NCBI RefSeq assembly: GCF_000190595.1
Contig: NC_015167.1
Coordinates: forward strand, 1,849,501-1,913,500
Reading direction: 5' to 3'
Length of the DNA stretch: 64,000 nt
DNA from: Cellulophaga lytica DSM 7489
GTDB taxonomy: Bacteria; Bacteroidota; Bacteroidia; Flavobacteriales; Flavobacteriaceae
Part shown: positions 1 through 64,000 of the stretch, one piece after another
Layout: every line of letters starts with the position of its first letter
How positions within the stretch are numbered: the stretch's first letter is position 1
The notes under the pieces: model-generated
The model's input: only the letters and a program-made list of their open reading frames with translations
Told to the model about the DNA's origin: nothing
The model's database searches: none
Program-made: the position numbers and the translations under genes

Positions 1-117
1 ACTTTGTATTTCTCATTATTATTAGAGACTAAAGATTTGATGACGGCTACAATGACTATGTTAGAGTTGTATTACAACGAGCATGATAGTAGTGTGCCGC
101 CAGCTACAATATCATAA
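1..117 (+). CDS. C-terminal fragment of a protein entering from the left edge
   Basis: Frame 1 is open from the first base to a TAA at 115-117 and gives 38 residues with natural codon use. A hairpin terminator follows 21 bases later, so this is the true 3' end of a gene. The segment is amphipathic and helical (it contains LLLETKDLMTATMTMLELYY), which resembles the C-terminal PhoU-like helical tail seen on some Bacteroidota phosphate transporters. That resemblance is an impression from a short stretch, and the identity is unproven. Confidence 0.55.
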   Translation, partial: TLYFSLLLETKDLMTATMTMLELYYNEHDSSVPPATIS

Positions 118-138
118 GTAGTGAGCATATAAATATAA

Positions 139-167
139 AGCCCAACAATTATGTTGGGCTTTTTTTT
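139..167 (+). terminator. Rho-independent terminator
   Basis: An 8-bp perfect stem AGCCCAAC/GTTGGGCT (139-146 with 153-160) encloses the loop AATTAT and runs straight into a T tract. It ends the gene entering from the left. Confidence 0.9.
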
Positions 168-188
168 GACTCAATATTTTAATTACAA

Positions 189-551
189 CTAGTTTTTAAT
201 CTTATCAGGAGATATAATTTTTAGGTTATAAGTAGCGGTAGTATCTATTGTAATGTTTCTTGTGTAATAGTTGCCCTTTGGTTTATAAACTGGCATTTTA
301 CTACTGTGTTTGTTCTTTTGCCTAGTTACGTCTGTTAGATAAAAATTATTTTGCTTGTTGTACTTTTCTAAATTTTTTTCTCTAAACCTAGAGAAAGCAT
401 CAGAATTTTTATTGCTGTATAGACTTGTGATATTAGGAGTTGTAGTTTTGTTTAGCAATGTAGAATCTACCGCGAACACATTTTTTTGCTGAGCTAAAGA
501 TGCAGTTGCTATTAAGCCTAAAGCTGCTATAAGTATTAAAGATTTTTTCAT
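189..551 (-). CDS. Small exported protein of unknown function
   Basis: This 120-residue protein begins with a clear signal peptide: MKK, a hydrophobic core, and a likely cut after SLAQ near residue 21. The mature part is basic and polar, has no cysteines, and has no motif I recognise. It is divergently transcribed from the DUF6503-like gene at 644, sharing a 92-base spacer. It probably resides in the periplasm or outside the cell. The gene looks real because of the signal peptide and codon use, but no function can be given. Confidence 0.7.
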   Translation of the reverse strand: MKKSLILIAALGLIATASLAQQKNVFAVDSTLLNKTTTPNITSLYSNKNSDAFSRFREKNLEKYNKQNNFYLTDVTRQKNKHSSKMPVYKPKGNYYTRNITIDTTATYNLKIISPDKIKN

Positions 552-643
552 AGCCTATTTTTCTTACAAAATATTAATTTTTAATTAAACTAAAAATAGT
601 TTTTATACTTTAGGAGTATTATTACCCTTAAAAAAAATATTTT

Positions 644-1357
644 ATGAATATTAAACTTTTGTTTTTTACATTTTGTATGCTGGCTTTTGCCAGTTTAAAG
701 GCTCAAGAAACTGGAGCTTTTGAGTTTTTAGACAAAGTAATTGCTCGTTATGATCCTAATAATAATTGGCCTACTTTTAAAGGTGACTTTGTGGTTACAA
801 TGAGCACTCCTAATAAAAAAGATAGAGTTACAGATATTCATATAAACCAGCCTAAAAGCACTTTTGTTTTATCTAACGCTAAAGAAGGTAAAAAGCATAC
901 TGTTAAGGTTGTAAATGATAGTGTTCATTTTTTTGTTGATGACAGACAGATTGTAAATGAGGAAGAGCAAAAAAAGCTAAAGTTTAATAAGGAACGTGCA
1001 CTTTTTATGAGAAACTACTATACATACTTATACGGTTTGCCAATGAAACTAAAAGACAAAGGCGCTATAGTAGATCCTAAGCTTTATTCTAAAACAATTA
1101 ATAAAAAATGGTATAAGGTTATTAAGGTAACTTATGATAAAGAAGTGGGTAAAGATACTTGGTATTTTTATTTTAACCCTAAATCTTTAGATATGGAGAT
1201 GTATCAGTTTTTTCATGACGAAACTAAAAATGATGGAGAATACATTTTATTGTCTAATACAGAAATTATAAATGGTGTGCGTATGCCCGCCGTTAGAGCT
1301 TGGTATACCAATAAAGATGATAAGCTTTTAGGTACTGATGTGTTAACTAAAAAGTAG
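644..1357 (+). CDS. DUF6503-like exported protein
   Basis: This 237-residue protein has an N-terminal signal peptide ending in LKAQ near residue 20. The mature part begins with an amphipathic helix (GAFEFLDKVIARYD). Alternating beta strands follow, with many aromatic residues (for example WYKVIKVTYD and DTWYFYFNP). This pattern matches the family annotated DUF6503 in Flavobacteriia, which looks like a LolA/LppX-type beta-sheet fold for lipid or hydrophobic cargo. The fold and cargo are inference. It is a monocistronic gene ending at the shared terminator at 1371-1408. Confidence 0.65.
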   Translation: MNIKLLFFTFCMLAFASLKAQETGAFEFLDKVIARYDPNNNWPTFKGDFVVTMSTPNKKDRVTDIHINQPKSTFVLSNAKEGKKHTVKVVNDSVHFFVDDRQIVNEEEQKKLKFNKERALFMRNYYTYLYGLPMKLKDKGAIVDPKLYSKTINKKWYKVIKVTYDKEVGKDTWYFYFNPKSLDMEMYQFFHDETKNDGEYILLSNTEIINGVRMPAVRAWYTNKDDKLLGTDVLTKK

Positions 1358-1370
1358 TTTTTAGGATATA

Positions 1371-1408
1371 AAAAAGAGGGGTAATTTATACAAATTACCC
1401 CTCTTTTT
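1371..1408. terminator. Bidirectional Rho-independent terminator
   Basis: A 17-bp perfect stem (1371-1387 with 1392-1408, core GAGGGGTAATTT) closes on a 4-base loop. An A tract lies on one side and a T tract on the other, so it can serve both the + strand gene ending at 1357 and the - strand metalloprotease ending at 1426. Confidence 0.92.
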
Positions 1409-1425
1409 ATGTGTAGTGCTGTGTT

Positions 1426-3882
1426 TTATTTAGCTTCTAAAGCTTGGTCTATTTTAGCAATAGCATCTTCATAATGGTAGCGTGTAACAGTATTAATACT
1501 TCCATTTTTTGCTACTTTTAATTTAGAGCGTAAGGTTTTTAATTCTCCTCTAACTAAAGAGCTTACATCAGATGTGGTAACATTAAAACTAGATCTGCTG
1601 CTATTTTTTGCATTTAATAATGTTCCCATACGTTCTAAATATGTACGTTGTAAGTTTCTACGGTAAATATCTGCGCTTTTACCAATGTAAGCTTCTTTCC
1701 ATATGCCTTTACGTAAGTCAGACAACATTTCTAAAGCGCTGTAGTATGTTTTGTTTGTGGTTTCTGCATCTAGCAGCCTACCAATGCGGTCTGCGCTTAA
1801 AACACCATTTAAATGTCTTGCTTGTACTTTACGTAAATTTTCTGGGTAGCCAGCATAATCTATGTTTTGTAAAATGGCATTATCTACTAACCATGATTGG
1901 GTGCTAAACACATTGTCTTGTAACCATTTCATAGACTCTTTTTGCTTAGTTTTGCTTAAAGGTGTATACACGGGACCATTTTGTTTTGGTGTTTTTAAGT
2001 TTTCAAAAACACCACCAATATTGGTTACTACATGGCCTGCGTATCTACTATAAACACCTAATAATTCTCCGTATAATTCTTCTAAATCATCATAGTTATT
2101 TGTTTGGTCAGATGTCCAATTACTAAGGTTTTTTGCTACATATTTAAGGTTTTTTACTCCGTATGAGCTTGCTTTAACTGGATCATCTCCTAATCCTTCA
2201 GTTTGTGATTGAGGATCAAAACGGCTAGACTGTCTTCCAAATTTATAAATAGGATTGTCTGCTTTTTCTAAGATCCATTTACTTAAAGTAGGTACTTCTG
2301 CTTCAGGAGAATTAGCCGCTAAATAACGATAACCCCAGTTTGTAACATAATGGTCATAAGGTCCCATTTGTCTAATAAATCTAATGTTTTTATCTCCTGG
2401 TTGCGCAATATAATTGTAGCGAGCATAATCCATTATACTAGCAGCAATACCATTTTTTTGAGTAAATTCTCCATTACGTAAAGAGTCTACAGGATAAGCA
2501 TAACTTGCAGCCATATTGTGAGGGTAACCTAATGCATGGCCAACCTCATGTGCTATAACCATACGCATCATATCTCCTATTTCTTTAGGTTTGGTGTTAA
2601 GTGTTCTTGCATTAGGGTTAGCAGCACCAGTTTCTAATAAATACCTGTTTCTGTAACTACGTAAATGGTTGTGGTACCAAATAATATCACTCTCAATAAT
2701 TTCTCCGCTTCTTGGGTCAGATACACTTGGGCCAACTGCATTTCTTGTTGTGCTAGCAACATAGCGTATCATAGAATATCTAATGTCTTCAGGGCTAAAT
2801 TCTGGGTCTTCTTCTGGTGTAGGAGCGTCTCGTGCAATTATTGCATTTTTAAAACCAGCAGTTTCAAATGGTTTTTGCCAGTCTTCAATACCTTGTTTAA
2901 TGTATTCTTTTAAATTTTCAGGTGTACCAGGATCTAAGTAGTAAACAATTGGTTTTATAGGCTCTACCAATTCTCCTCTTGCATATGCTTCAGGGTCTTT
3001 TGGTTCTAACCTCCAACGTCTAATGTATGTTTTTTTATCTGCTTTTAGCTCGTCACTACCAAAATCATACTGACTAACAGTAAAAAAGCCAACCCTTGGG
3101 TCAAAAATACGTGGTTGCATTGGTTGCTCTGGTAACAAAATCATAGACTGATTTATTTGTAAGCTAATAGATTCTGTTGCTCTAAGTGTAGATGGTTCTG
3201 ATGCATTAAAAGTAAAGTCTTGTTTTACTTCTATGTTTTCAGGAAAACTTTTAACACTGTTTATAAAACTACGTTTTGGATCTAATCTTTTTACTTTGTA
3301 TGTTTTTCTTAATCTGCTAGATAGTCCGCTAATTGCAGGTACATCTGTGTTAAATAATGCAGTTACGTCTACAACAACACTTGTAGAGTCTGTGTTAAAA
3401 GCTTCTATGTCAAAAGCAAATAGGGTAGGCTCATAGTTGTTAACTTTTACAGATGCACTTATTGCTTTGCTGCTATCTGCAACATTATCATAAGATTTTG
3501 CTTTAAGTAAAATTTTGTCTTGAAAACGAACCCAATGTACTAATTGCTCATTGGTTTTAGAGCCGGCATTCATATATCCGCCGCCAAGTCCGGTAGGTAT
3601 TTTAGCTATTCTAGTAACCCAAAGCATATCTTTGTTTAGCTTGCTAAAAGGTATTTCGTATAAATACTTTTTATCAACCTTATGCACTGTAAAGAGACCA
3701 TTGTCAGTAACGGCATCTTTTGTTACAACCTGACTGTAATTTTTAATGTCTCCTTTTTTTTGTTTTTGAGCAGGAGCTGTTTGTTCTGTTTTCCCTTTTT
3801 TAGATTTTTTTTTCTTTTGGGCAGTTGTGCTAGCAGCAGAAAATAACGATGCTGCTATGCAAAATAAGAGTATTTTTTTCAT
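1426..3882 (-). CDS. Secreted zinc-dependent metalloprotease (DUF5117/DUF4953 type)
   Basis: This 818-residue protein has a signal peptide (about residues 1-21, cut after TTAQ) followed by a lysine-rich linker. The N-terminal half is beta-rich and matches the DUF5118/DUF5117 pair of Bacteroidota metalloproteases. The catalytic region carries the extended zinc motif HEVGHALGYPH at residues 445-455: H445, H449 and H455 as ligands and E446 as general base, as in the metzincin group. A helical C-terminal domain completes the usual DUF4953 layout, and the length is typical for the family. It should act in the periplasm or at the cell surface as an endopeptidase; its natural substrate is unknown. 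It is a single-gene unit, divergent from the lipoprotein gene at 4048. Confidence 0.88.
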   Translation of the reverse strand: MKKILLFCIAASLFSAASTTAQKKKKSKKGKTEQTAPAQKQKKGDIKNYSQVVTKDAVTDNGLFTVHKVDKKYLYEIPFSKLNKDMLWVTRIAKIPTGLGGGYMNAGSKTNEQLVHWVRFQDKILLKAKSYDNVADSSKAISASVKVNNYEPTLFAFDIEAFNTDSTSVVVDVTALFNTDVPAISGLSSRLRKTYKVKRLDPKRSFINSVKSFPENIEVKQDFTFNASEPSTLRATESISLQINQSMILLPEQPMQPRIFDPRVGFFTVSQYDFGSDELKADKKTYIRRWRLEPKDPEAYARGELVEPIKPIVYYLDPGTPENLKEYIKQGIEDWQKPFETAGFKNAIIARDAPTPEEDPEFSPEDIRYSMIRYVASTTRNAVGPSVSDPRSGEIIESDIIWYHNHLRSYRNRYLLETGAANPNARTLNTKPKEIGDMMRMVIAHEVGHALGYPHNMAASYAYPVDSLRNGEFTQKNGIAASIMDYARYNYIAQPGDKNIRFIRQMGPYDHYVTNWGYRYLAANSPEAEVPTLSKWILEKADNPIYKFGRQSSRFDPQSQTEGLGDDPVKASSYGVKNLKYVAKNLSNWTSDQTNNYDDLEELYGELLGVYSRYAGHVVTNIGGVFENLKTPKQNGPVYTPLSKTKQKESMKWLQDNVFSTQSWLVDNAILQNIDYAGYPENLRKVQARHLNGVLSADRIGRLLDAETTNKTYYSALEMLSDLRKGIWKEAYIGKSADIYRRNLQRTYLERMGTLLNAKNSSRSSFNVTTSDVSSLVRGELKTLRSKLKVAKNGSINTVTRYHYEDAIAKIDQALEAK

Positions 3883-3980
3883 TAGTGGTTTGTTAGGGCT
3901 ACAATATAATAAATGTAGAATTGTATGTTTGTTAGTGAAAAGTTAATATAATAATAGATTGTTCATAACAATTATAAATA

Positions 3981-4017
3981 ATCACGGTATGCCGTGATAG
4001 TTAACATAATAACTTTG
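3981..4017 (+). promoter_or_regulatory. Palindromic operator candidate plus -7 box
   Basis: An 18-bp near-perfect palindrome, ATCACGGTATGCCGTGAT (3981-3998, one mismatched pair), stands out as GC-rich in an AT-rich spacer. It lies just upstream of TAACTTTG (4010-4017), a perfect Bacteroidota -7 element, and fills the place where a -33 TTG would be. No TTG is present there. This suggests an activator or repressor site for the lipoprotein gene at 4048. Confidence 0.6.
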
Positions 4018-4047
4018 TTTATTTTTGCACCACATTAAAAATAAGAA

Positions 4048-5073
4048 ATGAAAAACTACCTTGTACATACCTGTTTAATTGCTTTTGTATTTGTAAGTTG
4101 CAAAAACATAAAGCAAGAAAAGGATGACAAGGGTATGGAAACGGTAACTAGTTCTTTAGAACCGTTTTCTTCTGATGAAAAAAAACTTGTAGTTAGCACT
4201 ATTAAAGACGCATATAACTCTACAGAATTTGTGGTGAAATACAATAACTACATAGAGTTTTTTAATACTTATGATGATAAAGTACGTAAATCTTACGCTA
4301 ATTACTTAAGTTGGGTTAACCAAAAAGAGACTAGCGGAACTACAAATTTAAAAAGTAAAATTGGTTTACCTTTAGAAGAGTTAAACATTTTAAAATCTAC
4401 CATAGTTCATAGTCCTGCTATAAAAAAGGTAGATGCCAATATGCTTTTGGTGTACAAAACTGCAGAAATTTTATACAATACTATTTTAGAAGTAGATGCG
4501 TATTATAAAAAAGGAATTGTAGAGTCTGTAGATGTTAATAAAACTAAAAAGCTTCACATAAAATTGCTAGAAGCTTACCGTAATTACTTTTCTACTTTTG
4601 ATGATATGTCTATTGTTTTTTACAGGTTGCAAGACGATGTTGAAAAGTATAAAAAAGAGAAGTATAAAGAGCAAGAGTTGGTAGTGCAATACAATTTATT
4701 TACTGCTATAAATGCTACAGAGGCTATTTTAAATGAAATTGGAGGTAGAGATGTAGACGGACTTTTAACTTTAGATTTTACGGTAATTAACCAAAAAATA
4801 AAAGAGCTTAGAGCGGCATATGTTGCATTAGAAGGATTGAAGGAAAACCAAGATTTAATAGTAAAAGAATTTGGTAAGCCTATGCCAGTTGTTACTAATT
4901 TTACCAACCATTTAGGAAACATTTTAATGGGGTTAACTAGTTTAAAATTGCGAATTGCTAATAATGATTTTGATTATGGTAAAGATCATCCAAACATTGC
5001 TGCAGACGGTTCTCCTTTAAAACTAGAGCTAGAATTTATAGCTATGGTAAACGAATACAGAAGTATAAATTAA
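4048..5073 (+). CDS. DUF3829 (YiiG-like) lipoprotein
   Basis: This 341-residue protein has a lipoprotein signal peptide with a lipobox ending at C18 (FVFVSC). The rest is almost entirely helical and charged (for example YAKKG-type repeats of K, E and Y), with a length and helical pattern that fit the DUF3829/YiiG family of envelope lipoproteins. No catalytic motif is seen and the function is unknown. The gene has its own promoter with a palindrome (3981-4017). It converges on nadD with only 4 bases between the stop codons and no visible terminator. Confidence 0.65.
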   Translation: MKNYLVHTCLIAFVFVSCKNIKQEKDDKGMETVTSSLEPFSSDEKKLVVSTIKDAYNSTEFVVKYNNYIEFFNTYDDKVRKSYANYLSWVNQKETSGTTNLKSKIGLPLEELNILKSTIVHSPAIKKVDANMLLVYKTAEILYNTILEVDAYYKKGIVESVDVNKTKKLHIKLLEAYRNYFSTFDDMSIVFYRLQDDVEKYKKEKYKEQELVVQYNLFTAINATEAILNEIGGRDVDGLLTLDFTVINQKIKELRAAYVALEGLKENQDLIVKEFGKPMPVVTNFTNHLGNILMGLTSLKLRIANNDFDYGKDHPNIAADGSPLKLELEFIAMVNEYRSIN

Positions 5074-5077
5074 GTAT

Positions 5078-5665
5078 TTATCTGTAAAAATTCATCTCAT
5101 CCATATACTTAAAAACAGCGGTAGGTAATAAAGGCGTAATGTTTTTACCTAATTTGTGATTTTTACGAATAAACGTAGATGAGATTTCCATTATAGGAGC
5201 ATCTGTTACCATTTTTATTTTAGGGTTATTTTTAAATTGATGGTCTATTGTGCCAGAAGAAACCCTAGGGTACACATAAATATTGTGGTTTTCTAAAATA
5301 ACCTCGTAGTTTTTCCACTTATGAAGACTTTTTAGGTTGTCTTCTCCCATTATTAATGAAAAATCGTAACCATTTGGGTACTTCTCTAGTAAATGAGCTA
5401 AAGTATGTACCGTATAATTGGGTTGTGGTAAATTAAACTCTATGTTAGATGGTTTTAGTTTAGGGTATTCTTCTGTAGCCTCTAAAACCATTTGGTACCT
5501 GTGGTGATTGCTTAATAAAGATTGTTTTGTTTTAAACGGACTCTGAGGTGTTATTACAAACCAAACTTCGTCTAAATCTGTAAATTCTACTAAGTGGTTT
5601 GCTATAACTAAGTGTCCTAAATGTATTGGGTTAAAGGTTCCAAAATACAACCCTACTTTCTTCAT
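5078..5665 (-). CDS. nadD: Nicotinate-nucleotide adenylyltransferase NadD
   Basis: NadD transfers AMP from ATP to nicotinate mononucleotide to give deamido-NAD in the cytoplasm, a core step of NAD synthesis. The 195-residue protein shows the nucleotidyltransferase signature GTFNPIHLGH (residues 9-18, with H15 and H18 of the HxGH motif) and the second signature SSTFIR at residues 162-167. Length is normal. It is the last gene of the operon yicC-gmk-nadD, starting 1 base after the gmk stop codon. It bears on the separate NAD module at 46.7-49.9 kb, because bacterial NadD enzymes usually prefer nicotinate mononucleotide over NMN. Confidence 0.96.
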   Translation of the reverse strand: MKKVGLYFGTFNPIHLGHLVIANHLVEFTDLDEVWFVITPQSPFKTKQSLLSNHHRYQMVLEATEEYPKLKPSNIEFNLPQPNYTVHTLAHLLEKYPNGYDFSLIMGEDNLKSLHKWKNYEVILENHNIYVYPRVSSGTIDHQFKNNPKIKMVTDAPIMEISSTFIRKNHKLGKNITPLLPTAVFKYMDEMNFYR

Positions 5666-5666
5666 T

Positions 5667-6260
5667 TTACGCTTCTTTTTCTGGGTTTGGTTTGCTTATA
5701 AAATCTTCAACCAGTTTTTCTGCTTCAGCTAAAGCAGTGTCTAAATCGTAATTTTTAATAACGGTATCAAATTGTGGAGCGGTAGCTAATTCTACAGATG
5801 CTTTTGCTATACGCATATTAATTTTATCGTCGCTTTCTGTGCTACGCTTTTTTAACCTAATCTTAAGCTCGTCTATGCTAGGTGGCTTTACAAAAACTGC
5901 CAGTGTTTGTTCTGGAAATTTCTTTTTTATACGCAATCCTCCAACAACATCTATGTCAAAAATAACGTTTTTGCCTTCAGCCCATAAACGTTCTACTTCT
6001 GTTTTTAGTGTTCCGTAAAAGTTATCTCTGTAAACCTCTTCCCATTCTAAAAAATCATCGTTTTTTATATGGTTTTTAAATTCAGATAATGATAAAAAAT
6101 AGTAGTGTTCGCCATTTTTTTCTTTTCCTCTTTTAGGTCTAGATGTTGCAGATACTGAAAATGCTAGGTTTAAGTGTTTTTTACCTAATAAATGTCTAAC
6201 TATAGTTGTTTTGCCACTACCAGATGGTGCTGAAAATATGATAAGTTTGCCGCCTTTCAT
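5667..6260 (-). CDS. gmk: Guanylate kinase
   Basis: Guanylate kinase phosphorylates GMP to GDP with ATP in the cytoplasm. The 197-residue sequence has the P-loop SAPSGSGKTT at residues 10-19 and the GMP-binding region with SATSRPKRGKEKNGEHYYF. The later segment with FDIDVVGGLRIKK is also typical of the family. Length is standard. The start overlaps the yicC stop by one base (TAATG), which supports translational coupling within yicC-gmk-nadD. Confidence 0.96.
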   Translation of the reverse strand: MKGGKLIIFSAPSGSGKTTIVRHLLGKKHLNLAFSVSATSRPKRGKEKNGEHYYFLSLSEFKNHIKNDDFLEWEEVYRDNFYGTLKTEVERLWAEGKNVIFDIDVVGGLRIKKKFPEQTLAVFVKPPSIDELKIRLKKRSTESDDKINMRIAKASVELATAPQFDTVIKNYDLDTALAEAEKLVEDFISKPNPEKEA

Positions 6261-7117
6261 TATAAAACATTTAGCATTTGTTCTTTAATTTTTTCAAGCT
6301 CGTCTTTCATTTGCACTACCAACTGTTGCATTGGCGCATAATTAGCTTTAGAGCCAATGGTGTTAATTTCTCTACCAATTTCCTGAGATATAAAACCTAA
6401 TTTTTTTCCGTTAGAGTCGGCAGAGTTTATTGTAGTTGTAAAGTAAGATAAGTGGTTTGCTAAACGAACTTTTTCTTCTGTAATGTCATATTTCTCCAAA
6501 TAGTAAATAAGTTCTTGTTCAAACCTATTTTCGTCTATATCAGTCTTTAGGTCAGATACAGCTTTTTCTAAACGTTCTCGTAATGCAGTTTGCCTGTCTG
6601 GATCTATAGCAATTACTTGTTGTAGCAAGCTTTCTAATGAAGTAATACGTTGTTTAAAGTCTTGTTCTAAAACAGCGCCTTCTTCAGTTCTAAATACGTT
6701 AATTTCTTTTAAGGCTTCTACAAGTGTATTTTGTATTGCTTTGTACTCTTCAGCGTCAATCTCTTCACGCTCTGTTTTCATAGCATCTGGTAAACGTAAA
6801 GCCATTTCTAAAAGCTTAACATCATCACCTTCTGCTATGTTTTTTAATTGTTGCATGTACTGCTTAACAATTGCTTCATTTATTTGTGATGAAGTATCTG
6901 CTCCAGTACTTTCAATATAAAGATTAAAGTCTATTTTACCTCTTTGTAAGCCATTAGCAATAGTTTTGCGTAACTCCAATTCTTTCTCTCTGTATGCAGA
7001 TGGCATACGTGCATTTAAATCTAAACTTTTGCTGTTTAAAGACTTAATTTCAATAGTAATTTTTTTTGATGGAAGTTGCACTACGTGTTTTCCAAATCCG
7101 GTCATGGACTGAATCAT
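6260..7117 (-). CDS. yicC: YicC family endoribonuclease-like protein
   Basis: This 285-residue protein begins MIQSMTGFGK, the hallmark N-terminus of the YicC/YloC family. It ends with the conserved C-terminal block containing NTIGSKANYAPMQQLVVQMK. E. coli YicC has been described as an RNA-cleaving stress protein; the exact role here is not shown by the sequence. Its place directly upstream of gmk is conserved in many bacteria. It is the first gene of the operon, so the promoter should lie within 7118-7245. Confidence 0.93.
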   Translation of the reverse strand: MIQSMTGFGKHVVQLPSKKITIEIKSLNSKSLDLNARMPSAYREKELELRKTIANGLQRGKIDFNLYIESTGADTSSQINEAIVKQYMQQLKNIAEGDDVKLLEMALRLPDAMKTEREEIDAEEYKAIQNTLVEALKEINVFRTEEGAVLEQDFKQRITSLESLLQQVIAIDPDRQTALRERLEKAVSDLKTDIDENRFEQELIYYLEKYDITEEKVRLANHLSYFTTTINSADSNGKKLGFISQEIGREINTIGSKANYAPMQQLVVQMKDELEKIKEQMLNVL

Positions 7118-7245
7118 ATATTGTAAATTTTATGCAAATATAATTAAACTATACTAGTTGAGGCTACCAGTCTATTCTAATAACGCTATTTCACTAGTTT
7201 GAAAACAAATGATAGGATAAATACTTTAATTTTCTGATTAAAGTA

Positions 7246-7280
7246 AAAAATTCTGCCTAGTTGTAATAGACAGAATTTTT
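7246..7280 (-). terminator. Rho-independent terminator of the DUF1080 operon
   Basis: The 10-bp stem AAAAATTCTG/CAGAATTTTT (7246-7255 with 7271-7280) has an inner CTA/TAG extension. On the - strand it ends in a T run just after the stop of the gene at 7301. Confidence 0.8.
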
Positions 7281-7300
7281 CTGGTTTTAAAGAAGTGTTA

Positions 7301-8110
7301 TTAGAGTTCTCTTACCCAAATATTTCTATAGCTAACCCTGCTGTTGTCTCCGTGATCTTGCAATCTTAAAGGGGCTTTACCGTGAGCTTCGTTTTTAGGC
7401 CATCCAATGTAAGGTGTTGTGCCTTTAATTTCTACATGGTCTAAAACTAGAATTCCGTTGTGTAAAAGTGTTAGTGTCCCAGATTTTATTTTTTTACCAG
7501 CTTTATTAAATTCTGGTGCGTGGTACACAACATCATAAGTGTTCCACTCTCCAGTAGGTACAGATGCTTTTGCAAGCGGAATATGTTGTTTGTATATTGA
7601 GCCAACTTGTCCGTTTACATAAGTATCATTATTGTTGTTATCTAGTACTTGTATTTCATACCTATCTTGAAGAAACACACCGCTATTTGCACGGTTTTGT
7701 CCATCTCTTAAAATTTCTTTAGGAGACCTCCATTCTATATGCAGTTGTATACTGCCAAATTCCTTTTTTGTTTTAATGTCTCCAGATTTATCTTTTACTG
7801 TAAAAAAACCATCTTCTTCATTAACATCCCAAGGGGCTGGTTTGCCATCTGTGCCAACCCATTGGTCTAAGTTATTACCGTTAAATAATACAATAGCATC
7901 ACTAGGAGCGGCATTATTTTTTGCAGGTGTAACTGTTGCTGGTACTGGTTTGTATAATTCTGTTTCTTCAGGTTTTGTAGGTTCTGTGCCACTGTATTCC
8001 TCGTGGATTATGTAATCTACTTCAGATTTGGTTTCAGGGGTTTCTACTGTTGCTTTCTCTTGGCAGCTAATAATTAGAAGCCCTAAAAGAGACCAGATAA
8101 TTTTTTTCAT
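7301..8110 (-). CDS. DUF1080 lipoprotein, probable 3-keto-disaccharide hydrolase
   Basis: This 269-residue lipoprotein has a lipobox cysteine at residue 16 (LIISC). A linker of about 60 residues precedes a concanavalin-like DUF1080 domain containing LFNGNNLDQW, NSGVFLQDRYEIQVLDN, GEWNTYDVVYHAPEF and LRLQDHGDNSRVSYRNIW. In Pfam this family is now described as 3-keto-disaccharide hydrolase; members act on glycosides oxidised at C3. It sits 2 bases downstream of a second DUF1080 gene (8113-8871) and in the same operon as an isomerase/epimerase (8896-9948). The lipid anchor places it in the periplasm or on the outer membrane. Activity on a specific sugar is inference. Confidence 0.88.
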   Translation of the reverse strand: MKKIIWSLLGLLIISCQEKATVETPETKSEVDYIIHEEYSGTEPTKPEETELYKPVPATVTPAKNNAAPSDAIVLFNGNNLDQWVGTDGKPAPWDVNEEDGFFTVKDKSGDIKTKKEFGSIQLHIEWRSPKEILRDGQNRANSGVFLQDRYEIQVLDNNNNDTYVNGQVGSIYKQHIPLAKASVPTGEWNTYDVVYHAPEFNKAGKKIKSGTLTLLHNGILVLDHVEIKGTTPYIGWPKNEAHGKAPLRLQDHGDNSRVSYRNIWVREL

Positions 8111-8112
8111 GC

Positions 8113-8871
8113 TTAATTTAATTCTTTAATTTTTATGTTTCTGTATGATACCACATCACCGTGGTCTTGTACGCCAATTTTACCTGTTTTATATTTAGCA
8201 AAACCATCCCAGCCGTTAAATTTAGAATTCTCTAGTAAGGAGTTCCATTCTTCTCCTTCTAAAGGAAATTCTGCTACCGTAACACCATTTAAAACAGAAC
8301 TACCTTTGTTGGTGTTGTGGTTAATTGTAATAACTGTTGTATTCCACTCTCCAACTGGTTTTGTTGCGTCTTTACTAGGAGCAACTAAATCATATAAAGC
8401 ACCAGCTTGGCGATCTGTTCCGTTTTTTGCATCAGGGTGTTTTTGGTTGTCTAGCACCTGTACTTCTAAACCTGTTTCATAAGGCTGTCCGTATGTGCCA
8501 TCATCTTTAATTCCCCAAAAAATACCACTATTTCCTCCTTCAGATATTTTCCAATCTATAGACAATACAAAATTTGTGTATTCTTTTTTAGAAACAAGAT
8601 TGTAATGGGTGTCTTTAGGTCTGTTTGTTGGTGGATGAAAAACTAGGGCGTCACCTTCAATCTTCCAATTTTCAATAGCGTTATCGTTTCCGTACAATTT
8701 TAAATTGTCAAGGTTACTGCCATCAAAAAGCACTGTCCATTCATTTTTTGTAGGTACTTCTTTTATGGTGTTTTCTGCAGTAATTTCTTTTTCTTTTGTT
8801 TCTTGGGTTGCTTTGTCTTTGCAGCTAAAAGTTAATGCAGTTAAGCAGCTTATTAATACTAATTTTTTCAT
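8113..8871 (-). CDS. DUF1080 lipoprotein, second paralogue
   Basis: This 252-residue protein has a lipobox cysteine at residue 17 (LTFSC). Its DUF1080 domain runs from WTVLFDGSNLDNLKLYG to the C-terminal GVQDHGDVVSYRNIKIKEL. The motif NSGIFWG followed by YETGLEVQVLDN is the same core seen in its neighbour at 7301, so the two are tandem paralogues, probably with different glycoside preferences. The middle gene of a three-gene operon, it starts 24 bases after the stop of the isomerase gene at 8896. Confidence 0.88.
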   Translation of the reverse strand: MKKLVLISCLTALTFSCKDKATQETKEKEITAENTIKEVPTKNEWTVLFDGSNLDNLKLYGNDNAIENWKIEGDALVFHPPTNRPKDTHYNLVSKKEYTNFVLSIDWKISEGGNSGIFWGIKDDGTYGQPYETGLEVQVLDNQKHPDAKNGTDRQAGALYDLVAPSKDATKPVGEWNTTVITINHNTNKGSSVLNGVTVAEFPLEGEEWNSLLENSKFNGWDGFAKYKTGKIGVQDHGDVVSYRNIKIKELN

Positions 8872-8895
8872 AAGTAGTTATTGTTGTTTGTTATT

Positions 8896-9948
8896 TTAAA
8901 TGCCTAACATTTTTTTTAGCAACTCTTTATCTGTACCAGTTTTAGCAAAATCATCAAAAGTTTTTTCTGTAGCTTCAATTATGTGGTCTTGTATAAATTT
9001 AGCACCTTCTGTAGCACCTTGCTCAGGACTTTTAATACAGCATTCCCATTCCATAGTAGCCCAAACATCGCATCCGTATTGGGTAAGCTTAGAGAAAATA
9101 GTTTTAAAATCTATTTGTCCGTCTCCTAAAGAACGATACCTTCCTGCCCTGTCTTTCCAGTCATTATAACCACCAAAAGCACCTTTTTTGCCTGTTGGGT
9201 TAAACTCAGAATCTTTTACGTGAAAAGACTTTATGTATGGATGGTAATGGTCTATAAAAGCAATATAATCTAGTTGTTGTAGTACAAAATGACTTGGGTC
9301 ATACAAAATATTTACACGTTTGTGGTTGCCTGTAGCTTCTAAAAAACGCTCAAAGGTATCTCCGTCATGAAGGTCTTCTCCTGGATGAATTTCATAGCAA
9401 ACATCTACATCTTCTTTGTCAAAATGGTCTAGTATAGGTAACCATCTAGCTGCAAGTTCTTCAAAACCAAGTTCTACTAAACCAGGAGGTCTTTGTGGCC
9501 AAGGGTGCATTGTATGCCATAACAAAGAACCAGAAAAAGTAGCGTGAGATTTAATACCTAATCGCCTACTTGCAGTACCAGCTTTTTTAACGGTTTCTAT
9601 TGCCCATTCTGTTCTTGCTTGTGGATTTCCACGTAAATGTTCTGGTGCAAAACCATCAAACATTACGTCATAAGCTGGGTGTACAGCAACCAATTGTCCT
9701 TGTAAATGAGTAGATAGTTCTGCAATTTCTAAACCATAAGAATTTACTTTTGCTTTAAGTTCATCACAATATTCTTGGCTATCTGCGGCCTTGTCTAGGT
9801 CTATTAAAAAAGTTTCCCAAGTAGGTATTTGTATACCCTTATACCCAAGGTCTGCTGCCCATTTGCATAATCCTCCTAAGGAATTAAATGGAGCTTTACT
9901 GTCTACAAATTGTGCTAAAAATACCGATGGACCTTTTATTGTCTTCAT
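8896..9948 (-). CDS. Sugar phosphate isomerase/epimerase family TIM-barrel protein
   Basis: This 350-residue protein has no signal peptide and is probably cytoplasmic. The AP-endonuclease-2-like TIM barrel shows metal-ligand blocks in order: CYEIHPGED, NILYDPSHFVLQ, IKSFHVKDSEF and ATMEWECC. Together these give the usual Glu/Asp/His divalent-metal site of xylose-isomerase-like enzymes. It leads the operon with two DUF1080 lipoproteins, which suggests isomerisation or epimerisation of a sugar released by them. An AACGTT-centred imperfect palindrome lies about 25 bases upstream (9969-9982) and shares its core with the operator candidate at 12847. Confidence 0.87.
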   Translation of the reverse strand: MKTIKGPSVFLAQFVDSKAPFNSLGGLCKWAADLGYKGIQIPTWETFLIDLDKAADSQEYCDELKAKVNSYGLEIAELSTHLQGQLVAVHPAYDVMFDGFAPEHLRGNPQARTEWAIETVKKAGTASRRLGIKSHATFSGSLLWHTMHPWPQRPPGLVELGFEELAARWLPILDHFDKEDVDVCYEIHPGEDLHDGDTFERFLEATGNHKRVNILYDPSHFVLQQLDYIAFIDHYHPYIKSFHVKDSEFNPTGKKGAFGGYNDWKDRAGRYRSLGDGQIDFKTIFSKLTQYGCDVWATMEWECCIKSPEQGATEGAKFIQDHIIEATEKTFDDFAKTGTDKELLKKMLGI

Positions 9949-10126
9949 TTTATGTAATTTAATGCTATATTTAACGTTTAATTTTTAAGGCTATAAAGAA
10001 GAATAACCCAAGTTATAAATATAATAATTTGTAAACGATTTGGGGTAGCTTTTTATACGAATTGAGTGGTTTTGTGCGACGAACAACATAAAAACCGTAT
10101 TGGACTAAAAATATAAATTTATATCT
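9949..10126. promoter_or_regulatory. Divergent intergenic region with AACGTT-centred imperfect palindrome
   Basis: This 178-base spacer separates the isomerase gene (- strand) from the ASCH gene (+ strand). At 9969-9982 the sequence TTTAACGTTTAA is centred on CG, like a LacI-family half-site pair with mismatches. It shares the AACGTT core with the perfect palindrome at 12847-12862. No clear -7 box could be assigned on either strand. Confidence 0.3.
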
Positions 10127-10588
10127 GTGGAAAACAATAAATCGGCTAAGAATTTATGGGGAGATTATTTAGATAAGCATTTGGAAGATGCTTTTGTAAA
10201 AGACCCTAAAGTAGAACATTTCTGCGATAATGAAAAAGATGCAAATGAGTGTGCTACACTGGTTGTTAAAGGAATAAAAAAGGCAACTACGCACTCTTTA
10301 CTTGGTTTGCAATTGCGTAATGAATCCTTACCAAAAATAGGTGATTTTAGAATTGTTACCGACTGGAGTGGCCAAGCAAAATGTATTGTGCGTACTACGG
10401 CTGTTAAATTAAAGCCTTTGTTTAGTATTGACGAAAGTTATGCGCAGAAAGAGGGTGAGGGAGATAAAAGTTTATCGTATTGGAGAACTACACACGTAGA
10501 TTATTATACAAGAGAATTGGCAGAGTTTAAACGTAAGCCCACAGATAGTATGATAGTTGTTTGTGAGGAATTTGAAAAAGTTTTTTAA
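10127..10588 (+). CDS. ASCH domain protein
   Basis: This 153-residue cytoplasmic protein starts at a GTG; no nearby in-frame ATG would keep the conserved N-terminal helix. The core matches ASCH (PUA-like) proteins: a helical N-terminus with LWGDYLDKHLEDAF, then KGIKKATTHSLL, then LPKIGDFRIVTDW and the C-terminal DSMIVVCEEFEKVF. Family members bind RNA or act as small amidohydrolases on modified nucleosides. Which applies here cannot be read from the sequence. It is an orphan between two - strand carbohydrate operons and has its own terminator. Confidence 0.85.
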   Translation: MENNKSAKNLWGDYLDKHLEDAFVKDPKVEHFCDNEKDANECATLVVKGIKKATTHSLLGLQLRNESLPKIGDFRIVTDWSGQAKCIVRTTAVKLKPLFSIDESYAQKEGEGDKSLSYWRTTHVDYYTRELAEFKRKPTDSMIVVCEEFEKVF

Positions 10589-10606
10589 ACTGGCACTACA
10601 TTATAT

Positions 10607-10639
10607 CAAAAAGCCACACTTTTAAAGTGTGGCTTTTTG
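10607..10639. terminator. Bidirectional Rho-independent terminator
   Basis: The stem CAAAAAGCCACAC with its complement GTGTGGCTTTTTG (10607-10619 with 10627-10639) closes on an AT loop and has T runs on both strands. It serves the ASCH gene and the - strand Gfo/Idh/MocA operon ending at 10660. Confidence 0.88.
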
Positions 10640-10659
10640 TTTTTATATTGGTGTATTAG

Positions 10660-11796
10660 TTAATCTAAATCTATCCAAACATTTCCTTTTTGGTGAGAGG
10701 TTACGCTACTTTGTATAAAGTTAAGACCACGCACGCCATCTAACATTGTTGGGAATTCCCCATCATTGTACTTTTCACCTCTTACAGCTCTGGCAACGCC
10801 TAAATAAATGTTAGCCATTGCATCAAAAATACCTTCTGGATGCCCTGGAGGTAATTTGGTTCCGTCTAAAGATAAATCAGAGTTATAAGCGTGTCCTGGT
10901 TTGTATACCTGCAAAGGTTTATCATCACTCATAACATACAGATAATTTGGGTTTTCTTGCTCCCATTTTAACCCGCCTTTGTTCCCGTAAATTTTAATGG
11001 TAAGTCCGTTTTCTTCACCTGTAGCTATTTGGCTAGCTCTAATAATACCTTTTGCGTTACTGTTAAAACGAACAAGAGCTGTACCGTCTATGTCCATTTT
11101 ATTATCATCATATAAATAATTTAAATCTGATAATAAAGATTTTATTTGCATACCAGTTGTGTACTCTATCATATTAAACGCGTGTACACCTATGTCTCCC
11201 ATACAACAGCTAATACCAGATTTTTCGGGATCTAAACGCCAAGTGCTGGCTCTTTTATCCTTTTCATGAATTATAGGGTTTATCCATCCTTGGTAGTATT
11301 GCGCATCTACTTTTTGAATGTCTCCTATAGCACCAGCTTTAATCATTTCTCGCATTTGGCGTACCATAGGGTAGCCAGTATACGTATGTGTAACGGCAAA
11401 AATTGTACCTGCTTTTTCTAAAGTAGCTTGTAAAATTTTAGCCTCTTCATAAGTGGTTGTCATTGGTTTTTCGCAAATAACATGAAAGCCATTTTCTAAT
11501 AACTTTTTAGCCATAGGAAAATGTAAAAAGTTAGGAGTAAGTATAGAGCATACTTGTATTCTTTCTTCTGCAGGTAGTTTTAATTCTTCCTCAATAAGTG
11601 TGTCAAAATCTTTATATATTCTGTTGGTAGGAATATCTATTTGTTTTGCAAAACTTAAGCTATCTTCTAAATTAGGATTAAAAACAGCACCAGTAATTTG
11701 GTAATTGTCATTAATAAAAGAAGCAACCCTGTGTAAAACACCAATTAAAGAATCTCCACCGCCACCTAGAATTCCTAGTCTAATTTTTTTACTCAT
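10660..11796 (-). CDS. Gfo/Idh/MocA family NAD(P)-dependent oxidoreductase
   Basis: This 378-residue cytoplasmic dehydrogenase has a dinucleotide-binding N-terminus (IRLGILGGGGDS, about residues 5-15) and the family's catalytic EKP motif at residues 109-111 (VICEKPMTTT). The C-terminal half is the usual alpha/beta sugar-binding domain, with a DIGVHAFNMIEY block supplying the catalytic Asp/His region. Members oxidise or reduce sugar hydroxyls, often at C3, which fits the 3-keto-glycoside theme. It starts 26 bases after the isomerase-like lipoprotein gene at 11823 and is co-transcribed with it. Confidence 0.9.
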   Translation of the reverse strand: MSKKIRLGILGGGGDSLIGVLHRVASFINDNYQITGAVFNPNLEDSLSFAKQIDIPTNRIYKDFDTLIEEELKLPAEERIQVCSILTPNFLHFPMAKKLLENGFHVICEKPMTTTYEEAKILQATLEKAGTIFAVTHTYTGYPMVRQMREMIKAGAIGDIQKVDAQYYQGWINPIIHEKDKRASTWRLDPEKSGISCCMGDIGVHAFNMIEYTTGMQIKSLLSDLNYLYDDNKMDIDGTALVRFNSNAKGIIRASQIATGEENGLTIKIYGNKGGLKWEQENPNYLYVMSDDKPLQVYKPGHAYNSDLSLDGTKLPPGHPEGIFDAMANIYLGVARAVRGEKYNDGEFPTMLDGVRGLNFIQSSVTSHQKGNVWIDLD

Positions 11797-11822
11797 AAAA
11801 GTATCTTTTAAGGCTTATTTTT

Positions 11823-12812
11823 TTATTTTAAGTTTTTAGATGCATTAATTAGTAAGTCTCTGGTAGCAATAATACCTTCTTCTTCACTTTTTTCTTCACC
11901 TTCATATTCAACCCCAATAAAACCAGTATAACCAGCATCTTTTACAATTTGTAACATTTTGGCATAGTCTATTTTCGTTTCATTTCCTTCTGCATCAAAA
12001 TTGTAAGACTTAGCACTAACTGCTTTTGCATATGGCATTAATTCAGTTATCCCTTTGTAAATGTCATACATATCTTCACAGCTACCATCTTCTGCTTTTT
12101 TAATACAAAAGTTTCCAAAATCTGGTAATGTACCAACGTTGTCCATATTAACTTTGCTCATTACTTCAGAAAGTAATTTTCCATTAGATGACAATCCGCC
12201 GTGGTTTTCTACAATAACATTTATATTATGTTCCTTAGCAAAAGTGCCAAGTTGTGTTAATCCATCTACAGAGCTGGCAACCCATTCTTTTTCTTCTGTA
12301 GCACCTGCTAAATTTACGCGTATGGCGTGGCATCCCATTTCTGCGGCAGCTTTTACCCATTTGTAATGAGCTTCAACAGTTTTTTTACGTTCAGCGGCAT
12401 CTGCCAAAGCAAGATCTCCTTGTCCGTCTACCATAATTAAAACATTTTTCATATCATGTTTTTTAGCAGCTTCATTAGATTTAGCTACAAATTCTGCCAT
12501 AGCCTCATCAGAATAATTTGCCTCCTTAACATCATTGTAAAGAGCGCTAACATATTCTAAACCAGTAAAACCTAATTTTTTCGCGTTCTCAGCAAAATCA
12601 TAAGGATTTCCGCCATCAAAAACTTGCTTGTGTAGCGACCACTGCGCTAAAGACAACTCAAAAAATGGTTTTTTTTCGTCTACTTTAGTTTTCGCAATTT
12701 CTTCTTTTACTTCTTCGGTTTTTTTAGGAGCATCCTTACATGATGCAAAACAAAAAACAAGTAAAACTAATGGATATTTTACACTTTGTTTAACTAGGTT
12801 TTTAACTTTCAT
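11823..12812 (-). CDS. Lipid-anchored sugar phosphate isomerase/epimerase-like protein
   Basis: This 329-residue TIM-barrel protein has a lipoprotein signal peptide ending at C25 (CFASC), followed by a charged linker. The barrel begins FELSLAQWSLHK, and the metal-binding segments include NVIVENHGGLSSNG, VGTLPDFGNFC, KAVSAKSYNFD and GFIGVEYEGEE. The exported location differs from the cytoplasmic paralogue at 8896 and fits processing of keto-glycosides in the periplasm. It is the first gene of the operon with the Gfo/Idh/MocA gene and diverges from the GMC operon across a 133-base spacer holding a perfect palindrome. Confidence 0.85.
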   Translation of the reverse strand: MKVKNLVKQSVKYPLVLLVFCFASCKDAPKKTEEVKEEIAKTKVDEKKPFFELSLAQWSLHKQVFDGGNPYDFAENAKKLGFTGLEYVSALYNDVKEANYSDEAMAEFVAKSNEAAKKHDMKNVLIMVDGQGDLALADAAERKKTVEAHYKWVKAAAEMGCHAIRVNLAGATEEKEWVASSVDGLTQLGTFAKEHNINVIVENHGGLSSNGKLLSEVMSKVNMDNVGTLPDFGNFCIKKAEDGSCEDMYDIYKGITELMPYAKAVSAKSYNFDAEGNETKIDYAKMLQIVKDAGYTGFIGVEYEGEEKSEEEGIIATRDLLINASKNLK

Positions 12813-12846
12813 TTTTTAGATATTTAATTTTTAGGAATTTACATCA

Positions 12847-12862
12847 ACTATAACGTTATAGT
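12847..12862. promoter_or_regulatory. Perfect 16-bp palindrome, candidate LacI-family operator
   Basis: ACTATAACGTTATAGT is a perfect palindrome with a central CG, the layout of LacI/GalR-family operators. It lies between the divergent operons at 11823-12812 and 12946-16240, so it could control both. No LacI-type regulator is encoded in the window. Confidence 0.6.
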
Positions 12863-12908
12863 ACGTTAACCTCAATATTTACAGGGTTTAAATGTAGAAA
12901 ATTTATTT

Positions 12909-12916
12909 TATATTTG
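12909..12916 (+). promoter_or_regulatory. -7 promoter element for the GMC operon
   Basis: TATATTTG matches the Bacteroidota -7 consensus TAnnTTTG and lies 30 bases upstream of the GMC start codon. A convincing -33 TTG is not visible, which suits an activated or weak promoter. Confidence 0.55.
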
Positions 12917-12945
12917 AGAAAATTATCAAATAAACAACGCAAAGA

Positions 12946-14664
12946 ATGGGCAAATTTTATTATAACGAAGAACAAGAGTCTTATGATGCTATAGTTGTAG
13001 GAACTGGTATAAGTGGCGGATGGGCTGCTAAAGAATTATGTGAAGCTGGTTTAAAGACTTTAATTTTAGAAAGAGGTAGAATGGTAAAACATAGGGAGGA
13101 TTACCCTACCGCTTTTAAAGAGTCTTGGGATTTGCCAAATAACGGAGCCATTTCTCCGGAAGAGAAAGCAAAACAGTTAAAGCAATCTAGAACTGGTTAT
13201 ACTACAAATGCAGATACTAAGCATTGGTTTGTAAATGATTTAAAGCATCCTTACAATGAAACTAAGCGTTTTGACTGGATGCGTGGTTACCACGTAGGAG
13301 GTAGATCTATAATGTGGGGTAGGCATAGTTACCGTTGGAGTGATATAGATTTTGAAGCTAATAAAAAAGATGGTCATGGTGTAGATTGGCCAGTGCGTTA
13401 TAAAGATATTGAGCCTTGGTATGAAAAGGTTGAGACATTTATTGGTGTGTCTGGAGAAAGCTTGGGTTTACCCCAACTACCAGATAGTAAGTTTGAGCCA
13501 ATGATGCCATTAAATTGTGTTGAAGAAAAATTAAAGGAAAGCGTTGCCGAGAATTTTAACGGCCGTGTTATTACTGCTGGTAGAGTTGCCCACATTACTA
13601 GTGATAAAAAATTTGCAGGAGACGGAAGATCTAAATGTCAATTTCGTAACCGTTGTAGTAGAGGGTGTCCGTTTGGAGCTTATTTTAGTAGTAACTCTTC
13701 TACCTTGCCTGCTGCTGAAGCTACAGGTAATTTAACGTTAAGGCCAGACTCTATTGTTTATGAGGTTATTTATGATGAAGAAACTAAAAAAGCAACAGGA
13801 GTTAAGGTTATTGATAGGGTAACAAAAGAAAAAATAGAGTTTAAAGCAAAAGTAATTTTCTTGTGTGCATCGGCTATTGCTTCTACAGCTATATTAATGC
13901 AGTCTAAGTCTGATACTTTCCCAAATGGTATGGGTAATGAGTCAGATCAATTAGGTAGAAACATTATGGATCACCATTTAGGTTGTGGTGCAAATGGTAA
14001 GTTTGATGGTTTTGAAGATAAATACTATAAAGGAAGAAAAGCTAACGGTGTTTATATTCCTAGATTTAGGAATTTAGGAGGAGACACAGACCGTAAAGAT
14101 TTTATTAGAGGCTATGGTTACCAAGGTGGTGCAAGTAGAGGTAACTGGCAAGAGGTAGTTGCAGAAACGGGTTATGGTAAAGATTTAAAAGATGTTATTT
14201 TAAAACCTGGTGGATGGACAATGGGTATTATGGGCTTTGGTGAAGTATTACCTTATGAAGATAACAGGTTTACATTAGACTATAATAAGTTAGATGATTG
14301 GGGATTACCAACTGTTACTTTTGATGCTGAGTTTAAAGAGAACGAACTAAAAATGCGAGAAGACATTAAAGAACAGGCTGCGGCAATGTTAAAATCTGCA
14401 GGATTTAGAGATGTTAATGTTTTTGATAATTTAGGAGCTTTAGGCCTTGGAATACATGAAATGGGTACTGCTCGTATGGGTCATAATCCTAAAACATCTG
14501 TATTAAACAAATACAACCAAGTGCACTCTGTACCTAATGTGTATGTAACAGATGGGTCTTTTATGACATCGTCTTCATGTGTTAATCCATCATTAACATA
14601 TATGGCTTTTACTGCAAGAGCAGCAAACCACGCTGCAGAACAAATTAAAAAAGGATTATTATAA
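12946..14664 (+). CDS. GMC family FAD-dependent sugar dehydrogenase, large subunit
   Basis: This 572-residue flavoprotein has the FAD-binding motif GTGISG (G19, G21, G24) and the GMC C-terminal active-site pair H504 (in GIHEMGTARMG) and N547 (in SSCVNPSLT). A cysteine cluster C231-x5-C237-x3-C241 resembles the [3Fe-4S] site of FAD-dependent glucose dehydrogenase alpha subunits. It has no signal peptide of its own. The next gene encodes a Tat-tagged small subunit, so export as a folded complex is likely. It probably oxidises a sugar or glycoside, perhaps at C3. Its electron acceptor is not encoded nearby, since no cytochrome c subunit is present. Confidence 0.92.
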   Translation: MGKFYYNEEQESYDAIVVGTGISGGWAAKELCEAGLKTLILERGRMVKHREDYPTAFKESWDLPNNGAISPEEKAKQLKQSRTGYTTNADTKHWFVNDLKHPYNETKRFDWMRGYHVGGRSIMWGRHSYRWSDIDFEANKKDGHGVDWPVRYKDIEPWYEKVETFIGVSGESLGLPQLPDSKFEPMMPLNCVEEKLKESVAENFNGRVITAGRVAHITSDKKFAGDGRSKCQFRNRCSRGCPFGAYFSSNSSTLPAAEATGNLTLRPDSIVYEVIYDEETKKATGVKVIDRVTKEKIEFKAKVIFLCASAIASTAILMQSKSDTFPNGMGNESDQLGRNIMDHHLGCGANGKFDGFEDKYYKGRKANGVYIPRFRNLGGDTDRKDFIRGYGYQGGASRGNWQEVVAETGYGKDLKDVILKPGGWTMGIMGFGEVLPYEDNRFTLDYNKLDDWGLPTVTFDAEFKENELKMREDIKEQAAAMLKSAGFRDVNVFDNLGALGLGIHEMGTARMGHNPKTSVLNKYNQVHSVPNVYVTDGSFMTSSSCVNPSLTYMAFTARAANHAAEQIKKGLL

Positions 14665-15311
14665 TGAATAGAAGATTAGCACTTAAGAACCTAGGTTTGT
14701 CATTAGGCTATGTTGTAGCTACGCCAACCTTAATTAGTATTGTACAAAGTTGTAAAAACGATAAAGGTGTTGCTTTTGCTCCAGAATTTTTTTCAGAGGA
14801 AGAAGGTAATGTTGTGATAACCTTAATGGATATTATTTTACCAAAAACTGATTCTCCTTCTGCATCTGAAGCAAATGTGCATATGTTTGTAGATCAATAT
14901 ATAAATGTATCTAATACAGAAGAAGAAAAAGCATTGTTTAAAGCTAAAATGGCTAGTTTTTTATCATTAGCTAAGAGCAAATCTGGTAAAGATGCTGTAA
15001 CAGATATTACAGCTGAAGAGTTAGAAAGCGCCTTGGCAAGTTGTTTAAAATTATCTGAAGAGCAAATTAAACAACAAAATATTACGATGCGTAATTATAA
15101 TAATGCTATTGCCAATGGAGAAGTGGCCGAATTAGATATAAACTCTGGAGCTATTGCTTTTGCTCATGAGCTTAGGGGGTGGACAATTAGAGGCTATAAG
15201 GCTACGGAAGAAATAGCTAAAAACTTTTTAGCTTTTGATCCTATACCGGGTAAATATGTTCCTTGTGGTACTACAGAAGAGTTTACAGGAGGTAAAGCTT
15301 GGGCTTTATAA
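14664..15311 (+). CDS. Gluconate 2-dehydrogenase subunit 3 family protein (small subunit)
   Basis: This 215-residue protein begins with a twin-arginine-like signal (NRRLALKNLGLSLGYVV, residues 2-18), then a hydrophobic stretch and a cysteine near residue 30 that could serve as a lipobox-like anchor. The rest is helical, as in gluconate 2-dehydrogenase subunit 3. Its start codon overlaps the GMC stop by one base (TAATG), showing tight coupling. In known systems this subunit carries the folded FAD subunit across the membrane. The C-terminal part has the usual GWTIRGYKATEE block. Confidence 0.88.
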   Translation: MNRRLALKNLGLSLGYVVATPTLISIVQSCKNDKGVAFAPEFFSEEEGNVVITLMDIILPKTDSPSASEANVHMFVDQYINVSNTEEEKALFKAKMASFLSLAKSKSGKDAVTDITAEELESALASCLKLSEEQIKQQNITMRNYNNAIANGEVAELDINSGAIAFAHELRGWTIRGYKATEEIAKNFLAFDPIPGKYVPCGTTEEFTGGKAWAL

Positions 15312-15322
15312 TAATTTATTAA

Positions 15323-16240
15323 ATGAAAAGGAGAAGCTTTATACAAAAATCGGCATTAACTACAGGTGCATTAACTTTAGGTACTGCTTATGGTTACGGG
15401 GCTGGTTATAACACAAATGCTAAGCACGCATTTAATTTAAAGTATGCGCCTCATTTTGGAATGTTTTCTAACCACGCAGAAAGTTTAGAAGATCAATTGC
15501 GTTTTATGGCAGATGAAGGTTTTACTGCTTTAGAAGATAACACAATGCTAAGTCGTAATGTGGCAACACAAACCAAACTTGCCAAGACAATGCAAAATTT
15601 AGGCATAGAAATGGGCGTTTTTGTGGCGCATGAAATTTTTTGGAAAAAACCTAGTTTAACTTCTGGTGATTTAACCATTAGAGAAAAGTTTTTGTCTGAT
15701 ATTAAAAGATCTGTTGAGGTAGCCAAGCGTGTTAATGCAAAATGGGTTACTGTGGTGCCAGGACACGTAGATTTAAAGCAGTCTATGGGTTACCAAACTG
15801 CTCATGTAATAGAGTCTTTAAAGCAAGCAGCAGCTATATTAGAGCCTCACGGAATTATAATGGTGTTAGAGCCGTTAAATTTTAGAGATCATCCAGGGTT
15901 GTTTTTAACAGAGTCTCCGCAAGCTTATGAAATTTGTAAGGCTGTAGATTCTCCATCTTGTAAAATTTTATTTGATATTTATCACCAGCAAATACAAGAG
16001 GGTAATTTAATACCAAATATGGAAGCAAGTTGGGATGAAATTGCTTACATACAAATTGGTGATAACCCAGGAAGAAAAGAACCTACTACAGGAGAAATAA
16101 ATTATAAAAATGTATTTAAATTTATTCACGATAAAAAATTTACTGGTATTTTAGGTATGGAGCACGGCAATTCTAGACCTAATAAGGCTGGTGAACGTGC
16201 TGTTATAGAGGCTTATAAAACAGTAGATAGTTTTATGTAA
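15323..16240 (+). CDS. Tat-exported hydroxypyruvate isomerase/sugar epimerase-like TIM-barrel protein
   Basis: This 305-residue protein has a clear Tat signal (MKRRSFIQKSALTTGALTLG). The barrel has metal-ligand blocks MVLEPLNFRDHPG, ILFDIYHQQIQEG, YIQIGDNPGRKEP and GILGMEHGNSRP, characteristic of hydroxypyruvate isomerase-like proteins (Glu, Asp, His, Glu ligands). It is the third gene of the GMC operon, 11 bases after the small subunit. As an exported isomerase it probably acts on the product of the GMC dehydrogenase. The precise substrate is not visible. Confidence 0.88.
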   Translation: MKRRSFIQKSALTTGALTLGTAYGYGAGYNTNAKHAFNLKYAPHFGMFSNHAESLEDQLRFMADEGFTALEDNTMLSRNVATQTKLAKTMQNLGIEMGVFVAHEIFWKKPSLTSGDLTIREKFLSDIKRSVEVAKRVNAKWVTVVPGHVDLKQSMGYQTAHVIESLKQAAAILEPHGIIMVLEPLNFRDHPGLFLTESPQAYEICKAVDSPSCKILFDIYHQQIQEGNLIPNMEASWDEIAYIQIGDNPGRKEPTTGEINYKNVFKFIHDKKFTGILGMEHGNSRPNKAGERAVIEAYKTVDSFM

Positions 16241-16259
16241 AGATTAGGTTTAAAATATT

Positions 16260-16290
16260 AAAAAAGCTATGTGTATGCATAGCTTTTTTT
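16260..16290 (+). terminator. Rho-independent terminator of the GMC operon
   Basis: The 12-bp stem AAAAAAGCTATG/CATAGCTTTTTT (16260-16271 with 16278-16289) has a 6-base loop and a T tract. It lies 20 bases after the operon's last stop codon. Confidence 0.92.
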
Positions 16291-16465
16291 GTTTTTGAAA
16301 CTCTCAAATTGTGTTAAAAATTGTAATTTCAAGTTAAATTCTCTAAATATTTATCGATTAAGTGCGCTTTTATTTGGTTGTATGTAAACTTTTTGTATTT
16401 TCATAACGTATAAATAACAAAAGGGTAATGTTTAAATTGTTATTCTTTAGAAAATACATACTACT

Positions 16466-16552
16466 ATGGAGAATTATTTTATTTTATTAATTGTGTATAC
16501 ATCTGCATTAGTGTATTCTACAATTATTAGACCTAGACTTAGAAAAGAATAG
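16466..16552 (+). CDS. Possible 28-residue membrane peptide
   Basis: A 28-codon ORF starts with ATG and encodes a single hydrophobic segment (YFILLIVYTSALVYSTII) followed by a basic tail with three arginines, an inside-positive pattern typical of small membrane peptides. Its stop codon is immediately followed by a hairpin terminator (16551-16574), so it looks like a self-contained transcription unit. It is preceded by about 170 bases without other genes. Similarity to any known family was not recognised. Confidence 0.45.
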   Translation: MENYFILLIVYTSALVYSTIIRPRLRKE

Positions 16553-16574
16553 CTATGGCTATTGCATAGCTTTT
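16551..16574 (+). terminator. Hairpin after the 28-residue ORF
   Basis: The stem AGCTATG/CATAGCT (16551-16557 with 16565-16571) runs into a short T tract and overlaps the ORF's stop codon. The stem sequence repeats that of the terminator at 16260. Confidence 0.6.
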
Positions 16575-16585
16575 ATATAGATTTT

Positions 16586-16636
16586 AAAAGCATCATTAAA
16601 TCTACTATTATGGTAGTGTTTAATGATGCTTTTTTG
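16586..16636 (+). terminator. Long hairpin with T tract
   Basis: A 15-bp perfect stem AAAAGCATCATTAAA with its complement (16586-16600 with 16619-16633) encloses an inner CTAC/GTAG pairing and ends in a T run. It has A and T tracts on either side, so it could work on both strands. Confidence 0.75.
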
Positions 16637-16675
16637 TTTGGTATAGTTGGTAAAATAATATTAAAAAAATAAAAA

Positions 16676-16726
16676 ACCTCAAGCTATGCCAAATTAGGGG
16701 AGGGCATAGTTGAGGTATTTTTTTTC
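16676..16726. terminator. Bidirectional terminator downstream of nrdA
   Basis: A 14-bp stem with one bulged G (ACCTCAA-CTATGCC, 16676-16690, with 16703-16716) carries a 12-base loop, AAATTAGGGGAG. Flanking A and T tracts let it end the - strand nrd transcript. It again contains the CTATG/CATAG stem seen in two neighbouring hairpins. Confidence 0.82.
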
Positions 16727-16764
16727 TCGTCCATAACGAGAGGTGTTCATAAAGCTTTACGCTG

Positions 16765-19242
16765 TTATGAGCCGCACATTAAACAATCGTCATCTGCTTG
16801 GCCAGCTTTAGCTTGTTCTATAAGTGCTTTCATTTCTGCTGCACTCATTGGTTCTACATCTGAATCTGCAGGTGTAGGGTTTACTTTTAACTCTGTTGCA
16901 GTTGCTTTAGGTGCAGCGCTAACTGCAGCTAACTTAGGCTCTGGAGCCTCAACAACTGGTTTCTCTTTTTTCTTGCTGTTGTCTACTGTAAATTTAATTG
17001 CATCTGCAGCAGCCTTAGTTCTTAAGTAGTACATACCAGTTTTAAGTCCGCTTTTCCATGCGTAAAAGTGCATAGACGTTAACTTAGAGTAGTTTGCATT
17101 TTCCATAAATAAGTTTAAAGACTGACTTTGGTCAATGAAATATCCACGGTGTCTAGACATATCAATAATGTCTTTCATACTTAACTCCCAAACTGTTTTG
17201 TATAGTTCCTTAATATCTTCAGGAATAATATCAATATGTTGTATAGAGCCGTTAGCACGCATAAGCTCTTGCTTTAGGCTCTCGTTCCAAAGCCCTAATT
17301 GTACTAAATCTTCTAATAAATGCTTGTTTACAACAATAAACTCACCAGATAATACTCTACGTGTATAAATATTAGATGTATAAGGCTCAAAACATTCATT
17401 ATTTCCTAAAATTTGAGATGTAGATGCTGTTGGCATAGGAGCAACTAAAAGAGAGTTTCTAACTCCGTTTTTTAGTACGCTTTTACGTAATTTTTCCCAG
17501 TCCCATCTACCAGATAATTCATCATCCTTAATACCCCATAAGTTATGCTGAAAATCTCCTTTAGATATTGGAGACCCTTCGTAGCTAGAGTATGGCCCAT
17601 CTTCTTTAGCCATTTCCATAGAAGCTGTTACGGCAGCATAGTATAATGTTTCAAAAATCTCTTGATTTAATTTTTTTGCCTCATCACTAGTAAAAGGCAT
17701 ACGCATCATAATAAATGCATCTGCTAAGCCTTGTACACCTAAACCAATTGGTCTGTGGCGCATGTTAGAGTTTTCTGCTTCTACTACTGGGTAGTAGTTA
17801 CGGTCTATTACTGTGTTTAAGTTTCTGGTAACACGTTTTGTTACACGGAAAAGTTCTTTATGATCAAACTCGCCATTTTTTACAAACATTGGTAATGCAA
17901 TAGAGGCAAGGTTACACACAGCAACTTCATCAGGAGCAGTATACTCCATAATTTCTGTACATAAGTTAGAAGAACGTATGGTACCTAGGTTCTTTTGATT
18001 GCTCTTGCGATTTGCTGCATCTTTATATAGCATATAAGGTGTACCAGTTTCTATTTGAGATTCTAGTATTTTTTCCCAAAGATCACGAGCTTTAATTGTT
18101 TTTCTTCCTTTGCCTTCTGCTTCAAAGGCTAAGTATGCCTCTTCAAACTCTTTATCATGCTTTTTGTATAAGTCAGGGCATTCATTAGGGCACATTAATG
18201 TCCAATCTGCGTTAGCTTCAACTCTTTGCATGAATAAATCTGGAATCCACATTGCATAAAAAAGGTCACGCGCACGCATTTCTTCTTTACCGTGGTTCTT
18301 TTTTAGATCTAGGAACTCAAAAATATCTGCATGCCATGGTTCTACATAAACAGCAAAGCTACCTTTACGTTTTCCTCCTCCTTGATCTACATAACGAGCC
18401 GTGTCATTATAAACGCGTAGCATTGGCACCACACCATTAGATGTACCGTTTGTACCTGCAATATAAGAGCCTGTAGCTCTTACATTGTGTATAGATAAAC
18501 CAATACCACCAGCAGACTGAGATATTTTAGCAGTTTGCTTTAATGTGTCATAAATACCATCAATACTATCATCTTGCATAGCAAGTAAAAAGCATGAAGA
18601 CATTTGTGGCTTTGGAGTACCAGAGTTAAACAATGTTGGTGTAGCGTGTGTAAAATATTTTTTAGACATAAGTTCATATGTCTCTATAGCAGCATCTAAA
18701 TCGTTTAAATGTATACCAATAGAAACACGCATTAACATATGTTGCGGGCGTTCTGCTATTTTACCGTTAAGTTTTAATAGGTAAGAACGTTCTAAGGTTT
18801 TAAATCCAAAATAATCGTAGCCAAAATCTCGGTTGTATATAATAGTAGAGTCAAGTTTTTCTGAGTTGTCTTGTATCACTTTAAAGACTTCGTCAGATAA
18901 AAGAGGTGCTTTTTTACCTGTTCTAGGGTTTACATATTCATATAAATCTTTCATTACCTCAGAGAAAGATTTTTTTGTGTTTTTGTGTAAGTTAGATACA
19001 GATATACGTGCAGCTAGCTTGGCGTAGTCTGGGTGAGTGGTTGTCATAGTAGCTGCAATTTCAGCTGCTAAATTATCTAACTCAGATGTTGTTACACCAT
19101 CGTATAAACCTTCTATTACACGCATAGCCACTTTTAGTGGGTCTACTAATGCGTTTAAGCCATAACAAAGCTTACGAACTCTTGCCGTAATCTTGTCAAA
19201 CATTATTAATTCTTTTCTGCCGTCTCTTTTTACTACATACAT
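16765..19242 (-). CDS. nrdA: Ribonucleoside-diphosphate reductase class Ia, alpha subunit
   Basis: This 825-residue subunit reduces ribonucleotides to deoxyribonucleotides in the cytoplasm. It begins with an ATP-cone (about residues 1-90), the allosteric overall-activity domain. The active-site cysteines are C217 (SSCFLLAM) and C443 (AVCNLASI), with N426/C428/E430 in SNLCTEI as the radical centre. The C-terminal CLMC pair (C820, C823) is the thioredoxin-exchange site. A low-complexity Ala/Pro/Glu linker of about 50 residues (770-815) separates the core from this tail. It lies 115 bases downstream of nrdB, a B-before-A order. Confidence 0.97.
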
Positions 19243-19317
19243 GCTACAATTGTTTTTAGTGATACGTTGGTTAGGTCAAGTCTTGTGAGACTCAACAAAT
19301 TGGTTATTTATAGTGCT

Positions 19318-19342
19318 TTTTTTAGAAATTTATTCTAAAAAA
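19318..19342 (-). other. AT-rich hairpin between nrdB and nrdA
   Basis: The 10-bp stem TTTTTTAGAA/TTCTAAAAAA (19318-19327 with 19333-19342) has a 5-base loop and lies just after the nrdB stop. On the - strand a T run follows, so it may act as a weak terminator or attenuator that sets the nrdB:nrdA ratio. Confidence 0.45.
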
Positions 19343-19357
19343 TAAAAGGGTTAAATT

Positions 19358-20344
19358 TTAAAAATCTGCGTCAAAGCTAATTTTCTGTGCGTCGTCACCA
19401 TCATTATTGTTGGCAACTCCAGATTTTTGGTACTCGGCTACTCTTTTTTCAAAGAAGTTTGTTTTTCCTTGAAGAGAAATCATATCCATAAAGTCAAATG
19501 GATTTGTAGAGTTGTACACTTTGTCACAGTTTAATTCTACTAATAAGCGGTCTGTTACAAATTCTAAATATTGTGTCATTAATTTAGAGTTCATGCCAAT
19601 TAAGCTTACAGGTAAAGATTCTGTAATAAATTCTCTTTCTATATCTAATGCGTCTACAAGTATTTCTGTAATACGTTCTTTAGGTACTTTATTAATTAAA
19701 TGGTGGTTATGTAGGTGAACAGCATAATCACAATGCATACCTTCATCTCTAGATATTAATTCGTTAGAGAAGGTTAATCCTGGCATTAGGCCTCTTTTCT
19801 TAAGCCAAAATATAGAACAGAAAGAACCAGAAAAGAAAATACCTTCTACTGCAGCAAAAGCAATTAAACGCTCTGCAAAGCTTGGAGACTCTATCCATTT
19901 TAATGCCCAATCTGCTTTTTTTCTAATAGCAGGAAAGTTTTCTAATGCGTGAAATAAAATATCTTTTTCTTTTTCATCTTTAACATATGTATCAATTAAC
20001 AATGAGTATGTTTCCGAGTGTATGTTTTCCATCATAATTTGGAAACCATAAAAGAATTTTGCTTCTGCATACTGTACTTCGCTAACAAAGTTTTCTGCTA
20101 GGTTTTCATTTACAATACCATCAGATGCAGCAAAAAATGCTAGTATATGTTTAATAAAGTAACGCTCGTCGTCATTTAATTTATTTTTCCAATCATCAAG
20201 ATCAGCGTGTAAATCTATTTCTTCAGCTGTCCAGAAACTAGCTTCACATTTCTTATACCAATCCCATAAATCGTTGTGTTTAATAGGGAAAATTACAAAT
20301 CTGTCTTCGTTTTTTTCTAAAATAGGTTCTATTGCTGCTGACAT
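19358..20344 (-). CDS. nrdB: Ribonucleoside-diphosphate reductase class Ia, beta subunit
   Basis: This 328-residue ferritin-like subunit supplies the tyrosyl radical to NrdA. Di-iron ligands are visible as D44 ([10 protein letters not shown]), E106 and H109 in ENIHSETYS, and the later DEGMHCDYA block. Y113, four residues after H109, is placed as the radical tyrosine, as in eukaryote-like R2 proteins. Length is slightly shorter than mammalian R2, as is usual for Bacteroidota. It starts the nrdB-nrdA operon behind an unusually long upstream region without genes. Confidence 0.97.
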
Positions 20345-20852
20345 AATTTAAATCTGGATTATAACTGTTTTAAAAATTTTAAGGAGAATTGACCCTTAAA
20401 CCTTGGGGGACTACAAAGATTGTAAAATGTAGCCACATGGTAAAGGGCTTTTGCGGCTTTTAGGCTATAAGTTTTTAACAGTAATTGTTGACATGTGTCC
20501 TCGCCAGTGATGTTTATTGCCTTTGAAGAATTTATATGTTTTTTTAGTTTTTTAAACAGAAAAATGCTGTAAAAAAATAAACCAAAAAGTATATTATTTA
20601 GAAGTGTTGTTTGTGAGTGAAGTAGCAATTTATGACGCACCAAACTTTACGATTCTGACTTTAATACAAACAAAAATGAACTATTATATGATTCAGGTAG
20701 TTCCCCCCGAAACCTTTAAACCATTTGCAATAAAAACCATTTAACGTTTTATTAAAGCAGGCTGCTTAACGCAGTTGTGTATTCTGTTTTTTTAATACAC
20801 GTCCTTTAGAATCGTAAACTCTTAGTTTGGTGGTATCATAAAATTAATTTTG
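20345..20852 (-). promoter_or_regulatory. Long non-coding upstream region/leader of nrdB
   Basis: About 500 bases upstream of nrdB hold no convincing gene. On the - strand I see a hairpin TTTAAGG/CCTTAAA (20394-20400 with 20378-20384) about 34 bases before the start codon. Just upstream there is a CTACA/TGTAG pairing near 20410-20432. The stretch at 20441-20466 carries three AGCC copies. A run of six G lies near 20703-20708, and AAATGGTTT is repeated near 20720-20745. These are features one might see in a structured 5' leader. I could not match them to a known riboswitch, and no NrdR-box pair was recognised. Confidence 0.35.
20766..20840 (-). pseudogene. In-frame coding-like remnant after two stop codons
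   Basis: Continuing in the same frame as the 54-codon ORF (20853-21017), past TAA and a second TAA, the sequence reads as natural protein for about 25 residues (YDTTKLRVYDSKGRVLKKQ and a few more) until a TAA at 20766-20768. This looks like the far end of a decayed gene, or a chance open stretch. Confidence 0.3.
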
Positions 20853-21017
20853 TTATTTATTTACTGTTGTTGCTAGTAAAGAATCTGCGTTTTTATCTGT
20901 TGTAATTAAAGCAGCCTCTTGTTTTTTGTCTTTTGTTGTTGTTTTGTTGTTTTCTATTAGCGCGGCAATAACTATAGTAATTACTAATAGGCTAAACATA
21001 AAAATGCATTTTTTCAT
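20853..21017 (-). CDS. Small single-pass membrane or exported peptide, 54 residues
   Basis: An ATG start gives MKKCIFMFSLLVITIVIAALI, a signal-anchor-like segment, followed by a polar lysine/threonine-rich tail. The composition is that of a real Bacteroidota exported peptide. It faces the two-component genes at 21258 divergently across 240 bases. In-frame coding-like sequence after its stop codon (20766-20840) raises the alternative that it is the 5' part of a broken gene. No function is recognised. Confidence 0.5.
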   Translation of the reverse strand: MKKCIFMFSLLVITIVIAALIENNKTTTKDKKQEAALITTDKNADSLLATTVNK

Positions 21018-21257
21018 AATTCTGTAATTGCTTTTAGGTTTACTTTATAAATGTTGTATTACGCACATCTAATACATTGCTAATTTATAATCATTTACTA
21101 ATCTATGCGTTAACAATGTATAGATGGAGAAAAAAAATGTATAGTTTGTATGAAAATCAGCTTTTTTAAGCAATTAACACGTAATTTTTAACCAACTACA
21201 CAAAAAAAATATTGTTTTAAACATTGTATTGTACATTTACTATTCTAAATCTTTGTT

Positions 21258-21992
21258 ATGATAGAAGCAGTTGTAATTGACGATGAAATAAAAGCCATAC
21301 AGAGCTTAACTTGGGAGTTAACCAACTTTAGTGATGAAATTAAAGTGGTAGCTTCTTTTACAGACCCTTATGAGGCCCTTAATTACTTAGACGGAAATAT
21401 ACCAGATTGTGTTTTTTTAGATATAGAAATGCCAATTATGGACGGGTTTCAGTTTATGCAAAAGGTGAAAGACAGAGAATATCCTATTGTAATTACCACT
21501 GCATACAACCAATATGCTATTAAGGCTCTTAAAAATGAAGCTATAGATTACTTGCTAAAACCTATAGATACAGATGACTTAAATGATACTATTGTTAAGA
21601 TTAAAAAATACAATCAGAAAAACGATACCATTGAGCGTTTGGAACGATTGCTTTTAGGATTTAATTCTAATAAAGCAAATAAAAGGATTACTATAAATAC
21701 AGACGGAAAGCTTATTTTTTTAAATAGTGATGAAATTATGTATGCTGAGTCTGATGGTAACTATAGTACACTATATTTAGATGATGGCAATAAAGTTGTA
21801 TTAACAAAAAAACTTAAAGAGGTTGATGATATGCTTACCTTAGAAAACTTTTTTAGGGTGCATAACTCTTACATTGTAAATGTAAATAAGGTAAAAGAAT
21901 TTATTAAAACAGATGGTTACTTGGTGTTGCAATCTAACGACAGAATTCCTGTGTCTAGACAAAAAAAGTCTAACTTTTTAGATTTGCTTTAA
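21258..21992 (+). CDS. LytTR-family response regulator
   Basis: This 244-residue regulator has a receiver domain (residues 1-125): acidic pair D8/D9, phosphoacceptor D55 in CVFLDIEMP, and a conserved lysine in the DYLLKP block. A C-terminal LytTR DNA-binding domain follows (about 145-244, with EIMYAESDGNYSTLYL and FFRVHNSYIVNVNKVKEF). It is encoded 7 bases upstream of its likely partner kinase. Such pairs regulate envelope or metabolic genes in Bacteroidota; targets cannot be named from the sequence. Confidence 0.94.
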   Translation: MIEAVVIDDEIKAIQSLTWELTNFSDEIKVVASFTDPYEALNYLDGNIPDCVFLDIEMPIMDGFQFMQKVKDREYPIVITTAYNQYAIKALKNEAIDYLLKPIDTDDLNDTIVKIKKYNQKNDTIERLERLLLGFNSNKANKRITINTDGKLIFLNSDEIMYAESDGNYSTLYLDDGNKVVLTKKLKEVDDMLTLENFFRVHNSYIVNVNKVKEFIKTDGYLVLQSNDRIPVSRQKKSNFLDLL

Positions 21993-21999
21993 TTTGGTT

Positions 22000-23967
22000 A
22001 TGACTTTTAAATTAAAAAACAACATAATTACTACAAAGCAATTACTACATATTTTATTAATGTGTGTTTTATGTTTGCTTAGTGCAGAAGTAAAAGCACA
22101 GACTACACTTAGTAAAAAAAGTAAACAAAAAATAGATAGTTTAATACTTGCAAAACCGCAAACTTATGACCAAATAAATACTGTTGTTAAATACAGTAAA
22201 AAGGATACTTTATTGTTAAGGTATTTTGCGGCTAGGGCAGATAAAAGTAAGTATTTTGTAGGTGCATCTTATGCTTATAATCAATTAGGAACGGTATACA
22301 GAAATTTATCTCAATATAAAAAAGCAATACAATTGCATAAACTAGGTTTAGAGGCATCTACATTAGCAGACAATATAGAGTTTAAGGTATATAGCTTAAA
22401 TATGTTGGGTGTAGACTACAGAAGAATAGATGCAATACGTACCGCTTTAGATTATAACCAACAAGCCTTAGAGCTAGCAGAAAGTGTAAAAAAGCCTAGT
22501 AAAGATTTAAAACGAAGTATTAATGTATCTCTAAATAGTATTGGTAATTTATACCATAGTTTAGAACAGTATAACTTGGCTATTAACAGGTATAATGCAT
22601 CTTTAAAAATTGAAGAAGAGTTGGGTAATAAGCTTGGTTTAGCTATTAATTACCAAAATATAGGAGAAGCTTTAGAGGAACAAGGTAAATTAGAGGAAGC
22701 CTTGGAAAAATACAGAACTTCATTAGCGTATAATGAAGAAATAGACTCAGACAAAGGGCAGGTAATTTGTAATAATAGTATAGCTCAAGTTTACCTAAAA
22801 CAGAATAAAACTAAAAAAGCCATTGTGCTTTTAGAAACTGCTTTAGTTGGCGCCAAACAAATAGGAGATAAGTACATTACTGCTTTTGTAGAGGCAAATA
22901 TGGGTTGGGCTTACATGCAGTTAAATAAGATTGAAAAAGCAGAGAACCACATAAAAAGGAGTTTAGAAATTGGTAAAGACCAAGGTATACCAAGAATAAT
23001 TGCTTTAGGAACCAAAAGATTGTCTGAGTTAGAGCAATTAAAAGGTAATCATGATAATGCTTTAACCTACTACAAAAGAGCTATAGAGTTAGAAAAAAAA
23101 ATTAGTAGTACTAGAAACATACGTTATGCCAACGATGTTATTTTAAGGTACGAGAATGAAAAAATTAATAATGAAATAGAAAACCTTAGGAAAGACAATG
23201 AAATAGTAAAGTTAAAGCTTAAAAAGAATAGAGCTACTTTACTTATCATAGGTATTTCTTTAGTGTTATTAATGGTTGTTTTGTTTGTCTTTTACAAGCA
23301 AAACCAATTAACCAGCGATAAAAAAATGCTCACGCTAGAGCAAACTATGCTGCGTAGCCAAATGAACCCTCATTTTTTATTTAATTCTTTAAATTCTATT
23401 AAGCTTTACATTATTAATAATGAAAAGAAAAATGCGGTGCATTATCTAAATAAGTTTTCTAAACTAGTTCGTAAAATATTAGAAGCATCCTCATTAAGAG
23501 AAATTTCATTAGAAGACGAGTTAGAAACCGTTAGCTTGTATATGCATATAGAAAACATTAGATTTTCTAATAAAATAGATTTTACGGTAGATGTTGATAG
23601 GGATGTAGATGTAAACCAAGTAAAAATACCATCACTAATTCTTCAACCTTTTTTAGAAAACGCTTTATGGCATGGGTTATCATCTAAAAAAGGGAATAAA
23701 AAAATACACCTTCATATCTCAAAACAAGATGAAGAGTTTATAATAATTCGTATAACAGATAATGGTATAGGCAGAGCGGCATCAGAAAAAATTAAAGAAG
23801 CCAAAGTGCTTAAAAGAAAATCTTTAGGTATAGATATTACAAAAGAACGCTTAAAAAACTTTTCTAAAGACTATTTAAACTCTTTTAAAGTAGAGTTTAT
23901 AGACTTAAAAGATGAAGGTAAAAAAGCTTTGGGTACAGAAGTTATTTTAACTATTCCCATTATTTAA
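22000..23967 (+). CDS. TPR-containing LytS-like sensor histidine kinase
   Basis: The ATG at 22000 is preferred over the TTG two codons upstream, giving about 655 residues. A signal peptide (cut after KAQ) leads to a periplasmic array of tetratricopeptide repeats up to about residue 370, then a coiled coil. One membrane helix follows at about 411-431 (TLLIIGISLVLLMVVLF). The His_kinase domain has H458 in SQMNPHFLFNSLN, followed by an ATPase domain with FLENALWHGL and DNGIGRAAS. It autophosphorylates and passes phosphate to the LytTR regulator encoded just upstream. The 3' end overlaps the convergent DUF3109 gene by 21 bases. Confidence 0.93.
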   Translation: MTFKLKNNIITTKQLLHILLMCVLCLLSAEVKAQTTLSKKSKQKIDSLILAKPQTYDQINTVVKYSKKDTLLLRYFAARADKSKYFVGASYAYNQLGTVYRNLSQYKKAIQLHKLGLEASTLADNIEFKVYSLNMLGVDYRRIDAIRTALDYNQQALELAESVKKPSKDLKRSINVSLNSIGNLYHSLEQYNLAINRYNASLKIEEELGNKLGLAINYQNIGEALEEQGKLEEALEKYRTSLAYNEEIDSDKGQVICNNSIAQVYLKQNKTKKAIVLLETALVGAKQIGDKYITAFVEANMGWAYMQLNKIEKAENHIKRSLEIGKDQGIPRIIALGTKRLSELEQLKGNHDNALTYYKRAIELEKKISSTRNIRYANDVILRYENEKINNEIENLRKDNEIVKLKLKKNRATLLIIGISLVLLMVVLFVFYKQNQLTSDKKMLTLEQTMLRSQMNPHFLFNSLNSIKLYIINNEKKNAVHYLNKFSKLVRKILEASSLREISLEDELETVSLYMHIENIRFSNKIDFTVDVDRDVDVNQVKIPSLILQPFLENALWHGLSSKKGNKKIHLHISKQDEEFIIIRITDNGIGRAASEKIKEAKVLKRKSLGIDITKERLKNFSKDYLNSFKVEFIDLKDEGKKALGTEVILTIPII

Positions 23968-24534
23968 CTTGGTGTATTCTTTTGCTACCAAGTCTAATTC
24001 ATTATACCAATCTTCTCCAAACTTTCTAATTAAAGCTTCTTTTACAAACTTGTAAATAGGTACTTTTAATTCTTGACCTAATGAGCAAGCTGTATCACAA
24101 ATTTCCCATTTGTGGTAATTTACACCTGTAAACTCTGTGTATTCTCTTGTTCTAACAGGATATAGGTGGCAAGATACCGGTTTTTTCCAGCTGGTAATGC
24201 CTTCGTTGTAAGCATCTTCTAATCCGCATTTAGCTGTTCCGTTATCAGAAAAAACCACATAAGCACATTCACTTCCATTTACTAAAGGAGTTTCCCACTC
24301 ACCATCTTCTCCTTTAACAAAAGCACCTTGCTCTTCTATGGCAGCAATACCTTCTGGCCTTAAAAAAGGCTTAACATCCTGGTAAATATTTACCAATATT
24401 TCCGTTTCCTTGTCATCTAAAGGAGCGCCAGCGTCACCGTCTATGCAGCAAGCGCCTTTGCATGCCGTTAAATTGCAAACAAAATCGTTGTCAATAATTT
24501 CTTCAGATACTATAGTTTTTCCTATTTGAAACAT
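23947..24534 (-). CDS. DUF3109 family cysteine-rich protein
   Basis: Starting at the ATG at 24534 (a TTG seven codons upstream is less likely), the protein has about 195 residues. It has a dense cysteine pattern: CNLTACKGACC near the N-terminus (C20, C25, C29, C30), then single cysteines in ECAYV, KCGLE and SCHLYPVR, and a final CDTAC. This matches the DUF3109/YkgJ-like family, thought to bind zinc or an iron-sulfur cluster. The function is not established. Its 3' end overlaps the histidine kinase gene on the opposite strand. Confidence 0.87.
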   Translation of the reverse strand: MFQIGKTIVSEEIIDNDFVCNLTACKGACCIDGDAGAPLDDKETEILVNIYQDVKPFLRPEGIAAIEEQGAFVKGEDGEWETPLVNGSECAYVVFSDNGTAKCGLEDAYNEGITSWKKPVSCHLYPVRTREYTEFTGVNYHKWEICDTACSLGQELKVPIYKFVKEALIRKFGEDWYNELDLVAKEYTKLNNGNS

Positions 24535-24623
24535 ATGCGTAATATAAGATTGCAAAGATACTTTTTTAACGTTAATAAGTTGTTATTTTTAATTTTAGTA
24601 ATTTAAAACCGTTTTATAAAGTG

Positions 24624-24631
24624 TAAGTTTG
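24624..24631 (+). promoter_or_regulatory. -7 promoter element for the MarC-family gene
   Basis: TAAGTTTG matches TAnnTTTG and lies 27 bases before the start codon at 24658. No exact -33 TTG is seen at the expected distance. Confidence 0.5.
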
Positions 24632-24657
24632 CACCGATTTTTAAAAAAAGTTAAATT

Positions 24658-25239
24658 ATGCCTTCTAGTTTTTTTGATTTTAAGGAGATTGTTACTGCTA
24701 GTATGATTCTTTTTGCGGTAATAGATATTATTGGTAGTATACCTATAATTATTAGTTTAAGAGCTAAAGTTGGACATATACAGTCTGAAAAAGCTTCGTT
24801 AGTAGCTACTTTAATTATGGTTGCTTTTTTGTTTGTAGGTGAAGAAATACTTGGCCTTATTGGTATAGATGTAAACTCTTTTGCCGTAGCGGGTTCTTTT
24901 ATTATCTTTTTTATGGCAATAGAAATGATATTGGGTATTACACTTTATAAAGATGATGTTCCTGAAACGGCATCTATAGTACCAATAGCTTTTCCATTAA
25001 TTGCGGGTGCTGGTACAATGACGTCTTTATTATCTTTACGAGCAGAATATCACGTACAAAATATAATTGTAGCTATCTTAGTAAACATACTTTTTGTTTA
25101 TATAGTGTTAAAGTCTTCTAAAAAAATAGAAAGAGTACTGGGAAAAAGCGGATTAAATGTAATTAGAAAAGTTTTTGGTGTAATTTTGCTTGCAATAGCA
25201 GTAAAACTATTTGCAGCAAATATTAATGAACTATTTTAA
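24658..25239 (+). CDS. MarC family inner-membrane protein
   Basis: This 193-residue protein has about six hydrophobic helices, with the family blocks FAVIDIIGSIPI near the N-terminus and PIAFPLIAGAGTMTSLL in the middle. That is the UPF0056/MarC signature of integral inner-membrane proteins. The original link of MarC to antibiotic resistance has not held up, and its cargo is unknown. It is followed by a small membrane protein gene 12 bases later, probably in one transcript. Confidence 0.92.
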   Translation: MPSSFFDFKEIVTASMILFAVIDIIGSIPIIISLRAKVGHIQSEKASLVATLIMVAFLFVGEEILGLIGIDVNSFAVAGSFIIFFMAIEMILGITLYKDDVPETASIVPIAFPLIAGAGTMTSLLSLRAEYHVQNIIVAILVNILFVYIVLKSSKKIERVLGKSGLNVIRKVFGVILLAIAVKLFAANINELF

Positions 25240-25251
25240 ATAGAAGTTAAA

Positions 25252-25452
25252 ATGAATAAAGTAATATTTATAATCTTGTTTTTAATAGCAGGATTGCTAA
25301 TTGGGTACAACGTAACTCAGATAAATTTTGAAGATCCACTAAACGGCCCAAGCACTATTGCCCTTATCTGTATTGTTGCAGCTTTGTGCGCTATTGTGTT
25401 GTTGGTAATTTTTATGATCTCTAAAAAAATTCAGGATAAAATAAAAGAATAG
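25252..25452 (+). CDS. Small two-helix membrane protein
   Basis: This 66-residue protein has two hydrophobic segments (FIILFLIAGLLIGYNV and ALICIVAALCAIVLLVIFMI) and a basic, lysine-rich C-terminus. It follows the MarC-family gene by 12 bases and precedes a strong terminator, so the two form a short operon. No family was recognised. Confidence 0.7.
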   Translation: MNKVIFIILFLIAGLLIGYNVTQINFEDPLNGPSTIALICIVAALCAIVLLVIFMISKKIQDKIKE

Positions 25453-25476
25453 CTTTTAGCTAAAAAAAATTAAAAG

Positions 25477-25507
25477 AAAAAGGCGCCATTTATAGCGCCT
25501 TTTTTTA
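25477..25507. terminator. Bidirectional Rho-independent terminator
   Basis: The 10-bp stem AAAAAGGCGC/GCGCCTTTTT (25477-25486 with 25495-25504) has an 8-base loop and T tracts in both directions. It separates the MarC operon from the convergent RND efflux operon. Confidence 0.92.
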
Positions 25508-25523
25508 TGGTATATAACAGTAA

Positions 25524-28500
25524 TTACTCTGCACTAATTTTAGTTTCTTCAGTTTTTTTAGAGAACCTTATTTTTAACCTGTATGTTATGTCAAACAATG
25601 CAGGTACAATTATTAAGGTTAAAAATGTAGCTACTATAAGTCCAAATATAACTGTCCAAGCTAAAGGTCCCCAGAATATAACGTTGTCACCACCAATGTA
25701 TATATGCGGATTAAACTCTGAGAATAGAGCAAAGAAATCTATATTTAAACCAATGGCAAGTGGTATTAGCCCAAGTACCGTAGTAACTGCGGTTAAAATT
25801 ACAGGTCTTAACCTTGCTTTACCACCAGTTACAATTGCTTCTGTGGCTTCTGCTCTAGATAAAACATCTCCTTCATCTAAGCCAAGCTTCACTTTTTTAC
25901 GGTCTATAAGTATTTGGGTATAATCTAACAATACAACACCATTGTTTACTACAATACCTGCTAAGGATATAATACCCATCATTGTCATCATTATAACAAA
26001 AGACCACCCAGTAATCATTAGTCCACCAAACACACCAATAAAGCTTAGGAAAATGGCTATCATTATAATTATTGGTTTAGAAATACCACCAAACTGAAAT
26101 ATTAGAATTAGCATAATTAAGCCTAGACCAGAAAAGAATGCGCTAACAAGAAATATCATTTGTTTATTTTGCTCTTCAATTTGGCCAGTGTAATCTATTT
26201 TTACGGTAGAAGGTTTGCCTTTGTAATCCTCCATTTCTTTTTGTATCTCATCTACAATTGCAGCAGCATCTGTAAAACCAGGTTCTAAACCAGAGTAGAT
26301 TGTTACAACACGCTCGTTATCTCTGTGCTTAATAGCGCTAAAACCAGAGGTGTTTTTAGTAGTGGCAACAGCAGAAACCGGAATTTCTTTTATTTGTCCG
26401 TTAGATGGATCCCTAAAAATTATATTCTGGTTAAATAATGCATTTGTATTGTAGCGTAAATCTTCATTGAAGCGAACGTTAATGTCATAATCATCACCAT
26501 CCTCTTTGTAAACCCCTGCTTTTTCTCCAAACAATGCTCTACGTAATTGATTACCAACTTGAGCAACAGATACTCCTAGTTCACCAGCTTTTTCGCGGTC
26601 TACCACAACCTCCATAGAAGGTTTACTCTTGTTTACATCAATCTTTATTTCTTCTATACCAGCTATATTTTTGGTGTTAATAAAGTTTTTAATGCTTTCT
26701 GCTGTTGCTATAAGTTCATTATAGTCTTTACCTTCTAATTCTATATTAATAGGGTAGCCAGCAGGTGGTCCATTAGAGTCTTTTTCTACAGATATATTTA
26801 CACCTGGGTAAATACCGCTTAGTGCTTTTTGCACCTTTGCACGTATATCTTCTGTGTTAATTCCTCTTCTAAATTTAAACTCGCTAAAGTTTACCGTTAT
26901 TTTACCTTTATGCGGCATTTCTGCGGTAGAACCACCATCTGTTTGTGGGTTACCAGCACCCTCACCAACTTGAGAAACTGCAGAATCTACAATAAAATTT
27001 TCTCCATTGTGCTTGTAAATATCATCATCTAAAAGATCATAAACTCTTTTTTCTATAACCTTTGTAATGGCATTTGTTTTCTCAATAGAAGTACCTTCTG
27101 GGTATTCTATGTAAACAGATATTTCATTAGGAATGTTGTCTGGGAAAAATTCTATTTTGGTTCTTTTACTGCCAATAGACATACCAAAAAGCATAAAAAC
27201 AACAAGTAAAAGCACAAAAGTTACGCCTACATACCAGTAAACGTTGCCGCCTCTTAAGGCGTGTTTTAATCTGCGCTCGTACCAGTTTTCAAACTTAACC
27301 ATTGTGTTTTTTTGGAAACGAATAGCCAATTTTTTAATAAAATACTTGTAAGCCCAGAACATTATTGCAGTAATAATCATTACAGAGCCTAAGCCTCTCA
27401 TTGCACCACCAAAAATTAATATTAGTAAACCAAAACCACCAAGAATAATACTTAAGCGTATAAGTTGTTTAACGGTAAGTTCTTTTTCGCCTAGTTCCAT
27501 AAATCTAGAAACCAGCATAGAGTTCATTAAAATAGCAACAAGTAATGAAGAACCTAAAACAACAGATAGTGTTATTGGGAAAAATTTCATAAACTGGCCC
27601 ATTACGCCCGGCCATAAACCAAGAGGTACAAAGGCTGCAACTGTTGTAAGTGTAGATACAATAATTGGGAAAGCAATTTCGCCAACACCTTTTTTTGCAG
27701 CTTCAACTTTAGACAAACCTTCATCCATTAAACGGTATACGTTTTCTACAACCACAATACCGTTATCTACAAGCATACCAAGTCCCATAATCATTCCAAA
27801 AAGAATCATTGTGTTTAGGGTGTAGCCTAGTAAAGATAATATCATAAAAGACATAAACATAGACATAGGAATGGCAAAACCAACAAATAGTGCATTTCTA
27901 AATCCTAAAAAGAACATTAAAACGGTTACAACTAATATAATACCAAAGATGATGTTGTTTACAAGATCATCTACTTGGTTTAAGGTTTTTGTTGATGAGT
28001 CGTTTGCAATAGAAATTTTTAAATCTGGTGGGTAATATTCTTTTTGGGCCTTTTTTACAATTTCTTTTATTTGGTCTGATGCAGAAATTGAGTTTTGTCC
28101 TGCTCTCTTTTTTACATCTAACATTACTACGCTTTCTCCAAACTCTCTGGCATAGGTAGTTTTATCTTCTTCAGAAAAAGTAATAGTAGCAATATCTCTA
28201 AGGTAAGTAGCACCATTTTCTGATTTAACCACAAAGTTGTTTAGTAATTGTGGGTCTTTTACTTCGCCTAAAATACGTATAGTTCTTCTTTGTTCTTTTG
28301 TTTTTAAATTACCAGCAGACATAGTAACATTACCGCCTCTTATTGTATTTAAAACATCATCAAAACTAATTTTAGCAGCCATCATTTTATAAATGTCTAC
28401 TGCAATTTCTACTTCTTTTTCTTGAGCACCACGTATGTCTGCCTGTTTTATTTCTTGCAAGTCTTCAACTTTATCTTGTAAATACTCTGCAAAATCTTTT

Positions 28501-29006
28501 AACTTTTCTACAGGATAATCTCCTGTAAAGTTAATGTTCATAATAGGCATTTCTTCAGACAAGTTAAGATCAAAAACATTAGGTTCTACTTTTGCACCAT
28601 TAAAAGTAGGCCAGTCTTCACTTGCTTTTTCTGCATCTACCTCGTCTTTAATTTTTTGTTTAGCCTCTTGTACAGTAATGCCTTCGTCAAACTCTACTAT
28701 AATCATAGCATAGTCTTCTTGCGAGGTAGATGTTACCTCTACAACATTACTTACGTTTTTTATTTTATCTTCTAAAGGATCTGTAATTAAACGTTCTATA
28801 TCTTCAGCAGTGTTACCAGGGTATGGTGTGCTTATATATATTTTGGTTTCAATTACTTCAGGGAAATCTTCTCTTGGCATTGCCATATAAGCAGAGAGTC
28901 CTATCCATAAAAATAGTCCAATTAGCACATAAATAACGGAAGGGTTATCTATTGCCCATGAGGATATTTTAAATTCCTTGTCGGCGTTTTTTTGTATTTT
29001 GCTCAT
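25524..29006 (-). CDS. RND family efflux pump inner-membrane subunit
   Basis: This 1160-residue transporter is of the hydrophobe/amphiphile efflux type. The N-terminal helix is followed by the porter domain (EDFPEVIETKIYISTPYPG). Twelve-helix segments are visible as clusters such as IIFGIILVVTVLMFFLGF and GMIMGLGMLVDNGIVVVENV, the latter holding the proton-relay aspartate of helix 4. It is roughly 100 residues longer than AcrB, with an extra hydrophobic loop region near 515-560. It forms a tripartite pump with the adaptor (29011) and the TolC-like protein (30209) and is the last gene of that operon. Confidence 0.95.
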   Translation of the reverse strand: MSKIQKNADKEFKISSWAIDNPSVIYVLIGLFLWIGLSAYMAMPREDFPEVIETKIYISTPYPGNTAEDIERLITDPLEDKIKNVSNVVEVTSTSQEDYAMIIVEFDEGITVQEAKQKIKDEVDAEKASEDWPTFNGAKVEPNVFDLNLSEEMPIMNINFTGDYPVEKLKDFAEYLQDKVEDLQEIKQADIRGAQEKEVEIAVDIYKMMAAKISFDDVLNTIRGGNVTMSAGNLKTKEQRRTIRILGEVKDPQLLNNFVVKSENGATYLRDIATITFSEEDKTTYAREFGESVVMLDVKKRAGQNSISASDQIKEIVKKAQKEYYPPDLKISIANDSSTKTLNQVDDLVNNIIFGIILVVTVLMFFLGFRNALFVGFAIPMSMFMSFMILSLLGYTLNTMILFGMIMGLGMLVDNGIVVVENVYRLMDEGLSKVEAAKKGVGEIAFPIIVSTLTTVAAFVPLGLWPGVMGQFMKFFPITLSVVLGSSLLVAILMNSMLVSRFMELGEKELTVKQLIRLSIILGGFGLLILIFGGAMRGLGSVMIITAIMFWAYKYFIKKLAIRFQKNTMVKFENWYERRLKHALRGGNVYWYVGVTFVLLLVVFMLFGMSIGSKRTKIEFFPDNIPNEISVYIEYPEGTSIEKTNAITKVIEKRVYDLLDDDIYKHNGENFIVDSAVSQVGEGAGNPQTDGGSTAEMPHKGKITVNFSEFKFRRGINTEDIRAKVQKALSGIYPGVNISVEKDSNGPPAGYPINIELEGKDYNELIATAESIKNFINTKNIAGIEEIKIDVNKSKPSMEVVVDREKAGELGVSVAQVGNQLRRALFGEKAGVYKEDGDDYDINVRFNEDLRYNTNALFNQNIIFRDPSNGQIKEIPVSAVATTKNTSGFSAIKHRDNERVVTIYSGLEPGFTDAAAIVDEIQKEMEDYKGKPSTVKIDYTGQIEEQNKQMIFLVSAFFSGLGLIMLILIFQFGGISKPIIIMIAIFLSFIGVFGGLMITGWSFVIMMTMMGIISLAGIVVNNGVVLLDYTQILIDRKKVKLGLDEGDVLSRAEATEAIVTGGKARLRPVILTAVTTVLGLIPLAIGLNIDFFALFSEFNPHIYIGGDNVIFWGPLAWTVIFGLIVATFLTLIIVPALFDITYRLKIRFSKKTEETKISAE

Positions 29007-29010
29007 GGAA

Positions 29011-30177
29011 TTATTGATTTAAAATTTCAACTTTTTGTCCGTCTTTAACTGTTCTTGCACCTTCTTTAATTACGTGTTCATTAGCTGTTAGGCCAGATAC
29101 AACCTCTGTTAATGGACCTTGACTTTTACCAGTCGTAATTATTTTCTTTTTAGCATTAGCATAGTTTTCTTCTGTTTTTTCTGCTACATAAACATACTGT
29201 TCTCCGTTTGCATTTTCAGAAATTACACTTTGTGGTATTAAAATGGCCTCATTGCTAGTGTAGTCATTAAGTCTAACTTTTGCTGTTAAGTTTGGTTTTA
29301 TATTTCCGTTTTTATTAGGAACCGGAATTTCTACTACAAAAGATCTGTTACTAGGATTAATAAAGTTACCAGTTTGGCGAACCTTAGTAACTACGCTATC
29401 ATTTAAAATTGGAAAATATACAACAGCTTCTTTTCCGTTTTTTATGCTTTTAATGTAGGTCTCTGGTACCTCTACATCTAAATACATATTAGATAAGTTT
29501 ACAATTCTAAAAACTTCAGATCCCATACCAGGGGCAACAACAGTTCCTTGCTCTTTAATAACATCGTCTATAATGCCAGTAAAAGGAGCTCTAATGCTAG
29601 ATTTGCCTAATTGACTTTCTGCCTGTTTAATAGCGTTTACTTGGGCTTCGTAATTGGTTTTAGCCTGTAGGTATTGTATTTCAGAACCTATTTTTTGCTC
29701 CCAAAGTCTTTGTTGCCTTTCGTAAGTAGTTTTTGCCAGTTCTGCTTGTGTTTTTAATTGTGCAAGTTGACTGCTCATACCACCATCATCTATAGTAGCA
29801 AGTATTTGCCCTTTGTTTACTTTTTGTCCTTCTTTAACGTATACTCTTTTTAATGTACCAGCCATTTCTGGGTATATTAAAACATTTTGTTTTGTTTGTA
29901 CGTTACCTTGTAGTTCTAAAAAGTGATTAAAAACCTGATTTTTAGTGGTTAATGTACTTACTAAAGGAAGGTTTTTGTTTCCTTGTATTTCTGCAATGGC
30001 AGAGTCTAGCTTAAACATTTGCATCTCTAGCTTTTTGTGCTCTTCAGAAACAGTAGCTTTCTTTTCTCTTATGGCTTCTATATCTCCCTTAGCAATAATG
30101 CTTTCTACAGAATTGTTTTTGCTTCCGCAGGCAGTAACAACTGCTGTAAGTGTTAGTATGTAGAATATTTTTTTCAT
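29011..30177 (-). CDS. RND efflux periplasmic adaptor lipoprotein
   Basis: This 388-residue membrane fusion protein has a lipobox cysteine at residue 17 (VVTAC). It contains a coiled-coil hairpin (about residues 125-185), flanked by the two lipoyl half-motifs (LKRVYVKEGQKVNKGQILATID and SSIRAPFTGIIDDV). Beta-barrel and membrane-proximal domains follow. It links the pump at 25524 to the outer-membrane channel at 30209. Spacing to the pump gene is 4 bases. Confidence 0.94.
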   Translation of the reverse strand: MKKIFYILTLTAVVTACGSKNNSVESIIAKGDIEAIREKKATVSEEHKKLEMQMFKLDSAIAEIQGNKNLPLVSTLTTKNQVFNHFLELQGNVQTKQNVLIYPEMAGTLKRVYVKEGQKVNKGQILATIDDGGMSSQLAQLKTQAELAKTTYERQQRLWEQKIGSEIQYLQAKTNYEAQVNAIKQAESQLGKSSIRAPFTGIIDDVIKEQGTVVAPGMGSEVFRIVNLSNMYLDVEVPETYIKSIKNGKEAVVYFPILNDSVVTKVRQTGNFINPSNRSFVVEIPVPNKNGNIKPNLTAKVRLNDYTSNEAILIPQSVISENANGEQYVYVAEKTEENYANAKKKIITTGKSQGPLTEVVSGLTANEHVIKEGARTVKDGQKVEILNQ

Positions 30178-30208
30178 GTTGTTTGTGTTACAAATTGTTG
30201 TGTTGGGG

Positions 30209-31543
30209 TTAGTTATTTAGAATTAATTCTAAAGCTGTTTTTTTATTAATTACGTCTACCATAGACTGTAAGTACTCTTGTTGTACTGCGTACAATTGTG
30301 TTTGTGCCTGTCTAAGTTCAAAACTTGTAGCTAAACCTTCAAAATACTTTACCTGGTTTTTTTTCTCTATGCGTTCTGCTAAGCCTAAATTGTCTTTATT
30401 TGTTTGGTATTGTTCTATTGCTAAAATGTATTCACTTTTTGCATTTTCCCAACTTAAACGTAAAGATTCTTCTGCTTCTGTTTTTTGTGTTTTTGCTTTT
30501 TCTAATGCAATTTTGGCACGTTGTGTAGATGCACTTCTGCGTAAAGAACTAAATATTGGAATATTAAGATCAAAACCTAAAATTGATGAGTTAAACCAAT
30601 CTGTTTCCTTCTTTAAAAAATCAAATTCTTGACTGTAAGCTGTGTATCCAAAATTTACAAAAGCATTAAGTGTTGGTAGTGCTTTACTTTTTTCTAACTT
30701 AAGCTCTAATGCACGTTGCTCATTTAAGTTAAGTGCCATTTTGTAGTCTACATTATTTTCTAAAACTAAATCGCTTTCTACTAAATTAAAATCTATCTGC
30801 TTTTCAGTTAAAATATCTAAGTCTTCTGTTAATTTAGTTGGGTTGTCTAGTTCTAAGCCCATTACTAAATTTAGCATTTGCACTGTAATTTTTTTAAGTC
30901 TAATTGCGTTTTTTAACTGGTTTGTTATAGATGCTAAAGTAATTTGCAGTTGCTCTACACTCTCTTCTTCAGTTAAACCATTTTCAAAAATCTTTTGCGT
31001 TTCGTTAAGGTTTTTTTCTAAAGCGGTTTTGTTTTTCTCTAATATAGCAGCACTTTCTTCTGCTAAAAGTACATTGCCATATGCTTCTACAACTGCCTTG
31101 CGTACATCTAAAGCATTTTTTTCTTTACTATTAGCGCTGTAATCTATAAACGTTTTAGTTGCTTGTACACCTACAATATATGAGCCATCAAAAATTTGCT
31201 GACTTAAAGTTGCTGTAGCACTAGTAGATTGTTTTTGTCCAAAAACTACAGGTATAAAAGACCCTGGTGTACCACCTGCTAATTCTCCTGGTATTAAAGA
31301 TACAGGTTGCTTTAATTGGTTTTGGTAGCTAATTGCACCATTTACTTGCGGTAAACCGCTAGCAATGGTTTCCCATTTTTGCTTTTGCGCATCTTCTATG
31401 TCTCGTTCTGCATTTATAGCACTATAATTGTGCTCTAATGCGTAGTTAATTGCTTCTTGTAGCGAGAAACTAGTGGGTTTCTCCTGAGAAAATCCCATTT
31501 GTATGCTCAAAAGCAATACTAATAATGTTAAACTCCTTTTCAT
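30209..31543 (-). CDS. TolC family outer-membrane efflux channel
   Basis: This 444-residue protein has a signal peptide (cut after GFSQ near residue 20) and long helical hairpin segments in two repeats. The family motifs are present, including FSLQEAINYALEHNYS at the N-terminus and LRLSWENAKSEYILAIEQY in the second half. It forms the trans-envelope duct of the RND system. Its start codon abuts the tetR stop codon, so regulator and pump form one operon. Confidence 0.94.
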   Translation of the reverse strand: MKRSLTLLVLLLSIQMGFSQEKPTSFSLQEAINYALEHNYSAINAERDIEDAQKQKWETIASGLPQVNGAISYQNQLKQPVSLIPGELAGGTPGSFIPVVFGQKQSTSATATLSQQIFDGSYIVGVQATKTFIDYSANSKEKNALDVRKAVVEAYGNVLLAEESAAILEKNKTALEKNLNETQKIFENGLTEEESVEQLQITLASITNQLKNAIRLKKITVQMLNLVMGLELDNPTKLTEDLDILTEKQIDFNLVESDLVLENNVDYKMALNLNEQRALELKLEKSKALPTLNAFVNFGYTAYSQEFDFLKKETDWFNSSILGFDLNIPIFSSLRRSASTQRAKIALEKAKTQKTEAEESLRLSWENAKSEYILAIEQYQTNKDNLGLAERIEKKNQVKYFEGLATSFELRQAQTQLYAVQQEYLQSMVDVINKKTALELILNN

Positions 31544-32149
31544 TTATGATTGATTTGATTTGATAATATCAGTTAATAATTTTTCTCCTTTTATAGTTAC
31601 TATTCCTCTTAAGTGGTATTCTAAATAATTGTCCATTAATTTTATTTTTGAAAATTTTTCAGGCGGAAAAAAGTCATCATCCTTAATAGCCGTCATCCCA
31701 GAAAAGTATATTCTAGAAATAAATTCTGTGTCTAAATTTTTTCTAAATAATCCCAATTTTATTCCTTCATCTAAATTTGCTAATACACATTTTTGCATAA
31801 ATGTAAACTGCTCTTTTTTTAATGATTGGTGTATTTTAGGATAGTACTTTTGTAGTTGATAAATTGGAGATGAACTTTCATCTTTTAGGTTAGAGATTAT
31901 AAATTTTCTTATCTCAAACATTTCTTCAATAGGGTTGTGGTTTAATGCACAAATATTGTTTATCCCTTTAGTAATATTACAAAATAAATGAGAGGTACTT
32001 TCCTCTATTAACTTTGTTTTATTGTCAAAGTAGGTGTAAATGGTTTTTTTAGACATCCCCAATTCGTTGGCTAAATCATCCATTGTAACACTCTTAAAAC
32101 CTAGGCTTAAGAATAAATCTGTAGCTTTTTCTAAAATTTTTTCTTTCAT
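31544..32149 (-). CDS. TetR/AcrR family transcriptional regulator
   Basis: The ATG at 32149 is chosen over an upstream start because the promoter -7 box lies inside the longer reading. The protein then has about 201 residues. Its N-terminal TetR helix-turn-helix reads ILEKATDLFLSLGFKSVTMD followed by LANELGMSKKTIYTYFDNK. The C-terminal ligand-binding part is helical and variable. As the first gene of the efflux operon and with a strong inverted repeat over its own promoter, it almost certainly represses the operon and is released by a pump substrate. Confidence 0.94.
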   Translation of the reverse strand: MKEKILEKATDLFLSLGFKSVTMDDLANELGMSKKTIYTYFDNKTKLIEESTSHLFCNITKGINNICALNHNPIEEMFEIRKFIISNLKDESSSPIYQLQKYYPKIHQSLKKEQFTFMQKCVLANLDEGIKLGLFRKNLDTEFISRIYFSGMTAIKDDDFFPPEKFSKIKLMDNYLEYHLRGIVTIKGEKLLTDIIKSNQS

Positions 32150-32158
32150 AATGTGGCG

Positions 32159-32202
32159 CAAATATAAGTCAGGAAACTTAGAATACAAAAAAAGTTTCCT
32201 AA
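32159..32202 (-). promoter_or_regulatory. Promoter and inverted-repeat operator of the efflux operon
   Basis: On the - strand, TATATTTG (32166-32159) is a perfect -7 box, and a TTG at 32188-32186 sits 19 bases upstream as the -33 element. A 9-bp perfect inverted repeat AGGAAACTT/AAGTTTCCT (32171-32179 with 32192-32200), extending to 11 bp with one mismatch, covers the spacer and -33 region. This is a textbook repressor position. Transcription should start only a few bases before the ATG at 32149, giving a nearly leaderless mRNA. Confidence 0.8.
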
Positions 32203-32271
32203 GTTTTATTATTACTTAACCTTAGTTTAAAATGAATGTTACATTTATAATTACTTAAAAAGTATTTCATG

Positions 32272-32279
32272 TATTTTTG
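32272..32279 (+). promoter_or_regulatory. -7 promoter element for the polyprenyl synthase gene
   Basis: TATTTTTG fits TAnnTTTG and lies 15 bases upstream of the start codon at 32294. Confidence 0.5.
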
Positions 32280-32293
32280 GAAAAAAAATAAAG

Positions 32294-33268
32294 ATGCACA
32301 CCATTGACCAGTATAGAGAGTCTTTTTTAGAAGAATTAAACAAAATTACAACAGAAAAGGAGCCTAAAAACTTATATGAACCTATTAATTATATACTGCA
32401 ATTAGGTGGTAAGCGTTTGCGTCCTATTTTGGCATTAATGACTGCAGATGTTTTTGAAACAGATTTTAAAAAAGCGATACCAGCAGCTATGGCCGTTGAG
32501 GTTTTTCATAATTTTTCTTTAGTTCATGATGATATTATGGATGATGCACCATTAAGAAGAGGAAAAGCAACTGTGCATGAAAAATGGGATATTAATACTG
32601 GTATTTTATCTGGAGATGCAATGCTAATTGAAGCATATAGGCTTTTAGAACAGTATGATGGTGAGCAATACAAAAAACTAAATGTACTTTTTAGTACTAC
32701 TGCTTTGCAAGTTTGTGAAGGGCAGCAATATGATGTTGATTTTGAAACTAGAGATGATGTTACCATACCAGAATACTTAAAAATGATTGAGTATAAAACT
32801 GCTGTTTTGGTTGCTGCTGCTATGAAAATGGGAGCTATAATAGCAGAAACTACGGTAGAAAATGAAGACTTAATTTACGATTTTGGTAAAAATTTAGGTA
32901 TAGCTTTTCAGTTGCAAGATGATTATTTAGATGCTTTTGGTGACCCAAAGACATTTGGTAAACAAGTAGGTGGTGATATTATAGAAAACAAAAAAACATA
33001 CTTGTACTTAAAAGCATTAGAACTTTCCTCTAACGCAGAGCAAAACTCATTAGATCAGTTGTTTTCTATACAACCAACAAATAATAATGATAAAATAGCT
33101 ACTGTAAAAGTTATTTTTGAAGAGTCTAAAGCAGATGTTGCTACAAAGCAAGCTATAGAAGATTATACGCAAAAAGCCTTTAATGTTTTAGATAAGCTAG
33201 AAATACCTGCTACAAACAAAGAAGCATTAAAGCAATTTGGGTTATGGCTAATGACCAGAAAAGTGTAA
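32294..33268 (+). CDS. Polyprenyl diphosphate synthase
   Basis: This 324-residue trans-isoprenyl diphosphate synthase condenses isopentenyl diphosphate with allylic diphosphates in the cytoplasm. The first aspartate-rich motif is HDDIMDDAPLRRG (D79, D80, D83) and the second is QLQDDYLDAFGDP. Conserved GGKRLRP near residue 38 binds the diphosphate. The first motif lacks the two-residue insertion of bacterial IspA, so a geranylgeranyl- or longer-type product is possible, but chain length cannot be decided by eye. It is divergent from tetR and converges on the gene at 33273 with a 4-base gap. Confidence 0.92.
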   Translation: MHTIDQYRESFLEELNKITTEKEPKNLYEPINYILQLGGKRLRPILALMTADVFETDFKKAIPAAMAVEVFHNFSLVHDDIMDDAPLRRGKATVHEKWDINTGILSGDAMLIEAYRLLEQYDGEQYKKLNVLFSTTALQVCEGQQYDVDFETRDDVTIPEYLKMIEYKTAVLVAAAMKMGAIIAETTVENEDLIYDFGKNLGIAFQLQDDYLDAFGDPKTFGKQVGGDIIENKKTYLYLKALELSSNAEQNSLDQLFSIQPTNNNDKIATVKVIFEESKADVATKQAIEDYTQKAFNVLDKLEIPATNKEALKQFGLWLMTRKV

Positions 33269-33272
33269 CTTT

Positions 33273-34268
33273 TTAGTCTACCAGATACGGAACCTTCTTT
33301 AATGTAATTATTGGCTTACTTAGCATTTGCTGTATGGTTTGCTGTTGTTCTACAATGCAAATAACCTCTATGCCAATGTGTATGCCGTAAATATTATCTG
33401 GATTATTAAGTCCTAAATAAAATGTGCCTTTGGTAGTATCTGTTACATTTACAATACCAGACTTGTAGTTTTCTCTAGAGCCAAATAAGTAGGGAACATA
33501 GTTTTCTTTTTGTTTAAAGAGTAATGCATTTTCTTCGTTTAGTAAATAAATGTCGCAAATATTAGCTCCAGGTGGCGGACTCAAATTTTCTACTGCGCCC
33601 GAAAAAGAATTTTCCGTATCTATATAATTAGATAATGTAGAGGCTAAACCAAAACTTTTTATTGTGTTTTTTATGTCTTGTTCTTCTCTAGAGGCACTAA
33701 AAACGTAATACCAAGAAACTGTATTTTTTGGTAATGCAATTGGTACTAGAACTCTGCTTTTTCCTCCTTTTAATAAGTCGTTAGACCTACTGTTAAGGTA
33801 AAAATTATCTTGCTGTAAAGAGATTGTTTTTAGTTTAGTAACCTCTGTGTCTGTTTTTATTGGTGTAGCATATGTTGTGTCTGCAACTTCTTTGTAGGCA
33901 ATAATAGGCGCTTGTTTGTTAAAAGAATCTACTTTAAAATTTAAGCTTATTTTTGAATCCTTACTATTGCTGGTTTTTATAATTAATTGGTATAGGTCTG
34001 TGTCTGGAGCTTCTAGCCAATAATTTGCTTTTTTGCCTAAAGTTTTAAAAATTGCTGTATTTACATCTTTATACTTGCTTATGGTATAAACTATATCTCC
34101 TTTTCCTTTAGCCTTTAAACTCAAATGTATATGATCATTTTTGTTAGCGGAAAATAATAATTTATAATCCTCAGTTTTGCTAACCGTAAAAGTAGTGTCT
34201 TGTTTTTGCTGTGCATTTATAGTGGTAATGCAAAACAGTAGGGTAAAAAAACAGACAAGGTATTTCAT
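33273..34268 (-). CDS. Exported protein of unknown function in a metal-linked operon
   Basis: This 331-residue protein has a signal peptide (cut after INAQ near residue 19). An N-terminal beta-rich part of about 110 residues resembles a pre-peptidase-like beta-sandwich. A linker follows, then a second domain containing the motif LSPPPGANICDIYLLNEENALLF and two or three conserved-looking aromatic blocks. No catalytic residues are recognised. It is the last gene of the TonB receptor/thioredoxin operon, so it may help handle the receptor's cargo at the outer membrane or in the periplasm. Confidence 0.65.
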   Translation of the reverse strand: MKYLVCFFTLLFCITTINAQQKQDTTFTVSKTEDYKLLFSANKNDHIHLSLKAKGKGDIVYTISKYKDVNTAIFKTLGKKANYWLEAPDTDLYQLIIKTSNSKDSKISLNFKVDSFNKQAPIIAYKEVADTTYATPIKTDTEVTKLKTISLQQDNFYLNSRSNDLLKGGKSRVLVPIALPKNTVSWYYVFSASREEQDIKNTIKSFGLASTLSNYIDTENSFSGAVENLSPPPGANICDIYLLNEENALLFKQKENYVPYLFGSRENYKSGIVNVTDTTKGTFYLGLNNPDNIYGIHIGIEVICIVEQQQTIQQMLSKPIITLKKVPYLVD

Positions 34269-34322
34269 AGCTTTTTTTTGTAAATGTAACTAAAGTTATT
34301 TTTTTTCAAACGTAATAAATTG

Positions 34323-34802
34323 TTATTGTATTGTTTTTAAAAGTTGTTTTGCATTTAAATATTGAAAATACCTAGCTGTTGCCGTAAATGTATCATCTAA
34401 AATAACTGTTACTGGTAATGAAAATGGTTTGTTTTTTCGGCTAGCCATTAATAAAGGTATTTCATGAATAGCATTTACTTTTTTAAAGTTTTTGTTCTCA
34501 TAAACTTTGCCGCCAAATGTTATTTTTTTAGTGGATTCTACATTCATTTTAACTACGTAATACTCTTTTTTTAATTTGTTAATTACGGTGGTGTCTTTGT
34601 AAGTTTTACGTTCCATTTTATTGCATAAACTACACCAGTCTGCATAAAAGTGTATGAGTACTTTTTTTGGTTTTACAGCTAAAGAGTCTTCAAGCTGGTT
34701 AAAGCTTAGCCAGTTTAATTTGTGCGCTTGTGCATTTAATTGAGTACAGTTTATATAGCCAATTAATAGGCCAATAAGTATTTTTGGGTAGTGCAATTTC
34801 AT
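34323..34802 (-). CDS. Exported thioredoxin-like protein
   Basis: This 159-residue protein has an N-terminal hydrophobic signal (cut near LNAQ, residue 25) and a thioredoxin-like fold with the redox pair C57-S-L-C60 in YADWCSLCNKME. A later IPLLMASRKNKPFSLPVTVILDD segment corresponds to the strand preceding the cis-proline region. It lies between a TonB receptor gene (5 bases upstream) and the unknown exported protein. It could reduce metal ions or disulfides during uptake; this role is inferred from context only. Confidence 0.85.
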   Translation of the reverse strand: MKLHYPKILIGLLIGYINCTQLNAQAHKLNWLSFNQLEDSLAVKPKKVLIHFYADWCSLCNKMERKTYKDTTVINKLKKEYYVVKMNVESTKKITFGGKVYENKNFKKVNAIHEIPLLMASRKNKPFSLPVTVILDDTFTATARYFQYLNAKQLLKTIQ

Positions 34803-34807
34803 TTTAG

Positions 34808-37102
34808 TTACAAACTTTTTAATCTTAGTCCTAAAAAAATGGTTCTTGGTAAAGACGGACCGTAAACGTAATTACTATCTCTGTTTTTCCCAATATCAAA
34901 ATCGTTTTGATACGCATTTGTTATGTTTTTTACACCACCAAACACTTCTAAGCCAGTGTTTAATTTGTTGCTGTTAAAAGTATAGCCTAATCTTAAGCTT
35001 GTTTCTAAAAAAGATGGAGTATCCTTGTATTCATCTATAGCCTGACCCGTGTTTTCTCCTCCAAAATGCGCAATATCCATACTGCCTGTATAAACCAAAT
35101 TAGCAGAGGCATTAAACCTTTTAGTTGGTGTGTACGTTAGTGTTGCAAAACCATAGGTGTTTGGTGTTCTTAAAAATTCTTTTTTAGTAGGTAAGCCTTC
35201 AATATTTTCTACTGCTTCTGTAAATTTGCTAGATTGTAATGTAAAGCCTGCATCAACCTGTAGAACATAATCAAAATTAGCTCTTGTCTCTACTGTTATA
35301 CCTTTCACAACGGCTCCGTCACCATTTCTTTTTTCAAATAACTCACCAAAATTATCTTCGCCTAAAGGAAAAAGGTAAAAAGCATCATTTAATTTTGTGT
35401 AAAAGCTTTCTACTGTAAAGCCAGCAATTAAATGCTCTGTAGCTTTGTCATAATTAAAAGAAGCCGTGTAGCTGTTAGAGCGTTCTTCAAATAAATTATC
35501 AGACAAAGATATTCTAGAAATTCCTCCCCCTGCAAAGGCAATATGCAAATCGGTATCAAAAGCTTGTGGCGCTCTAAAGCCTGTTCCCCAACCTAATCTA
35601 AATTGAGATTCTTTATTCATTTTGTATAAAAATGATAGTCTAGGACTAGCAATTACTTTATCTAGTAAGTTGTGTTTGTCTATTCTTAGTCCTGATAAAA
35701 AATTAATTTTAGGAGTAATATCCCAATCGCTTTGTAAAAATGCACCCCAATTTCGGGTTGTTTGGTCTATTTTATAATTGTACGCCTCTATTACATCTAA
35801 AACATCATCATAAACATACTCGGTACCAAAAGTAAAAATTGCTTCTCCGCCTACAAATGAATCTACTTTATGGTTTAATTGCACACCAGCTTGGTGAGTC
35901 TCTACTTTAGAGGTTCCGTATGGTGGGTTTACCAAAAAAGAGTTTAACTCATTTTCATCATCTGGTAGTATGCCAGTATAGTGGTCTCGGTCTGTAATTT
36001 GTCCGCCATAGTAGGCAATAAAACTATTTTTATCTTCATTAAAATTTATCTGATAATCTAAACTTCCCATTATTATATTATGGGTGCGTTCTTCAGACTG
36101 TTTTGCTAAATGAGCAGCTTTATTTACTTGCTCGCCACCATATCGGTATTCATAAATGCTACTTATACTTGCTTCTATTTTTTCGTTTTCAGAAGGTAAA
36201 TAAAATAAATTTGCCCCAAAAGAATTGTTTTTTAGGCTAGGCAATTCAGAGTAATTATCGCCATTATCATCATACGTATTTCTATCTCTTTTATTGATGA
36301 AAAATGTAGCACCGGCAGATCTATCATCATTTACAACCGTAGCATTACCAAGTAAAATATTATCAGATGCGTTATTGTTTATACTCTGGTAGGTATAGGT
36401 TAAGTTGTATTCGTTTTTAATAGGTATTTTGGTAATTACGTTAACTGTGCCGCCAATAGCATTAGAGCCGTATAGTGCAGAAACACCACCTCTTACCACT
36501 TCAATGCGTTCTATCATATTTACCGGAATTTGTTCCATACCATATAAACCGGTTAGCGGACTAAATATAGGTCTCCCGTTTATTAATATTTGAGAATAAC
36601 CACCCTGTAAGCCATTCATACGTAACTGTGTGTAATTGCAAGTTTGGCAATCTGTTTCTACCCTTAAACCTGGTTGAAACCTAAGTCCCTCAGATAAGTT
36701 AGTGGCAACAACATTATCTAACGTTTTACTGTTTATAAGGTTTACAATTACAGGAGAGTCTGTTCTTCTTTTTTCTGTTTTGGTACCGGTAACCACAATT
36801 TGGTCTAAGCCCAAAACATCTTCCTTAAGGTTAAAATTAAGAGCTTGGTTGTTGTTAACTGTAACTTGCTTTTCAATAGTGGTAAAGCCTATACTTTGGC
36901 ATACTAAAATGTAATCCCCTTTACTTAGTTTTAAACTGTAAAATCCCTCTTCATCTGTTGTAGTGCCAATAGGCTTTCCTTTAACGTGTACAGATGCATA
37001 TGCTAATGGTGTGTTGTAATTACTTACTTTTCCTTTAATGTTAAAGTCTTGAGAAAAAATAGAATAGGGAATAATTATTAGTGTAAAAATTATTTTTTTC
37101 AT
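34808..37102 (-). CDS. TonB-dependent outer-membrane receptor
   Basis: The ATG at 37102 is preferred over the TTG at 37126 because a promoter-operator occupies that upstream stretch and MKKIIFTLIIIPYSIFSQ is a good signal peptide. The protein (about 764 residues) has a carboxypeptidase-like regulatory domain (residues 20-95). A plug domain follows (TGTKTEKRRTDSPVIV, then an ETDCQTCNYTQLRMNG loop with two cysteines and NGRPIFSPLTGLYG), then a 22-strand barrel ending in an aromatic-rich strand. It should import a chelated metal or similar cargo. Divergence from a DtxR-family repressor supports metal control. Confidence 0.9.
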   Translation of the reverse strand: MKKIIFTLIIIPYSIFSQDFNIKGKVSNYNTPLAYASVHVKGKPIGTTTDEEGFYSLKLSKGDYILVCQSIGFTTIEKQVTVNNNQALNFNLKEDVLGLDQIVVTGTKTEKRRTDSPVIVNLINSKTLDNVVATNLSEGLRFQPGLRVETDCQTCNYTQLRMNGLQGGYSQILINGRPIFSPLTGLYGMEQIPVNMIERIEVVRGGVSALYGSNAIGGTVNVITKIPIKNEYNLTYTYQSINNNASDNILLGNATVVNDDRSAGATFFINKRDRNTYDDNGDNYSELPSLKNNSFGANLFYLPSENEKIEASISSIYEYRYGGEQVNKAAHLAKQSEERTHNIIMGSLDYQINFNEDKNSFIAYYGGQITDRDHYTGILPDDENELNSFLVNPPYGTSKVETHQAGVQLNHKVDSFVGGEAIFTFGTEYVYDDVLDVIEAYNYKIDQTTRNWGAFLQSDWDITPKINFLSGLRIDKHNLLDKVIASPRLSFLYKMNKESQFRLGWGTGFRAPQAFDTDLHIAFAGGGISRISLSDNLFEERSNSYTASFNYDKATEHLIAGFTVESFYTKLNDAFYLFPLGEDNFGELFEKRNGDGAVVKGITVETRANFDYVLQVDAGFTLQSSKFTEAVENIEGLPTKKEFLRTPNTYGFATLTYTPTKRFNASANLVYTGSMDIAHFGGENTGQAIDEYKDTPSFLETSLRLGYTFNSNKLNTGLEVFGGVKNITNAYQNDFDIGKNRDSNYVYGPSLPRTIFLGLRLKSL

Positions 37103-37114
37103 CAGTTTAAAATT

Positions 37115-37138
37115 AAATTTAGACAAATCTAAAAATTT
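37115..37138. promoter_or_regulatory. Palindromic operator between TonB operon and DtxR regulator
   Basis: The perfect inverted repeat TTTAGA-CAAA-TCTAAA (37118-37133), extended by AAA/TTT flanks, overlaps two promoters. On the - strand it contains TAGATTTG (37131-37124), a perfect -7 box for the TonB receptor gene. On the + strand it abuts the -33 TTG of the regulator's promoter. It is the best candidate binding site for the DtxR-family protein encoded next to it. Confidence 0.75.
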
Positions 37139-37165
37139 GTTTTTAGAAATAAAAATGTATTTTTG
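37137..37165 (+). promoter_or_regulatory. Promoter of the DtxR regulator and metal ABC transporter operon
   Basis: TTG at 37137-37139, an 18-base spacer, and TATTTTTG at 37158-37165 match the Bacteroidota promoter pattern. The start codon at 37182 lies 16 bases after the -7 box, giving a very short leader. Confidence 0.75.
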
Positions 37166-37181
37166 GTAAAAATTAAATTTG

Positions 37182-37838
37182 ATGACGCATTCCGAGGAAA
37201 ATTATTTAAAAGCAATTTTTCACATTGGTAAAGGAGGAGTTAATGAGATCTCTACAAATGCTATTGCAGAGCAAATGGAAACTAAGCCATCTTCTGTAAC
37301 AGATATGATTAAAAAATTATCTGAAAAAAATCTAGTAAACTATAAAAAATACAAAGGTGTTTCATTAACAGATACTGGTAAATCTATGGCTTTGTCTATT
37401 ATTAGAAAGCACAGGTTATGGGAAGTTTTTTTAGTAGAAAAGTTAGAATTTTCTTGGGATGAAGTGCATGAGGTAGCAGAACAATTAGAGCATATTAAAA
37501 GTGAAAAATTAATAGATAAGTTAGATAAGCTTCTAGATTACCCTAAGTATGATCCGCACGGAGACCCAATACCAGATAAGAATGGTAATTTTAAAGTGAT
37601 AGATAAAAAGCTTTTGAGTGAACTTTCTGTAAATGATAAAGGTATTTGTGTAGGGGTAAAGGATTCTTCTAGTCAGTTTTTAAAGTTTTTAGATAAAAAT
37701 AAAATTGCATTAGGAGATGTGATAGAAGTAATAGATAAGGAAGATTTTGACGGATCTTTTCAATTAAAAATTAATGCAAACAGTTTTAACGTGTCTAACC
37801 AAATTGCTTCTAATTTGTTTGTACAGATAACAGAATAA
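37182..37838 (+). CDS. DtxR/MntR family metal-dependent transcriptional repressor
   Basis: The ATG at 37182 is used; the TTG before it is less likely. The protein (218 residues) has an N-terminal winged helix (ISTNAIAEQMETKPSSVTDMIKKLSEKNLV). A dimerisation and metal-binding domain follows with HRLWEVFL, WDEVHEVAEQLEHI and DPHGDPIP, the last two carrying typical Glu/His ligands. A C-terminal SH3-like/FeoA-type domain completes the full-length family. It begins an operon with a metal ABC transporter and probably represses that operon and the divergent TonB operon when metal is abundant. Confidence 0.93.
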   Translation: MTHSEENYLKAIFHIGKGGVNEISTNAIAEQMETKPSSVTDMIKKLSEKNLVNYKKYKGVSLTDTGKSMALSIIRKHRLWEVFLVEKLEFSWDEVHEVAEQLEHIKSEKLIDKLDKLLDYPKYDPHGDPIPDKNGNFKVIDKKLLSELSVNDKGICVGVKDSSSQFLKFLDKNKIALGDVIEVIDKEDFDGSFQLKINANSFNVSNQIASNLFVQITE

Positions 37839-37846
37839 ATAACAAA

Positions 37847-38770
37847 ATGAAAAAGATTATATATATACTAATTAGCGTTTTAATGGTGAGTTTATCTGCT
37901 TGTAAAACGGATGCTAAAAAAGCTGTTAACGGAAAATTAAACGTAGTTACAACAACTACAATGATTACAGATTTATTACAGAATATTGGCGGTAATACTA
38001 TAAATGTTGTTGGTTTAATGGGCAGTGGTGTAGATCCGCACTTGTACAAGGCTAGTGAGGGTGATGTAGCGAAATTGGTAAATGCAGACGTAGTTTTTTA
38101 TGGCGGTTTACATTTAGAAGGTAAGCTTGTTGAGGTGTTTGAAAAAATGGAAAGAACAGGAAAAAAAACAATAGCTGTTTCTGATGCTTTAAATAAAAAA
38201 GAACTTATTGGTTCTGAGTATTTTGCTTCTAATTACGATCCGCATATTTGGTTTAATGTTACATTTTGGAAACAAATAACTACCTATGTTACAAATGAGT
38301 TAAAAAAGGCAGACCCTAAAAATGCTGCTGTTTATGAGCAAAACAGCAAAAAATACTTGCAAGAATTAACAAAACTAGATGCAGAAGTAAGAGAAAAAAT
38401 TAATGAGCTACCACAAGACAAAAGAATTTTAGTAACAGCCCATGATGCTTTTAATTATTTTGGAGTATCATATAATTTTAATGTGGTTGGTTTGCAAGGA
38501 TTATCTACAGCAACAGAAGCTGGTGTGCAAGATGTGCAAGAATTGTCTAAATTTATAATAGAAAATAAAGTGAAAGCTATTTTTGTAGAGAGTTCTGTAC
38601 CTAAACGTACAATAGAGGCTTTACAGGCATCTGTTACATCTAAAAATCATGATGTTGCCATAGGAGGCACATTATATTCTGACGCTTTAGGTGATAAAGG
38701 AACTGTAGAAGGTACATATATAGGAATGTTTAAATACAATGTTACTACAATTGTAAATGCCTTAAAGTAA
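37847..38770 (+). CDS. Metal ABC transporter substrate-binding lipoprotein (TroA-like)
   Basis: This 307-residue cluster A-I binding protein has a lipobox at C19 (LSAC). The metal tetrad is readable as H65 (DPHLY), H133 (DPHIW), H199 (TAHDAF) and D279 (YSDAL). This His-His-His-Asp set is as in TroA, which binds zinc and manganese, and unlike the His-His-Glu-Asp set of PsaA. The ending GTVEGTYIGMFKYNVTTIVNAL is also TroA-like. No histidine-rich ZnuA loop is present. It sits 8 bases after the repressor gene. Confidence 0.92.
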   Translation: MKKIIYILISVLMVSLSACKTDAKKAVNGKLNVVTTTTMITDLLQNIGGNTINVVGLMGSGVDPHLYKASEGDVAKLVNADVVFYGGLHLEGKLVEVFEKMERTGKKTIAVSDALNKKELIGSEYFASNYDPHIWFNVTFWKQITTYVTNELKKADPKNAAVYEQNSKKYLQELTKLDAEVREKINELPQDKRILVTAHDAFNYFGVSYNFNVVGLQGLSTATEAGVQDVQELSKFIIENKVKAIFVESSVPKRTIEALQASVTSKNHDVAIGGTLYSDALGDKGTVEGTYIGMFKYNVTTIVNALK

Positions 38771-38776
38771 TAATTT

Positions 38777-39514
38777 ATGGAAAAAAAATATGCTATTACG
38801 GTAGATGACCTTACGGTTGCTTACAACTATAAACCTGTTTTATGGGATATAGATTTGGCAATACCAGAAGGCGTGCTCATGGCTATTGTTGGTCCTAACG
38901 GTGCGGGTAAATCTACTCTAATAAAATCTATTTTAGGTATTATTAAGCCTATTGCTGGTAGTGTAAAAATTTTTGATAAACCCTATAAAAAACAGTTTAA
39001 AGAGGTTGCTTACGTGCCGCAAAAAGGTAGTGTAGATTGGGATTTTCCTACCACTGCTTTAGATGTTGTAATGATGGGAACTTATGGTAGTTTGGGGTGG
39101 ATTAAAAGACCTGGGCAAAAAGAGAAAAAAGCAGCATTAGAAGCATTAGAAAAAGTGGGTATGTTGTCTTTTAAATCAAGACAAATTAGTCAGCTTAGTG
39201 GCGGACAACAACAACGTATATTTTTAGCTAGAGCATTAGTGCAAAATGCAAGTATTTATTTAATGGATGAACCTTTTCAGGGAGTAGATGCTACAACAGA
39301 AAAAGCCATTATTAATATTTTAAAAGAATTGCGTAAAGCCGGAAAAACATTAATTGTGGTACATCATGATTTGCAAACTGTACCAGAATATTTTGATTGG
39401 GTTACGTTTTTAAATGTGAAGAAAATAGCAACAGGGCCTGTTAAAGATATTTTTAATGATGGTAACCTAACTAAAACTTATGGTATAAACTATAAAGTAA
39501 GTGTGCAAGAGTAA
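38777..39514 (+). CDS. Metal ABC transporter ATPase
   Basis: This 245-residue cytoplasmic ATPase energises metal import. It has Walker [10 protein letters not shown] (about residues 39-47), the ABC signature LSGGQQQR, and Walker B IYLMDEPF with the following H-loop VVHHDL. Length and motif order match TroB/MntB-type ATPases. It lies 6 bases after the binding-protein gene, followed by two permease genes. Confidence 0.95.
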
Positions 39515-39536
39515 GTTTATATAAAACAATTAAATT

Positions 39537-40661
39537 GTGAACATAACAGAATATTTTAATCTTTTATTTACAGATTATACCCTGCAAACAATAACATTGG
39601 GTACAGCAATTTTAGGTGCTTTGTGTGGTATGCTAGGGAGTTTTGCGGTGTTGCGTAAACAGAGTTTGCTAGGAGATGCAATATCCCATGCAGCTTTGCC
39701 TGGTATTGCTTTGGCTTTTTTAATTACAGGAGCTAAAGACAGCAATACTTTATTAATTGGTGCTTTGGTAAGCGGTTTGGTTGGTACTTTTTGGATTAGA
39801 GGCATTGTAAAAAAAACACATTTAAAATCTGATACCGCTTTAGGACTTATATTATCTCTATTCTTTGGTTTTGGAATGTTGTTGTTAACCTTTATACAAA
39901 AAATGCCCAATGCAAACCAAGCTGGTTTAGATAAATACTTATTTGGGCAAGCGGCAACTTTAGTAGCCAGTGATGTTTGGACAATGTGTGTTATAGCTGG
40001 TTTAAGTTTGCTTATTTTGTTGGTGTTTTGGAAAGAGTTTAAACTGTTGCTTTTTGATGCAGATTATACTAAATCACTAGGTTTTAATGTGAAATTTTTA
40101 GATGTCTTAATTACATTTTTTATAGTTATATCTATTGTAGTTGGCTTGCAAACTGTTGGTGTTGTTTTAATGAGTGCTATGCTGTTAGCTCCTGCAGCTG
40201 CAGCAAGACAGTGGACAAATAGTTTAGGTGTAATGGTGGTTTTGGCTGCTGTTTTTGGTGCTTTTTCTGGAGTTTTTGGCACTGCAATTAGTGCAAGTTC
40301 TAATAATTTGTCTACAGGACCAGTAATTGTATTAATAGCGGCTGTTTTTGTGTTGTTTTCGTTTATTTTTTCACCTAAAAGAGGATTGTTGTTTAAGGAG
40401 ATTAGATACCGTAACAACCGTAAAGATTTAGAGTTAAATAAAACGTTAGCTTTTATGTATCAAATTGTAGCGTCTCATGACAATATAAATCATCCTCACG
40501 CTATAAAAATATTAAATAATTTTCACGGGTTTACACGTAAATCACTTCAAAAATTAGAAGACAGAGAGTTAATAACAGTAACCAAAACAATGTGGTCTTT
40601 AACAGAAAAAGGCTTTAGTACGGCTGCAAATTTATATAATCAATTAGAAGAAAATGAGTAG
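39537..40661 (+). CDS. Metal ABC transporter permease with C-terminal winged-helix-like extension
   Basis: Starting at GTG, this 374-residue protein has a TroC/ZnuB-type membrane domain over residues 1-286, with the family block GDAISHAALPGIALAF near the N-terminus. From about residue 287 it carries a soluble tail, LAFMYQIVASHDNINHP then FHGFTRKSLQKLEDRELITVTKTMWSLTEKG, which looks like the recognition helix and wing of a DtxR-type DNA-binding fold. Similar tails exist on some MntC-type permeases, so the architecture is not unique, but its purpose is unclear. The 3' end overlaps the second permease by 8 bases. Confidence 0.92.
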   Translation: MNITEYFNLLFTDYTLQTITLGTAILGALCGMLGSFAVLRKQSLLGDAISHAALPGIALAFLITGAKDSNTLLIGALVSGLVGTFWIRGIVKKTHLKSDTALGLILSLFFGFGMLLLTFIQKMPNANQAGLDKYLFGQAATLVASDVWTMCVIAGLSLLILLVFWKEFKLLLFDADYTKSLGFNVKFLDVLITFFIVISIVVGLQTVGVVLMSAMLLAPAAAARQWTNSLGVMVVLAAVFGAFSGVFGTAISASSNNLSTGPVIVLIAAVFVLFSFIFSPKRGLLFKEIRYRNNRKDLELNKTLAFMYQIVASHDNINHPHAIKILNNFHGFTRKSLQKLEDRELITVTKTMWSLTEKGFSTAANLYNQLEENE

Positions 40662-41814
40662 CGCACAATTAGAAATACAACTTATTGCTTGTTTGGTGGC
40701 TATTGCTTGTGCTATACCTGGTACTTTTCTAGTGCTTCGTAAAATGGCAATGATTAGCGATGCTATTAGTCACTCTATACTGCCAGGCTTGGTAATTGGT
40801 TTTTTTATAACAGAAGATTTAAACTCACCTTGGTTAATATTACTTGCTGCTGTTACAGGTGTTATTACAGTAGTTTTAGTAGAGTATATTCAAAAAACCG
40901 GACTCGTAAAAGAGGACACCGCTATAGGACTGGTTTTTCCTTCGCTATTTAGTATTGGCGTTATTTTAATTGCAAAAAATGCTAATGATGTGCATTTAGA
41001 TGTAGATGCTGTTTTATTAGGTGAGCTTGCTTTTGCTCCTTTTGATAGGCTTATTATAAATGGTGTAGATATAGGTGCAAAATCGCTCTGGGTTATTGGT
41101 AGTATTGTATTAGTAACATTAGTATTGTTGTTTACTTTTTTTAAAGAGCTAAAAGTAAGCACGTTTGATAAGCAACTTGCTGCAACCTTGGGTTTTTCTC
41201 CTTTAGTATTGCATTATGGTTTAATGTCTGTAGCCTCTATTACAACAGTTGGTGCTTTTGATGCTGTTGGTGCAATATTAGTTGTAGCTCTTATGATTGC
41301 TCCTGCAGCAATGGCTTACTTGTTAACAAACAACTTAATAAAAATGCTAGTAATAGCTGTTGTTGCGGGTGTGGCTTCTGCTTTAATAGGGTATTGGGTT
41401 GCGCATTATCTAGACGCTTCTATAGCTGGATCTATGACTACGGTTTTAGGAGTTTTATTTTTATTAGTGTATTTGTTTGCACCAAGTAAAGGCTTAATAT
41501 CTGTGTTGTTTAGGCAAAAAAGACAACAGGTAGAAGTGTATTTACTTACATTTATGTTGCATTTACAAAACCATAGTGAGGAGTCTGAACGACACATAAA
41601 CCACTTAAACGAGCATATAAATTGGGGTAAAATGCAATCTAAAACAGTAGTAGATTTGGCTTTGAAAAATAATATGATAGTAATAAACAACAATATTATA
41701 TCCTTAACAGAAAAAGGTCAGGGTTTTACAGATAAAGCTATAGATTATATTACAACAAATAGTACTGTAGCTATTGAAAAAATGAAAGAAGATTTCTTTT
41801 TATTTAGAGGGTAA
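40654..41814 (+). CDS. Second metal ABC transporter permease with C-terminal helical extension
   Basis: This 386-residue partner permease has SDAISHSILPGLVIGFF near the N-terminus and multiple membrane helices to about residue 285. A soluble tail of about 100 residues follows (VEVYLLTFMLHLQNHSEESERHI, then VDLALKNNMIVINNNIISLTEKGQGFT). The tail again ends in a wing-like LTEKG segment as in the first permease, so the two are paralogues that share this extra domain. It overlaps the upstream permease by 8 bases and ends the operon. Confidence 0.92.
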   Translation: MSSAQLEIQLIACLVAIACAIPGTFLVLRKMAMISDAISHSILPGLVIGFFITEDLNSPWLILLAAVTGVITVVLVEYIQKTGLVKEDTAIGLVFPSLFSIGVILIAKNANDVHLDVDAVLLGELAFAPFDRLIINGVDIGAKSLWVIGSIVLVTLVLLFTFFKELKVSTFDKQLAATLGFSPLVLHYGLMSVASITTVGAFDAVGAILVVALMIAPAAMAYLLTNNLIKMLVIAVVAGVASALIGYWVAHYLDASIAGSMTTVLGVLFLLVYLFAPSKGLISVLFRQKRQQVEVYLLTFMLHLQNHSEESERHINHLNEHINWGKMQSKTVVDLALKNNMIVINNNIISLTEKGQGFTDKAIDYITTNSTVAIEKMKEDFFLFRG

Positions 41815-41856
41815 TTATTCTTCTTATTTTTTAAAAATTGTACATTCGTATTTACA

Positions 41857-42288
41857 ATGAAGAATAGAAAAAAACACTGGCTTTGGAATATAGTAATAGT
41901 ACTAACACTTATGGTGGTAGTTATTGCTTTTATGGCTCATTATAAAAACTGGATAAAAATTGAAAACAATCAATTTAAAATATTATCTGGTGTATATTAT
42001 AAAACAATCAATTTTACAGATGTTAATGCTGTAGAAATGGTAGAAAAAATTCCATCTTTAGAACGTATTAATGGGTTTTCTGTAAGTGAAACAGAAAAAG
42101 GTATTTTTAAAGATTCTGTCTACAATACAGATGTATATATTTTTGTAGATAAATTATCTAAGCATAAGGTAAAGGTTACTTATAAAGATTCTCTTCAGCT
42201 ATTTTTTAACGTTTCAGATTCTTTAGAGACAGAGAAACTATATACTGTTTTTTCTAATAAGTTAGATAGCTTGTCTAGTATTAAATAA
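41857..42288 (+). CDS. Membrane-anchored protein with PH-like beta domain
   Basis: This 143-residue protein starts with a basic segment and one membrane helix (about residues 9-28). A beta-rich domain follows (FKILSGVYYKTINFTDVNAVEMV), similar in pattern to bacterial PH-like domains, and a charged amphipathic C-terminus. No enzymatic motif is seen. It begins 42 bases after the permease stop and 20 bases before the DUF423 gene. Confidence 0.6.
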   Translation: MKNRKKHWLWNIVIVLTLMVVVIAFMAHYKNWIKIENNQFKILSGVYYKTINFTDVNAVEMVEKIPSLERINGFSVSETEKGIFKDSVYNTDVYIFVDKLSKHKVKVTYKDSLQLFFNVSDSLETEKLYTVFSNKLDSLSSIK

Positions 42289-42308
42289 TTCATTTATAAA
42301 TTATACTT

Positions 42309-42689
42309 ATGATTATTACTATAAAAGTATTTGGAGCTCTTTACGGTATGTTGGCCGTTATTTTTGGAGCTTTTGGTGCTCACGCCTTAAAAAAGATATT
42401 CACAGATGACCAACTCAAAAATTTTGAAACTGGTGTAAAGTATCAAATGTATCATGCTATTGTGTTGTTAGTTTTAGGTTTTAACTATAGTTTTTCTTCT
42501 ACCATAGAGGTTGTAATGGGCTATGCCTTTGTTATAGGTATATTTTTATTCTCTTTTAGTATATATGGTCTGTGCATATCATCTGCTAAAGGAAAAAAAA
42601 TGAAATTCTTAGGGCCAATTACGCCCCTAGGAGGCTTGGGGCTAGTCCTAGGTTGGGCGCTTTTATTAATTACTTTTTTGCAGGCGTAA
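42309..42689 (+). CDS. DUF423 family small membrane protein
   Basis: This 126-residue protein has four hydrophobic helices and the family signature GAFGAHALKKIFTDDQLKNFETGVKYQMYHA near the N-terminus. The C-terminal block with PITPLGGLGLVLGWALLL is also typical of DUF423/YgdD proteins. Its function is unknown. It converges on the gene at 42698 with 8 bases between them. Confidence 0.92.
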   Translation: MIITIKVFGALYGMLAVIFGAFGAHALKKIFTDDQLKNFETGVKYQMYHAIVLLVLGFNYSFSSTIEVVMGYAFVIGIFLFSFSIYGLCISSAKGKKMKFLGPITPLGGLGLVLGWALLLITFLQA

Positions 42690-42697
42690 TATTGTAG

Positions 42698-44215
42698 TTA
42701 CTCTTCTGCTGTAAACTCTTTAATAGCTTGGTTAGGCTCTATAATATTATACCCTTTCCAAAACTCAGGATCGTATTTACGCAAGAGCTCTGGTTTAACA
42801 CCCTTCTTTTCTTCAAAATTAGTAAAGTCAGCTTTTGTTATTGGTTCTGCATCAAAAACAACAATTTCATATTTTATAACATTAGTAAAAGCCATATCTA
42901 ACTTAACATAAAGTTCATTCTGCTTATTTCTTCCTTTTACAACTTTATTCTTTTCAATTATTTTTAATGGTCTATTAATACCAGATTTGCTTCCGGTTTC
43001 TCTTTCTAAATATTGTAAGTCATAGGTGTTATTTTCATTTTTAGCAAAAATCATTTTACCATTTGCTAAATGCTCTTGGTAAGATATGCCAAACAGTTTT
43101 ATACTTTTTAAGTTTTTTACATTTTCATAGTCTATTCTTATAACCGCAAAATCATCTGCGTTTACATACATTGTACCCTTGTAATCTTCACCTCTTTTTG
43201 GTTCAAAATTTAATATGTATACTGGCGCATTTCCCCAATATGTGTAGTCTGTAATAGTAAAATTGTAACGGCCAGATTTTGTTATTACATTTAATTTGGC
43301 ATCATCCATATAAAACAAGTTTTCAAACTGCCTTCCTATAGTGTGTTTTCTATGAGTTGCAAAGCCTACATTTCTTATACGTTCTTCTTCTTTCCTTTTT
43401 TCAAGCTCTTTCTGTAACTCTGTGCTGTCTTTTTTAACGTCTGCAACGCCCATTTCTTCTGCATCTACTTTTGTGCTAAATATGCCCGATTTTATTTTAA
43501 AATAAGAATCTGGTCTTACGTTATCTTTTATAATTTCATTAAACTTTTCCTCAAGGTTGTTTATATCTAATTCCGATTTTTCATCATATAATTTGCAAGC
43601 TTTTATACCGTCAATCTTCATATTTTCTCTATTGTAGTTCCCGTACAAGTCACATAAAATTTCCGAATAACTATTATCTCTTTTGGGTACAGCATTTAAA
43701 ATACTATCAATAAAAGGTTTATTTAATTCCTTAATTGTAGACTTCATAAATGTGTAATTCGTTTTATCGAAACCTTGGTAGTAAGACTCTCTAAAGAACA
43801 TTTTTTTTCTAGTGAAATCCTTGTTGTAGTTTTTTTCTAAACTATCTTTAACCATATCTATAATTTCTTCTCCAGTGTAGTTTTTATTAGAAACCAGTAC
43901 CTCTCTAAGCTCTATTGTTTTAGGTTTCATATAAATAATACTATCTGTAAAAGTAGATACTGGTTGCGCAATGGTATTGTAGCCAATACAAGAAATAAAA
44001 ATAGAATCTATAGCAGTTGTATTTGCAGTGCTTAATGAAAATTTACCTTCGCCATTTGTAATAACACCTTTTTTGTTAGATAAAACAACTGAAACATATG
44101 GTATTGGCTCTTTGCTGTTTGCATCTTTTATACTAGCATTTAATTCTTGGGATTTTAAAAAGTTACCCGTAAGTAAAATAGAGATAAGTAGAGCAAGCTG
44201 AATAGTTTTACGCAT
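42698..44215 (-). CDS. Exported carboxypeptidase-like regulatory domain protein
   Basis: This 505-residue protein has a signal peptide (cut near LKSQ, residue 22) and an N-terminal carboxypeptidase-D-regulatory-like beta-sandwich (about 25-100, with SKEPIPYVSVVLSNKKGVITNGEGKF). A long domain follows with beta-strand periodicity and charged helices (LEKRKEEERIRNVGFATHRKHTIGRQF). This layout is common in Flavobacteriia outer-envelope proteins of unknown function. It is monocistronic; the upstream spacer holds an inverted repeat (44342-44399). Confidence 0.8.
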   Translation of the reverse strand: MRKTIQLALLISILLTGNFLKSQELNASIKDANSKEPIPYVSVVLSNKKGVITNGEGKFSLSTANTTAIDSIFISCIGYNTIAQPVSTFTDSIIYMKPKTIELREVLVSNKNYTGEEIIDMVKDSLEKNYNKDFTRKKMFFRESYYQGFDKTNYTFMKSTIKELNKPFIDSILNAVPKRDNSYSEILCDLYGNYNRENMKIDGIKACKLYDEKSELDINNLEEKFNEIIKDNVRPDSYFKIKSGIFSTKVDAEEMGVADVKKDSTELQKELEKRKEEERIRNVGFATHRKHTIGRQFENLFYMDDAKLNVITKSGRYNFTITDYTYWGNAPVYILNFEPKRGEDYKGTMYVNADDFAVIRIDYENVKNLKSIKLFGISYQEHLANGKMIFAKNENNTYDLQYLERETGSKSGINRPLKIIEKNKVVKGRNKQNELYVKLDMAFTNVIKYEIVVFDAEPITKADFTNFEEKKGVKPELLRKYDPEFWKGYNIIEPNQAIKEFTAEE

Positions 44216-44341
44216 TTTTGATTTTTTAGTTTTGTTTCTTGTTAGTATAGACTACAACAATGTGGTTTGTGTTGCCCAATGAAGCTAAAACAACTAAAAA
44301 AAATAGTGTAATACTTTGGTTATAAGTAGTTTAATAGGTCT

Positions 44342-44399
44342 CTTTTTTGTAGTTTTTTAGCTGACGGCTAATTAAAGTAATATAAAGACTACAAAAAAG
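44342..44399. repeat. 12-bp inverted repeat CTTTTTTGTAGT/ACTACAAAAAAG
   Basis: Perfect 12-bp arms (44342-44353 and 44388-44399) flank 34 bases that include the small palindrome-like AGCTGACGGCT. It lies between the FeoB-associated peptide gene and the exported protein gene, both on the - strand. It could be a terminator for the former or an operator of the latter. Other sequence between 44216 and 44488 showed nothing I could assign. Confidence 0.45.
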
Positions 44400-44488
44400 C
44401 GTTTTTTGATAATTTTAATATACAATTCTTATTTCTTTAACGAAATTGTGAATGTTTTAAGAAAAATACTGAGTATTTGGCAGCCTAT

Positions 44489-44635
44489 TTAGCTACAGCC
44501 GCAATTGTCAGACCCGCAAGACTTTTTGCTTTTGTTGCTTGTGAAAAGAGATTTAGGAAGAAAGAATTTTTTAGCAATATACCCAAATGCAATAGTTACA
44601 GTAATAAAAACTAAAATGTGTTGTAGTGTTTCCAT
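44489..44635 (-). CDS. FeoB-associated Cys-rich membrane peptide
   Basis: This 48-residue peptide has one N-terminal membrane helix (ILVFITVTIAFGYIAKKFF), a basic stretch, and the C-terminal cysteine cluster KKSCGSDNCGCS. This layout is that of the FeoB-associated Cys-rich membrane protein family, which usually accompanies the ferrous iron transporter FeoB. No feoB is present in the window, so it is either an orphan or serves a transporter elsewhere. Its place near a metal ABC operon may be coincidental. ATG start at 44635. Confidence 0.82.
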   Translation of the reverse strand: METLQHILVFITVTIAFGYIAKKFFLPKSLFTSNKSKKSCGSDNCGCS

Positions 44636-44712
44636 AATCTTACATATTTAAGGGTTGTTTTTGTAAACAAGACAACCCTTATTTAGACTGTGTAAAGATA
44701 AGGAATTATTTT

Positions 44713-45891
44713 TTACTTAAAGGCATTAAGTCCTGTAATATCCATACCTGTTATAAGCAAGTGAATGTCGTGTGTACCTTCATACGTTATAACACTTTCT
44801 AAATTCATCATATGTCTCATAATACTGTACTCACCAGTTATGCCCATAGCTCCTAATACTTGCCTAGCTTCTCTAGCAATATTTAAAGCCATATCTACAT
44901 TGTTACGTTTTGCCATAGATATTTGTGCTGTTGTTGCTTTACCTTCATTTTTAAGCTGTCCTAGACGCAACGCTAGTAATTGTGCTTTAGTAATTTCGGT
45001 AACCATTTCTGCTAGCTTTTTTTGCTGTAATTGGTATGCACCAATTGGTTTTCCAAATTGTATGCGTTCTTTTGCATAACGTAATGCGGTGTCATAACAA
45101 TCCATTGCAGCGCCTATTGCACCCCAAGCAATACCGTAACGAGCCGAGTCTAAACAACCTAACGGAGCGCCTAATCCGTTTTTGTTTGGTAATAAATTTT
45201 CTTTTGGCACTTTTACATTGTCAAAAATAAGCTCACCTGTTGCAGATGCTCTTAAAGACCATTTGTTGTGAGTTTCTGGTGTAGAAAAACCTTCCATTCC
45301 TCGCTCTACAATTAGTCCGTTTATTCTACCCTCTTCATTTTTTGCCCACACAACAGCTACATCACAAAAAGGAGCATTAGAGATCCATAATTTAGCACCA
45401 TTTAAAAGGTAATGGTCGCCCATATCTTTATACTTGGTTTCCATACCACCAGGGTTAGATCCGTGGTTTGGTTCTGTAAGTCCAAAACTGCCCATAAACT
45501 CACCACTGGCAAGTTTAGGTAAATACTTTTTGCGTTGTTCTTCTGTGCCGTAAGTGTATATTGGGTACATTACTAGTGATGATTGTACAGATGCTGTAGA
45601 GCGTACGCCACTATCACCACGTTCTATCTCTTGCATAATTAAACCGTAACTAATTTGGTCTAATCCTGCACCGCCATATTCTTCTGGTATATACGGACCA
45701 AAAGCCCCTATTTCTGCTAAACCACTTATTATTTGTTTTGGAAATTCTGCTTTTTGAGCATAATCTTCAATTATAGGAGATACATCTCTCTTAACCCATT
45801 GGCGGGCTGCATCTCTCACCAACTTATGTTCTTCCGACAATAAATCGTCTATGTTATAATAATCTGGTGCTTCAAATAAGTCTGGTTTCAT
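44713..45891 (-). CDS. gcdH: Glutaryl-CoA dehydrogenase-like acyl-CoA dehydrogenase
   Basis: This 392-residue FAD enzyme of the acyl-CoA dehydrogenase family oxidises and decarboxylates glutaryl-CoA to crotonyl-CoA in lysine/tryptophan breakdown. Family blocks are clear: GSFGLTEPNHGSNPGGMET, LRASATGELIFDNVKVP and the C-terminal VITYEGTHDIHLLITGMDI, whose glutamate is the catalytic base of glutaryl-CoA dehydrogenases. Length fits the family. Annotation down to glutaryl-CoA rests on these C-terminal motifs and overall similarity. Confidence 0.87.
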   Translation of the reverse strand: MKPDLFEAPDYYNIDDLLSEEHKLVRDAARQWVKRDVSPIIEDYAQKAEFPKQIISGLAEIGAFGPYIPEEYGGAGLDQISYGLIMQEIERGDSGVRSTASVQSSLVMYPIYTYGTEEQRKKYLPKLASGEFMGSFGLTEPNHGSNPGGMETKYKDMGDHYLLNGAKLWISNAPFCDVAVVWAKNEEGRINGLIVERGMEGFSTPETHNKWSLRASATGELIFDNVKVPKENLLPNKNGLGAPLGCLDSARYGIAWGAIGAAMDCYDTALRYAKERIQFGKPIGAYQLQQKKLAEMVTEITKAQLLALRLGQLKNEGKATTAQISMAKRNNVDMALNIAREARQVLGAMGITGEYSIMRHMMNLESVITYEGTHDIHLLITGMDITGLNAFK

Positions 45892-45955
45892 AGCTATGTA
45901 TTAGGATATGTAACCAAAGATAGGTAAAGAAATATAACAATACAAAGACTAAATG

Positions 45956-46693
45956 TTACATTTTTAAATAAAAATCTTTAGTTAGATTAATGTAATCTTC
46001 GGTGTATACGTGTCTATCGTTCTCTATAACAAGCTCTTCTGTTTTTATGTTGGTGCAAGGTGTTTTTTGAAACTCTAACAGACTACGTTTAACCTCTGCT
46101 TTTACATTGCCTTTAACTCTGGTAATTTTTAGCGGGTATAGTTTAAAATTTTCTGCTAGTTTGATGAATTCTTCTTCTTCTTTATATGGTATTATGGTAG
46201 CAAATCTTCCGTTTGTAGTTAATAATTTGGCCACGCCACTTACCAACTCACTAAAAGGTAAGGATGTGTTTTGGCGTGCATTATCTCTTGCTTTATTACC
46301 ACTAGTAACTTCTTCTGCGTAAAAAGGAGGGTTAGATACAATTAAATCATACAACTCATCTTCTTCTGTTTCATCTGTAGCGTATTCATCTACAAACTCA
46401 TCAAAACCAGCGTGAAAACAAAATAGTCTATCTGCCCAGTCCGATGCTTCAAAGTTATTTGTGCACTGCTCATAGGCATCAGCATCTAATTCTATAGCTT
46501 CTATATTGTCTGCAGCACTACGCTGTGCTAACATTAACGCTATTATTCCTGTACCAGCACCAATATCTAAAATTGAATACGGATTGTGGTCTACAGATGC
46601 CCAAGCGCCTAATAAAACTCCGTCTGTACCAATTTTCATAGCACAACGGTCTTGGTTTATTGTAAACTGTTTAAAAATAAAAGGTTTGCTCAT
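45956..46693 (-). CDS. trmN6: tRNA1(Val) (adenine(37)-N6)-methyltransferase
   Basis: This 245-residue enzyme methylates A37 of tRNA1(Val) using S-adenosylmethionine. The AdoMet motif is DIGAGTG (residues 43-49) and the catalytic NPPF motif is at residues 121-124 (LIVSNPPFYAEE). The start MSKPFIFKQFTINQDRCAMKIGTDGVLLG is characteristic of the YfiC/TrmN6 family. It is bounded upstream by a strong hairpin (46715-46744) that isolates it from the NAD module. Confidence 0.92.
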   Translation of the reverse strand: MSKPFIFKQFTINQDRCAMKIGTDGVLLGAWASVDHNPYSILDIGAGTGIIALMLAQRSAADNIEAIELDADAYEQCTNNFEASDWADRLFCFHAGFDEFVDEYATDETEEDELYDLIVSNPPFYAEEVTSGNKARDNARQNTSLPFSELVSGVAKLLTTNGRFATIIPYKEEEEFIKLAENFKLYPLKITRVKGNVKAEVKRSLLEFQKTPCTNIKTEELVIENDRHVYTEDYINLTKDFYLKM

Positions 46694-46714
46694 TATAAAG
46701 TTTTTTAAAACAGT

Positions 46715-46744
46715 AGAGGCAAGCTTGTAAAAAAGCTTGCCTCT
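46715..46744 (-). terminator. Hairpin at the end of the NAD module
   Basis: The 12-bp perfect stem AGAGGCAAGCTT/AAGCTTGCCTCT (46715-46726 with 46733-46744) has a short AT loop. On the - strand it is followed after 4 bases by a TTTT stretch. It lies 22 bases after the stop of the NAMPT-like gene and before trmN6, marking a transcription boundary. Confidence 0.7.
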
Positions 46745-46766
46745 TACGGTTGCAAAATTAAGAAGT

Positions 46767-48215
46767 TTATCTTACTCTATTTCTAATATCTTGTAAAGAA
46801 TCATCAATAAGTAATTTACCATCTTTAAATACCTCTTTTAATTCTCCTGTTTTTTCTTGCTCCCAATTTACTTGGTCTACAAGTTTATAAGTTCCGTTTT
46901 CTTTTTCAATTTTAAGTAAACCCTTGGCAGACTTTTTTGTTCCATCATCTGTAATAGGATCTTTAAAAATTTCTCTTCCTTCACCATTTACTTCGCCATA
47001 TGTAGCTTTCATTGCAAAACCAAAAGTATCTCTAGTATTGTATTGGTACGTAAAAGAGCCAATACCTAAAACTACGTTTGTAGACGCAAACCCTTTTTGC
47101 TTTAATCGTTCACAAATATCTGTAGCGCGTTCTGTAGTAATACTATCGCCATAAATAGCACCAATGTGTGAGTCTAATTCTTTGTAGCCTTTGCTGTTAG
47201 TTTGTCCGCCAAATATCTCCCATAGCAATTCAATAACTCCTTTTTTCTCCTCTTCAGTTTTTCCGTTAGGATTACCACAAATAATATCTGCAGGATCTCC
47301 ACTATCTGGTCTAATTACAACTTTGCCATCTCTTGCCAACACATCTTCTTTTAAGTTAGGTAAGTATTCGGTAAGTACTTTCCATAAATCCCAAGTGTCA
47401 GAAACAATAGAAACAATTCCGTTAGGGTAAACTTCTGTAATTAATCTTTTAAAAGTTTCTTGCTCTCCAGTATTTGTTCCCATACACATTACAGAGTGTT
47501 CTGTAGCTGCTACAGAGCCACCAACTAATTCCTTGTCGGAGTTTGCGTTGTAATATTCCTCTAAAAAGTCTATAGCAGGAATTGTATCTGTGCCAGAAAA
47601 GCTAAGTAAATGTCCAGATGCACTCATAACAGCAGCTTCCATACCTGCAATACCTCGCATAGAAAAATCGTGACCTTGCCAATCTACAAATTCAAGAGCT
47701 GTAGATGTCTCTTCTGCATACTTATCTAATATTTTCCTGTACTGTTTAGCAATGGTAGCAGAGGTACAAGGCATCCAAATAGTAGTGCTTAAAATAGTCT
47801 CAAAATAATTAGTTAGCCAAAAAAATTCTGGTAATGTATTGTACATTGTCATCATAGGTACACGTATAGGCACACTAGACCCTTCAGGTAATGCTTTTAT
47901 TACCATTGGTAAATAACCAAGGTCGTGTAAATCTTCTATGTGTTTAATACCAACAGCATTTGGTCCTAAATAATTATTAATTCTTCTGCTGTACTTTTCT
48001 GCAATTTCCTTTTTAGGTTTGTTAAAAAAGTTGGTGTTAAATTCTTCAATAATGTATTTTTTTATAAAATATTGAAGTCCAAAAAATACAACTTCATCTA
48101 TAGCGTCTATTCTACTTTTTCTTGGTGTCCAGTTAGAGTATACTAAGGTTGTACCTTCTGGATATTGTCTTCTGTGGTCTACTTTGTAACCGTCTGTATA
48201 TAATAGTGGATTCAT
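46767..48215 (-). CDS. nadV: Nicotinamide phosphoribosyltransferase (NAMPT-like)
   Basis: This 482-residue cytoplasmic enzyme is very close in layout to human NAMPT (491). Active-site positions are conserved: F184 (in GHDFSMRG, human F193), D210 (in GTDT, human D219), H240 (in TEHS, human H247), R302 and D304 (in IRPDSGDP, human R311 and D313). These choose nicotinamide and form NMN from PRPP. It is encoded downstream of the PRPP-synthetase-like gene (26-base gap), which would feed it PRPP. Alternatively, as in phage NAD+ reconstitution pathway 1, such a pair could join nicotinamide to ADP-ribose pyrophosphate and yield NAD directly. Confidence 0.95.
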   Translation of the reverse strand: MNPLLYTDGYKVDHRRQYPEGTTLVYSNWTPRKSRIDAIDEVVFFGLQYFIKKYIIEEFNTNFFNKPKKEIAEKYSRRINNYLGPNAVGIKHIEDLHDLGYLPMVIKALPEGSSVPIRVPMMTMYNTLPEFFWLTNYFETILSTTIWMPCTSATIAKQYRKILDKYAEETSTALEFVDWQGHDFSMRGIAGMEAAVMSASGHLLSFSGTDTIPAIDFLEEYYNANSDKELVGGSVAATEHSVMCMGTNTGEQETFKRLITEVYPNGIVSIVSDTWDLWKVLTEYLPNLKEDVLARDGKVVIRPDSGDPADIICGNPNGKTEEEKKGVIELLWEIFGGQTNSKGYKELDSHIGAIYGDSITTERATDICERLKQKGFASTNVVLGIGSFTYQYNTRDTFGFAMKATYGEVNGEGREIFKDPITDDGTKKSAKGLLKIEKENGTYKLVDQVNWEQEKTGELKEVFKDGKLLIDDSLQDIRNRVR

Positions 48216-48241
48216 AATATCTATATTTTGTTTTTAATGTC

Positions 48242-49084
48242 TTATTGTAGTATGGTAGCAAGTGGTATTTGTTTAACCTTTGGTTGTTCTTCAATTGAGT
48301 TAAAAGAATCTGTAGTAAAAATGCCACTGTAATAACTGCTTAAGCTCTCTAACCCTTTACTAAATATACCGTGACTAACAGCTAGGTATAAGTTGCCAGC
48401 ATTTTTATTTTTTAATTCTTGAGCTAAACCATTAAAAGTTCCACCACCATCGCAAATATCATCTACAACCAAACAATCTTTGCCTTGTAAATCATCTGCG
48501 TACACTTTAAAGCCAGATAACTTGCCGGTTTTAACATCTCTAGTTTTGGAGCATTCTATTACTTCTTTACCTCCTAGATATTCGGCTACTTTATAAATTT
48601 TTTTAAGCGCACCTCCGTCTGGAGATATTAATAAAACATTGTTATTTAAGGTTGATATAACCTTTTGTATAAAAGTGTAATTTGTAATTGTAGTGCAATT
48701 GTGTAATAGAGCAGGGGTAACCTCAGAATGTGGGTCATAAACAATAACTTCATTTAATTGAAGATTATTCATTAATTCTGCATACACTTTTACAGATAAT
48801 GATTCTCCTGGAGCCATTAGCCTATCTTGCCTAGCAGCCGGAAAATATGGTATAAAAGCATTAATTGTTTTTACGCCCATACGTTTTAAGGCGTCTATAG
48901 TAAGTAGCAATAAGCCAACATCATTAAAGGACTGCAGTCTGTGTGTTACTGTTATAGTATCTGAGGTATTAAAATTGTTTTCAATTTTAATGTGAGGTTC
49001 ACCACCAGAAAATAAAAACGATTTAAATTCGATGCTTTTCTGATTTGGGAACGGGTTAAACTGTGGATCTAAATTTAATATCAT
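48242..49084 (-). CDS. Divergent ribose-phosphate pyrophosphokinase-like protein
   Basis: This 280-residue protein is about 30 residues shorter than housekeeping Prs. It keeps the ATP-site motif ARQDRL (84-89), a KxR pair (K180, R182) and the PRPP loop VVDDICDGGGT (206-216). The usual QIQGFF stretch after the DLHA/DPHS histidine is absent and replaced by EVTPALL (residues 121-127). It should make a pyrophosphorylated sugar phosphate for the adjacent NAMPT-like enzyme. The substrate could be ribose-5-phosphate (giving PRPP) or ADP-ribose. It lies under two NrtR-type operators, within a separate NAD operon. Confidence 0.88.
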   Translation of the reverse strand: MILNLDPQFNPFPNQKSIEFKSFLFSGGEPHIKIENNFNTSDTITVTHRLQSFNDVGLLLLTIDALKRMGVKTINAFIPYFPAARQDRLMAPGESLSVKVYAELMNNLQLNEVIVYDPHSEVTPALLHNCTTITNYTFIQKVISTLNNNVLLISPDGGALKKIYKVAEYLGGKEVIECSKTRDVKTGKLSGFKVYADDLQGKDCLVVDDICDGGGTFNGLAQELKNKNAGNLYLAVSHGIFSKGLESLSSYYSGIFTTDSFNSIEEQPKVKQIPLATILQ

Positions 49085-49104
49085 TTGCGTTATTTTTACA
49101 CAAA
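49084..49104 (-). promoter_or_regulatory. NrtR-type operator, site 1, over the promoter of the prs-like gene
   Basis: A 21-bp inverted repeat has arms TTTGCGT and ACACAAA around a 7-base centre. It covers the -7 box and reaches the start codon of the gene at 48242. It is one of three copies of the same element in the NAD module. Confidence 0.82.
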
Positions 49105-49129
49105 GTTAATCGAGAAAATGAATTAACAA
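49101..49129 (-). promoter_or_regulatory. Promoter of the prs-like/nadV operon
   Basis: On the - strand, TTG (49129-49127), an 18-base spacer and TAACTTTG (49108-49101) match the Bacteroidota promoter pattern exactly. Operator site 1 overlaps the -7 box, and site 2 lies 7 bases upstream of the -33 TTG. Confidence 0.8.
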
Positions 49130-49135
49130 AAATTA

Positions 49136-49156
49136 TTTGTGTTAAATTTACGCAAA
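49136..49156 (-). promoter_or_regulatory. NrtR-type operator, site 2
   Basis: A 21-bp inverted repeat has arms TTTGTGT and ACGCAAA around a 7-base centre. It overlaps the last codons and stop of nrtR (stop at 49148-49150) and lies just upstream of the prs-like promoter. Confidence 0.82.
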
Positions 49157-49840
49157 CTTAATTTCAAAGTGCATTCCATTTTTCTCTAAAGCTTTGTATT
49201 TGTTGGGGTCAAAGGTATATAGCTGTGCTGGTCTACCGCTGCCATTTTTTTGTTTTTCGTTGCATTTTTTTATAAAACCAAAGCTTAAAATCTTTTTTCT
49301 AAAGTTTCTTCGGTCTATTTCTTGTTCTAAAATAGTTGCATACAAATGCTCTAAATCCGAAAAAGGAAACTTTTTAGGAAGCAAATCAAAGCCAATAGGT
49401 TGGTAGTGTAGTTTTGCTTTTATTCTTTTAAAAGCAGTATCTATTATTAAATTATGGTCAAACGGTAGTTTTGGTATGTTATTAATGTTTTGCCACTTTA
49501 CGTCTTGTGCATCTGTAGCGGCAGATAGTTTTAAATTATCTGGATTTACCAAGGCAAAATAGGAAACAGATATTACTTGGTTTCTCTTATCTCGCTCAAC
49601 GTCATCACCAAAAGTATACAGTTGCTCTAGGTAGTTAATGTTTATGCCTGCTTCTTCTTGTAATTCTCTGTGTACGGCATTAGTTAATGTTTCTCCATTA
49701 TGTACTAAGCCGCCAGGTAAAACCCACTGATCTTTATAAACACCATACTTTTGTTGTACTAACAATACATAAAGTGCATTGTTATGGTAGCCAAAAACAA
49801 CGGCATCTACTGCTACTTTTATATTCTGATTGTTCTGCAT
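49148..49840 (-). CDS. nrtR: NrtR-type Nudix-related transcriptional regulator of NAD metabolism
   Basis: This 230-residue protein has an N-terminal Nudix domain with an intact Nudix box, GLVHNGE-x7-RELQEEAGI (residues 44-66). A C-terminal winged helix follows (RRNFRKKILSFGFIKKC, then GSGRPAQLYTFD). This domain pair is that of NrtR, a repressor relieved by ADP-ribose and related NAD metabolites. Three matching operators (49084, 49136, 49843) and its place above the prs-like and nadV genes support regulation of NAD salvage plus autoregulation. Many NrtR proteins have a degenerate Nudix box; here it is complete, so residual hydrolase activity is possible. Confidence 0.93.
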   Translation of the reverse strand: MQNNQNIKVAVDAVVFGYHNNALYVLLVQQKYGVYKDQWVLPGGLVHNGETLTNAVHRELQEEAGININYLEQLYTFGDDVERDKRNQVISVSYFALVNPDNLKLSAATDAQDVKWQNINNIPKLPFDHNLIIDTAFKRIKAKLHYQPIGFDLLPKKFPFSDLEHLYATILEQEIDRRNFRKKILSFGFIKKCNEKQKNGSGRPAQLYTFDPNKYKALEKNGMHFEIKFA

Positions 49841-49842
49841 AA

Positions 49843-49863
49843 TATGTGTAGTATATACGCAAA
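49843..49863 (-). promoter_or_regulatory. NrtR-type operator, site 3, upstream of nrtR
   Basis: Read on the - strand, arms TTTGCGT and ACACATA flank a 7-base centre, with one deviation from the other two sites. It sits 3 bases before the nrtR start codon and overlaps TATTTTTG (49867-49860), a -7 box; a TTG lies 16 bases further up at 49886-49884. This fits autorepression. Confidence 0.75.
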
Positions 49864-49893
49864 AATACAGGTTTTATTATGTGCAAGCTAAAT

Positions 49894-50421
49894 TTAGCTT
49901 AAGTATAAGTCTACTAAGCCTTCTGGTGTGGTTACAAAAATGGTTTTATTTTCACGATCTACTTTGGTGATAATTTCATCGTTAATAGGTATTAGCAATT
50001 GTTTATCTCCTTTTTCAACCTCAAAAAGTGCTTGTGATGTGGTGTCGTTAACACTGGTAATTTCTCCAATATCTCCGTGTACATCATCTTGTAAAGTAAA
50101 ACCTATAACTTCGTGAAAGTAAAATTTGTTACCTGTTAATTTAGGTAACATTGTAAGTGGTAGGTAAAGTTTAGAGCCCATAATGCGGTCTGCATCAGAC
50201 TCGTTTAAAACTTCTTCAAACCTAATACGTAATAAACTAGATTTATGTAACCTACATTTATCAATAAAAAATGGAACCAGGTTATTTCCTAAAGAAATAA
50301 ACACTGATTCCATATTTTCGTATAAGTCGGGTTCATCTGCGTCAACCTTAATTAACACTTCGCCCTTAAAACTATATTTTGAAACGATTTTACCTAAGTA
50401 GAAACAATCTTCCTTTTGCAT
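49894..50421 (-). CDS. rimM: Ribosome maturation factor RimM
   Basis: This 175-residue protein helps assemble the 30S head and binds ribosomal protein uS19. The N-terminal RimM domain begins YLGKIVSKYSFKGEVLIKV. The PRC-barrel C-terminus contains YFHEVIGFTLQDD and PINDEIITKVDRENKTIFV, then GLVDLYL. It is co-transcribed 18 bases after rpsP, a widely conserved pairing; trmD, often next in other bacteria, is absent and nrtR follows instead. Confidence 0.95.
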   Translation of the reverse strand: MQKEDCFYLGKIVSKYSFKGEVLIKVDADEPDLYENMESVFISLGNNLVPFFIDKCRLHKSSLLRIRFEEVLNESDADRIMGSKLYLPLTMLPKLTGNKFYFHEVIGFTLQDDVHGDIGEITSVNDTTSQALFEVEKGDKQLLIPINDEIITKVDRENKTIFVTTPEGLVDLYLS

Positions 50422-50439
50422 ATCGTTTTTTGTATAAAT

Positions 50440-50958
50440 TTATTCTTCTTCAGAAGCTGCTGCTGCATCTTCAGAATCTGCTGGCGCTTCTTCTGCTACA
50501 GGAGCTGCTGCCGCTGCTGCATCTGCTGCACGTTTTTCGTTAATTGCTTTTTCTGCTTCAAATTTCTTTGCAGCTTCATCAGCTTTAACTTTATCTAAAC
50601 CTTCAACTTTACCAGCTACAGATTTTTCTTTTTCAGCAACCCAAGCATTAAATTTTTCTTCTGCTTGCTCTTCAGTTAATGCACCTTTACGTACACCACC
50701 TTGTAAATGGTGCTTTAATAATACACCTTTGTATGATAAAATTCTTTTAGCAGTATCAGATGGTTGTGCACCATTAGATAACCATTTTACAGAACTATCT
50801 ACGTCTAAGTTAATTGTTGCTGGGTTAGTGTTTGGATTGTAAGTTCCTAATTTTTCTAAGAATTTACCATCTCTTTTAGCACGAGAATCTGCTGCTACTA
50901 CCCAATAGAAAGGTTTTCCTTTTTTTCCGTGTCTTTGTAATCTAATTCTAACTGGCAT
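50440..50958 (-). CDS. rpsP: 30S ribosomal protein bS16 with extended C-terminus
   Basis: Residues 1-80 are a clear bS16 (MPVRIRLQRHGKKGKPFYWV, then ADSRAKRDGKFLEKLGTYNP). A tail of about 90 residues follows, at first helical and lysine/glutamate-rich and finally Ala/Glu/Asp low-complexity, so the protein is roughly twice the E. coli length (82). Such tails are common in Bacteroidota bS16. It heads the rpsP-rimM transcript from the promoter at 51032-51060. Confidence 0.96.
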   Translation of the reverse strand: MPVRIRLQRHGKKGKPFYWVVAADSRAKRDGKFLEKLGTYNPNTNPATINLDVDSSVKWLSNGAQPSDTAKRILSYKGVLLKHHLQGGVRKGALTEEQAEEKFNAWVAEKEKSVAGKVEGLDKVKADEAAKKFEAEKAINEKRAADAAAAAAPVAEEAPADSEDAAAASEEE

Positions 50959-51031
50959 ATCACATTAAATTTGTAGGGTGCCCGACCCCTGTTATTAATT
51001 CGTTTAATTGCTTTTGGCTTAAAAGCGGGTG

Positions 51032-51060
51032 CAAATATACACTTTCTGTTTAATCTGCAA
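51032..51060 (-). promoter_or_regulatory. Promoter of rpsP-rimM
   Basis: On the - strand, TTG (51060-51058), 18 bases and TATATTTG (51039-51032) match the Bacteroidota pattern perfectly. The roughly 70-base leader downstream includes a small GGGT/ACCC hairpin near 50977-50995. Confidence 0.85.
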
Positions 51061-51231
51061 TACTTTATGCAGCAAAAATAATGGTTTTAACTTAACAATT
51101 ATTAAGAGTTGGCGTTAAACTTAGGCTAAACCGATGTATTTTCTTGTTATTGGGTGTTTCAGTTTATAATTTAGAGGAACAAGATTGTTGATAGTCAGCA
51201 ATGTTAATTAATTTAAATGATAAGAGATATT

Positions 51232-51687
51232 ATGAAGTATACTGAAGAAATTACAAACAGATTAAACAATTTATTAGAAAAAACTTACGACGCCGAGAAA
51301 GGGTACAAGCTTGGCGCAGAAAAAGTAGAAAACCCGTCTGTAAAAAGATTTTTAGAGGGTAAAGCAGAACAACGTTACAATTTTGGTCACCAATTAAAGT
51401 CTGAGATTTTGGCATATGGACACTTGCCAGAAAAAAGTGGAACAATCAAGGGTGACTTACATAGAACTTGGATGAACCTAACGGCTACTTTATCTTCTAA
51501 TGAAGAAGAACGCATTTTAGACGAGGTAGAACGCGGAGAACAATCTTTTATAGAAGAGTATGATGATATATTAAATGACAAAGATATGGTGTTAGCACCA
51601 TCTACAGAAAACCTGTTAATTGCGCAGCGCAATAGTGTGCAATCTGCGTTAAACACTGCAAAGGTGTATCAGGAAATGGTTTCATAA
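51232..51687 (+). CDS. PA2169 family four-helix-bundle protein
   Basis: Starting at the ATG at 51232 (an ATG 5 codons earlier is less typical), this roughly 151-residue protein is a helical bundle. It starts MKYTEEITNRLNNLLEKTYDAEKGY and includes FLEGKAEQRYNFGHQLK and DEVERGEQSFIEEYDDIL. This pattern belongs to the DUF2383/PA2169 ferritin-like four-helix family, often stress-induced; its function is unknown. It is monocistronic and ends at a strong terminator. Confidence 0.85.
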   Translation: MKYTEEITNRLNNLLEKTYDAEKGYKLGAEKVENPSVKRFLEGKAEQRYNFGHQLKSEILAYGHLPEKSGTIKGDLHRTWMNLTATLSSNEEERILDEVERGEQSFIEEYDDILNDKDMVLAPSTENLLIAQRNSVQSALNTAKVYQEMVS

Positions 51688-51718
51688 TTATCTTGTATGT
51701 TTGGTTAATTGTTGAGGG

Positions 51719-51744
51719 AGCAGGACGAAAGTCCTGCTTTTTTT
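51719..51744 (+). terminator. Rho-independent terminator with GAAA tetraloop
   Basis: The stem AGCAGGAC/GTCCTGCT (51719-51726 with 51731-51738) is capped by a GAAA tetraloop and followed by a T tract. Confidence 0.95.
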
Positions 51745-51838
51745 ATACCGTTAATAACTCTTCTTTAAATGGCTTTATAAAACCAATGGTTTTTGGTATT
51801 TTTATCCACTGCTTTTTTAAGACTACAAACATTACACT

Positions 51839-54800
51839 ATGTACTTAATTTTTGATACCGAAACTACCGGATTACCTAAGCGCTGGGATGCTCCTTATAC
51901 AGATACAGACAACTGGCCAAGGTGTATTCAAATTGCATGGCAATTGCATGATGATATGGGTAATGTTATTGAGCATCAAGATTATTTGGTGAAGCCAGAC
52001 GGATTTAATATTCCGTATGATGCCGAAAAAATACACGGCATTTCTACTGCTTTAGCAGAACAAGATGGTGTGCCTTTGGCAGAGGTTTTAGAGAAATTTA
52101 ATACTGCATTAGAAAAAACAAAATTTGTAGTTGGGCAAAATGTTGGGTTTGACCTTAACATTATGGGGGCAGAGTTTCATCGTCTTCAGGTAGAAAACCA
52201 GTTGCAAGAGCTGCCAGTGTTAGATACGTGTACAGAGCATACAGCTAGCTTGTGCCAAATTCCCGGTGGTCGTGGAGGTAAATTTAAATTGCCAACACTA
52301 ACAGAATTGCATCAATTTTTATTTGGTGAACCTTTTGGAGAAGCGCACAACGCAACAGCAGATGTTGAGGCAACTACACGTTGTTTTTTAGAGCTTATAC
52401 GTAAGCAACAATATACCGCAGAACAGTTAGATGTTCAGCCAGATTATTTTAAAAACTTTTCAGAAGCTAATCCTAAGCCAATAGAACTTATAGGGTTAAA
52501 ACACATTAACCTAAAAAAGGCATCAAAAAAAATAGCAGATGCACTTTGGGCTAAAGATACTGGTGGTGTTAGTAAAGAAGAAATTAAAGAAAATTTAGCA
52601 ACTTTAGAGTCGGCCGAGTTTTCTCACCTACACAACCATACACAGTTTTCTATATTACAATCTACCATTAGTGTCCCAGATTTAATAAAAGCAACAGCTA
52701 AAAACAATATGCCTGCTGTTGCAATGACAGATCATGCAAATATGATGGGAGCTTTTCACTTTGTAAATGGTGTTCTTAACCACAACAAAGGTGTAAAATC
52801 TAGAAATGATGCTAATGAAATACGGTATGAAGCTACGCAGGAAAATAGATTGGAAGAAGGCGAAGAGCCTTTGCATGAATTTATTCCAGAAAAAGAAATT
52901 ACACCAATAATAGGATGCGAGTTTCAGGTGTGTGAGGATCATACCAACAAGTCTCAAAAAGACAATGGATACCAAATAGTATTTTTAGCTAAAAATAAAA
53001 ATGGGTATCATAACCTGGCTAAAATGTCTTCTATTGCCTTTGTAGATGGTAAATATTATGTGCCTAGGATTGATAAAAAAATTATAGAACAGTACAAAGA
53101 AGATTTAATTGTACTTACAGGTAATTTATACGGAGAGGTGCCAAGTTTGGTCTTAAATGTGGGTGAAAATCAAGCAGAGGATGCGTTACTTTGGTGGAAA
53201 GAGCAGTTTGGAGACGACTTGTACATGGAAATTATGCGCCATGGCCAAGAAGATGAAGACCGTGTAAACCAGGTTTTAATAAAGTTTGCAAAAAAACATA
53301 ACGTAAAATTGGTAGCAACCAATAATACATATTATGTAGAAAAAGAAAATGCATATGCACATGATATTTTATTGTGTGTAAAAGATGGAGAAAAACAAAG
53401 CACACCAATAGGCCGTGGTCGTGGTTACCGCTACGGTTTGCCTAATCAGGAGTATTATTTTAAATCTTCTGATGAAATGAAGGAGCTTTTTAAAGATATA
53501 CCAGAGGCAATAACCAATATACAAGAGGTTGTAGATAAAATAGAAACGTTTACACTTGCTAGAGATGTACTGTTACCTGCTTTTGATATTCCTGAAGAGT
53601 TTGTTTTTGAGGAAGATAAAATTGATGGTGGTAAGCGTGGAGAAAATAAGTTTTTAAGGCATTTAACATACGAAGGCGCAAAAATACGATATGGTGAAAT
53701 TACACCAGAGATTGATGAGCGTTTAGATTTTGAGCTTAAGGTAATTGAAAAAACAGGATATCCTGGATACTTCTTAATTGTAGAAGATTTTATTAGAGCG
53801 GCTCGTAAAATGGACGTGTCTGTTGGTCCTGGTCGTGGTTCTGCAGCAGGTTCTGCTGTTGCCTATTGTTTATGGATTACCAATTTAGATCCTATTAAGT
53901 ACGATTTACTTTTTGAGCGTTTCCTAAATCCAGATCGTGTGTCTATGCCAGATATTGATATAGATTTTGATGATGAAGGGCGTGGCCGTGTAATGGATTA
54001 CGTAATAGATAAATATGGCTCTAACCAAGTGGCGCAAATTATTACCTATGGTACAATGGCAGCCAAATCTTCAATTAGAGATACTGCCCGCGCGTTAGAT
54101 TTGCCGTTGGGTGATGCAGACCGTATGGCAAAGCTTATTCCTAACATGTCTAAGCTTAAAAAAATTATTGGTGTAGATGAAAAAACGTTAAAAAGTAAGT
54201 TTAATAGTGAGGAACTAGCCAAAATTAATGAGCTTTTAGAAATTTCTGAAGGAGATGATTTAGAGTCCGAAACACTAAACCAAGCTTATGTTTTAGAAGG
54301 TTCTGTACGTAACACAGGTATACACGCCTGTGGAGTTATTATTACTCCAGACGATATTACGAAGTTTGTACCTGTTGCACTAGCAAAGGACTCAGACATG
54401 TATTGTACGCAGTTTGATAACTCTGTTGTTGAAAGTGCTGGATTGTTAAAAATGGACTTTTTAGGATTAAAAACTCTAACCCTAATTAAAGACACCGTAA
54501 AAATTGTAAAAGCAAAACATGGTGTTGAGCTAGATCCAGAGAATTTTCCGTTAGATGATCAAAAAACATATGAGCTTTTCCAGAGAGGAGAAACAGTAGG
54601 GGTTTTCCAATATGAATCTCCTGGAATGCAAAAACACATGCGATCACTAAAACCTACAGTGTTTGCAGATTTAATTGCCATGAATGCATTGTACCGTCCA
54701 GGGCCAATGGAATACATACCAAGCTTTATTGCTCGTAAGCACGGTACCGAAGAAATTATTTATGATTTAGATGCCTGTGAAGAGTATTTAGCAGAAACCT

Positions 54801-56278
54801 ATGGTATTACGGTTTACCAAGAGCAAGTAATGCTTTTGTCTCAAAAATTGGCAGATTTTACCAAGGGTGAAGCCGATGTCTTGCGTAAGGCAATGGGTAA
54901 AAAGCAAAAGCACGTTCTAGATAAAATGAAGCCTAAATTTATAGAACAGGCTTCTGCAAAAGGACATGCAGTAGATAAATTAGAAAAAATTTGGAAAGAT
55001 TGGGAAGCTTTTGCGGCATATGCATTTAATAAATCTCACTCTACCTGTTACGCATGGATTGCTTACCAAACTGCATATTGTAAGGCACACTACCCAGCAG
55101 AATATATGGCTGCGGTATTGTCTAATAATATGAATGATATTAAAACAGTTACCTTTTTTATGGAAGAGTGTAAACGTATGGGGTTAGAGGTTTTGGGGCC
55201 AGATGTAAACGAATCTTACTATAAATTTGCTGTAAACGACGCTGGTGCAGTTCGTTTTGGTATGGGAGCTGTTAAAGGTGTTGGTCGTGGTGCTGTTGAA
55301 ACTATTGTAGAAAACAGAAAAAAAGACGGTCCGTATAAATCTGTTTTTGATTTGGCAAAACGTATAGATTTACGTGCTGCAAATAAAAGAGCTTTTGAAA
55401 ACTTAACTCTAGCAGGAGGTTTTGACTCTTTTGGAGATACCCATAGAGCACAATATTTGCATGATGAAGGAGACGGAATTACGTTTTTAGAAAAAGTAAT
55501 GAAATATGGCTCTAAGTTTCAAGAAAGCCAAAACTCGTCTCAAGTAAGTCTGTTTGGTGAAGCTAGTGATGTACAAATTCCAGAACCTGTAGTACCACCT
55601 TGTGAAGAGTGGGGGACTATGGAAAAACTGCGAAAAGAAAAGGAGGTTGTAGGTATTTATATTTCTGGTCATCCGCTAGATGATTTTAAATCAGAAATAA
55701 AATCGTTTTGTAATTCTGGTATTGCTGCTGTACATAATATGGAGCAATATGTAAATAAAGAGCTTTCTATTGCAGGTGTAATTACAGACGTGCAACATAG
55801 AGTTTCTAAAAACGGAAAGGGTTGGGCAATGTTTTCTATGGAAGATTATACAGACTCATATGACTTTAGAATATTTGGAGAGGAGTACTTAAAGTTTCGT
55901 CACTTTTTAATGATTAGCTCTTTTGTGTACGTAAAACTGTTTATTAGAGAAGGTTGGATCAATAAGGATACCGGAAAAAAAGGAGATCCTAGATTGCAAT
56001 TTAATAGCTTTATGCTATTGCAAGATGTTATGGAACAATACGCTAAAAAGCTTACCATAAAACTAAATATAGATACGCTTAAGGAAGAAGATGTTTTTAA
56101 TTTAAAAAAGACTCTAAATTCTGATGAGCAAGAAGGGAAGCATCCCTTAAAATTTGAGGTTTATGAAATGGAAGAGCAAATAAAGGTAGACTTGTCTAGT
56201 CGTAAACAAAAGATAAATATTACCACACAATTATTAGCAGAATTAGAAGAACAAGATATTATTTTTAAGTTGAATTAG
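51839..56278 (+). CDS. dnaE: DNA polymerase III alpha subunit fused to a DnaQ-like exonuclease
   Basis: This 1479-residue replicative polymerase starts with a 3'-5' exonuclease domain (about residues 1-190: D6/E8 in FDTETTG, D105 in VGFDLNIM, H170 and D175 in AHNATADVE). The DnaE core follows, with a PHP domain (HLHNH, 263-267) and the catalytic aspartates in PDIDIDF (D705, D707, with D709 adjacent). Finger, helix-hairpin-helix and OB regions come next (SIAGVITDVQHRVSKNGKGW near the end). This fusion, which puts proofreading in the polymerase chain, is common in Bacteroidota. It is a single-gene unit with a bidirectional terminator after it. Confidence 0.97.
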   Translation: MYLIFDTETTGLPKRWDAPYTDTDNWPRCIQIAWQLHDDMGNVIEHQDYLVKPDGFNIPYDAEKIHGISTALAEQDGVPLAEVLEKFNTALEKTKFVVGQNVGFDLNIMGAEFHRLQVENQLQELPVLDTCTEHTASLCQIPGGRGGKFKLPTLTELHQFLFGEPFGEAHNATADVEATTRCFLELIRKQQYTAEQLDVQPDYFKNFSEANPKPIELIGLKHINLKKASKKIADALWAKDTGGVSKEEIKENLATLESAEFSHLHNHTQFSILQSTISVPDLIKATAKNNMPAVAMTDHANMMGAFHFVNGVLNHNKGVKSRNDANEIRYEATQENRLEEGEEPLHEFIPEKEITPIIGCEFQVCEDHTNKSQKDNGYQIVFLAKNKNGYHNLAKMSSIAFVDGKYYVPRIDKKIIEQYKEDLIVLTGNLYGEVPSLVLNVGENQAEDALLWWKEQFGDDLYMEIMRHGQEDEDRVNQVLIKFAKKHNVKLVATNNTYYVEKENAYAHDILLCVKDGEKQSTPIGRGRGYRYGLPNQEYYFKSSDEMKELFKDIPEAITNIQEVVDKIETFTLARDVLLPAFDIPEEFVFEEDKIDGGKRGENKFLRHLTYEGAKIRYGEITPEIDERLDFELKVIEKTGYPGYFLIVEDFIRAARKMDVSVGPGRGSAAGSAVAYCLWITNLDPIKYDLLFERFLNPDRVSMPDIDIDFDDEGRGRVMDYVIDKYGSNQVAQIITYGTMAAKSSIRDTARALDLPLGDADRMAKLIPNMSKLKKIIGVDEKTLKSKFNSEELAKINELLEISEGDDLESETLNQAYVLEGSVRNTGIHACGVIITPDDITKFVPVALAKDSDMYCTQFDNSVVESAGLLKMDFLGLKTLTLIKDTVKIVKAKHGVELDPENFPLDDQKTYELFQRGETVGVFQYESPGMQKHMRSLKPTVFADLIAMNALYRPGPMEYIPSFIARKHGTEEIIYDLDACEEYLAETYGITVYQEQVMLLSQKLADFTKGEADVLRKAMGKKQKHVLDKMKPKFIEQASAKGHAVDKLEKIWKDWEAFAAYAFNKSHSTCYAWIAYQTAYCKAHYPAEYMAAVLSNNMNDIKTVTFFMEECKRMGLEVLGPDVNESYYKFAVNDAGAVRFGMGAVKGVGRGAVETIVENRKKDGPYKSVFDLAKRIDLRAANKRAFENLTLAGGFDSFGDTHRAQYLHDEGDGITFLEKVMKYGSKFQESQNSSQVSLFGEASDVQIPEPVVPPCEEWGTMEKLRKEKEVVGIYISGHPLDDFKSEIKSFCNSGIAAVHNMEQYVNKELSIAGVITDVQHRVSKNGKGWAMFSMEDYTDSYDFRIFGEEYLKFRHFLMISSFVYVKLFIREGWINKDTGKKGDPRLQFNSFMLLQDVMEQYAKKLTIKLNIDTLKEEDVFNLKKTLNSDEQEGKHPLKFEVYEMEEQIKVDLSSRKQKINITTQLLAELEEQDIIFKLN

Positions 56279-56300
56279 AAGTAGTATTCCTTGTAGTAAT

Positions 56301-56342
56301 TAAAATTAAAAACAAGCTTTAAACAGCTTGTTTTTAATTTTA
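56301..56342. terminator. Bidirectional terminator between dnaE and the kelch-protein gene
   Basis: An 18-bp perfect stem (56301-56318 with 56325-56342; core AAAAACAAGCT) has a 6-base loop and T runs on both strands. It overlaps the stop codon of the - strand gene at 56340. Confidence 0.93.
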
Positions 56343-57725
56343 GTCTAGATACTTTTCCTTACGAGGCTTAGTATTTTTAAATTCTGACAATTTAATAGTA
56401 TACAGGTTTTTTGATGCTTTGGATTTGTAATTAAAGTAGTTAGAGCCACCAAGTATGTATAGCTTGCCATTTAAATAATGCATATTAGCATATTTTAAAG
56501 GGATGTCTATTTTGTATTCTTTTAAAAGTTTTGTTTTGGTATTGTAAGTAAGTATTTTTTTTGAATCAAAAATATATATGATATTATTGTTAGAGGCTAG
56601 AGCAGGTCTTTCAATTCCATCAAATAAGTTTCCCTGTGCTTCCCACTCTGCGGTTTCTAAATCGTAAGCTTCAATATCTTTTAATGGTCCGTTATGAAAA
56701 CCACCAACTAAAAAAACTTTATTGTTTGCTAATACGCCATTGGCCTCTTTGTCCTTTAGCATTTTTGTTAATTGATACCAGTGACCAGTACTGGTATTAA
56801 ATAAGTAAGAATTGTTACGATACAATTTTTTTCCGTTGTCTAATACCTTGGTAGAGCCCCCCATAATAATTATGTTATTTTTATAGGTTACAGCTGTAAA
56901 ATTAACTGCTTGGTGTGGGTATGCATCATCAATACCAATATCATTGGTAGTTGTATTAAAAACTTCAATTTTATTATTTAAATACTCTCTTTTTTTGTTT
57001 GGAGATATTGTTTTTCCTCCAAAAACATATAAACTTTCATTTACAGCAACTGTTTTGTGGTAAGCTTTTTTATTCAGGTTTTGTTTTGAAACTTCCCAAG
57101 AGTTGTTTTCAAAATTATAAACCTGTATTTTATTACTGTAACTTACCCAAGAGCCGTTAATTCGTAAATTGTTAATTAGCTCTCCCATTGTTTCAGAGTT
57201 GTCTATAGCTCTTTTTTCATTTTCTTCAATAAAAGATAAATCCCCTGCGGTAACATATAGTTTATTGTTAATAATTGTAGATCCGAAGTTTGATACACCA
57301 AATGGCATTTCTGCCAATATTTGAAAACTAATATTTTTTTTTAATTTTTTGTTAGATGAAACAACAACCTCCTTTAATTTTTCTGCATTAGACTCTAAGT
57401 AAACAATATAATTTGCATCTTTTATAGATTGCACTGTAGTAACTAAGGTTTTATATCCAAGACTAGAAAACTTTATTTTTGTTAATGGCGATAAACCAGA
57501 AGTATTTTTTAATTTAAAAACACCTCTTGCGTTGGTAAATGTTCCATTACTGGTGTTAACGACAGATATACTTGCGTTATCAACCGGTTTGTTGGTTTCT
57601 TTATTTAAAACAGTTCCTTTAATAGTTTGTGCAGTACTCGCTAAGGTTGTAAAAAAAATTAGTAGAGCCAAAATCATATTGTTGCTTATTTTGACTCTTG
57701 AAATTTGTGTGTTTTTTATAGACAT
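56340..57725 (-). CDS. Exported kelch-repeat protein with carboxypeptidase-like regulatory domain
   Basis: This 461-residue protein has a hydrophobic signal near residues 15-32 (cut after STAQ) and a carboxypeptidase-regulatory-like domain (about 33-120, with NKETNKPVDNASISVVNTSNG). A beta-propeller made of kelch repeats follows, recognisable by repeated pairs such as NESLYVFGGKTIS, NNIIIMGGSTKV, NKVFLVGGFHNG and GKLYILGGSNYF. Such propellers bind ligands or proteins; there is no catalytic signature. It is probably at the cell surface and is followed upstream by two more exported proteins. Confidence 0.83.
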   Translation of the reverse strand: MSIKNTQISRVKISNNMILALLIFFTTLASTAQTIKGTVLNKETNKPVDNASISVVNTSNGTFTNARGVFKLKNTSGLSPLTKIKFSSLGYKTLVTTVQSIKDANYIVYLESNAEKLKEVVVSSNKKLKKNISFQILAEMPFGVSNFGSTIINNKLYVTAGDLSFIEENEKRAIDNSETMGELINNLRINGSWVSYSNKIQVYNFENNSWEVSKQNLNKKAYHKTVAVNESLYVFGGKTISPNKKREYLNNKIEVFNTTTNDIGIDDAYPHQAVNFTAVTYKNNIIIMGGSTKVLDNGKKLYRNNSYLFNTSTGHWYQLTKMLKDKEANGVLANNKVFLVGGFHNGPLKDIEAYDLETAEWEAQGNLFDGIERPALASNNNIIYIFDSKKILTYNTKTKLLKEYKIDIPLKYANMHYLNGKLYILGGSNYFNYKSKASKNLYTIKLSEFKNTKPRKEKYLD

Positions 57726-57910
57726 TTTAGTTTCTTCTTATCACTACTAAAAATAAAGTATTTAATATGTTTAGTTTTTTCATTTGCGTAAATGTTTATA
57801 GTAAAATTCCAATATAGCAATTTATAAGAATCTACGCACGCAGTTCTGGCTATATTAATTTTGTTGAACTATTTAAATGGTATTTTTACTACTGGTTTGT
57901 TTTAAAAAAT

Positions 57911-59068
57911 TTAATTTGTAACATTTGTAGTAATATTAAGTTTAACTGGCTGTATTAAATCTGCTGTTGCTTCATGATTAACAAATTTTGAATGGAACAC
58001 AGCTGTAGATTTGTATTCACCTACTGGTAAATCTTTTATCACTAACACGTTTATGTCAGCACTTTCTTTAGGAGCAAGGCCAATTGAAGTAAAATTTCTT
58101 CTTGCTGTAATAAAGTCTATATCAGAAGTAGGTATTTTATTTTCATAGGTAGTTGCCATATTAAATTCTAAGATATGATTTCCAACATTTTTCCATGTAG
58201 TAATACCTCTAAAAGAAGTTGAACTTGCTGTTGTTGTTATATCTGGCGTAGTAATATCTGTATTCTCTATTGCCACAGGGTTTTTTACATCAACAAATAC
58301 ATTTACCCATTTTATAGTATTATTTGCATCATCTCTCAATACAATAATAAATCTTTTTGGGTAAGCAAAATCAAAACTAGTTTCTGTAGTAGGGTATGCT
58401 GTATTTACATCTGTTATTGAAATAGAGGAGTCTTGTGTATAAAAAACATCTTCGGCATCAAATGTTGCCGTTGGTGTTAAATTAGAAAAATCTGTGCCAG
58501 TAGGAACAAATAAATAAATTGTTTGGCTGTTTACATCATCTACTCGTTTTTCAATGGTAACATCGTTAGTTAATTGCGAATTTTTACTTGCTTCAAACTT
58601 AAAATCTGTTACTGTAAGTGTAGGTGGTGTTTGTATTACTTCTTTTTTAATATTTACAGTGTAATGTAAGAGTTCTTCTGATTCATCTAACACATTTACT
58701 ACAGTGTATATGTGATTTTGTGTTTCGTAATTTAGTGAGGAGGTGTTGCCAGGTAAAACATTAAATTTACTCAAGTTCAATTCATTTGACGTAAAGGTAG
58801 CAGCAATTTTACTTAAAGAAACGGAGTTTGGCACTACAATATTAATTTCACCATATACTGTTTCCTTATTATCTATAATGGTAGGTTGTATTATTTCTAT
58901 AGAAATTGGTGTAATACCAAATAATGGAAAATCAAATAATTTAGCATCTTCAATCTTAATTATATTTTCATTGGGTTCAGTATTGTTATCGTCACTCTCA
59001 TTACAGCCTAAAAAAGTTGTAATAATTACAGTAAAAATTAAAATAGTAGTTATGCTTTTTTTTATCAT
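57911..59068 (-). CDS. Exported lipoprotein with repeated beta-sandwich domains
   Basis: This 385-residue lipoprotein has a lipobox cysteine at residue 22 (FLGC) and an acidic linker. At least two immunoglobulin-like beta domains of about 100 residues follow (around 35-140 and 150-270, each with a LHYTVNIKKE or KWVNVFVDVK type strand, as in DUF5018-like domains). A third C-terminal beta domain comes last. The function is unknown; adhesion or scaffolding is plausible. It sits between the kelch protein and the phospholipase-like gene, all on the same strand. Confidence 0.7.
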   Translation of the reverse strand: MIKKSITTILIFTVIITTFLGCNESDDNNTEPNENIIKIEDAKLFDFPLFGITPISIEIIQPTIIDNKETVYGEINIVVPNSVSLSKIAATFTSNELNLSKFNVLPGNTSSLNYETQNHIYTVVNVLDESEELLHYTVNIKKEVIQTPPTLTVTDFKFEASKNSQLTNDVTIEKRVDDVNSQTIYLFVPTGTDFSNLTPTATFDAEDVFYTQDSSISITDVNTAYPTTETSFDFAYPKRFIIVLRDDANNTIKWVNVFVDVKNPVAIENTDITTPDITTTASSTSFRGITTWKNVGNHILEFNMATTYENKIPTSDIDFITARRNFTSIGLAPKESADINVLVIKDLPVGEYKSTAVFHSKFVNHEATADLIQPVKLNITTNVTN

Positions 59069-59155
59069 TTTTTTAGTTTAAATAATTGCTAAATATTTTG
59101 TTGGCAGTTGGTTGTATATTAATTTGTTTTGATTTTTGATTAAATTATAAAGATT

Positions 59156-59193
59156 ACAGTTAAGCATAAATTTTATTGTTTATACTTAACTGT
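59156..59193 (-). other. Hairpin in the spacer after the PLC-like gene
   Basis: A 15-bp stem with one mismatch (ACAGTTAAGCATAAA, 59156-59170, with 59179-59193) and an 8-base loop lies about 20 bases after the stop of the gene at 59212. It lacks a strong T run on the - strand, so it may be an RNA-stability hairpin or a weak terminator. Confidence 0.4.
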
Positions 59194-59211
59194 ATACTTG
59201 CTTTTATTTAA

Positions 59212-60720
59212 CTATCTAAATAGTATTTTTTTACTAATAGTTTCTTTTCCTAATTTTCCTTTAAGAATAAAAATCCCTTTTAAACCATTAGAATTCCATT
59301 GCAATTCATTTTCTCCTGTAACTGTTTTATGAGTTACGTTTTTAATATGTTGTCCGTTTAAATCATACAAATCTAGTATAAGAGTTTTAGGCTTTTCTGT
59401 ATTGTATTTAAATGTTAGAGTCCCATTTGTTGACGGATTTGGGTATACTGCCAGTGGATCTAATTTGGTAGTTTGTACAAAAGATCTTGAGGCGCTTTTT
59501 TGATTGGCAGTTATGTTTATAGTAAATGTTTTGCTTTGTGCACCATCATAATCTCCAATTTTAATAAATCTTGGTGAAAAATTATAGTTAGGATGTTCAA
59601 AAAACAGCGCTCTATTGTCGTTTGGTCTTGCAGGAAAAGAATAAAATAAATGCCATTTAGCTCTTACTCCATTATATGCTACATTTTTTACTTTTTTCCA
59701 TTGGCCGTTTACAAGTTCAGCTAAGTACACATTTACATCTCTTATGTGTTTTGATGTGTTACTGGGATCTGTAAATTTACCTCTTACCTCATTAAAAGTG
59801 TTTACCTCATTAATTTGTGGTATGGTTCCGTTACTATTAGATAAACTATAATAATCTACGGCTATAGAAGGCCTATGACCAAATTGAAACCAAGCAGTTA
59901 CCGCTTTTTTACTCACGTCTTTGTTGGCATCTTTAGATTTATTTTTGTCTGCGTTGTATGTTGGTGCGTCTCCTGCAAAATGGTTTACGGTTAGTATGGT
60001 TTTGTGGTCTACGCCTCTGTCTGCTATAAATTTATTTGTATCCCATAATTGTGACACCTGACTTGCTCTATAAGGGTTTTGTACTGTGTGTGAAAACTCA
60101 TATCTATAAAGATTACTATTGTAGTTTGTTTCTGTAAAAATAACTAACCTTTTGTTTTTAGTAATCATTTCTTGAATTGTAGGGTAGGTATCTGAGCCAG
60201 AATTTGCAGGTCTGCTAGCGCTAACAAAAGTACTGTGGTTGTATATGTAGTTAGATATGTTTTTGTAACCCGTTCTTCTGCCGTAAAAAATATCATCTAA
60301 ACCACTTATTCCTAAATTAGCTCCTGTTTGTATGTGAAGTGTTATTATATCCAATGGATGATTTCTTAACCATTCTTCCATTATATTATTAAAATCCTTA
60401 GCATCCATCATACACATATTAGGAGACCCATGTTTTAGTCTTAATTCTCCGTTTACTCTGTGTATGTCTACCATAAAGCTTCTAACGCCACTTTGTAATT
60501 GAGCCTTTATACCTTTACTTTGGTTTCTTCCTCCTAAGCAGCCAAAAAAACCTTGTGGAGCATCAATATCATTATTATTAGCATTGTGGGTAATAAGCCA
60601 AGAGATTTCATCATATCTTCTTTGCTTATTCATATGGTTAGCATCTTGTGCTAAAACAAATTGCAGGTTGCCTAAAACAATAATAAAAGTTATTGTTTTT
60701 AGTGTAAGTAGGTTTTTCAT
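59212..60720 (-). CDS. Secreted PI-PLC-like phosphodiesterase with T9SS sorting domain
   Basis: This 502-residue protein has a signal peptide (cut after VLAQ, residue 24). Its TIM-barrel domain resembles PI-specific phospholipase C, with catalytic histidines in SWLITHNANN and GELRLKHGSPN, separated by VRSFMVDIHR. The C-terminus, from YPNPSTNGTLTFKYN to KGIFILKGKLGKETISKKIL, is a type A T9SS sorting domain for secretion across the outer membrane. It should hydrolyse a phosphodiester or lipid head group outside the cell; the actual substrate is unknown. Confidence 0.87.
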   Translation of the reverse strand: MKNLLTLKTITFIIVLGNLQFVLAQDANHMNKQRRYDEISWLITHNANNNDIDAPQGFFGCLGGRNQSKGIKAQLQSGVRSFMVDIHRVNGELRLKHGSPNMCMMDAKDFNNIMEEWLRNHPLDIITLHIQTGANLGISGLDDIFYGRRTGYKNISNYIYNHSTFVSASRPANSGSDTYPTIQEMITKNKRLVIFTETNYNSNLYRYEFSHTVQNPYRASQVSQLWDTNKFIADRGVDHKTILTVNHFAGDAPTYNADKNKSKDANKDVSKKAVTAWFQFGHRPSIAVDYYSLSNSNGTIPQINEVNTFNEVRGKFTDPSNTSKHIRDVNVYLAELVNGQWKKVKNVAYNGVRAKWHLFYSFPARPNDNRALFFEHPNYNFSPRFIKIGDYDGAQSKTFTINITANQKSASRSFVQTTKLDPLAVYPNPSTNGTLTFKYNTEKPKTLILDLYDLNGQHIKNVTHKTVTGENELQWNSNGLKGIFILKGKLGKETISKKILFR

Positions 60721-60829
60721 TTTAAAATTTGGTTTAAGTTAATACGAACAAAAACCAAAGTTAGTTGGCAAAAATGATAGGCAGATTAATTAATAGTTAT
60801 TAGAAAATTAATAATTTATTTTTCGTTTT

Positions 60830-61333
60830 TTAACTGTTATTATTCAGTAGTTTTAGCTCTTTGTGGTAAGTTTCAATTCTTGCATAAGCTGTGCCATCTA
60901 CCAATAAAATTACAATAAGCATAGCAACAGTAGTAATGCTAATGGCACGCCAAATAGGTGTTGTAATAAATAACATTACCAATGCGGCAACAACTATTAA
61001 AATAGGGATAACTTTAAATACAACGGTATATTCTTTTAACGTGCTTTCTGTACGTTCAATTTCAGACTCATAAAAAGCAGCTGCATTTGTAGTAAATGCT
61101 TTTTTAAATTGTGTTATTCTAGATTTGTTGGTGAAAAATAAACCAAGTCCTATAGTCATAAGCAATACACCGGCTACCAAAGTAGGAATAATGTATGCCT
61201 TTGCTAAATCGGTTTTTCCTAATTGCCAAAAGCCAATACTTGCAATTAAAAATAAGAAGGCAAATAAAATAAAAAAACGTGTAGAGAACACTTCTGCTTT
61301 TGCCCATTCTGTTGCTAATTTTAATAGTTCCAT
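60830..61333 (-). CDS. Integral membrane protein of unknown function
   Basis: This 167-residue protein has four hydrophobic helices (FFILFAFLFLIASIGFWQLG, YIIPTLVAGVLLMTIGLGLFF, IPILIVVAALVMLFI and ITTVAMLIVILLVDG) with a short soluble loop. No family is recognised. It starts 3 bases after the AraC-type gene's stop, so it is the third gene of the SDR-AraC operon and may be controlled by that regulator. Confidence 0.75.
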   Translation of the reverse strand: MELLKLATEWAKAEVFSTRFFILFAFLFLIASIGFWQLGKTDLAKAYIIPTLVAGVLLMTIGLGLFFTNKSRITQFKKAFTTNAAAFYESEIERTESTLKEYTVVFKVIPILIVVAALVMLFITTPIWRAISITTVAMLIVILLVDGTAYARIETYHKELKLLNNNS

Positions 61334-61336
61334 ACT

Positions 61337-62248
61337 TTAATTAAGTTTATATTTTTCTCTGTATTGCGTTGGACTTATACCTTCTTTCTTTTTAAATAAC
61401 CTAGAAAAGTAAGGCGGATATTCAAACCCTAACTCATAAGCAACCTCAGAAATACTTTTATTTGGTTGTAATAGTATATTTTTTGCCTCATCTATTAAAT
61501 GCAGGTGTAAATGTTCTGTAGTAGTTTTGCCAGTTTCTTTTTTTAGAGTGTCACTTAAATAACGTTGAGACACTAACATTTTACTTGCTATTTGTTCTAT
61601 GCTGGGTATTCCTTTCTCTTGCAGTAGACCAGTTTCTAAATAGGTAGATATTTGCCTGTTAAATTGTTCTAATAAAGAGGTAGAGAACTCTTTTCTGTTT
61701 AAAAACTGTCTTTCATAAAACCTGTTAGCATACTTTAAAAGCGTGCTTAGTTGAGAAATAATAATGTCTTTACTAAACGCATCTTGGTTGTTTTGATATT
61801 CAATTTCTATGGCAGAAGCTATTAATTCCATTTGTTTTTCTTCTTTAGGAGAAAGATGCAATGCCTCATTAACAGAGTAAGAAAAGAAACCATAGTTTTT
61901 TATTTGCTGTGCTAACTCTGTCCCTTTAATAAAATCTTCATGAAAATTTATAGAAAAACCTTTTTGCTCAAAAACCACGCTACTATCCCATTGTAAAACT
62001 TGCCTTGGAGCAATAAAAAATAAAGCACCATTAGTAAAATCATACTTTGTACGCCCATAATTTAATTTTCCTTTTACAAACTTTTTAAAGCTAATAGAAT
62101 AACAATCGTTTGTAATTGGCGGCGAGCTCTCTTTAGGGCACGGTAAATTACCATTTCCTTTAGAGTTAAAAACACTAAGCATTGGATGCTCTGGACTTGG
62201 TAGCTCTAAATAATCTAAATAAGCAGATAATGTTTTAAAATGTTGCAT
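61337..62248 (-). CDS. AraC-family transcriptional regulator
   Basis: This 303-residue regulator has an N-terminal ligand or dimerisation region with a cupin-like beta pattern (GALFFIAPRQVLQWDSSVVF). At the C-terminus there are two helix-turn-helix motifs (IASKMLVSQRYLSDTLKKETG and EVAYELGFEYPPYFSRLFKK, about 205-300), the AraC/XylS signature. It begins 9 bases after the SDR stop and is followed by a membrane protein gene, forming one operon. It probably senses a compound that the SDR enzyme acts on. Confidence 0.93.
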   Translation of the reverse strand: MQHFKTLSAYLDYLELPSPEHPMLSVFNSKGNGNLPCPKESSPPITNDCYSISFKKFVKGKLNYGRTKYDFTNGALFFIAPRQVLQWDSSVVFEQKGFSINFHEDFIKGTELAQQIKNYGFFSYSVNEALHLSPKEEKQMELIASAIEIEYQNNQDAFSKDIIISQLSTLLKYANRFYERQFLNRKEFSTSLLEQFNRQISTYLETGLLQEKGIPSIEQIASKMLVSQRYLSDTLKKETGKTTTEHLHLHLIDEAKNILLQPNKSISEVAYELGFEYPPYFSRLFKKKEGISPTQYREKYKLN

Positions 62249-62257
62249 ACTACAAAT

Positions 62258-63202
62258 TTAAATATTCCATTTTACACCTGTCTCTTTCTCAGAAAGCTCC
62301 CATAATTTTTTAGAAACCGCTTCGTCTTTAGCGTGTGGTTCTAACTTATGTGCGCCAACAGGGCCAACCCAATTGCTTCTTCCAGTAGGGCCGTAAAAAC
62401 CCGTTTGGTCTAAATTTTCTTCTGTAGCACACATTAATTGCGGGTAAGCACCTTTTTCTGCAGATTGTGTAAATGGTTTCATTAGAAAAAACATAAAGCG
62501 CATAAGCAAGCTTCCGCTTGTGTTAATTAAGTTTGTTCTTGATGCTCCTGGGTGGCAAGCATAGGCCTTAACGTTAGTTTTGCCAGCTTCTTTTAACCTA
62601 TCTTGTAGTTCGTAAATTGACATTATTTGTGCTAATTTACTTTGGCTATATGCATTGTTAGGTGTATAATCTTTATTCCAATTTAAATCATTAAATTTTA
62701 TGGTTTTAATTCCCATATTATACCCCATACTACCAACAGTTACAATGCGCCCGTTAGATTTTTCTATAAGCGGAAACAATAAAGCTTGTAATGTCCAATT
62801 TCCATAGTAATTGGTGCCCATTTGACTTTCCCAACCATCTATTGTTAGTGTATGTTTTGGTACTTGTGCAATTGCAGCATTACAAATTAACGCATCAATT
62901 TTAGTAACGGTGTTAAGCACCTCTTGGGCAGCTTTTTTTACAGAGGCTTGTTTAGATAGATCTAAAGTTATATTTAAAACATTACAATGGCTACCAACTT
63001 CCTGCTTTAAAGTTTTAATGGTGTCTTCTGCCTTTTTAGGGTTTCTGTTAAGCATTACCACTTTAGCATTTTTAGACAGCAATATTTTAGCTGCTTCAAA
63101 TCCGGTTCCGCTTGTAGTGCCTGTTATAACAAATGTTTTACCGCTTAAATCATCAATTCTTTCTGGTGTCCAACCATTTTTGCCAAATTTATTTGCTTTC
63201 AT
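62258..63202 (-). CDS. Short-chain dehydrogenase/reductase
   Basis: This 314-residue oxidoreductase has the NAD(P)-binding TGTTSGTGF (about residues 27-35), the NAAIA segment and the catalytic YSQSK (Tyr and Lys of the YxxxK motif). NRNP at the end of the second strand suggests NADPH preference. The extended C-terminus ends ELSEKETGVKWNI, typical of retinol-dehydrogenase-like or protochlorophyllide-reductase-like SDRs. It is the first gene of the operon with the AraC regulator and a membrane protein. Confidence 0.92.
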   Translation of the reverse strand: MKANKFGKNGWTPERIDDLSGKTFVITGTTSGTGFEAAKILLSKNAKVVMLNRNPKKAEDTIKTLKQEVGSHCNVLNITLDLSKQASVKKAAQEVLNTVTKIDALICNAAIAQVPKHTLTIDGWESQMGTNYYGNWTLQALLFPLIEKSNGRIVTVGSMGYNMGIKTIKFNDLNWNKDYTPNNAYSQSKLAQIMSIYELQDRLKEAGKTNVKAYACHPGASRTNLINTSGSLLMRFMFFLMKPFTQSAEKGAYPQLMCATEENLDQTGFYGPTGRSNWVGPVGAHKLEPHAKDEAVSKKLWELSEKETGVKWNI

Positions 63203-63375
63203 TGCTGTCTGTTTTTTTATAGATTAAAATAACATTGCAAAGATGAGGTAGTAATAGGCTTAAATGCTTATACAAATTTTCGGATGTTGTATACTTTTTG
63301 GTTGTGTTAGGTTATTTAGATAGTTAAGCACCTAGTTTAGCAAATTAAAATTTCTTTCATTAGCTAAACTTGTTT

Positions 63376-63552
63376 TTAAGGTCTATTGCTTTCTTCCGAT
63401 TTATTTTTTTTATCAAGTGTGGTTCCTATAGCAACCCCAACGGCAATTCCAACACTAAGCCATAGTCCCAGATTATCTGTTGCAACACCAACAGCGGTTC
63501 CTATTCCTATTCCAATAGCAATTCCAATGGGTAGTTTTTTATTTTTTTTCAT
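63376..63552 (-). CDS. Glycine-zipper small membrane protein
   Basis: A 58-residue ORF with an ATG at 63552 reads MKKNKKLPIGIAIGIGIG, then TAVGVATDNLG and LSVGIAVGVAIGTTLD, and a polar tail. The regular G-x-x-x-G spacing in two hydrophobic stretches is a glycine-zipper pattern of helix-packing membrane peptides. The opposite-strand reading of the same stretch is a low-complexity shadow and is not preferred. No function is assigned. Confidence 0.7.
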   Translation of the reverse strand: MKKNKKLPIGIAIGIGIGTAVGVATDNLGLWLSVGIAVGVAIGTTLDKKNKSEESNRP

Positions 63553-63727
63553 AAAGATTTTAATTATTTATTTTTTTGATGTCTATTCTGTTCAAGATAT
63601 ATAATAAGTACACACATCTATATTATTTGTACTCTTGTGGTAGTAAACGTTACAAATATTATTTAGAATCTTTAATATATTGCTTATAGGTATTTATTTA
63701 GGACAATTGAGGTTAGCGTGTTTGTTT

Positions 63728-63820
63728 ATGGACATAGGCTATTTTCTAATTTTTCCCGTTCTCATAATAATCTATATAATTTTGAGCATTTATGGATTGA
63801 ACGGTTACGAAAAAAAGTAA
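63728..63820 (+). CDS. Possible 30-residue membrane peptide
   Basis: An ATG ORF of 30 codons encodes a single hydrophobic helix (GYFLIFPVLIIIYIILSIYG) followed by NGYEKK. Size and layout are like the 28-residue peptide at 16466. There is no supporting terminator or promoter, and an AT-rich spacer can produce such ORFs by chance. Confidence 0.3.
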   Translation: MDIGYFLIFPVLIIIYIILSIYGLNGYEKK

Positions 63821-63930
63821 TAACACCTTAATTTTATAATTGTTTTTAGTTTACATCTTTGTTTAGGCTTTAATAATCTTTCATTGATAATTAGCAATTT
63901 TTATATTCTCAATAAATTGATTTACAGTAG

Positions 63931-64000
63931 TTAATTGTTGTAATAGCTAATTTTAAAAGTAAAAATAGTTGTTACAGTTCCATTAGAAGATACTTCATTA
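63931..64000 (-). CDS. C-terminal fragment of a protein entering from the right edge
   Basis: On the - strand one frame is open from the window edge for 22 residues to a TAA at 63931-63933, ending IFTFKISYYNN. The preceding NGTVTTIFTF has the feel of the G-T-x-F-T-F-x-I end of a histidine kinase ATPase domain. This is suggestive only. Confidence 0.4.
   Translation of the reverse strand, partial: NEVSSNGTVTTIFTFKISYYNN

Follow-up and report, generated by a model that had tools for sequence, protein, structure and literature searches.

Within the 64-kb window (the whole stretch of Cellulophaga lytica DSM 7489 DNA that was analysed, 64,000 nucleotides), three genes follow one another on the minus strand. 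The first, nrtR (49148..49840), encodes a protein of 230 aa with a Nudix domain and an NrtR winged-helix domain; the second, an adps-like gene (48242..49084, 280 aa), is of the prs type according to family models; and the third, a namat-like gene (46767..48215, 482 aa), is assigned by such models to the nicotinate/nicotinamide phosphoribosyltransferases. The end of the Prs-like gene is separated from the namat-like gene by 26 bases, an adjacency that is characteristic of NARP1. A terminator-like hairpin of 12 pairs (46715..46744, minus strand) follows the namat-like gene ahead of the next one and likely marks the end of the operon. (Note that the hairpin is a consensus match only, and that one such match was found where 1.7 were expected from shuffled sequences.) The other neighbours in the window are presumably rimM, rpsP and trmN6. 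PADLOC returned weak and partial matches to PDC-S07 on NrtR (41.9 bits) and to PsyrT on the Prs-like protein (16.5 bits), and no match on the third protein.

Consistent with the first-pass annotation, which had reported three copies of a 21-bp inverted repeat, a pattern search of the window found TTTGYGT-N7-ACRCAAA at three places. Two are exact, namely predicted operator 1 (promoter-proximal, 49084..49104, TTTGCGTTATTTTTACACAAA) and predicted operator 2 (distal, 49136..49156, TTTGTGTTAAATTTACGCAAA), and one has a single mismatch, namely predicted operator 3 (autoregulatory, directly 5' of nrtR, 49843..49863, TATGTGTAGTATATACGCAAA). Forty first-order Markov simulations, each of 64 kb, produced no exact match and gave 0.075 one-mismatch and 1.4 two-mismatch matches per 64 kb. 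Moreover, the whole 3.77-Mb genome contains two exact matches, which are sites 1 and 2 themselves, so the repeat does not recur elsewhere at the frequency that would have spoken against the first-pass reading. There are ten one-mismatch matches genome-wide, site 3 among them. When up to two mismatches were allowed, the pattern gave 124 matches and its reversed control 146; because the two-mismatch matches are not enriched over the control, we take the degenerate copies to carry no meaning. With a scoring matrix built from 80 sites from relatives, the window's own three included, sites 1, 2 and 3 scored 27.7, 27.9 and 22.0 bits, respectively, and the best two-mismatch match, among the 27 scored of 112, reached 14.5 bits. 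A wider regulon in this genome was considered and set aside: seven of the other nine one-mismatch matches lie within predicted open reading frames and two are intergenic (L003 and L010), the intergenic pair scoring 16.2 and 9.3 bits, the former being the highest score among the nine. The regulon in this genome is made up of two transcription units, nrtR and adps-namat, and the earlier description of a complete NAD regulon is not supported as it stood, since neither nadE nor the housekeeping prs gene has a site with zero or one mismatch in the genome-wide pattern search.

The Nudix plus winged-helix architecture proposed for the regulator was borne out by profile matches (PF21906, 90.3 bits; PF00293, 65.5 bits) and by the best fold matches of its structural model, which were AraR and Shewanella NrtR. 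In particular, the ADP-ribose-bound Nudix domain 3gz8 could be superimposed on the model at 1.8 Å over 138 columns, with 36% identity. The score against NF050029, a narrow equivalog for an ADP-ribose-responsive repressor, was 133.1 bits and below the cut-off of 400, and its sequence places the protein in the wider NrtR family rather than in that equivalog; as is typical of the family, conserved inverted repeats (predicted operators) lie at its own promoter and at that of its putative target. The Nudix plus winged-helix fold is common to the NrtR proteins of Shewanella oneidensis and Synechocystis (3gz5, 3gz6, 3gz8), which, in the sections of PMC4666351 drawn on here, repress NAD genes through operators, have ADP-ribose as their presumed effector and are lifted off DNA by it. 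Unlike those proteins, the window NrtR has an intact Nudix box (GX5EX7REUXEEXGU), with conserved glutamates at Glu62 and Glu63, and the genes that it would control resemble NARP1 more than the classical NAD pathway. The core of the box (GX5EX7REUXEE) is present in all 43 NrtR orthologues and the full box in 34 of them.

The closest solved structure in both sequence and fold is AraR of Bacteroides thetaiotaomicron (BT0354; 5bs6, 5ddg). The same sections describe AraR operators that are 21 bp long, whose GTGT...ACAC core encloses 7 bp, and that stand in tandem, as in the window; the DNA-contacting residues Arg180, Asn181 and Lys184 of AraR correspond in the aligned strings to Arg178, Asn179 and Lys182 of the window NrtR. 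The outer arm, in contrast, is AAA in the quoted AraR sites and TTT in the window, and the tandem AraR sites are 3 or 42 nt apart, whereas those of the window are 31 nt apart (52 bp start to start). AraR also differs in its ligand, arabinose, and in the arabinose genes that it controls (PMC4666351). We rejected the idea that the window protein is itself an arabinose regulator: its Nudix box is unimpaired, and its neighbours are adps-like and namat-like genes, not arabinose genes. Because this closest structure binds arabinose, homology does not settle the ligand. We entertained the idea that NrtR binds the sites in response to NAD+, ADP-ribose pyrophosphate, a pentose or cyclic ADP-ribose, NAD being given as the ligand of NdnR in the part of PMC4666351 used, or that it plays a dual role and hydrolyses its own inducer. 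The dual role is proposed because the Nudix box is intact, the box being impaired in the NrtR and AraR regulators that those sections discuss. We regard these possibilities as unlikely, though they are the strongest of the alternatives, since the gene context in relatives points to ADP-ribose or a derivative of it: the neighbouring genes there encode ADP-ribose-processing proteins (ADP-ribosylglycohydrolase, macro, NADAR, PARG, KptA/Tpt1 and Sir2).

The two enzymes had been described as a prs-like gene with an ordinary NAMPT, a description that has to be revised, for they look like the Adps and Namat of NARP1. The Namat-like protein is 59% identical to Namat of phage SPbetaL1, and its closest PDB sequences are 9w5x and 9w5w. 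The Namat signature, as given in PMC12774641, is GSX-Phi-X-Phi-X-Phi-TRD, with aromatic residues at positions 3 and 7, together with Arg, Lys or Tyr in the clamp loop. The window protein has GSFTYQYNTRD and Arg35, which aligns with Arg40 of SPbetaL1 Namat, so that the selectivity-clamp residues are common to both; the signature is found in 24/24 namat genes of the family (in G068, whose frame is broken, on its second piece). The Adps-like protein, whose gene is present in addition to a housekeeping prs, is 32% identical to SPbetaL1 Adps over 257 aa, compared to 25% for the cell's housekeeping Prs, and matches PHROG 619 at 271 bits as against 144.4 bits for TIGR01251. It contains PHSEVTPAL, which resembles PHSDVTPAL of Adps, and its phosphate loop reads VDDICDGGGTF where that of the cell's Prs reads VDDMVDTAGTL. 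The Prs-like protein has 39 relatives at 50% identity or more (pieces included);.HS.VTP occurs in 26 of them and GGGTF of the phosphate loop in 37. In a second subgroup (G194, G027, G067, G307 and G068) the Prs-like partner is shorter, at 31-38% identity, and none of these motif patterns matches it. The assignment of Adps is weaker than that of Namat because no published Adps signature was found.

A reading in which NrtR does act at the operators, yet the operon serves ordinary salvage, with a second PRPP synthase supplying a NAMPT that makes NMN, is in our judgement somewhat less likely still than a different ligand. Scores above cut-off for TIGR01251 (ribose-phosphate diphosphokinase, cut-off 113) and NF006629 (nicotinate phosphoribosyltransferase, 624.8 bits on the Namat-like protein, cut-off 405) are what this reading would predict, and SPbetaL1 Namat can also use PRPP to form NMN in vitro, with about half of the PRPP activity of human NAMPT (PMC12774641). 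Against it, however, stand the clamp signature with Arg35, the phosphate loop unlike that of the cell's Prs, and the PHS[DE]VTPAL motif in common with Adps. Moreover, the sole full-length Nampt-type gene that is NrtR-linked in the loci examined (L221, 37% identity) is without the Namat signature; the sequences of the Nampt-type genes of L040, L222 and L226 end before the signature region. Thus, because of the Namat signature, the 59% identity and the greater closeness of the Prs-like protein to Adps, we read the operon as NARP1; judged from sequence, adps-namat is most likely a chromosomal NARP1, which would convert ADP-ribose and nicotinamide to NAD+.

The claims that site 1 covers the -7 box of the operon, with site 2 just above its -33 element, and that site 3 lies at the nrtR -7 box were upheld. 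The Bacteroidota promoter consensus is TTG/TANNTTTG. The proposed promoter of the adps-like operon (49105..49129, minus strand) has TTG at 49129-49127, then 18 bases, then TAAC at 49108-49105, after which the first four bases of operator 1 on this strand (TTTG) close the -7 box TAACTTTG; the adps start codon begins on the final base of operator 1. Operator 2 is placed 52 bp further upstream than operator 1, immediately above the -33 TTG, and overlaps the final codons of nrtR. Similarly, at the nrtR promoter TATT (49867-49864, minus strand) precedes the TTTG of site 3. (A sigma-70 scan gave no match at the proposed adps promoter.) This layout recurs in relatives: the operator pair flanks the -33 element with a spacing of 50-56 bp in 24/24 representative loci counted, from 29 representatives that also include two without an adjacent site, two with one site and one with a 27-bp pair. 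TA-N2 precedes the proximal site in 22/24 loci and the nrtR-promoter site in 19/22, and in 21/24 proximal loci a TTG stands 17-20 bases before the TA, compared to 8% at random positions. The position of site 2 just above -33 and its nearly fixed distance to site 1 would also suit an activator site, at which NrtR stimulates adps-namat while repressing itself; with site 1 on the -7 box in 22 of the 24 loci, however, RNA polymerase should be blocked, and we consider activation improbable. Conservation of coding sequence was rejected as the cause of site 2, since the distal site of the second subgroup begins 16-36 bp beyond the nrtR stop codon.

We compared the distribution of the motif with that of NrtR (a relative at 50% identity or more) in 299 genomes of the family, 26 with NrtR and 273 without. 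The expected conservation was found: the exact motif is present in 25/26 NrtR-bearing genomes and in 10/273 others (Fisher, 2.6e-27), and in a genus sample of 18 genomes it is present in 13/13 with NrtR and 0/5 without. By comparison, a reversed control pattern gave 37 matches in the 299 genomes, of which two fall in the 26 with NrtR (hand count). The 25 genomes hold 50 exact copies, and every one of them precedes, by 10-239 bp from the site midpoint to the start of the gene, a gene that belongs to this neighbourhood or has moved away from it (nrtR, adps, namat, an SPFH gene or one of deoxyribosyltransferase type). The 24 family genomes that bear namat all fall within the 26 with NrtR. Eight of these 24 namat genes lie apart (on a different contig, at a greater distance or behind a gap), and each of the eight has an exact site 32-249 bp before it; three directly behind nrtR have the operator pair, and 13 within about 50 bp behind another gene have no site. 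Three of 43 orthologous loci (L087, L092 and L094) have no site at up to two mismatches beside nrtR, and their genomes do have an exact site at namat. In ten genomes the best relative of NrtR is 39-42% identical, and the exact motif is absent there. In a class sample, the exact motif is missing from eight of the 34 genomes with NrtR (in five of these eight the identity is under 50%), and among the 26 motif-bearing genomes some have it away from nrtR. None of the exact matches inspected in NrtR-less family genomes (6 of 10) adjoins nrtR, adps or namat. That the repeats serve another regulator, or are chance palindromes adjoining conserved coding sequence, is the least probable reading, for although site 2 runs into the end of nrtR in loci of the window's type and an exact match shared by three NrtR-less genomes lies in a promoter beside a folP-like gene, the distal site of the second subgroup lies past the stop codon, the moved namat genes are still preceded by sites, the motif follows the NrtR clade and not the 39-42% relatives, and the genome-wide counts together with the co-occurrence led us to reject chance. 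The three repeats are, as far as sequence can tell, very likely the operators of the adjacent NrtR.

We put the probability of the whole account, in which NrtR at its operators represses a chromosomal NARP1 operon and ADP-ribose opens the switch, at roughly 0.68; we infer the dimeric binding, the repression, the effector and both enzyme activities. Two NrtR dimers on operators 1 and 2, 52 bp or about five helical turns apart, would straddle the -33 element and shut the adps-namat promoter, and a dimer on operator 3 would mask the -7 box of nrtR itself. When NAD+ is cleaved by NADases or ADP-ribosyltransferases, ADP-ribose would build up and open the switch, because NrtR relatives release DNA on binding it. 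Two steps would then follow, Adps forming ADP-ribose pyrophosphate from ADP-ribose and ATP, and Namat joining this product with nicotinamide to yield NAD+. The order adps-namat, with a Prs-like partner, is common to the window and to the NARP1 of phage SPbetaL1 and Paenibacillus foliorum described in the part of PMC12774641 used, whereas the window's operon is chromosomal and has its own nrtR gene and putative operators; in the main text of that paper neither "NrtR" nor "Nudix" occurs. A Nudix-HTH repressor has been proposed as an ADP-ribose sensor in ADP-ribosylglycohydrolase-centred conflict systems (PMC9503650, section 3.8), where it precedes ADP-ribose-processing genes, as in relatives of the window locus; that section lists actinobacteria, planctomycetes and proteobacteria, and mentions neither operators nor NARP1 enzymes. 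Our literature search found no paper joining NrtR with NARP1, Adps or Namat, and NrtR sites of Flavobacteriaceae may have been listed in 2008.

These findings lead us to suggest, tentatively and at somewhat less than even odds, an ADP-ribose-inducible NAD-recovery regulon of Bacteroidota. In it, an NrtR clade whose Nudix site is still intact would sense, and may itself clear, the ADP-ribose set free as NADase immunity or ADP-ribosylating toxins consume NAD+, and would turn on NARP1, genes that erase ADP-ribosylation (macro, ADP-ribosylglycohydrolase, NADAR, PARG and KptA/Tpt1) and, in one genome, a gene run with an Argonaute-Sir2 pair at its end. Bacterial NARP1 works in vitro and in E. coli, where the Paenibacillus pair was expressed alongside a Sir2 NADase, its cellular role being left open in the part of PMC12774641 drawn on here; if true, the regulon would supply that physiological role. 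The mapped putative operators, the conserved promoter layout and a regulator family that reads ADP-ribose make the role testable, and the operator code allows a search for ADP-ribose-responsive genes across Bacteroidota. The annotation "nicotinamide phosphoribosyltransferase + PRPP synthase", by which such operons are hidden, would be corrected. Moreover, if ADP-ribose does induce the operon, adps-namat would be a repair response to NAD+ cleavage.

In the window, nrtR (49840-49148, minus strand) is followed by a prs-like, or adps-like, gene (49084-48242, minus strand) and then by a nicotinamide phosphoribosyltransferase-like (namat-like) gene (48215-46767, minus strand), past which lies a terminator-like hairpin (46744-46715). 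The first-pass annotation had read three TTTGYGT-N7-ACRCAAA inverted repeats here as NrtR operators, and a motif search located all three, at 49084-49104 (proximal site), 49136-49156 (distal site) and 49843-49863 (before nrtR). The genome, a single contig of 3,765,936 bases, has no perfect match besides the two perfect copies here; in 40 first-order simulations of the window the exact motif never arose, and one-mismatch matches arose at 0.075 per run.

We searched one set of 299 family genomes for both the NrtR protein and the exact motif (zero mismatches). NrtR was found in 26 of them at a line of at least 50% identity, which was chosen after seeing a gap between 51% and 42% in the match list. 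The motif accompanies NrtR: it occurred in 25 of the 26 NrtR-bearing genomes and in 10 of the 273 others (Fisher, 2.6e-27), the one exception (G234) having one-mismatch sites only. None of the ten family genomes whose best NrtR match is at 39-42% identity has the exact motif. Moreover, each of the 50 distinct exact sites in the 26 genomes, placed by script, lies upstream of a gene of this set, its midpoint 10-239 bp from the gene's start. The gene in question is nrtR, adps or namat, an SPFH gene, or one of deoxyribosyltransferase-like type after nrtR. Within the genus, the exact motif was present in 13/13 NrtR-bearing genomes and 0/5 others, with a single stray match, which falls within a reading frame (L158). 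Across a class sample of 395 genomes (NrtR called at E <= 1e-60) it occurred in 26 of 34 NrtR-bearing and 34 of 361 other genomes. In some of those 26 the motif is not at nrtR, as in G674, where it lies in a repeat; five of the eight motif-less genomes have an NrtR below 50% identity, and 22 of 28 inspected loci have a site of at most two mismatches within 420 bp of nrtR. Because of this distribution, the operator code is a property of one NrtR clade, not of the whole family. (Note that one and the same exact match, TTTGTGTGAAATTTACGCAAA or its complement, recurs in three NrtR-less genomes, G189, G243 and G028, in a divergent promoter beside a folP-like gene at loci L155, L156 and L157; this is probably a conserved promoter and not an NrtR site.)

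The sites also accompany genes that have moved. We sorted the 24 family namat genes by position relative to nrtR and scanned 420 bp upstream of each, allowing two mismatches. Eight lie apart from the nrtR locus, on another contig, further off or past a gap (G283, G036, G139, G240, G096, G304, G275 and G050; the G096 assembly is fragmented, so that no distance can be given there), and all eight have an exact site 32-249 bp upstream. Four of the eight have a pair, again 52 bp apart, the distal site having two mismatches in two cases. Three namat genes directly follow nrtR and have the operator pair (G194, G067 and G307), and the 13 within about 50 bp of a preceding gene have no site in the 420 bp scanned. 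The sites at displaced genes are the best in-silico evidence that the repeats serve these genes, and we regard the link of the sites to this NrtR, as its predicted operators, as nearly certain (roughly 95%).

TTG/TANNTTTG is the Bacteroidota promoter consensus. Collapsing 43 orthologous loci gave 29 representatives, 24 of which have an operator pair after nrtR, with a start-to-start distance of 52 bp in 14, 54 in four, 53 in three, and 50, 51 and 56 once each. (The other five are L087 and L092, with no adjacent site, L039 and L089, with one site within the script's reach, and L040, with a 27-bp pair.) TA-N2 precedes the proximal site in 22/24 loci, which fits the proposed overlap of this site with the -7 box, and TTG stands 17-20 bases further up in 21/24, compared with 8% for each at random positions. 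The corresponding TA-N2 and TTG counts were 9/24 and 0/24 for the distal site, 19/22 and 3/22 for the site before nrtR, and 9/10 and 8/10 for sites before moved targets. These counts argue that the TTTG opening the operator closes the -7 element TANNTTTG and that the nrtR promoter seems to be without a -33 TTG.

The regulator has the Nudix plus winged-helix architecture ascribed to it (PF00293 and PF21906), and its AlphaFold model (mean pLDDT 88.4) best matches Bacteroides AraR and Shewanella NrtR. The AraR residues described as contacting DNA, Arg180, Asn181 and Lys184 (PMC4666351), are kept in aligned strings as Arg178, Asn179 and Lys182, in agreement with the GTGT...ACAC core and 7-bp centre common to the window sites and the AraR sites given there. 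This clade departs from what that paper describes for NrtR and AraR proteins in keeping an intact Nudix box (core in 43/43 orthologues, full in 34/43), and therefore NrtR may still hydrolyse its own ligand.

The closest named relative among the matches is Cellulophaga omnivescoria (NrtR identity 93%). The order rimM (as we take the neighbour gene to be), nrtR-adps is found in six Cellulophaga genomes. Directly after rimM stands the counterpart of the window's 45956-46693 gene in G017 (15 bp), G006 (64 bp) and G013 (183 bp); in G015 750 bp separate the two, and in the other eight genomes the counterpart was not found within 1.5 kb of rimM. The module looks like an insertion between core genes. 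Seven genus genomes (G013 and six more) have an extra-locus nrtR at 52-56% identity. A second NrtR-family gene in the window's genome (L066, G000:C1:3301296-3302003; 38% identity) has no site of up to two mismatches within 1.5 kb and may belong to the AraR/XylR type of sugar regulators.

SPbetaL1 phage Namat joins ADP-ribose pyrophosphate and nicotinamide into NAD+ (PMC12774641). Curated family models assign both window enzymes ordinary functions, which they may simply have; and in a second subgroup (G194, G027, G067, G307 and G068), the Prs-like partner is shorter, at 31-38% identity, and lacks the.HS.VTP and GGGTF motifs. Set against this, the namat-like protein is 59% identical to SPbetaL1 Namat, with GSFTYQYNTRD and with Arg35 where SPbetaL1 has Arg40, and GS[FY]TYQ[FY]NTRD is present in 24/24 family namat genes. 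The prs-like protein is closer to SPbetaL1 Adps (32%) than to its own genome's housekeeping Prs (25%), has PHSEVTPAL resembling PHSDVTPAL of Adps where Prs has LHADQIQGF, and lacks the DTAGT phosphate loop of Prs (the phosphate-loop argument is our own). Among 39 relatives sharing at least 50% identity (fragments counted),.HS.VTP occurs in 26 and the GGGTF loop in 37. NrtR of this clade is present in all 24 namat-bearing sampled genomes; G173 and G276 bear NrtR and had no namat at the threshold used. The operon is probably NARP1. An NrtR regulon joined to a chromosomal NARP1 would be a new combination; each kind was already known.

We surveyed 20 chosen neighbour proteins from eight loci (five without a Pfam match). 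Between or beside adps and namat lie genes for ADP-ribosylglycohydrolase (PF03747), KptA/Tpt1 (PF01885), macro (PF01661), NADAR (PF08719), Sir2 (PF02146), microbial PARG (PF10021), SLOG (PF18306), calcineurin-like phosphatase (PF00149), DUF4291 and SPFH proteins; Nudix-HTH repressors have been proposed as ADP-ribose sensors in such systems (PMC9503650, section 3.8). At L165 (G276:C6:33000-41000, 1584-7399), nrtR and an exact operator pair come first, then an SPFH gene and one of 308 aa; after these, on the same strand, lie an Argonaute of class II (pAgo_II, 771.6 bits) and a Sir2 of the Argonaute-associated type (Aga_SIR2, 447.5 bits). The arrangement is a putative ADP-ribose-type switch upstream of an NADase-type defence pair. 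A 636-kb uncultured phage (L263, LR756504.1, 6001-10677) has NrtR (51%), a Nampt-like gene (33%) and a NadM-like gene with two sites upstream of it, 42 bp apart and each with two mismatches; this is possibly a NARP2-type pathway under NrtR. In more distant Bacteroidota (L040, L221, L222 and L226), NrtR and sites lie near a Nampt-type gene (37-39% identity), whose partner at L040 is Nudix-bearing and NadM-like; NARP1-like and NARP2-like pairs may both be under the control of this clade. At L264 (CAKLQF020000015.1, 2485-5702), adps-like (37%), namat-like (57%, GSFTYNYLTRD) and Nudix-regulator-like (32%) genes stand in a row, a candidate for another lineage in which NARP1 adjoins a relative of NrtR; the contig, annotated with bacterial-type genes, is filed as 'Acinetobacter phage MD-2021a', a label that looks doubtful. 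On Leptospira interrogans plasmid p1 (L267, 4956-6669), an NrtR relative (47%) lies directly ahead of a gene annotated nadE.

ADP-ribose binding takes Shewanella and Synechocystis NrtR off DNA (PMC4666351), and by analogy ADP-ribose is the likely inducer here. Cleavage of NAD+ would yield ADP-ribose and nicotinamide; ADP-ribose would open the NrtR switch, if the Shewanella and Synechocystis behaviour holds, and Adps and Namat would convert both products back into NAD+, a scheme of substrate induction. The role of bacterial NARP1 is left open in the account given in PMC12774641, and this locus supplies a testable answer.
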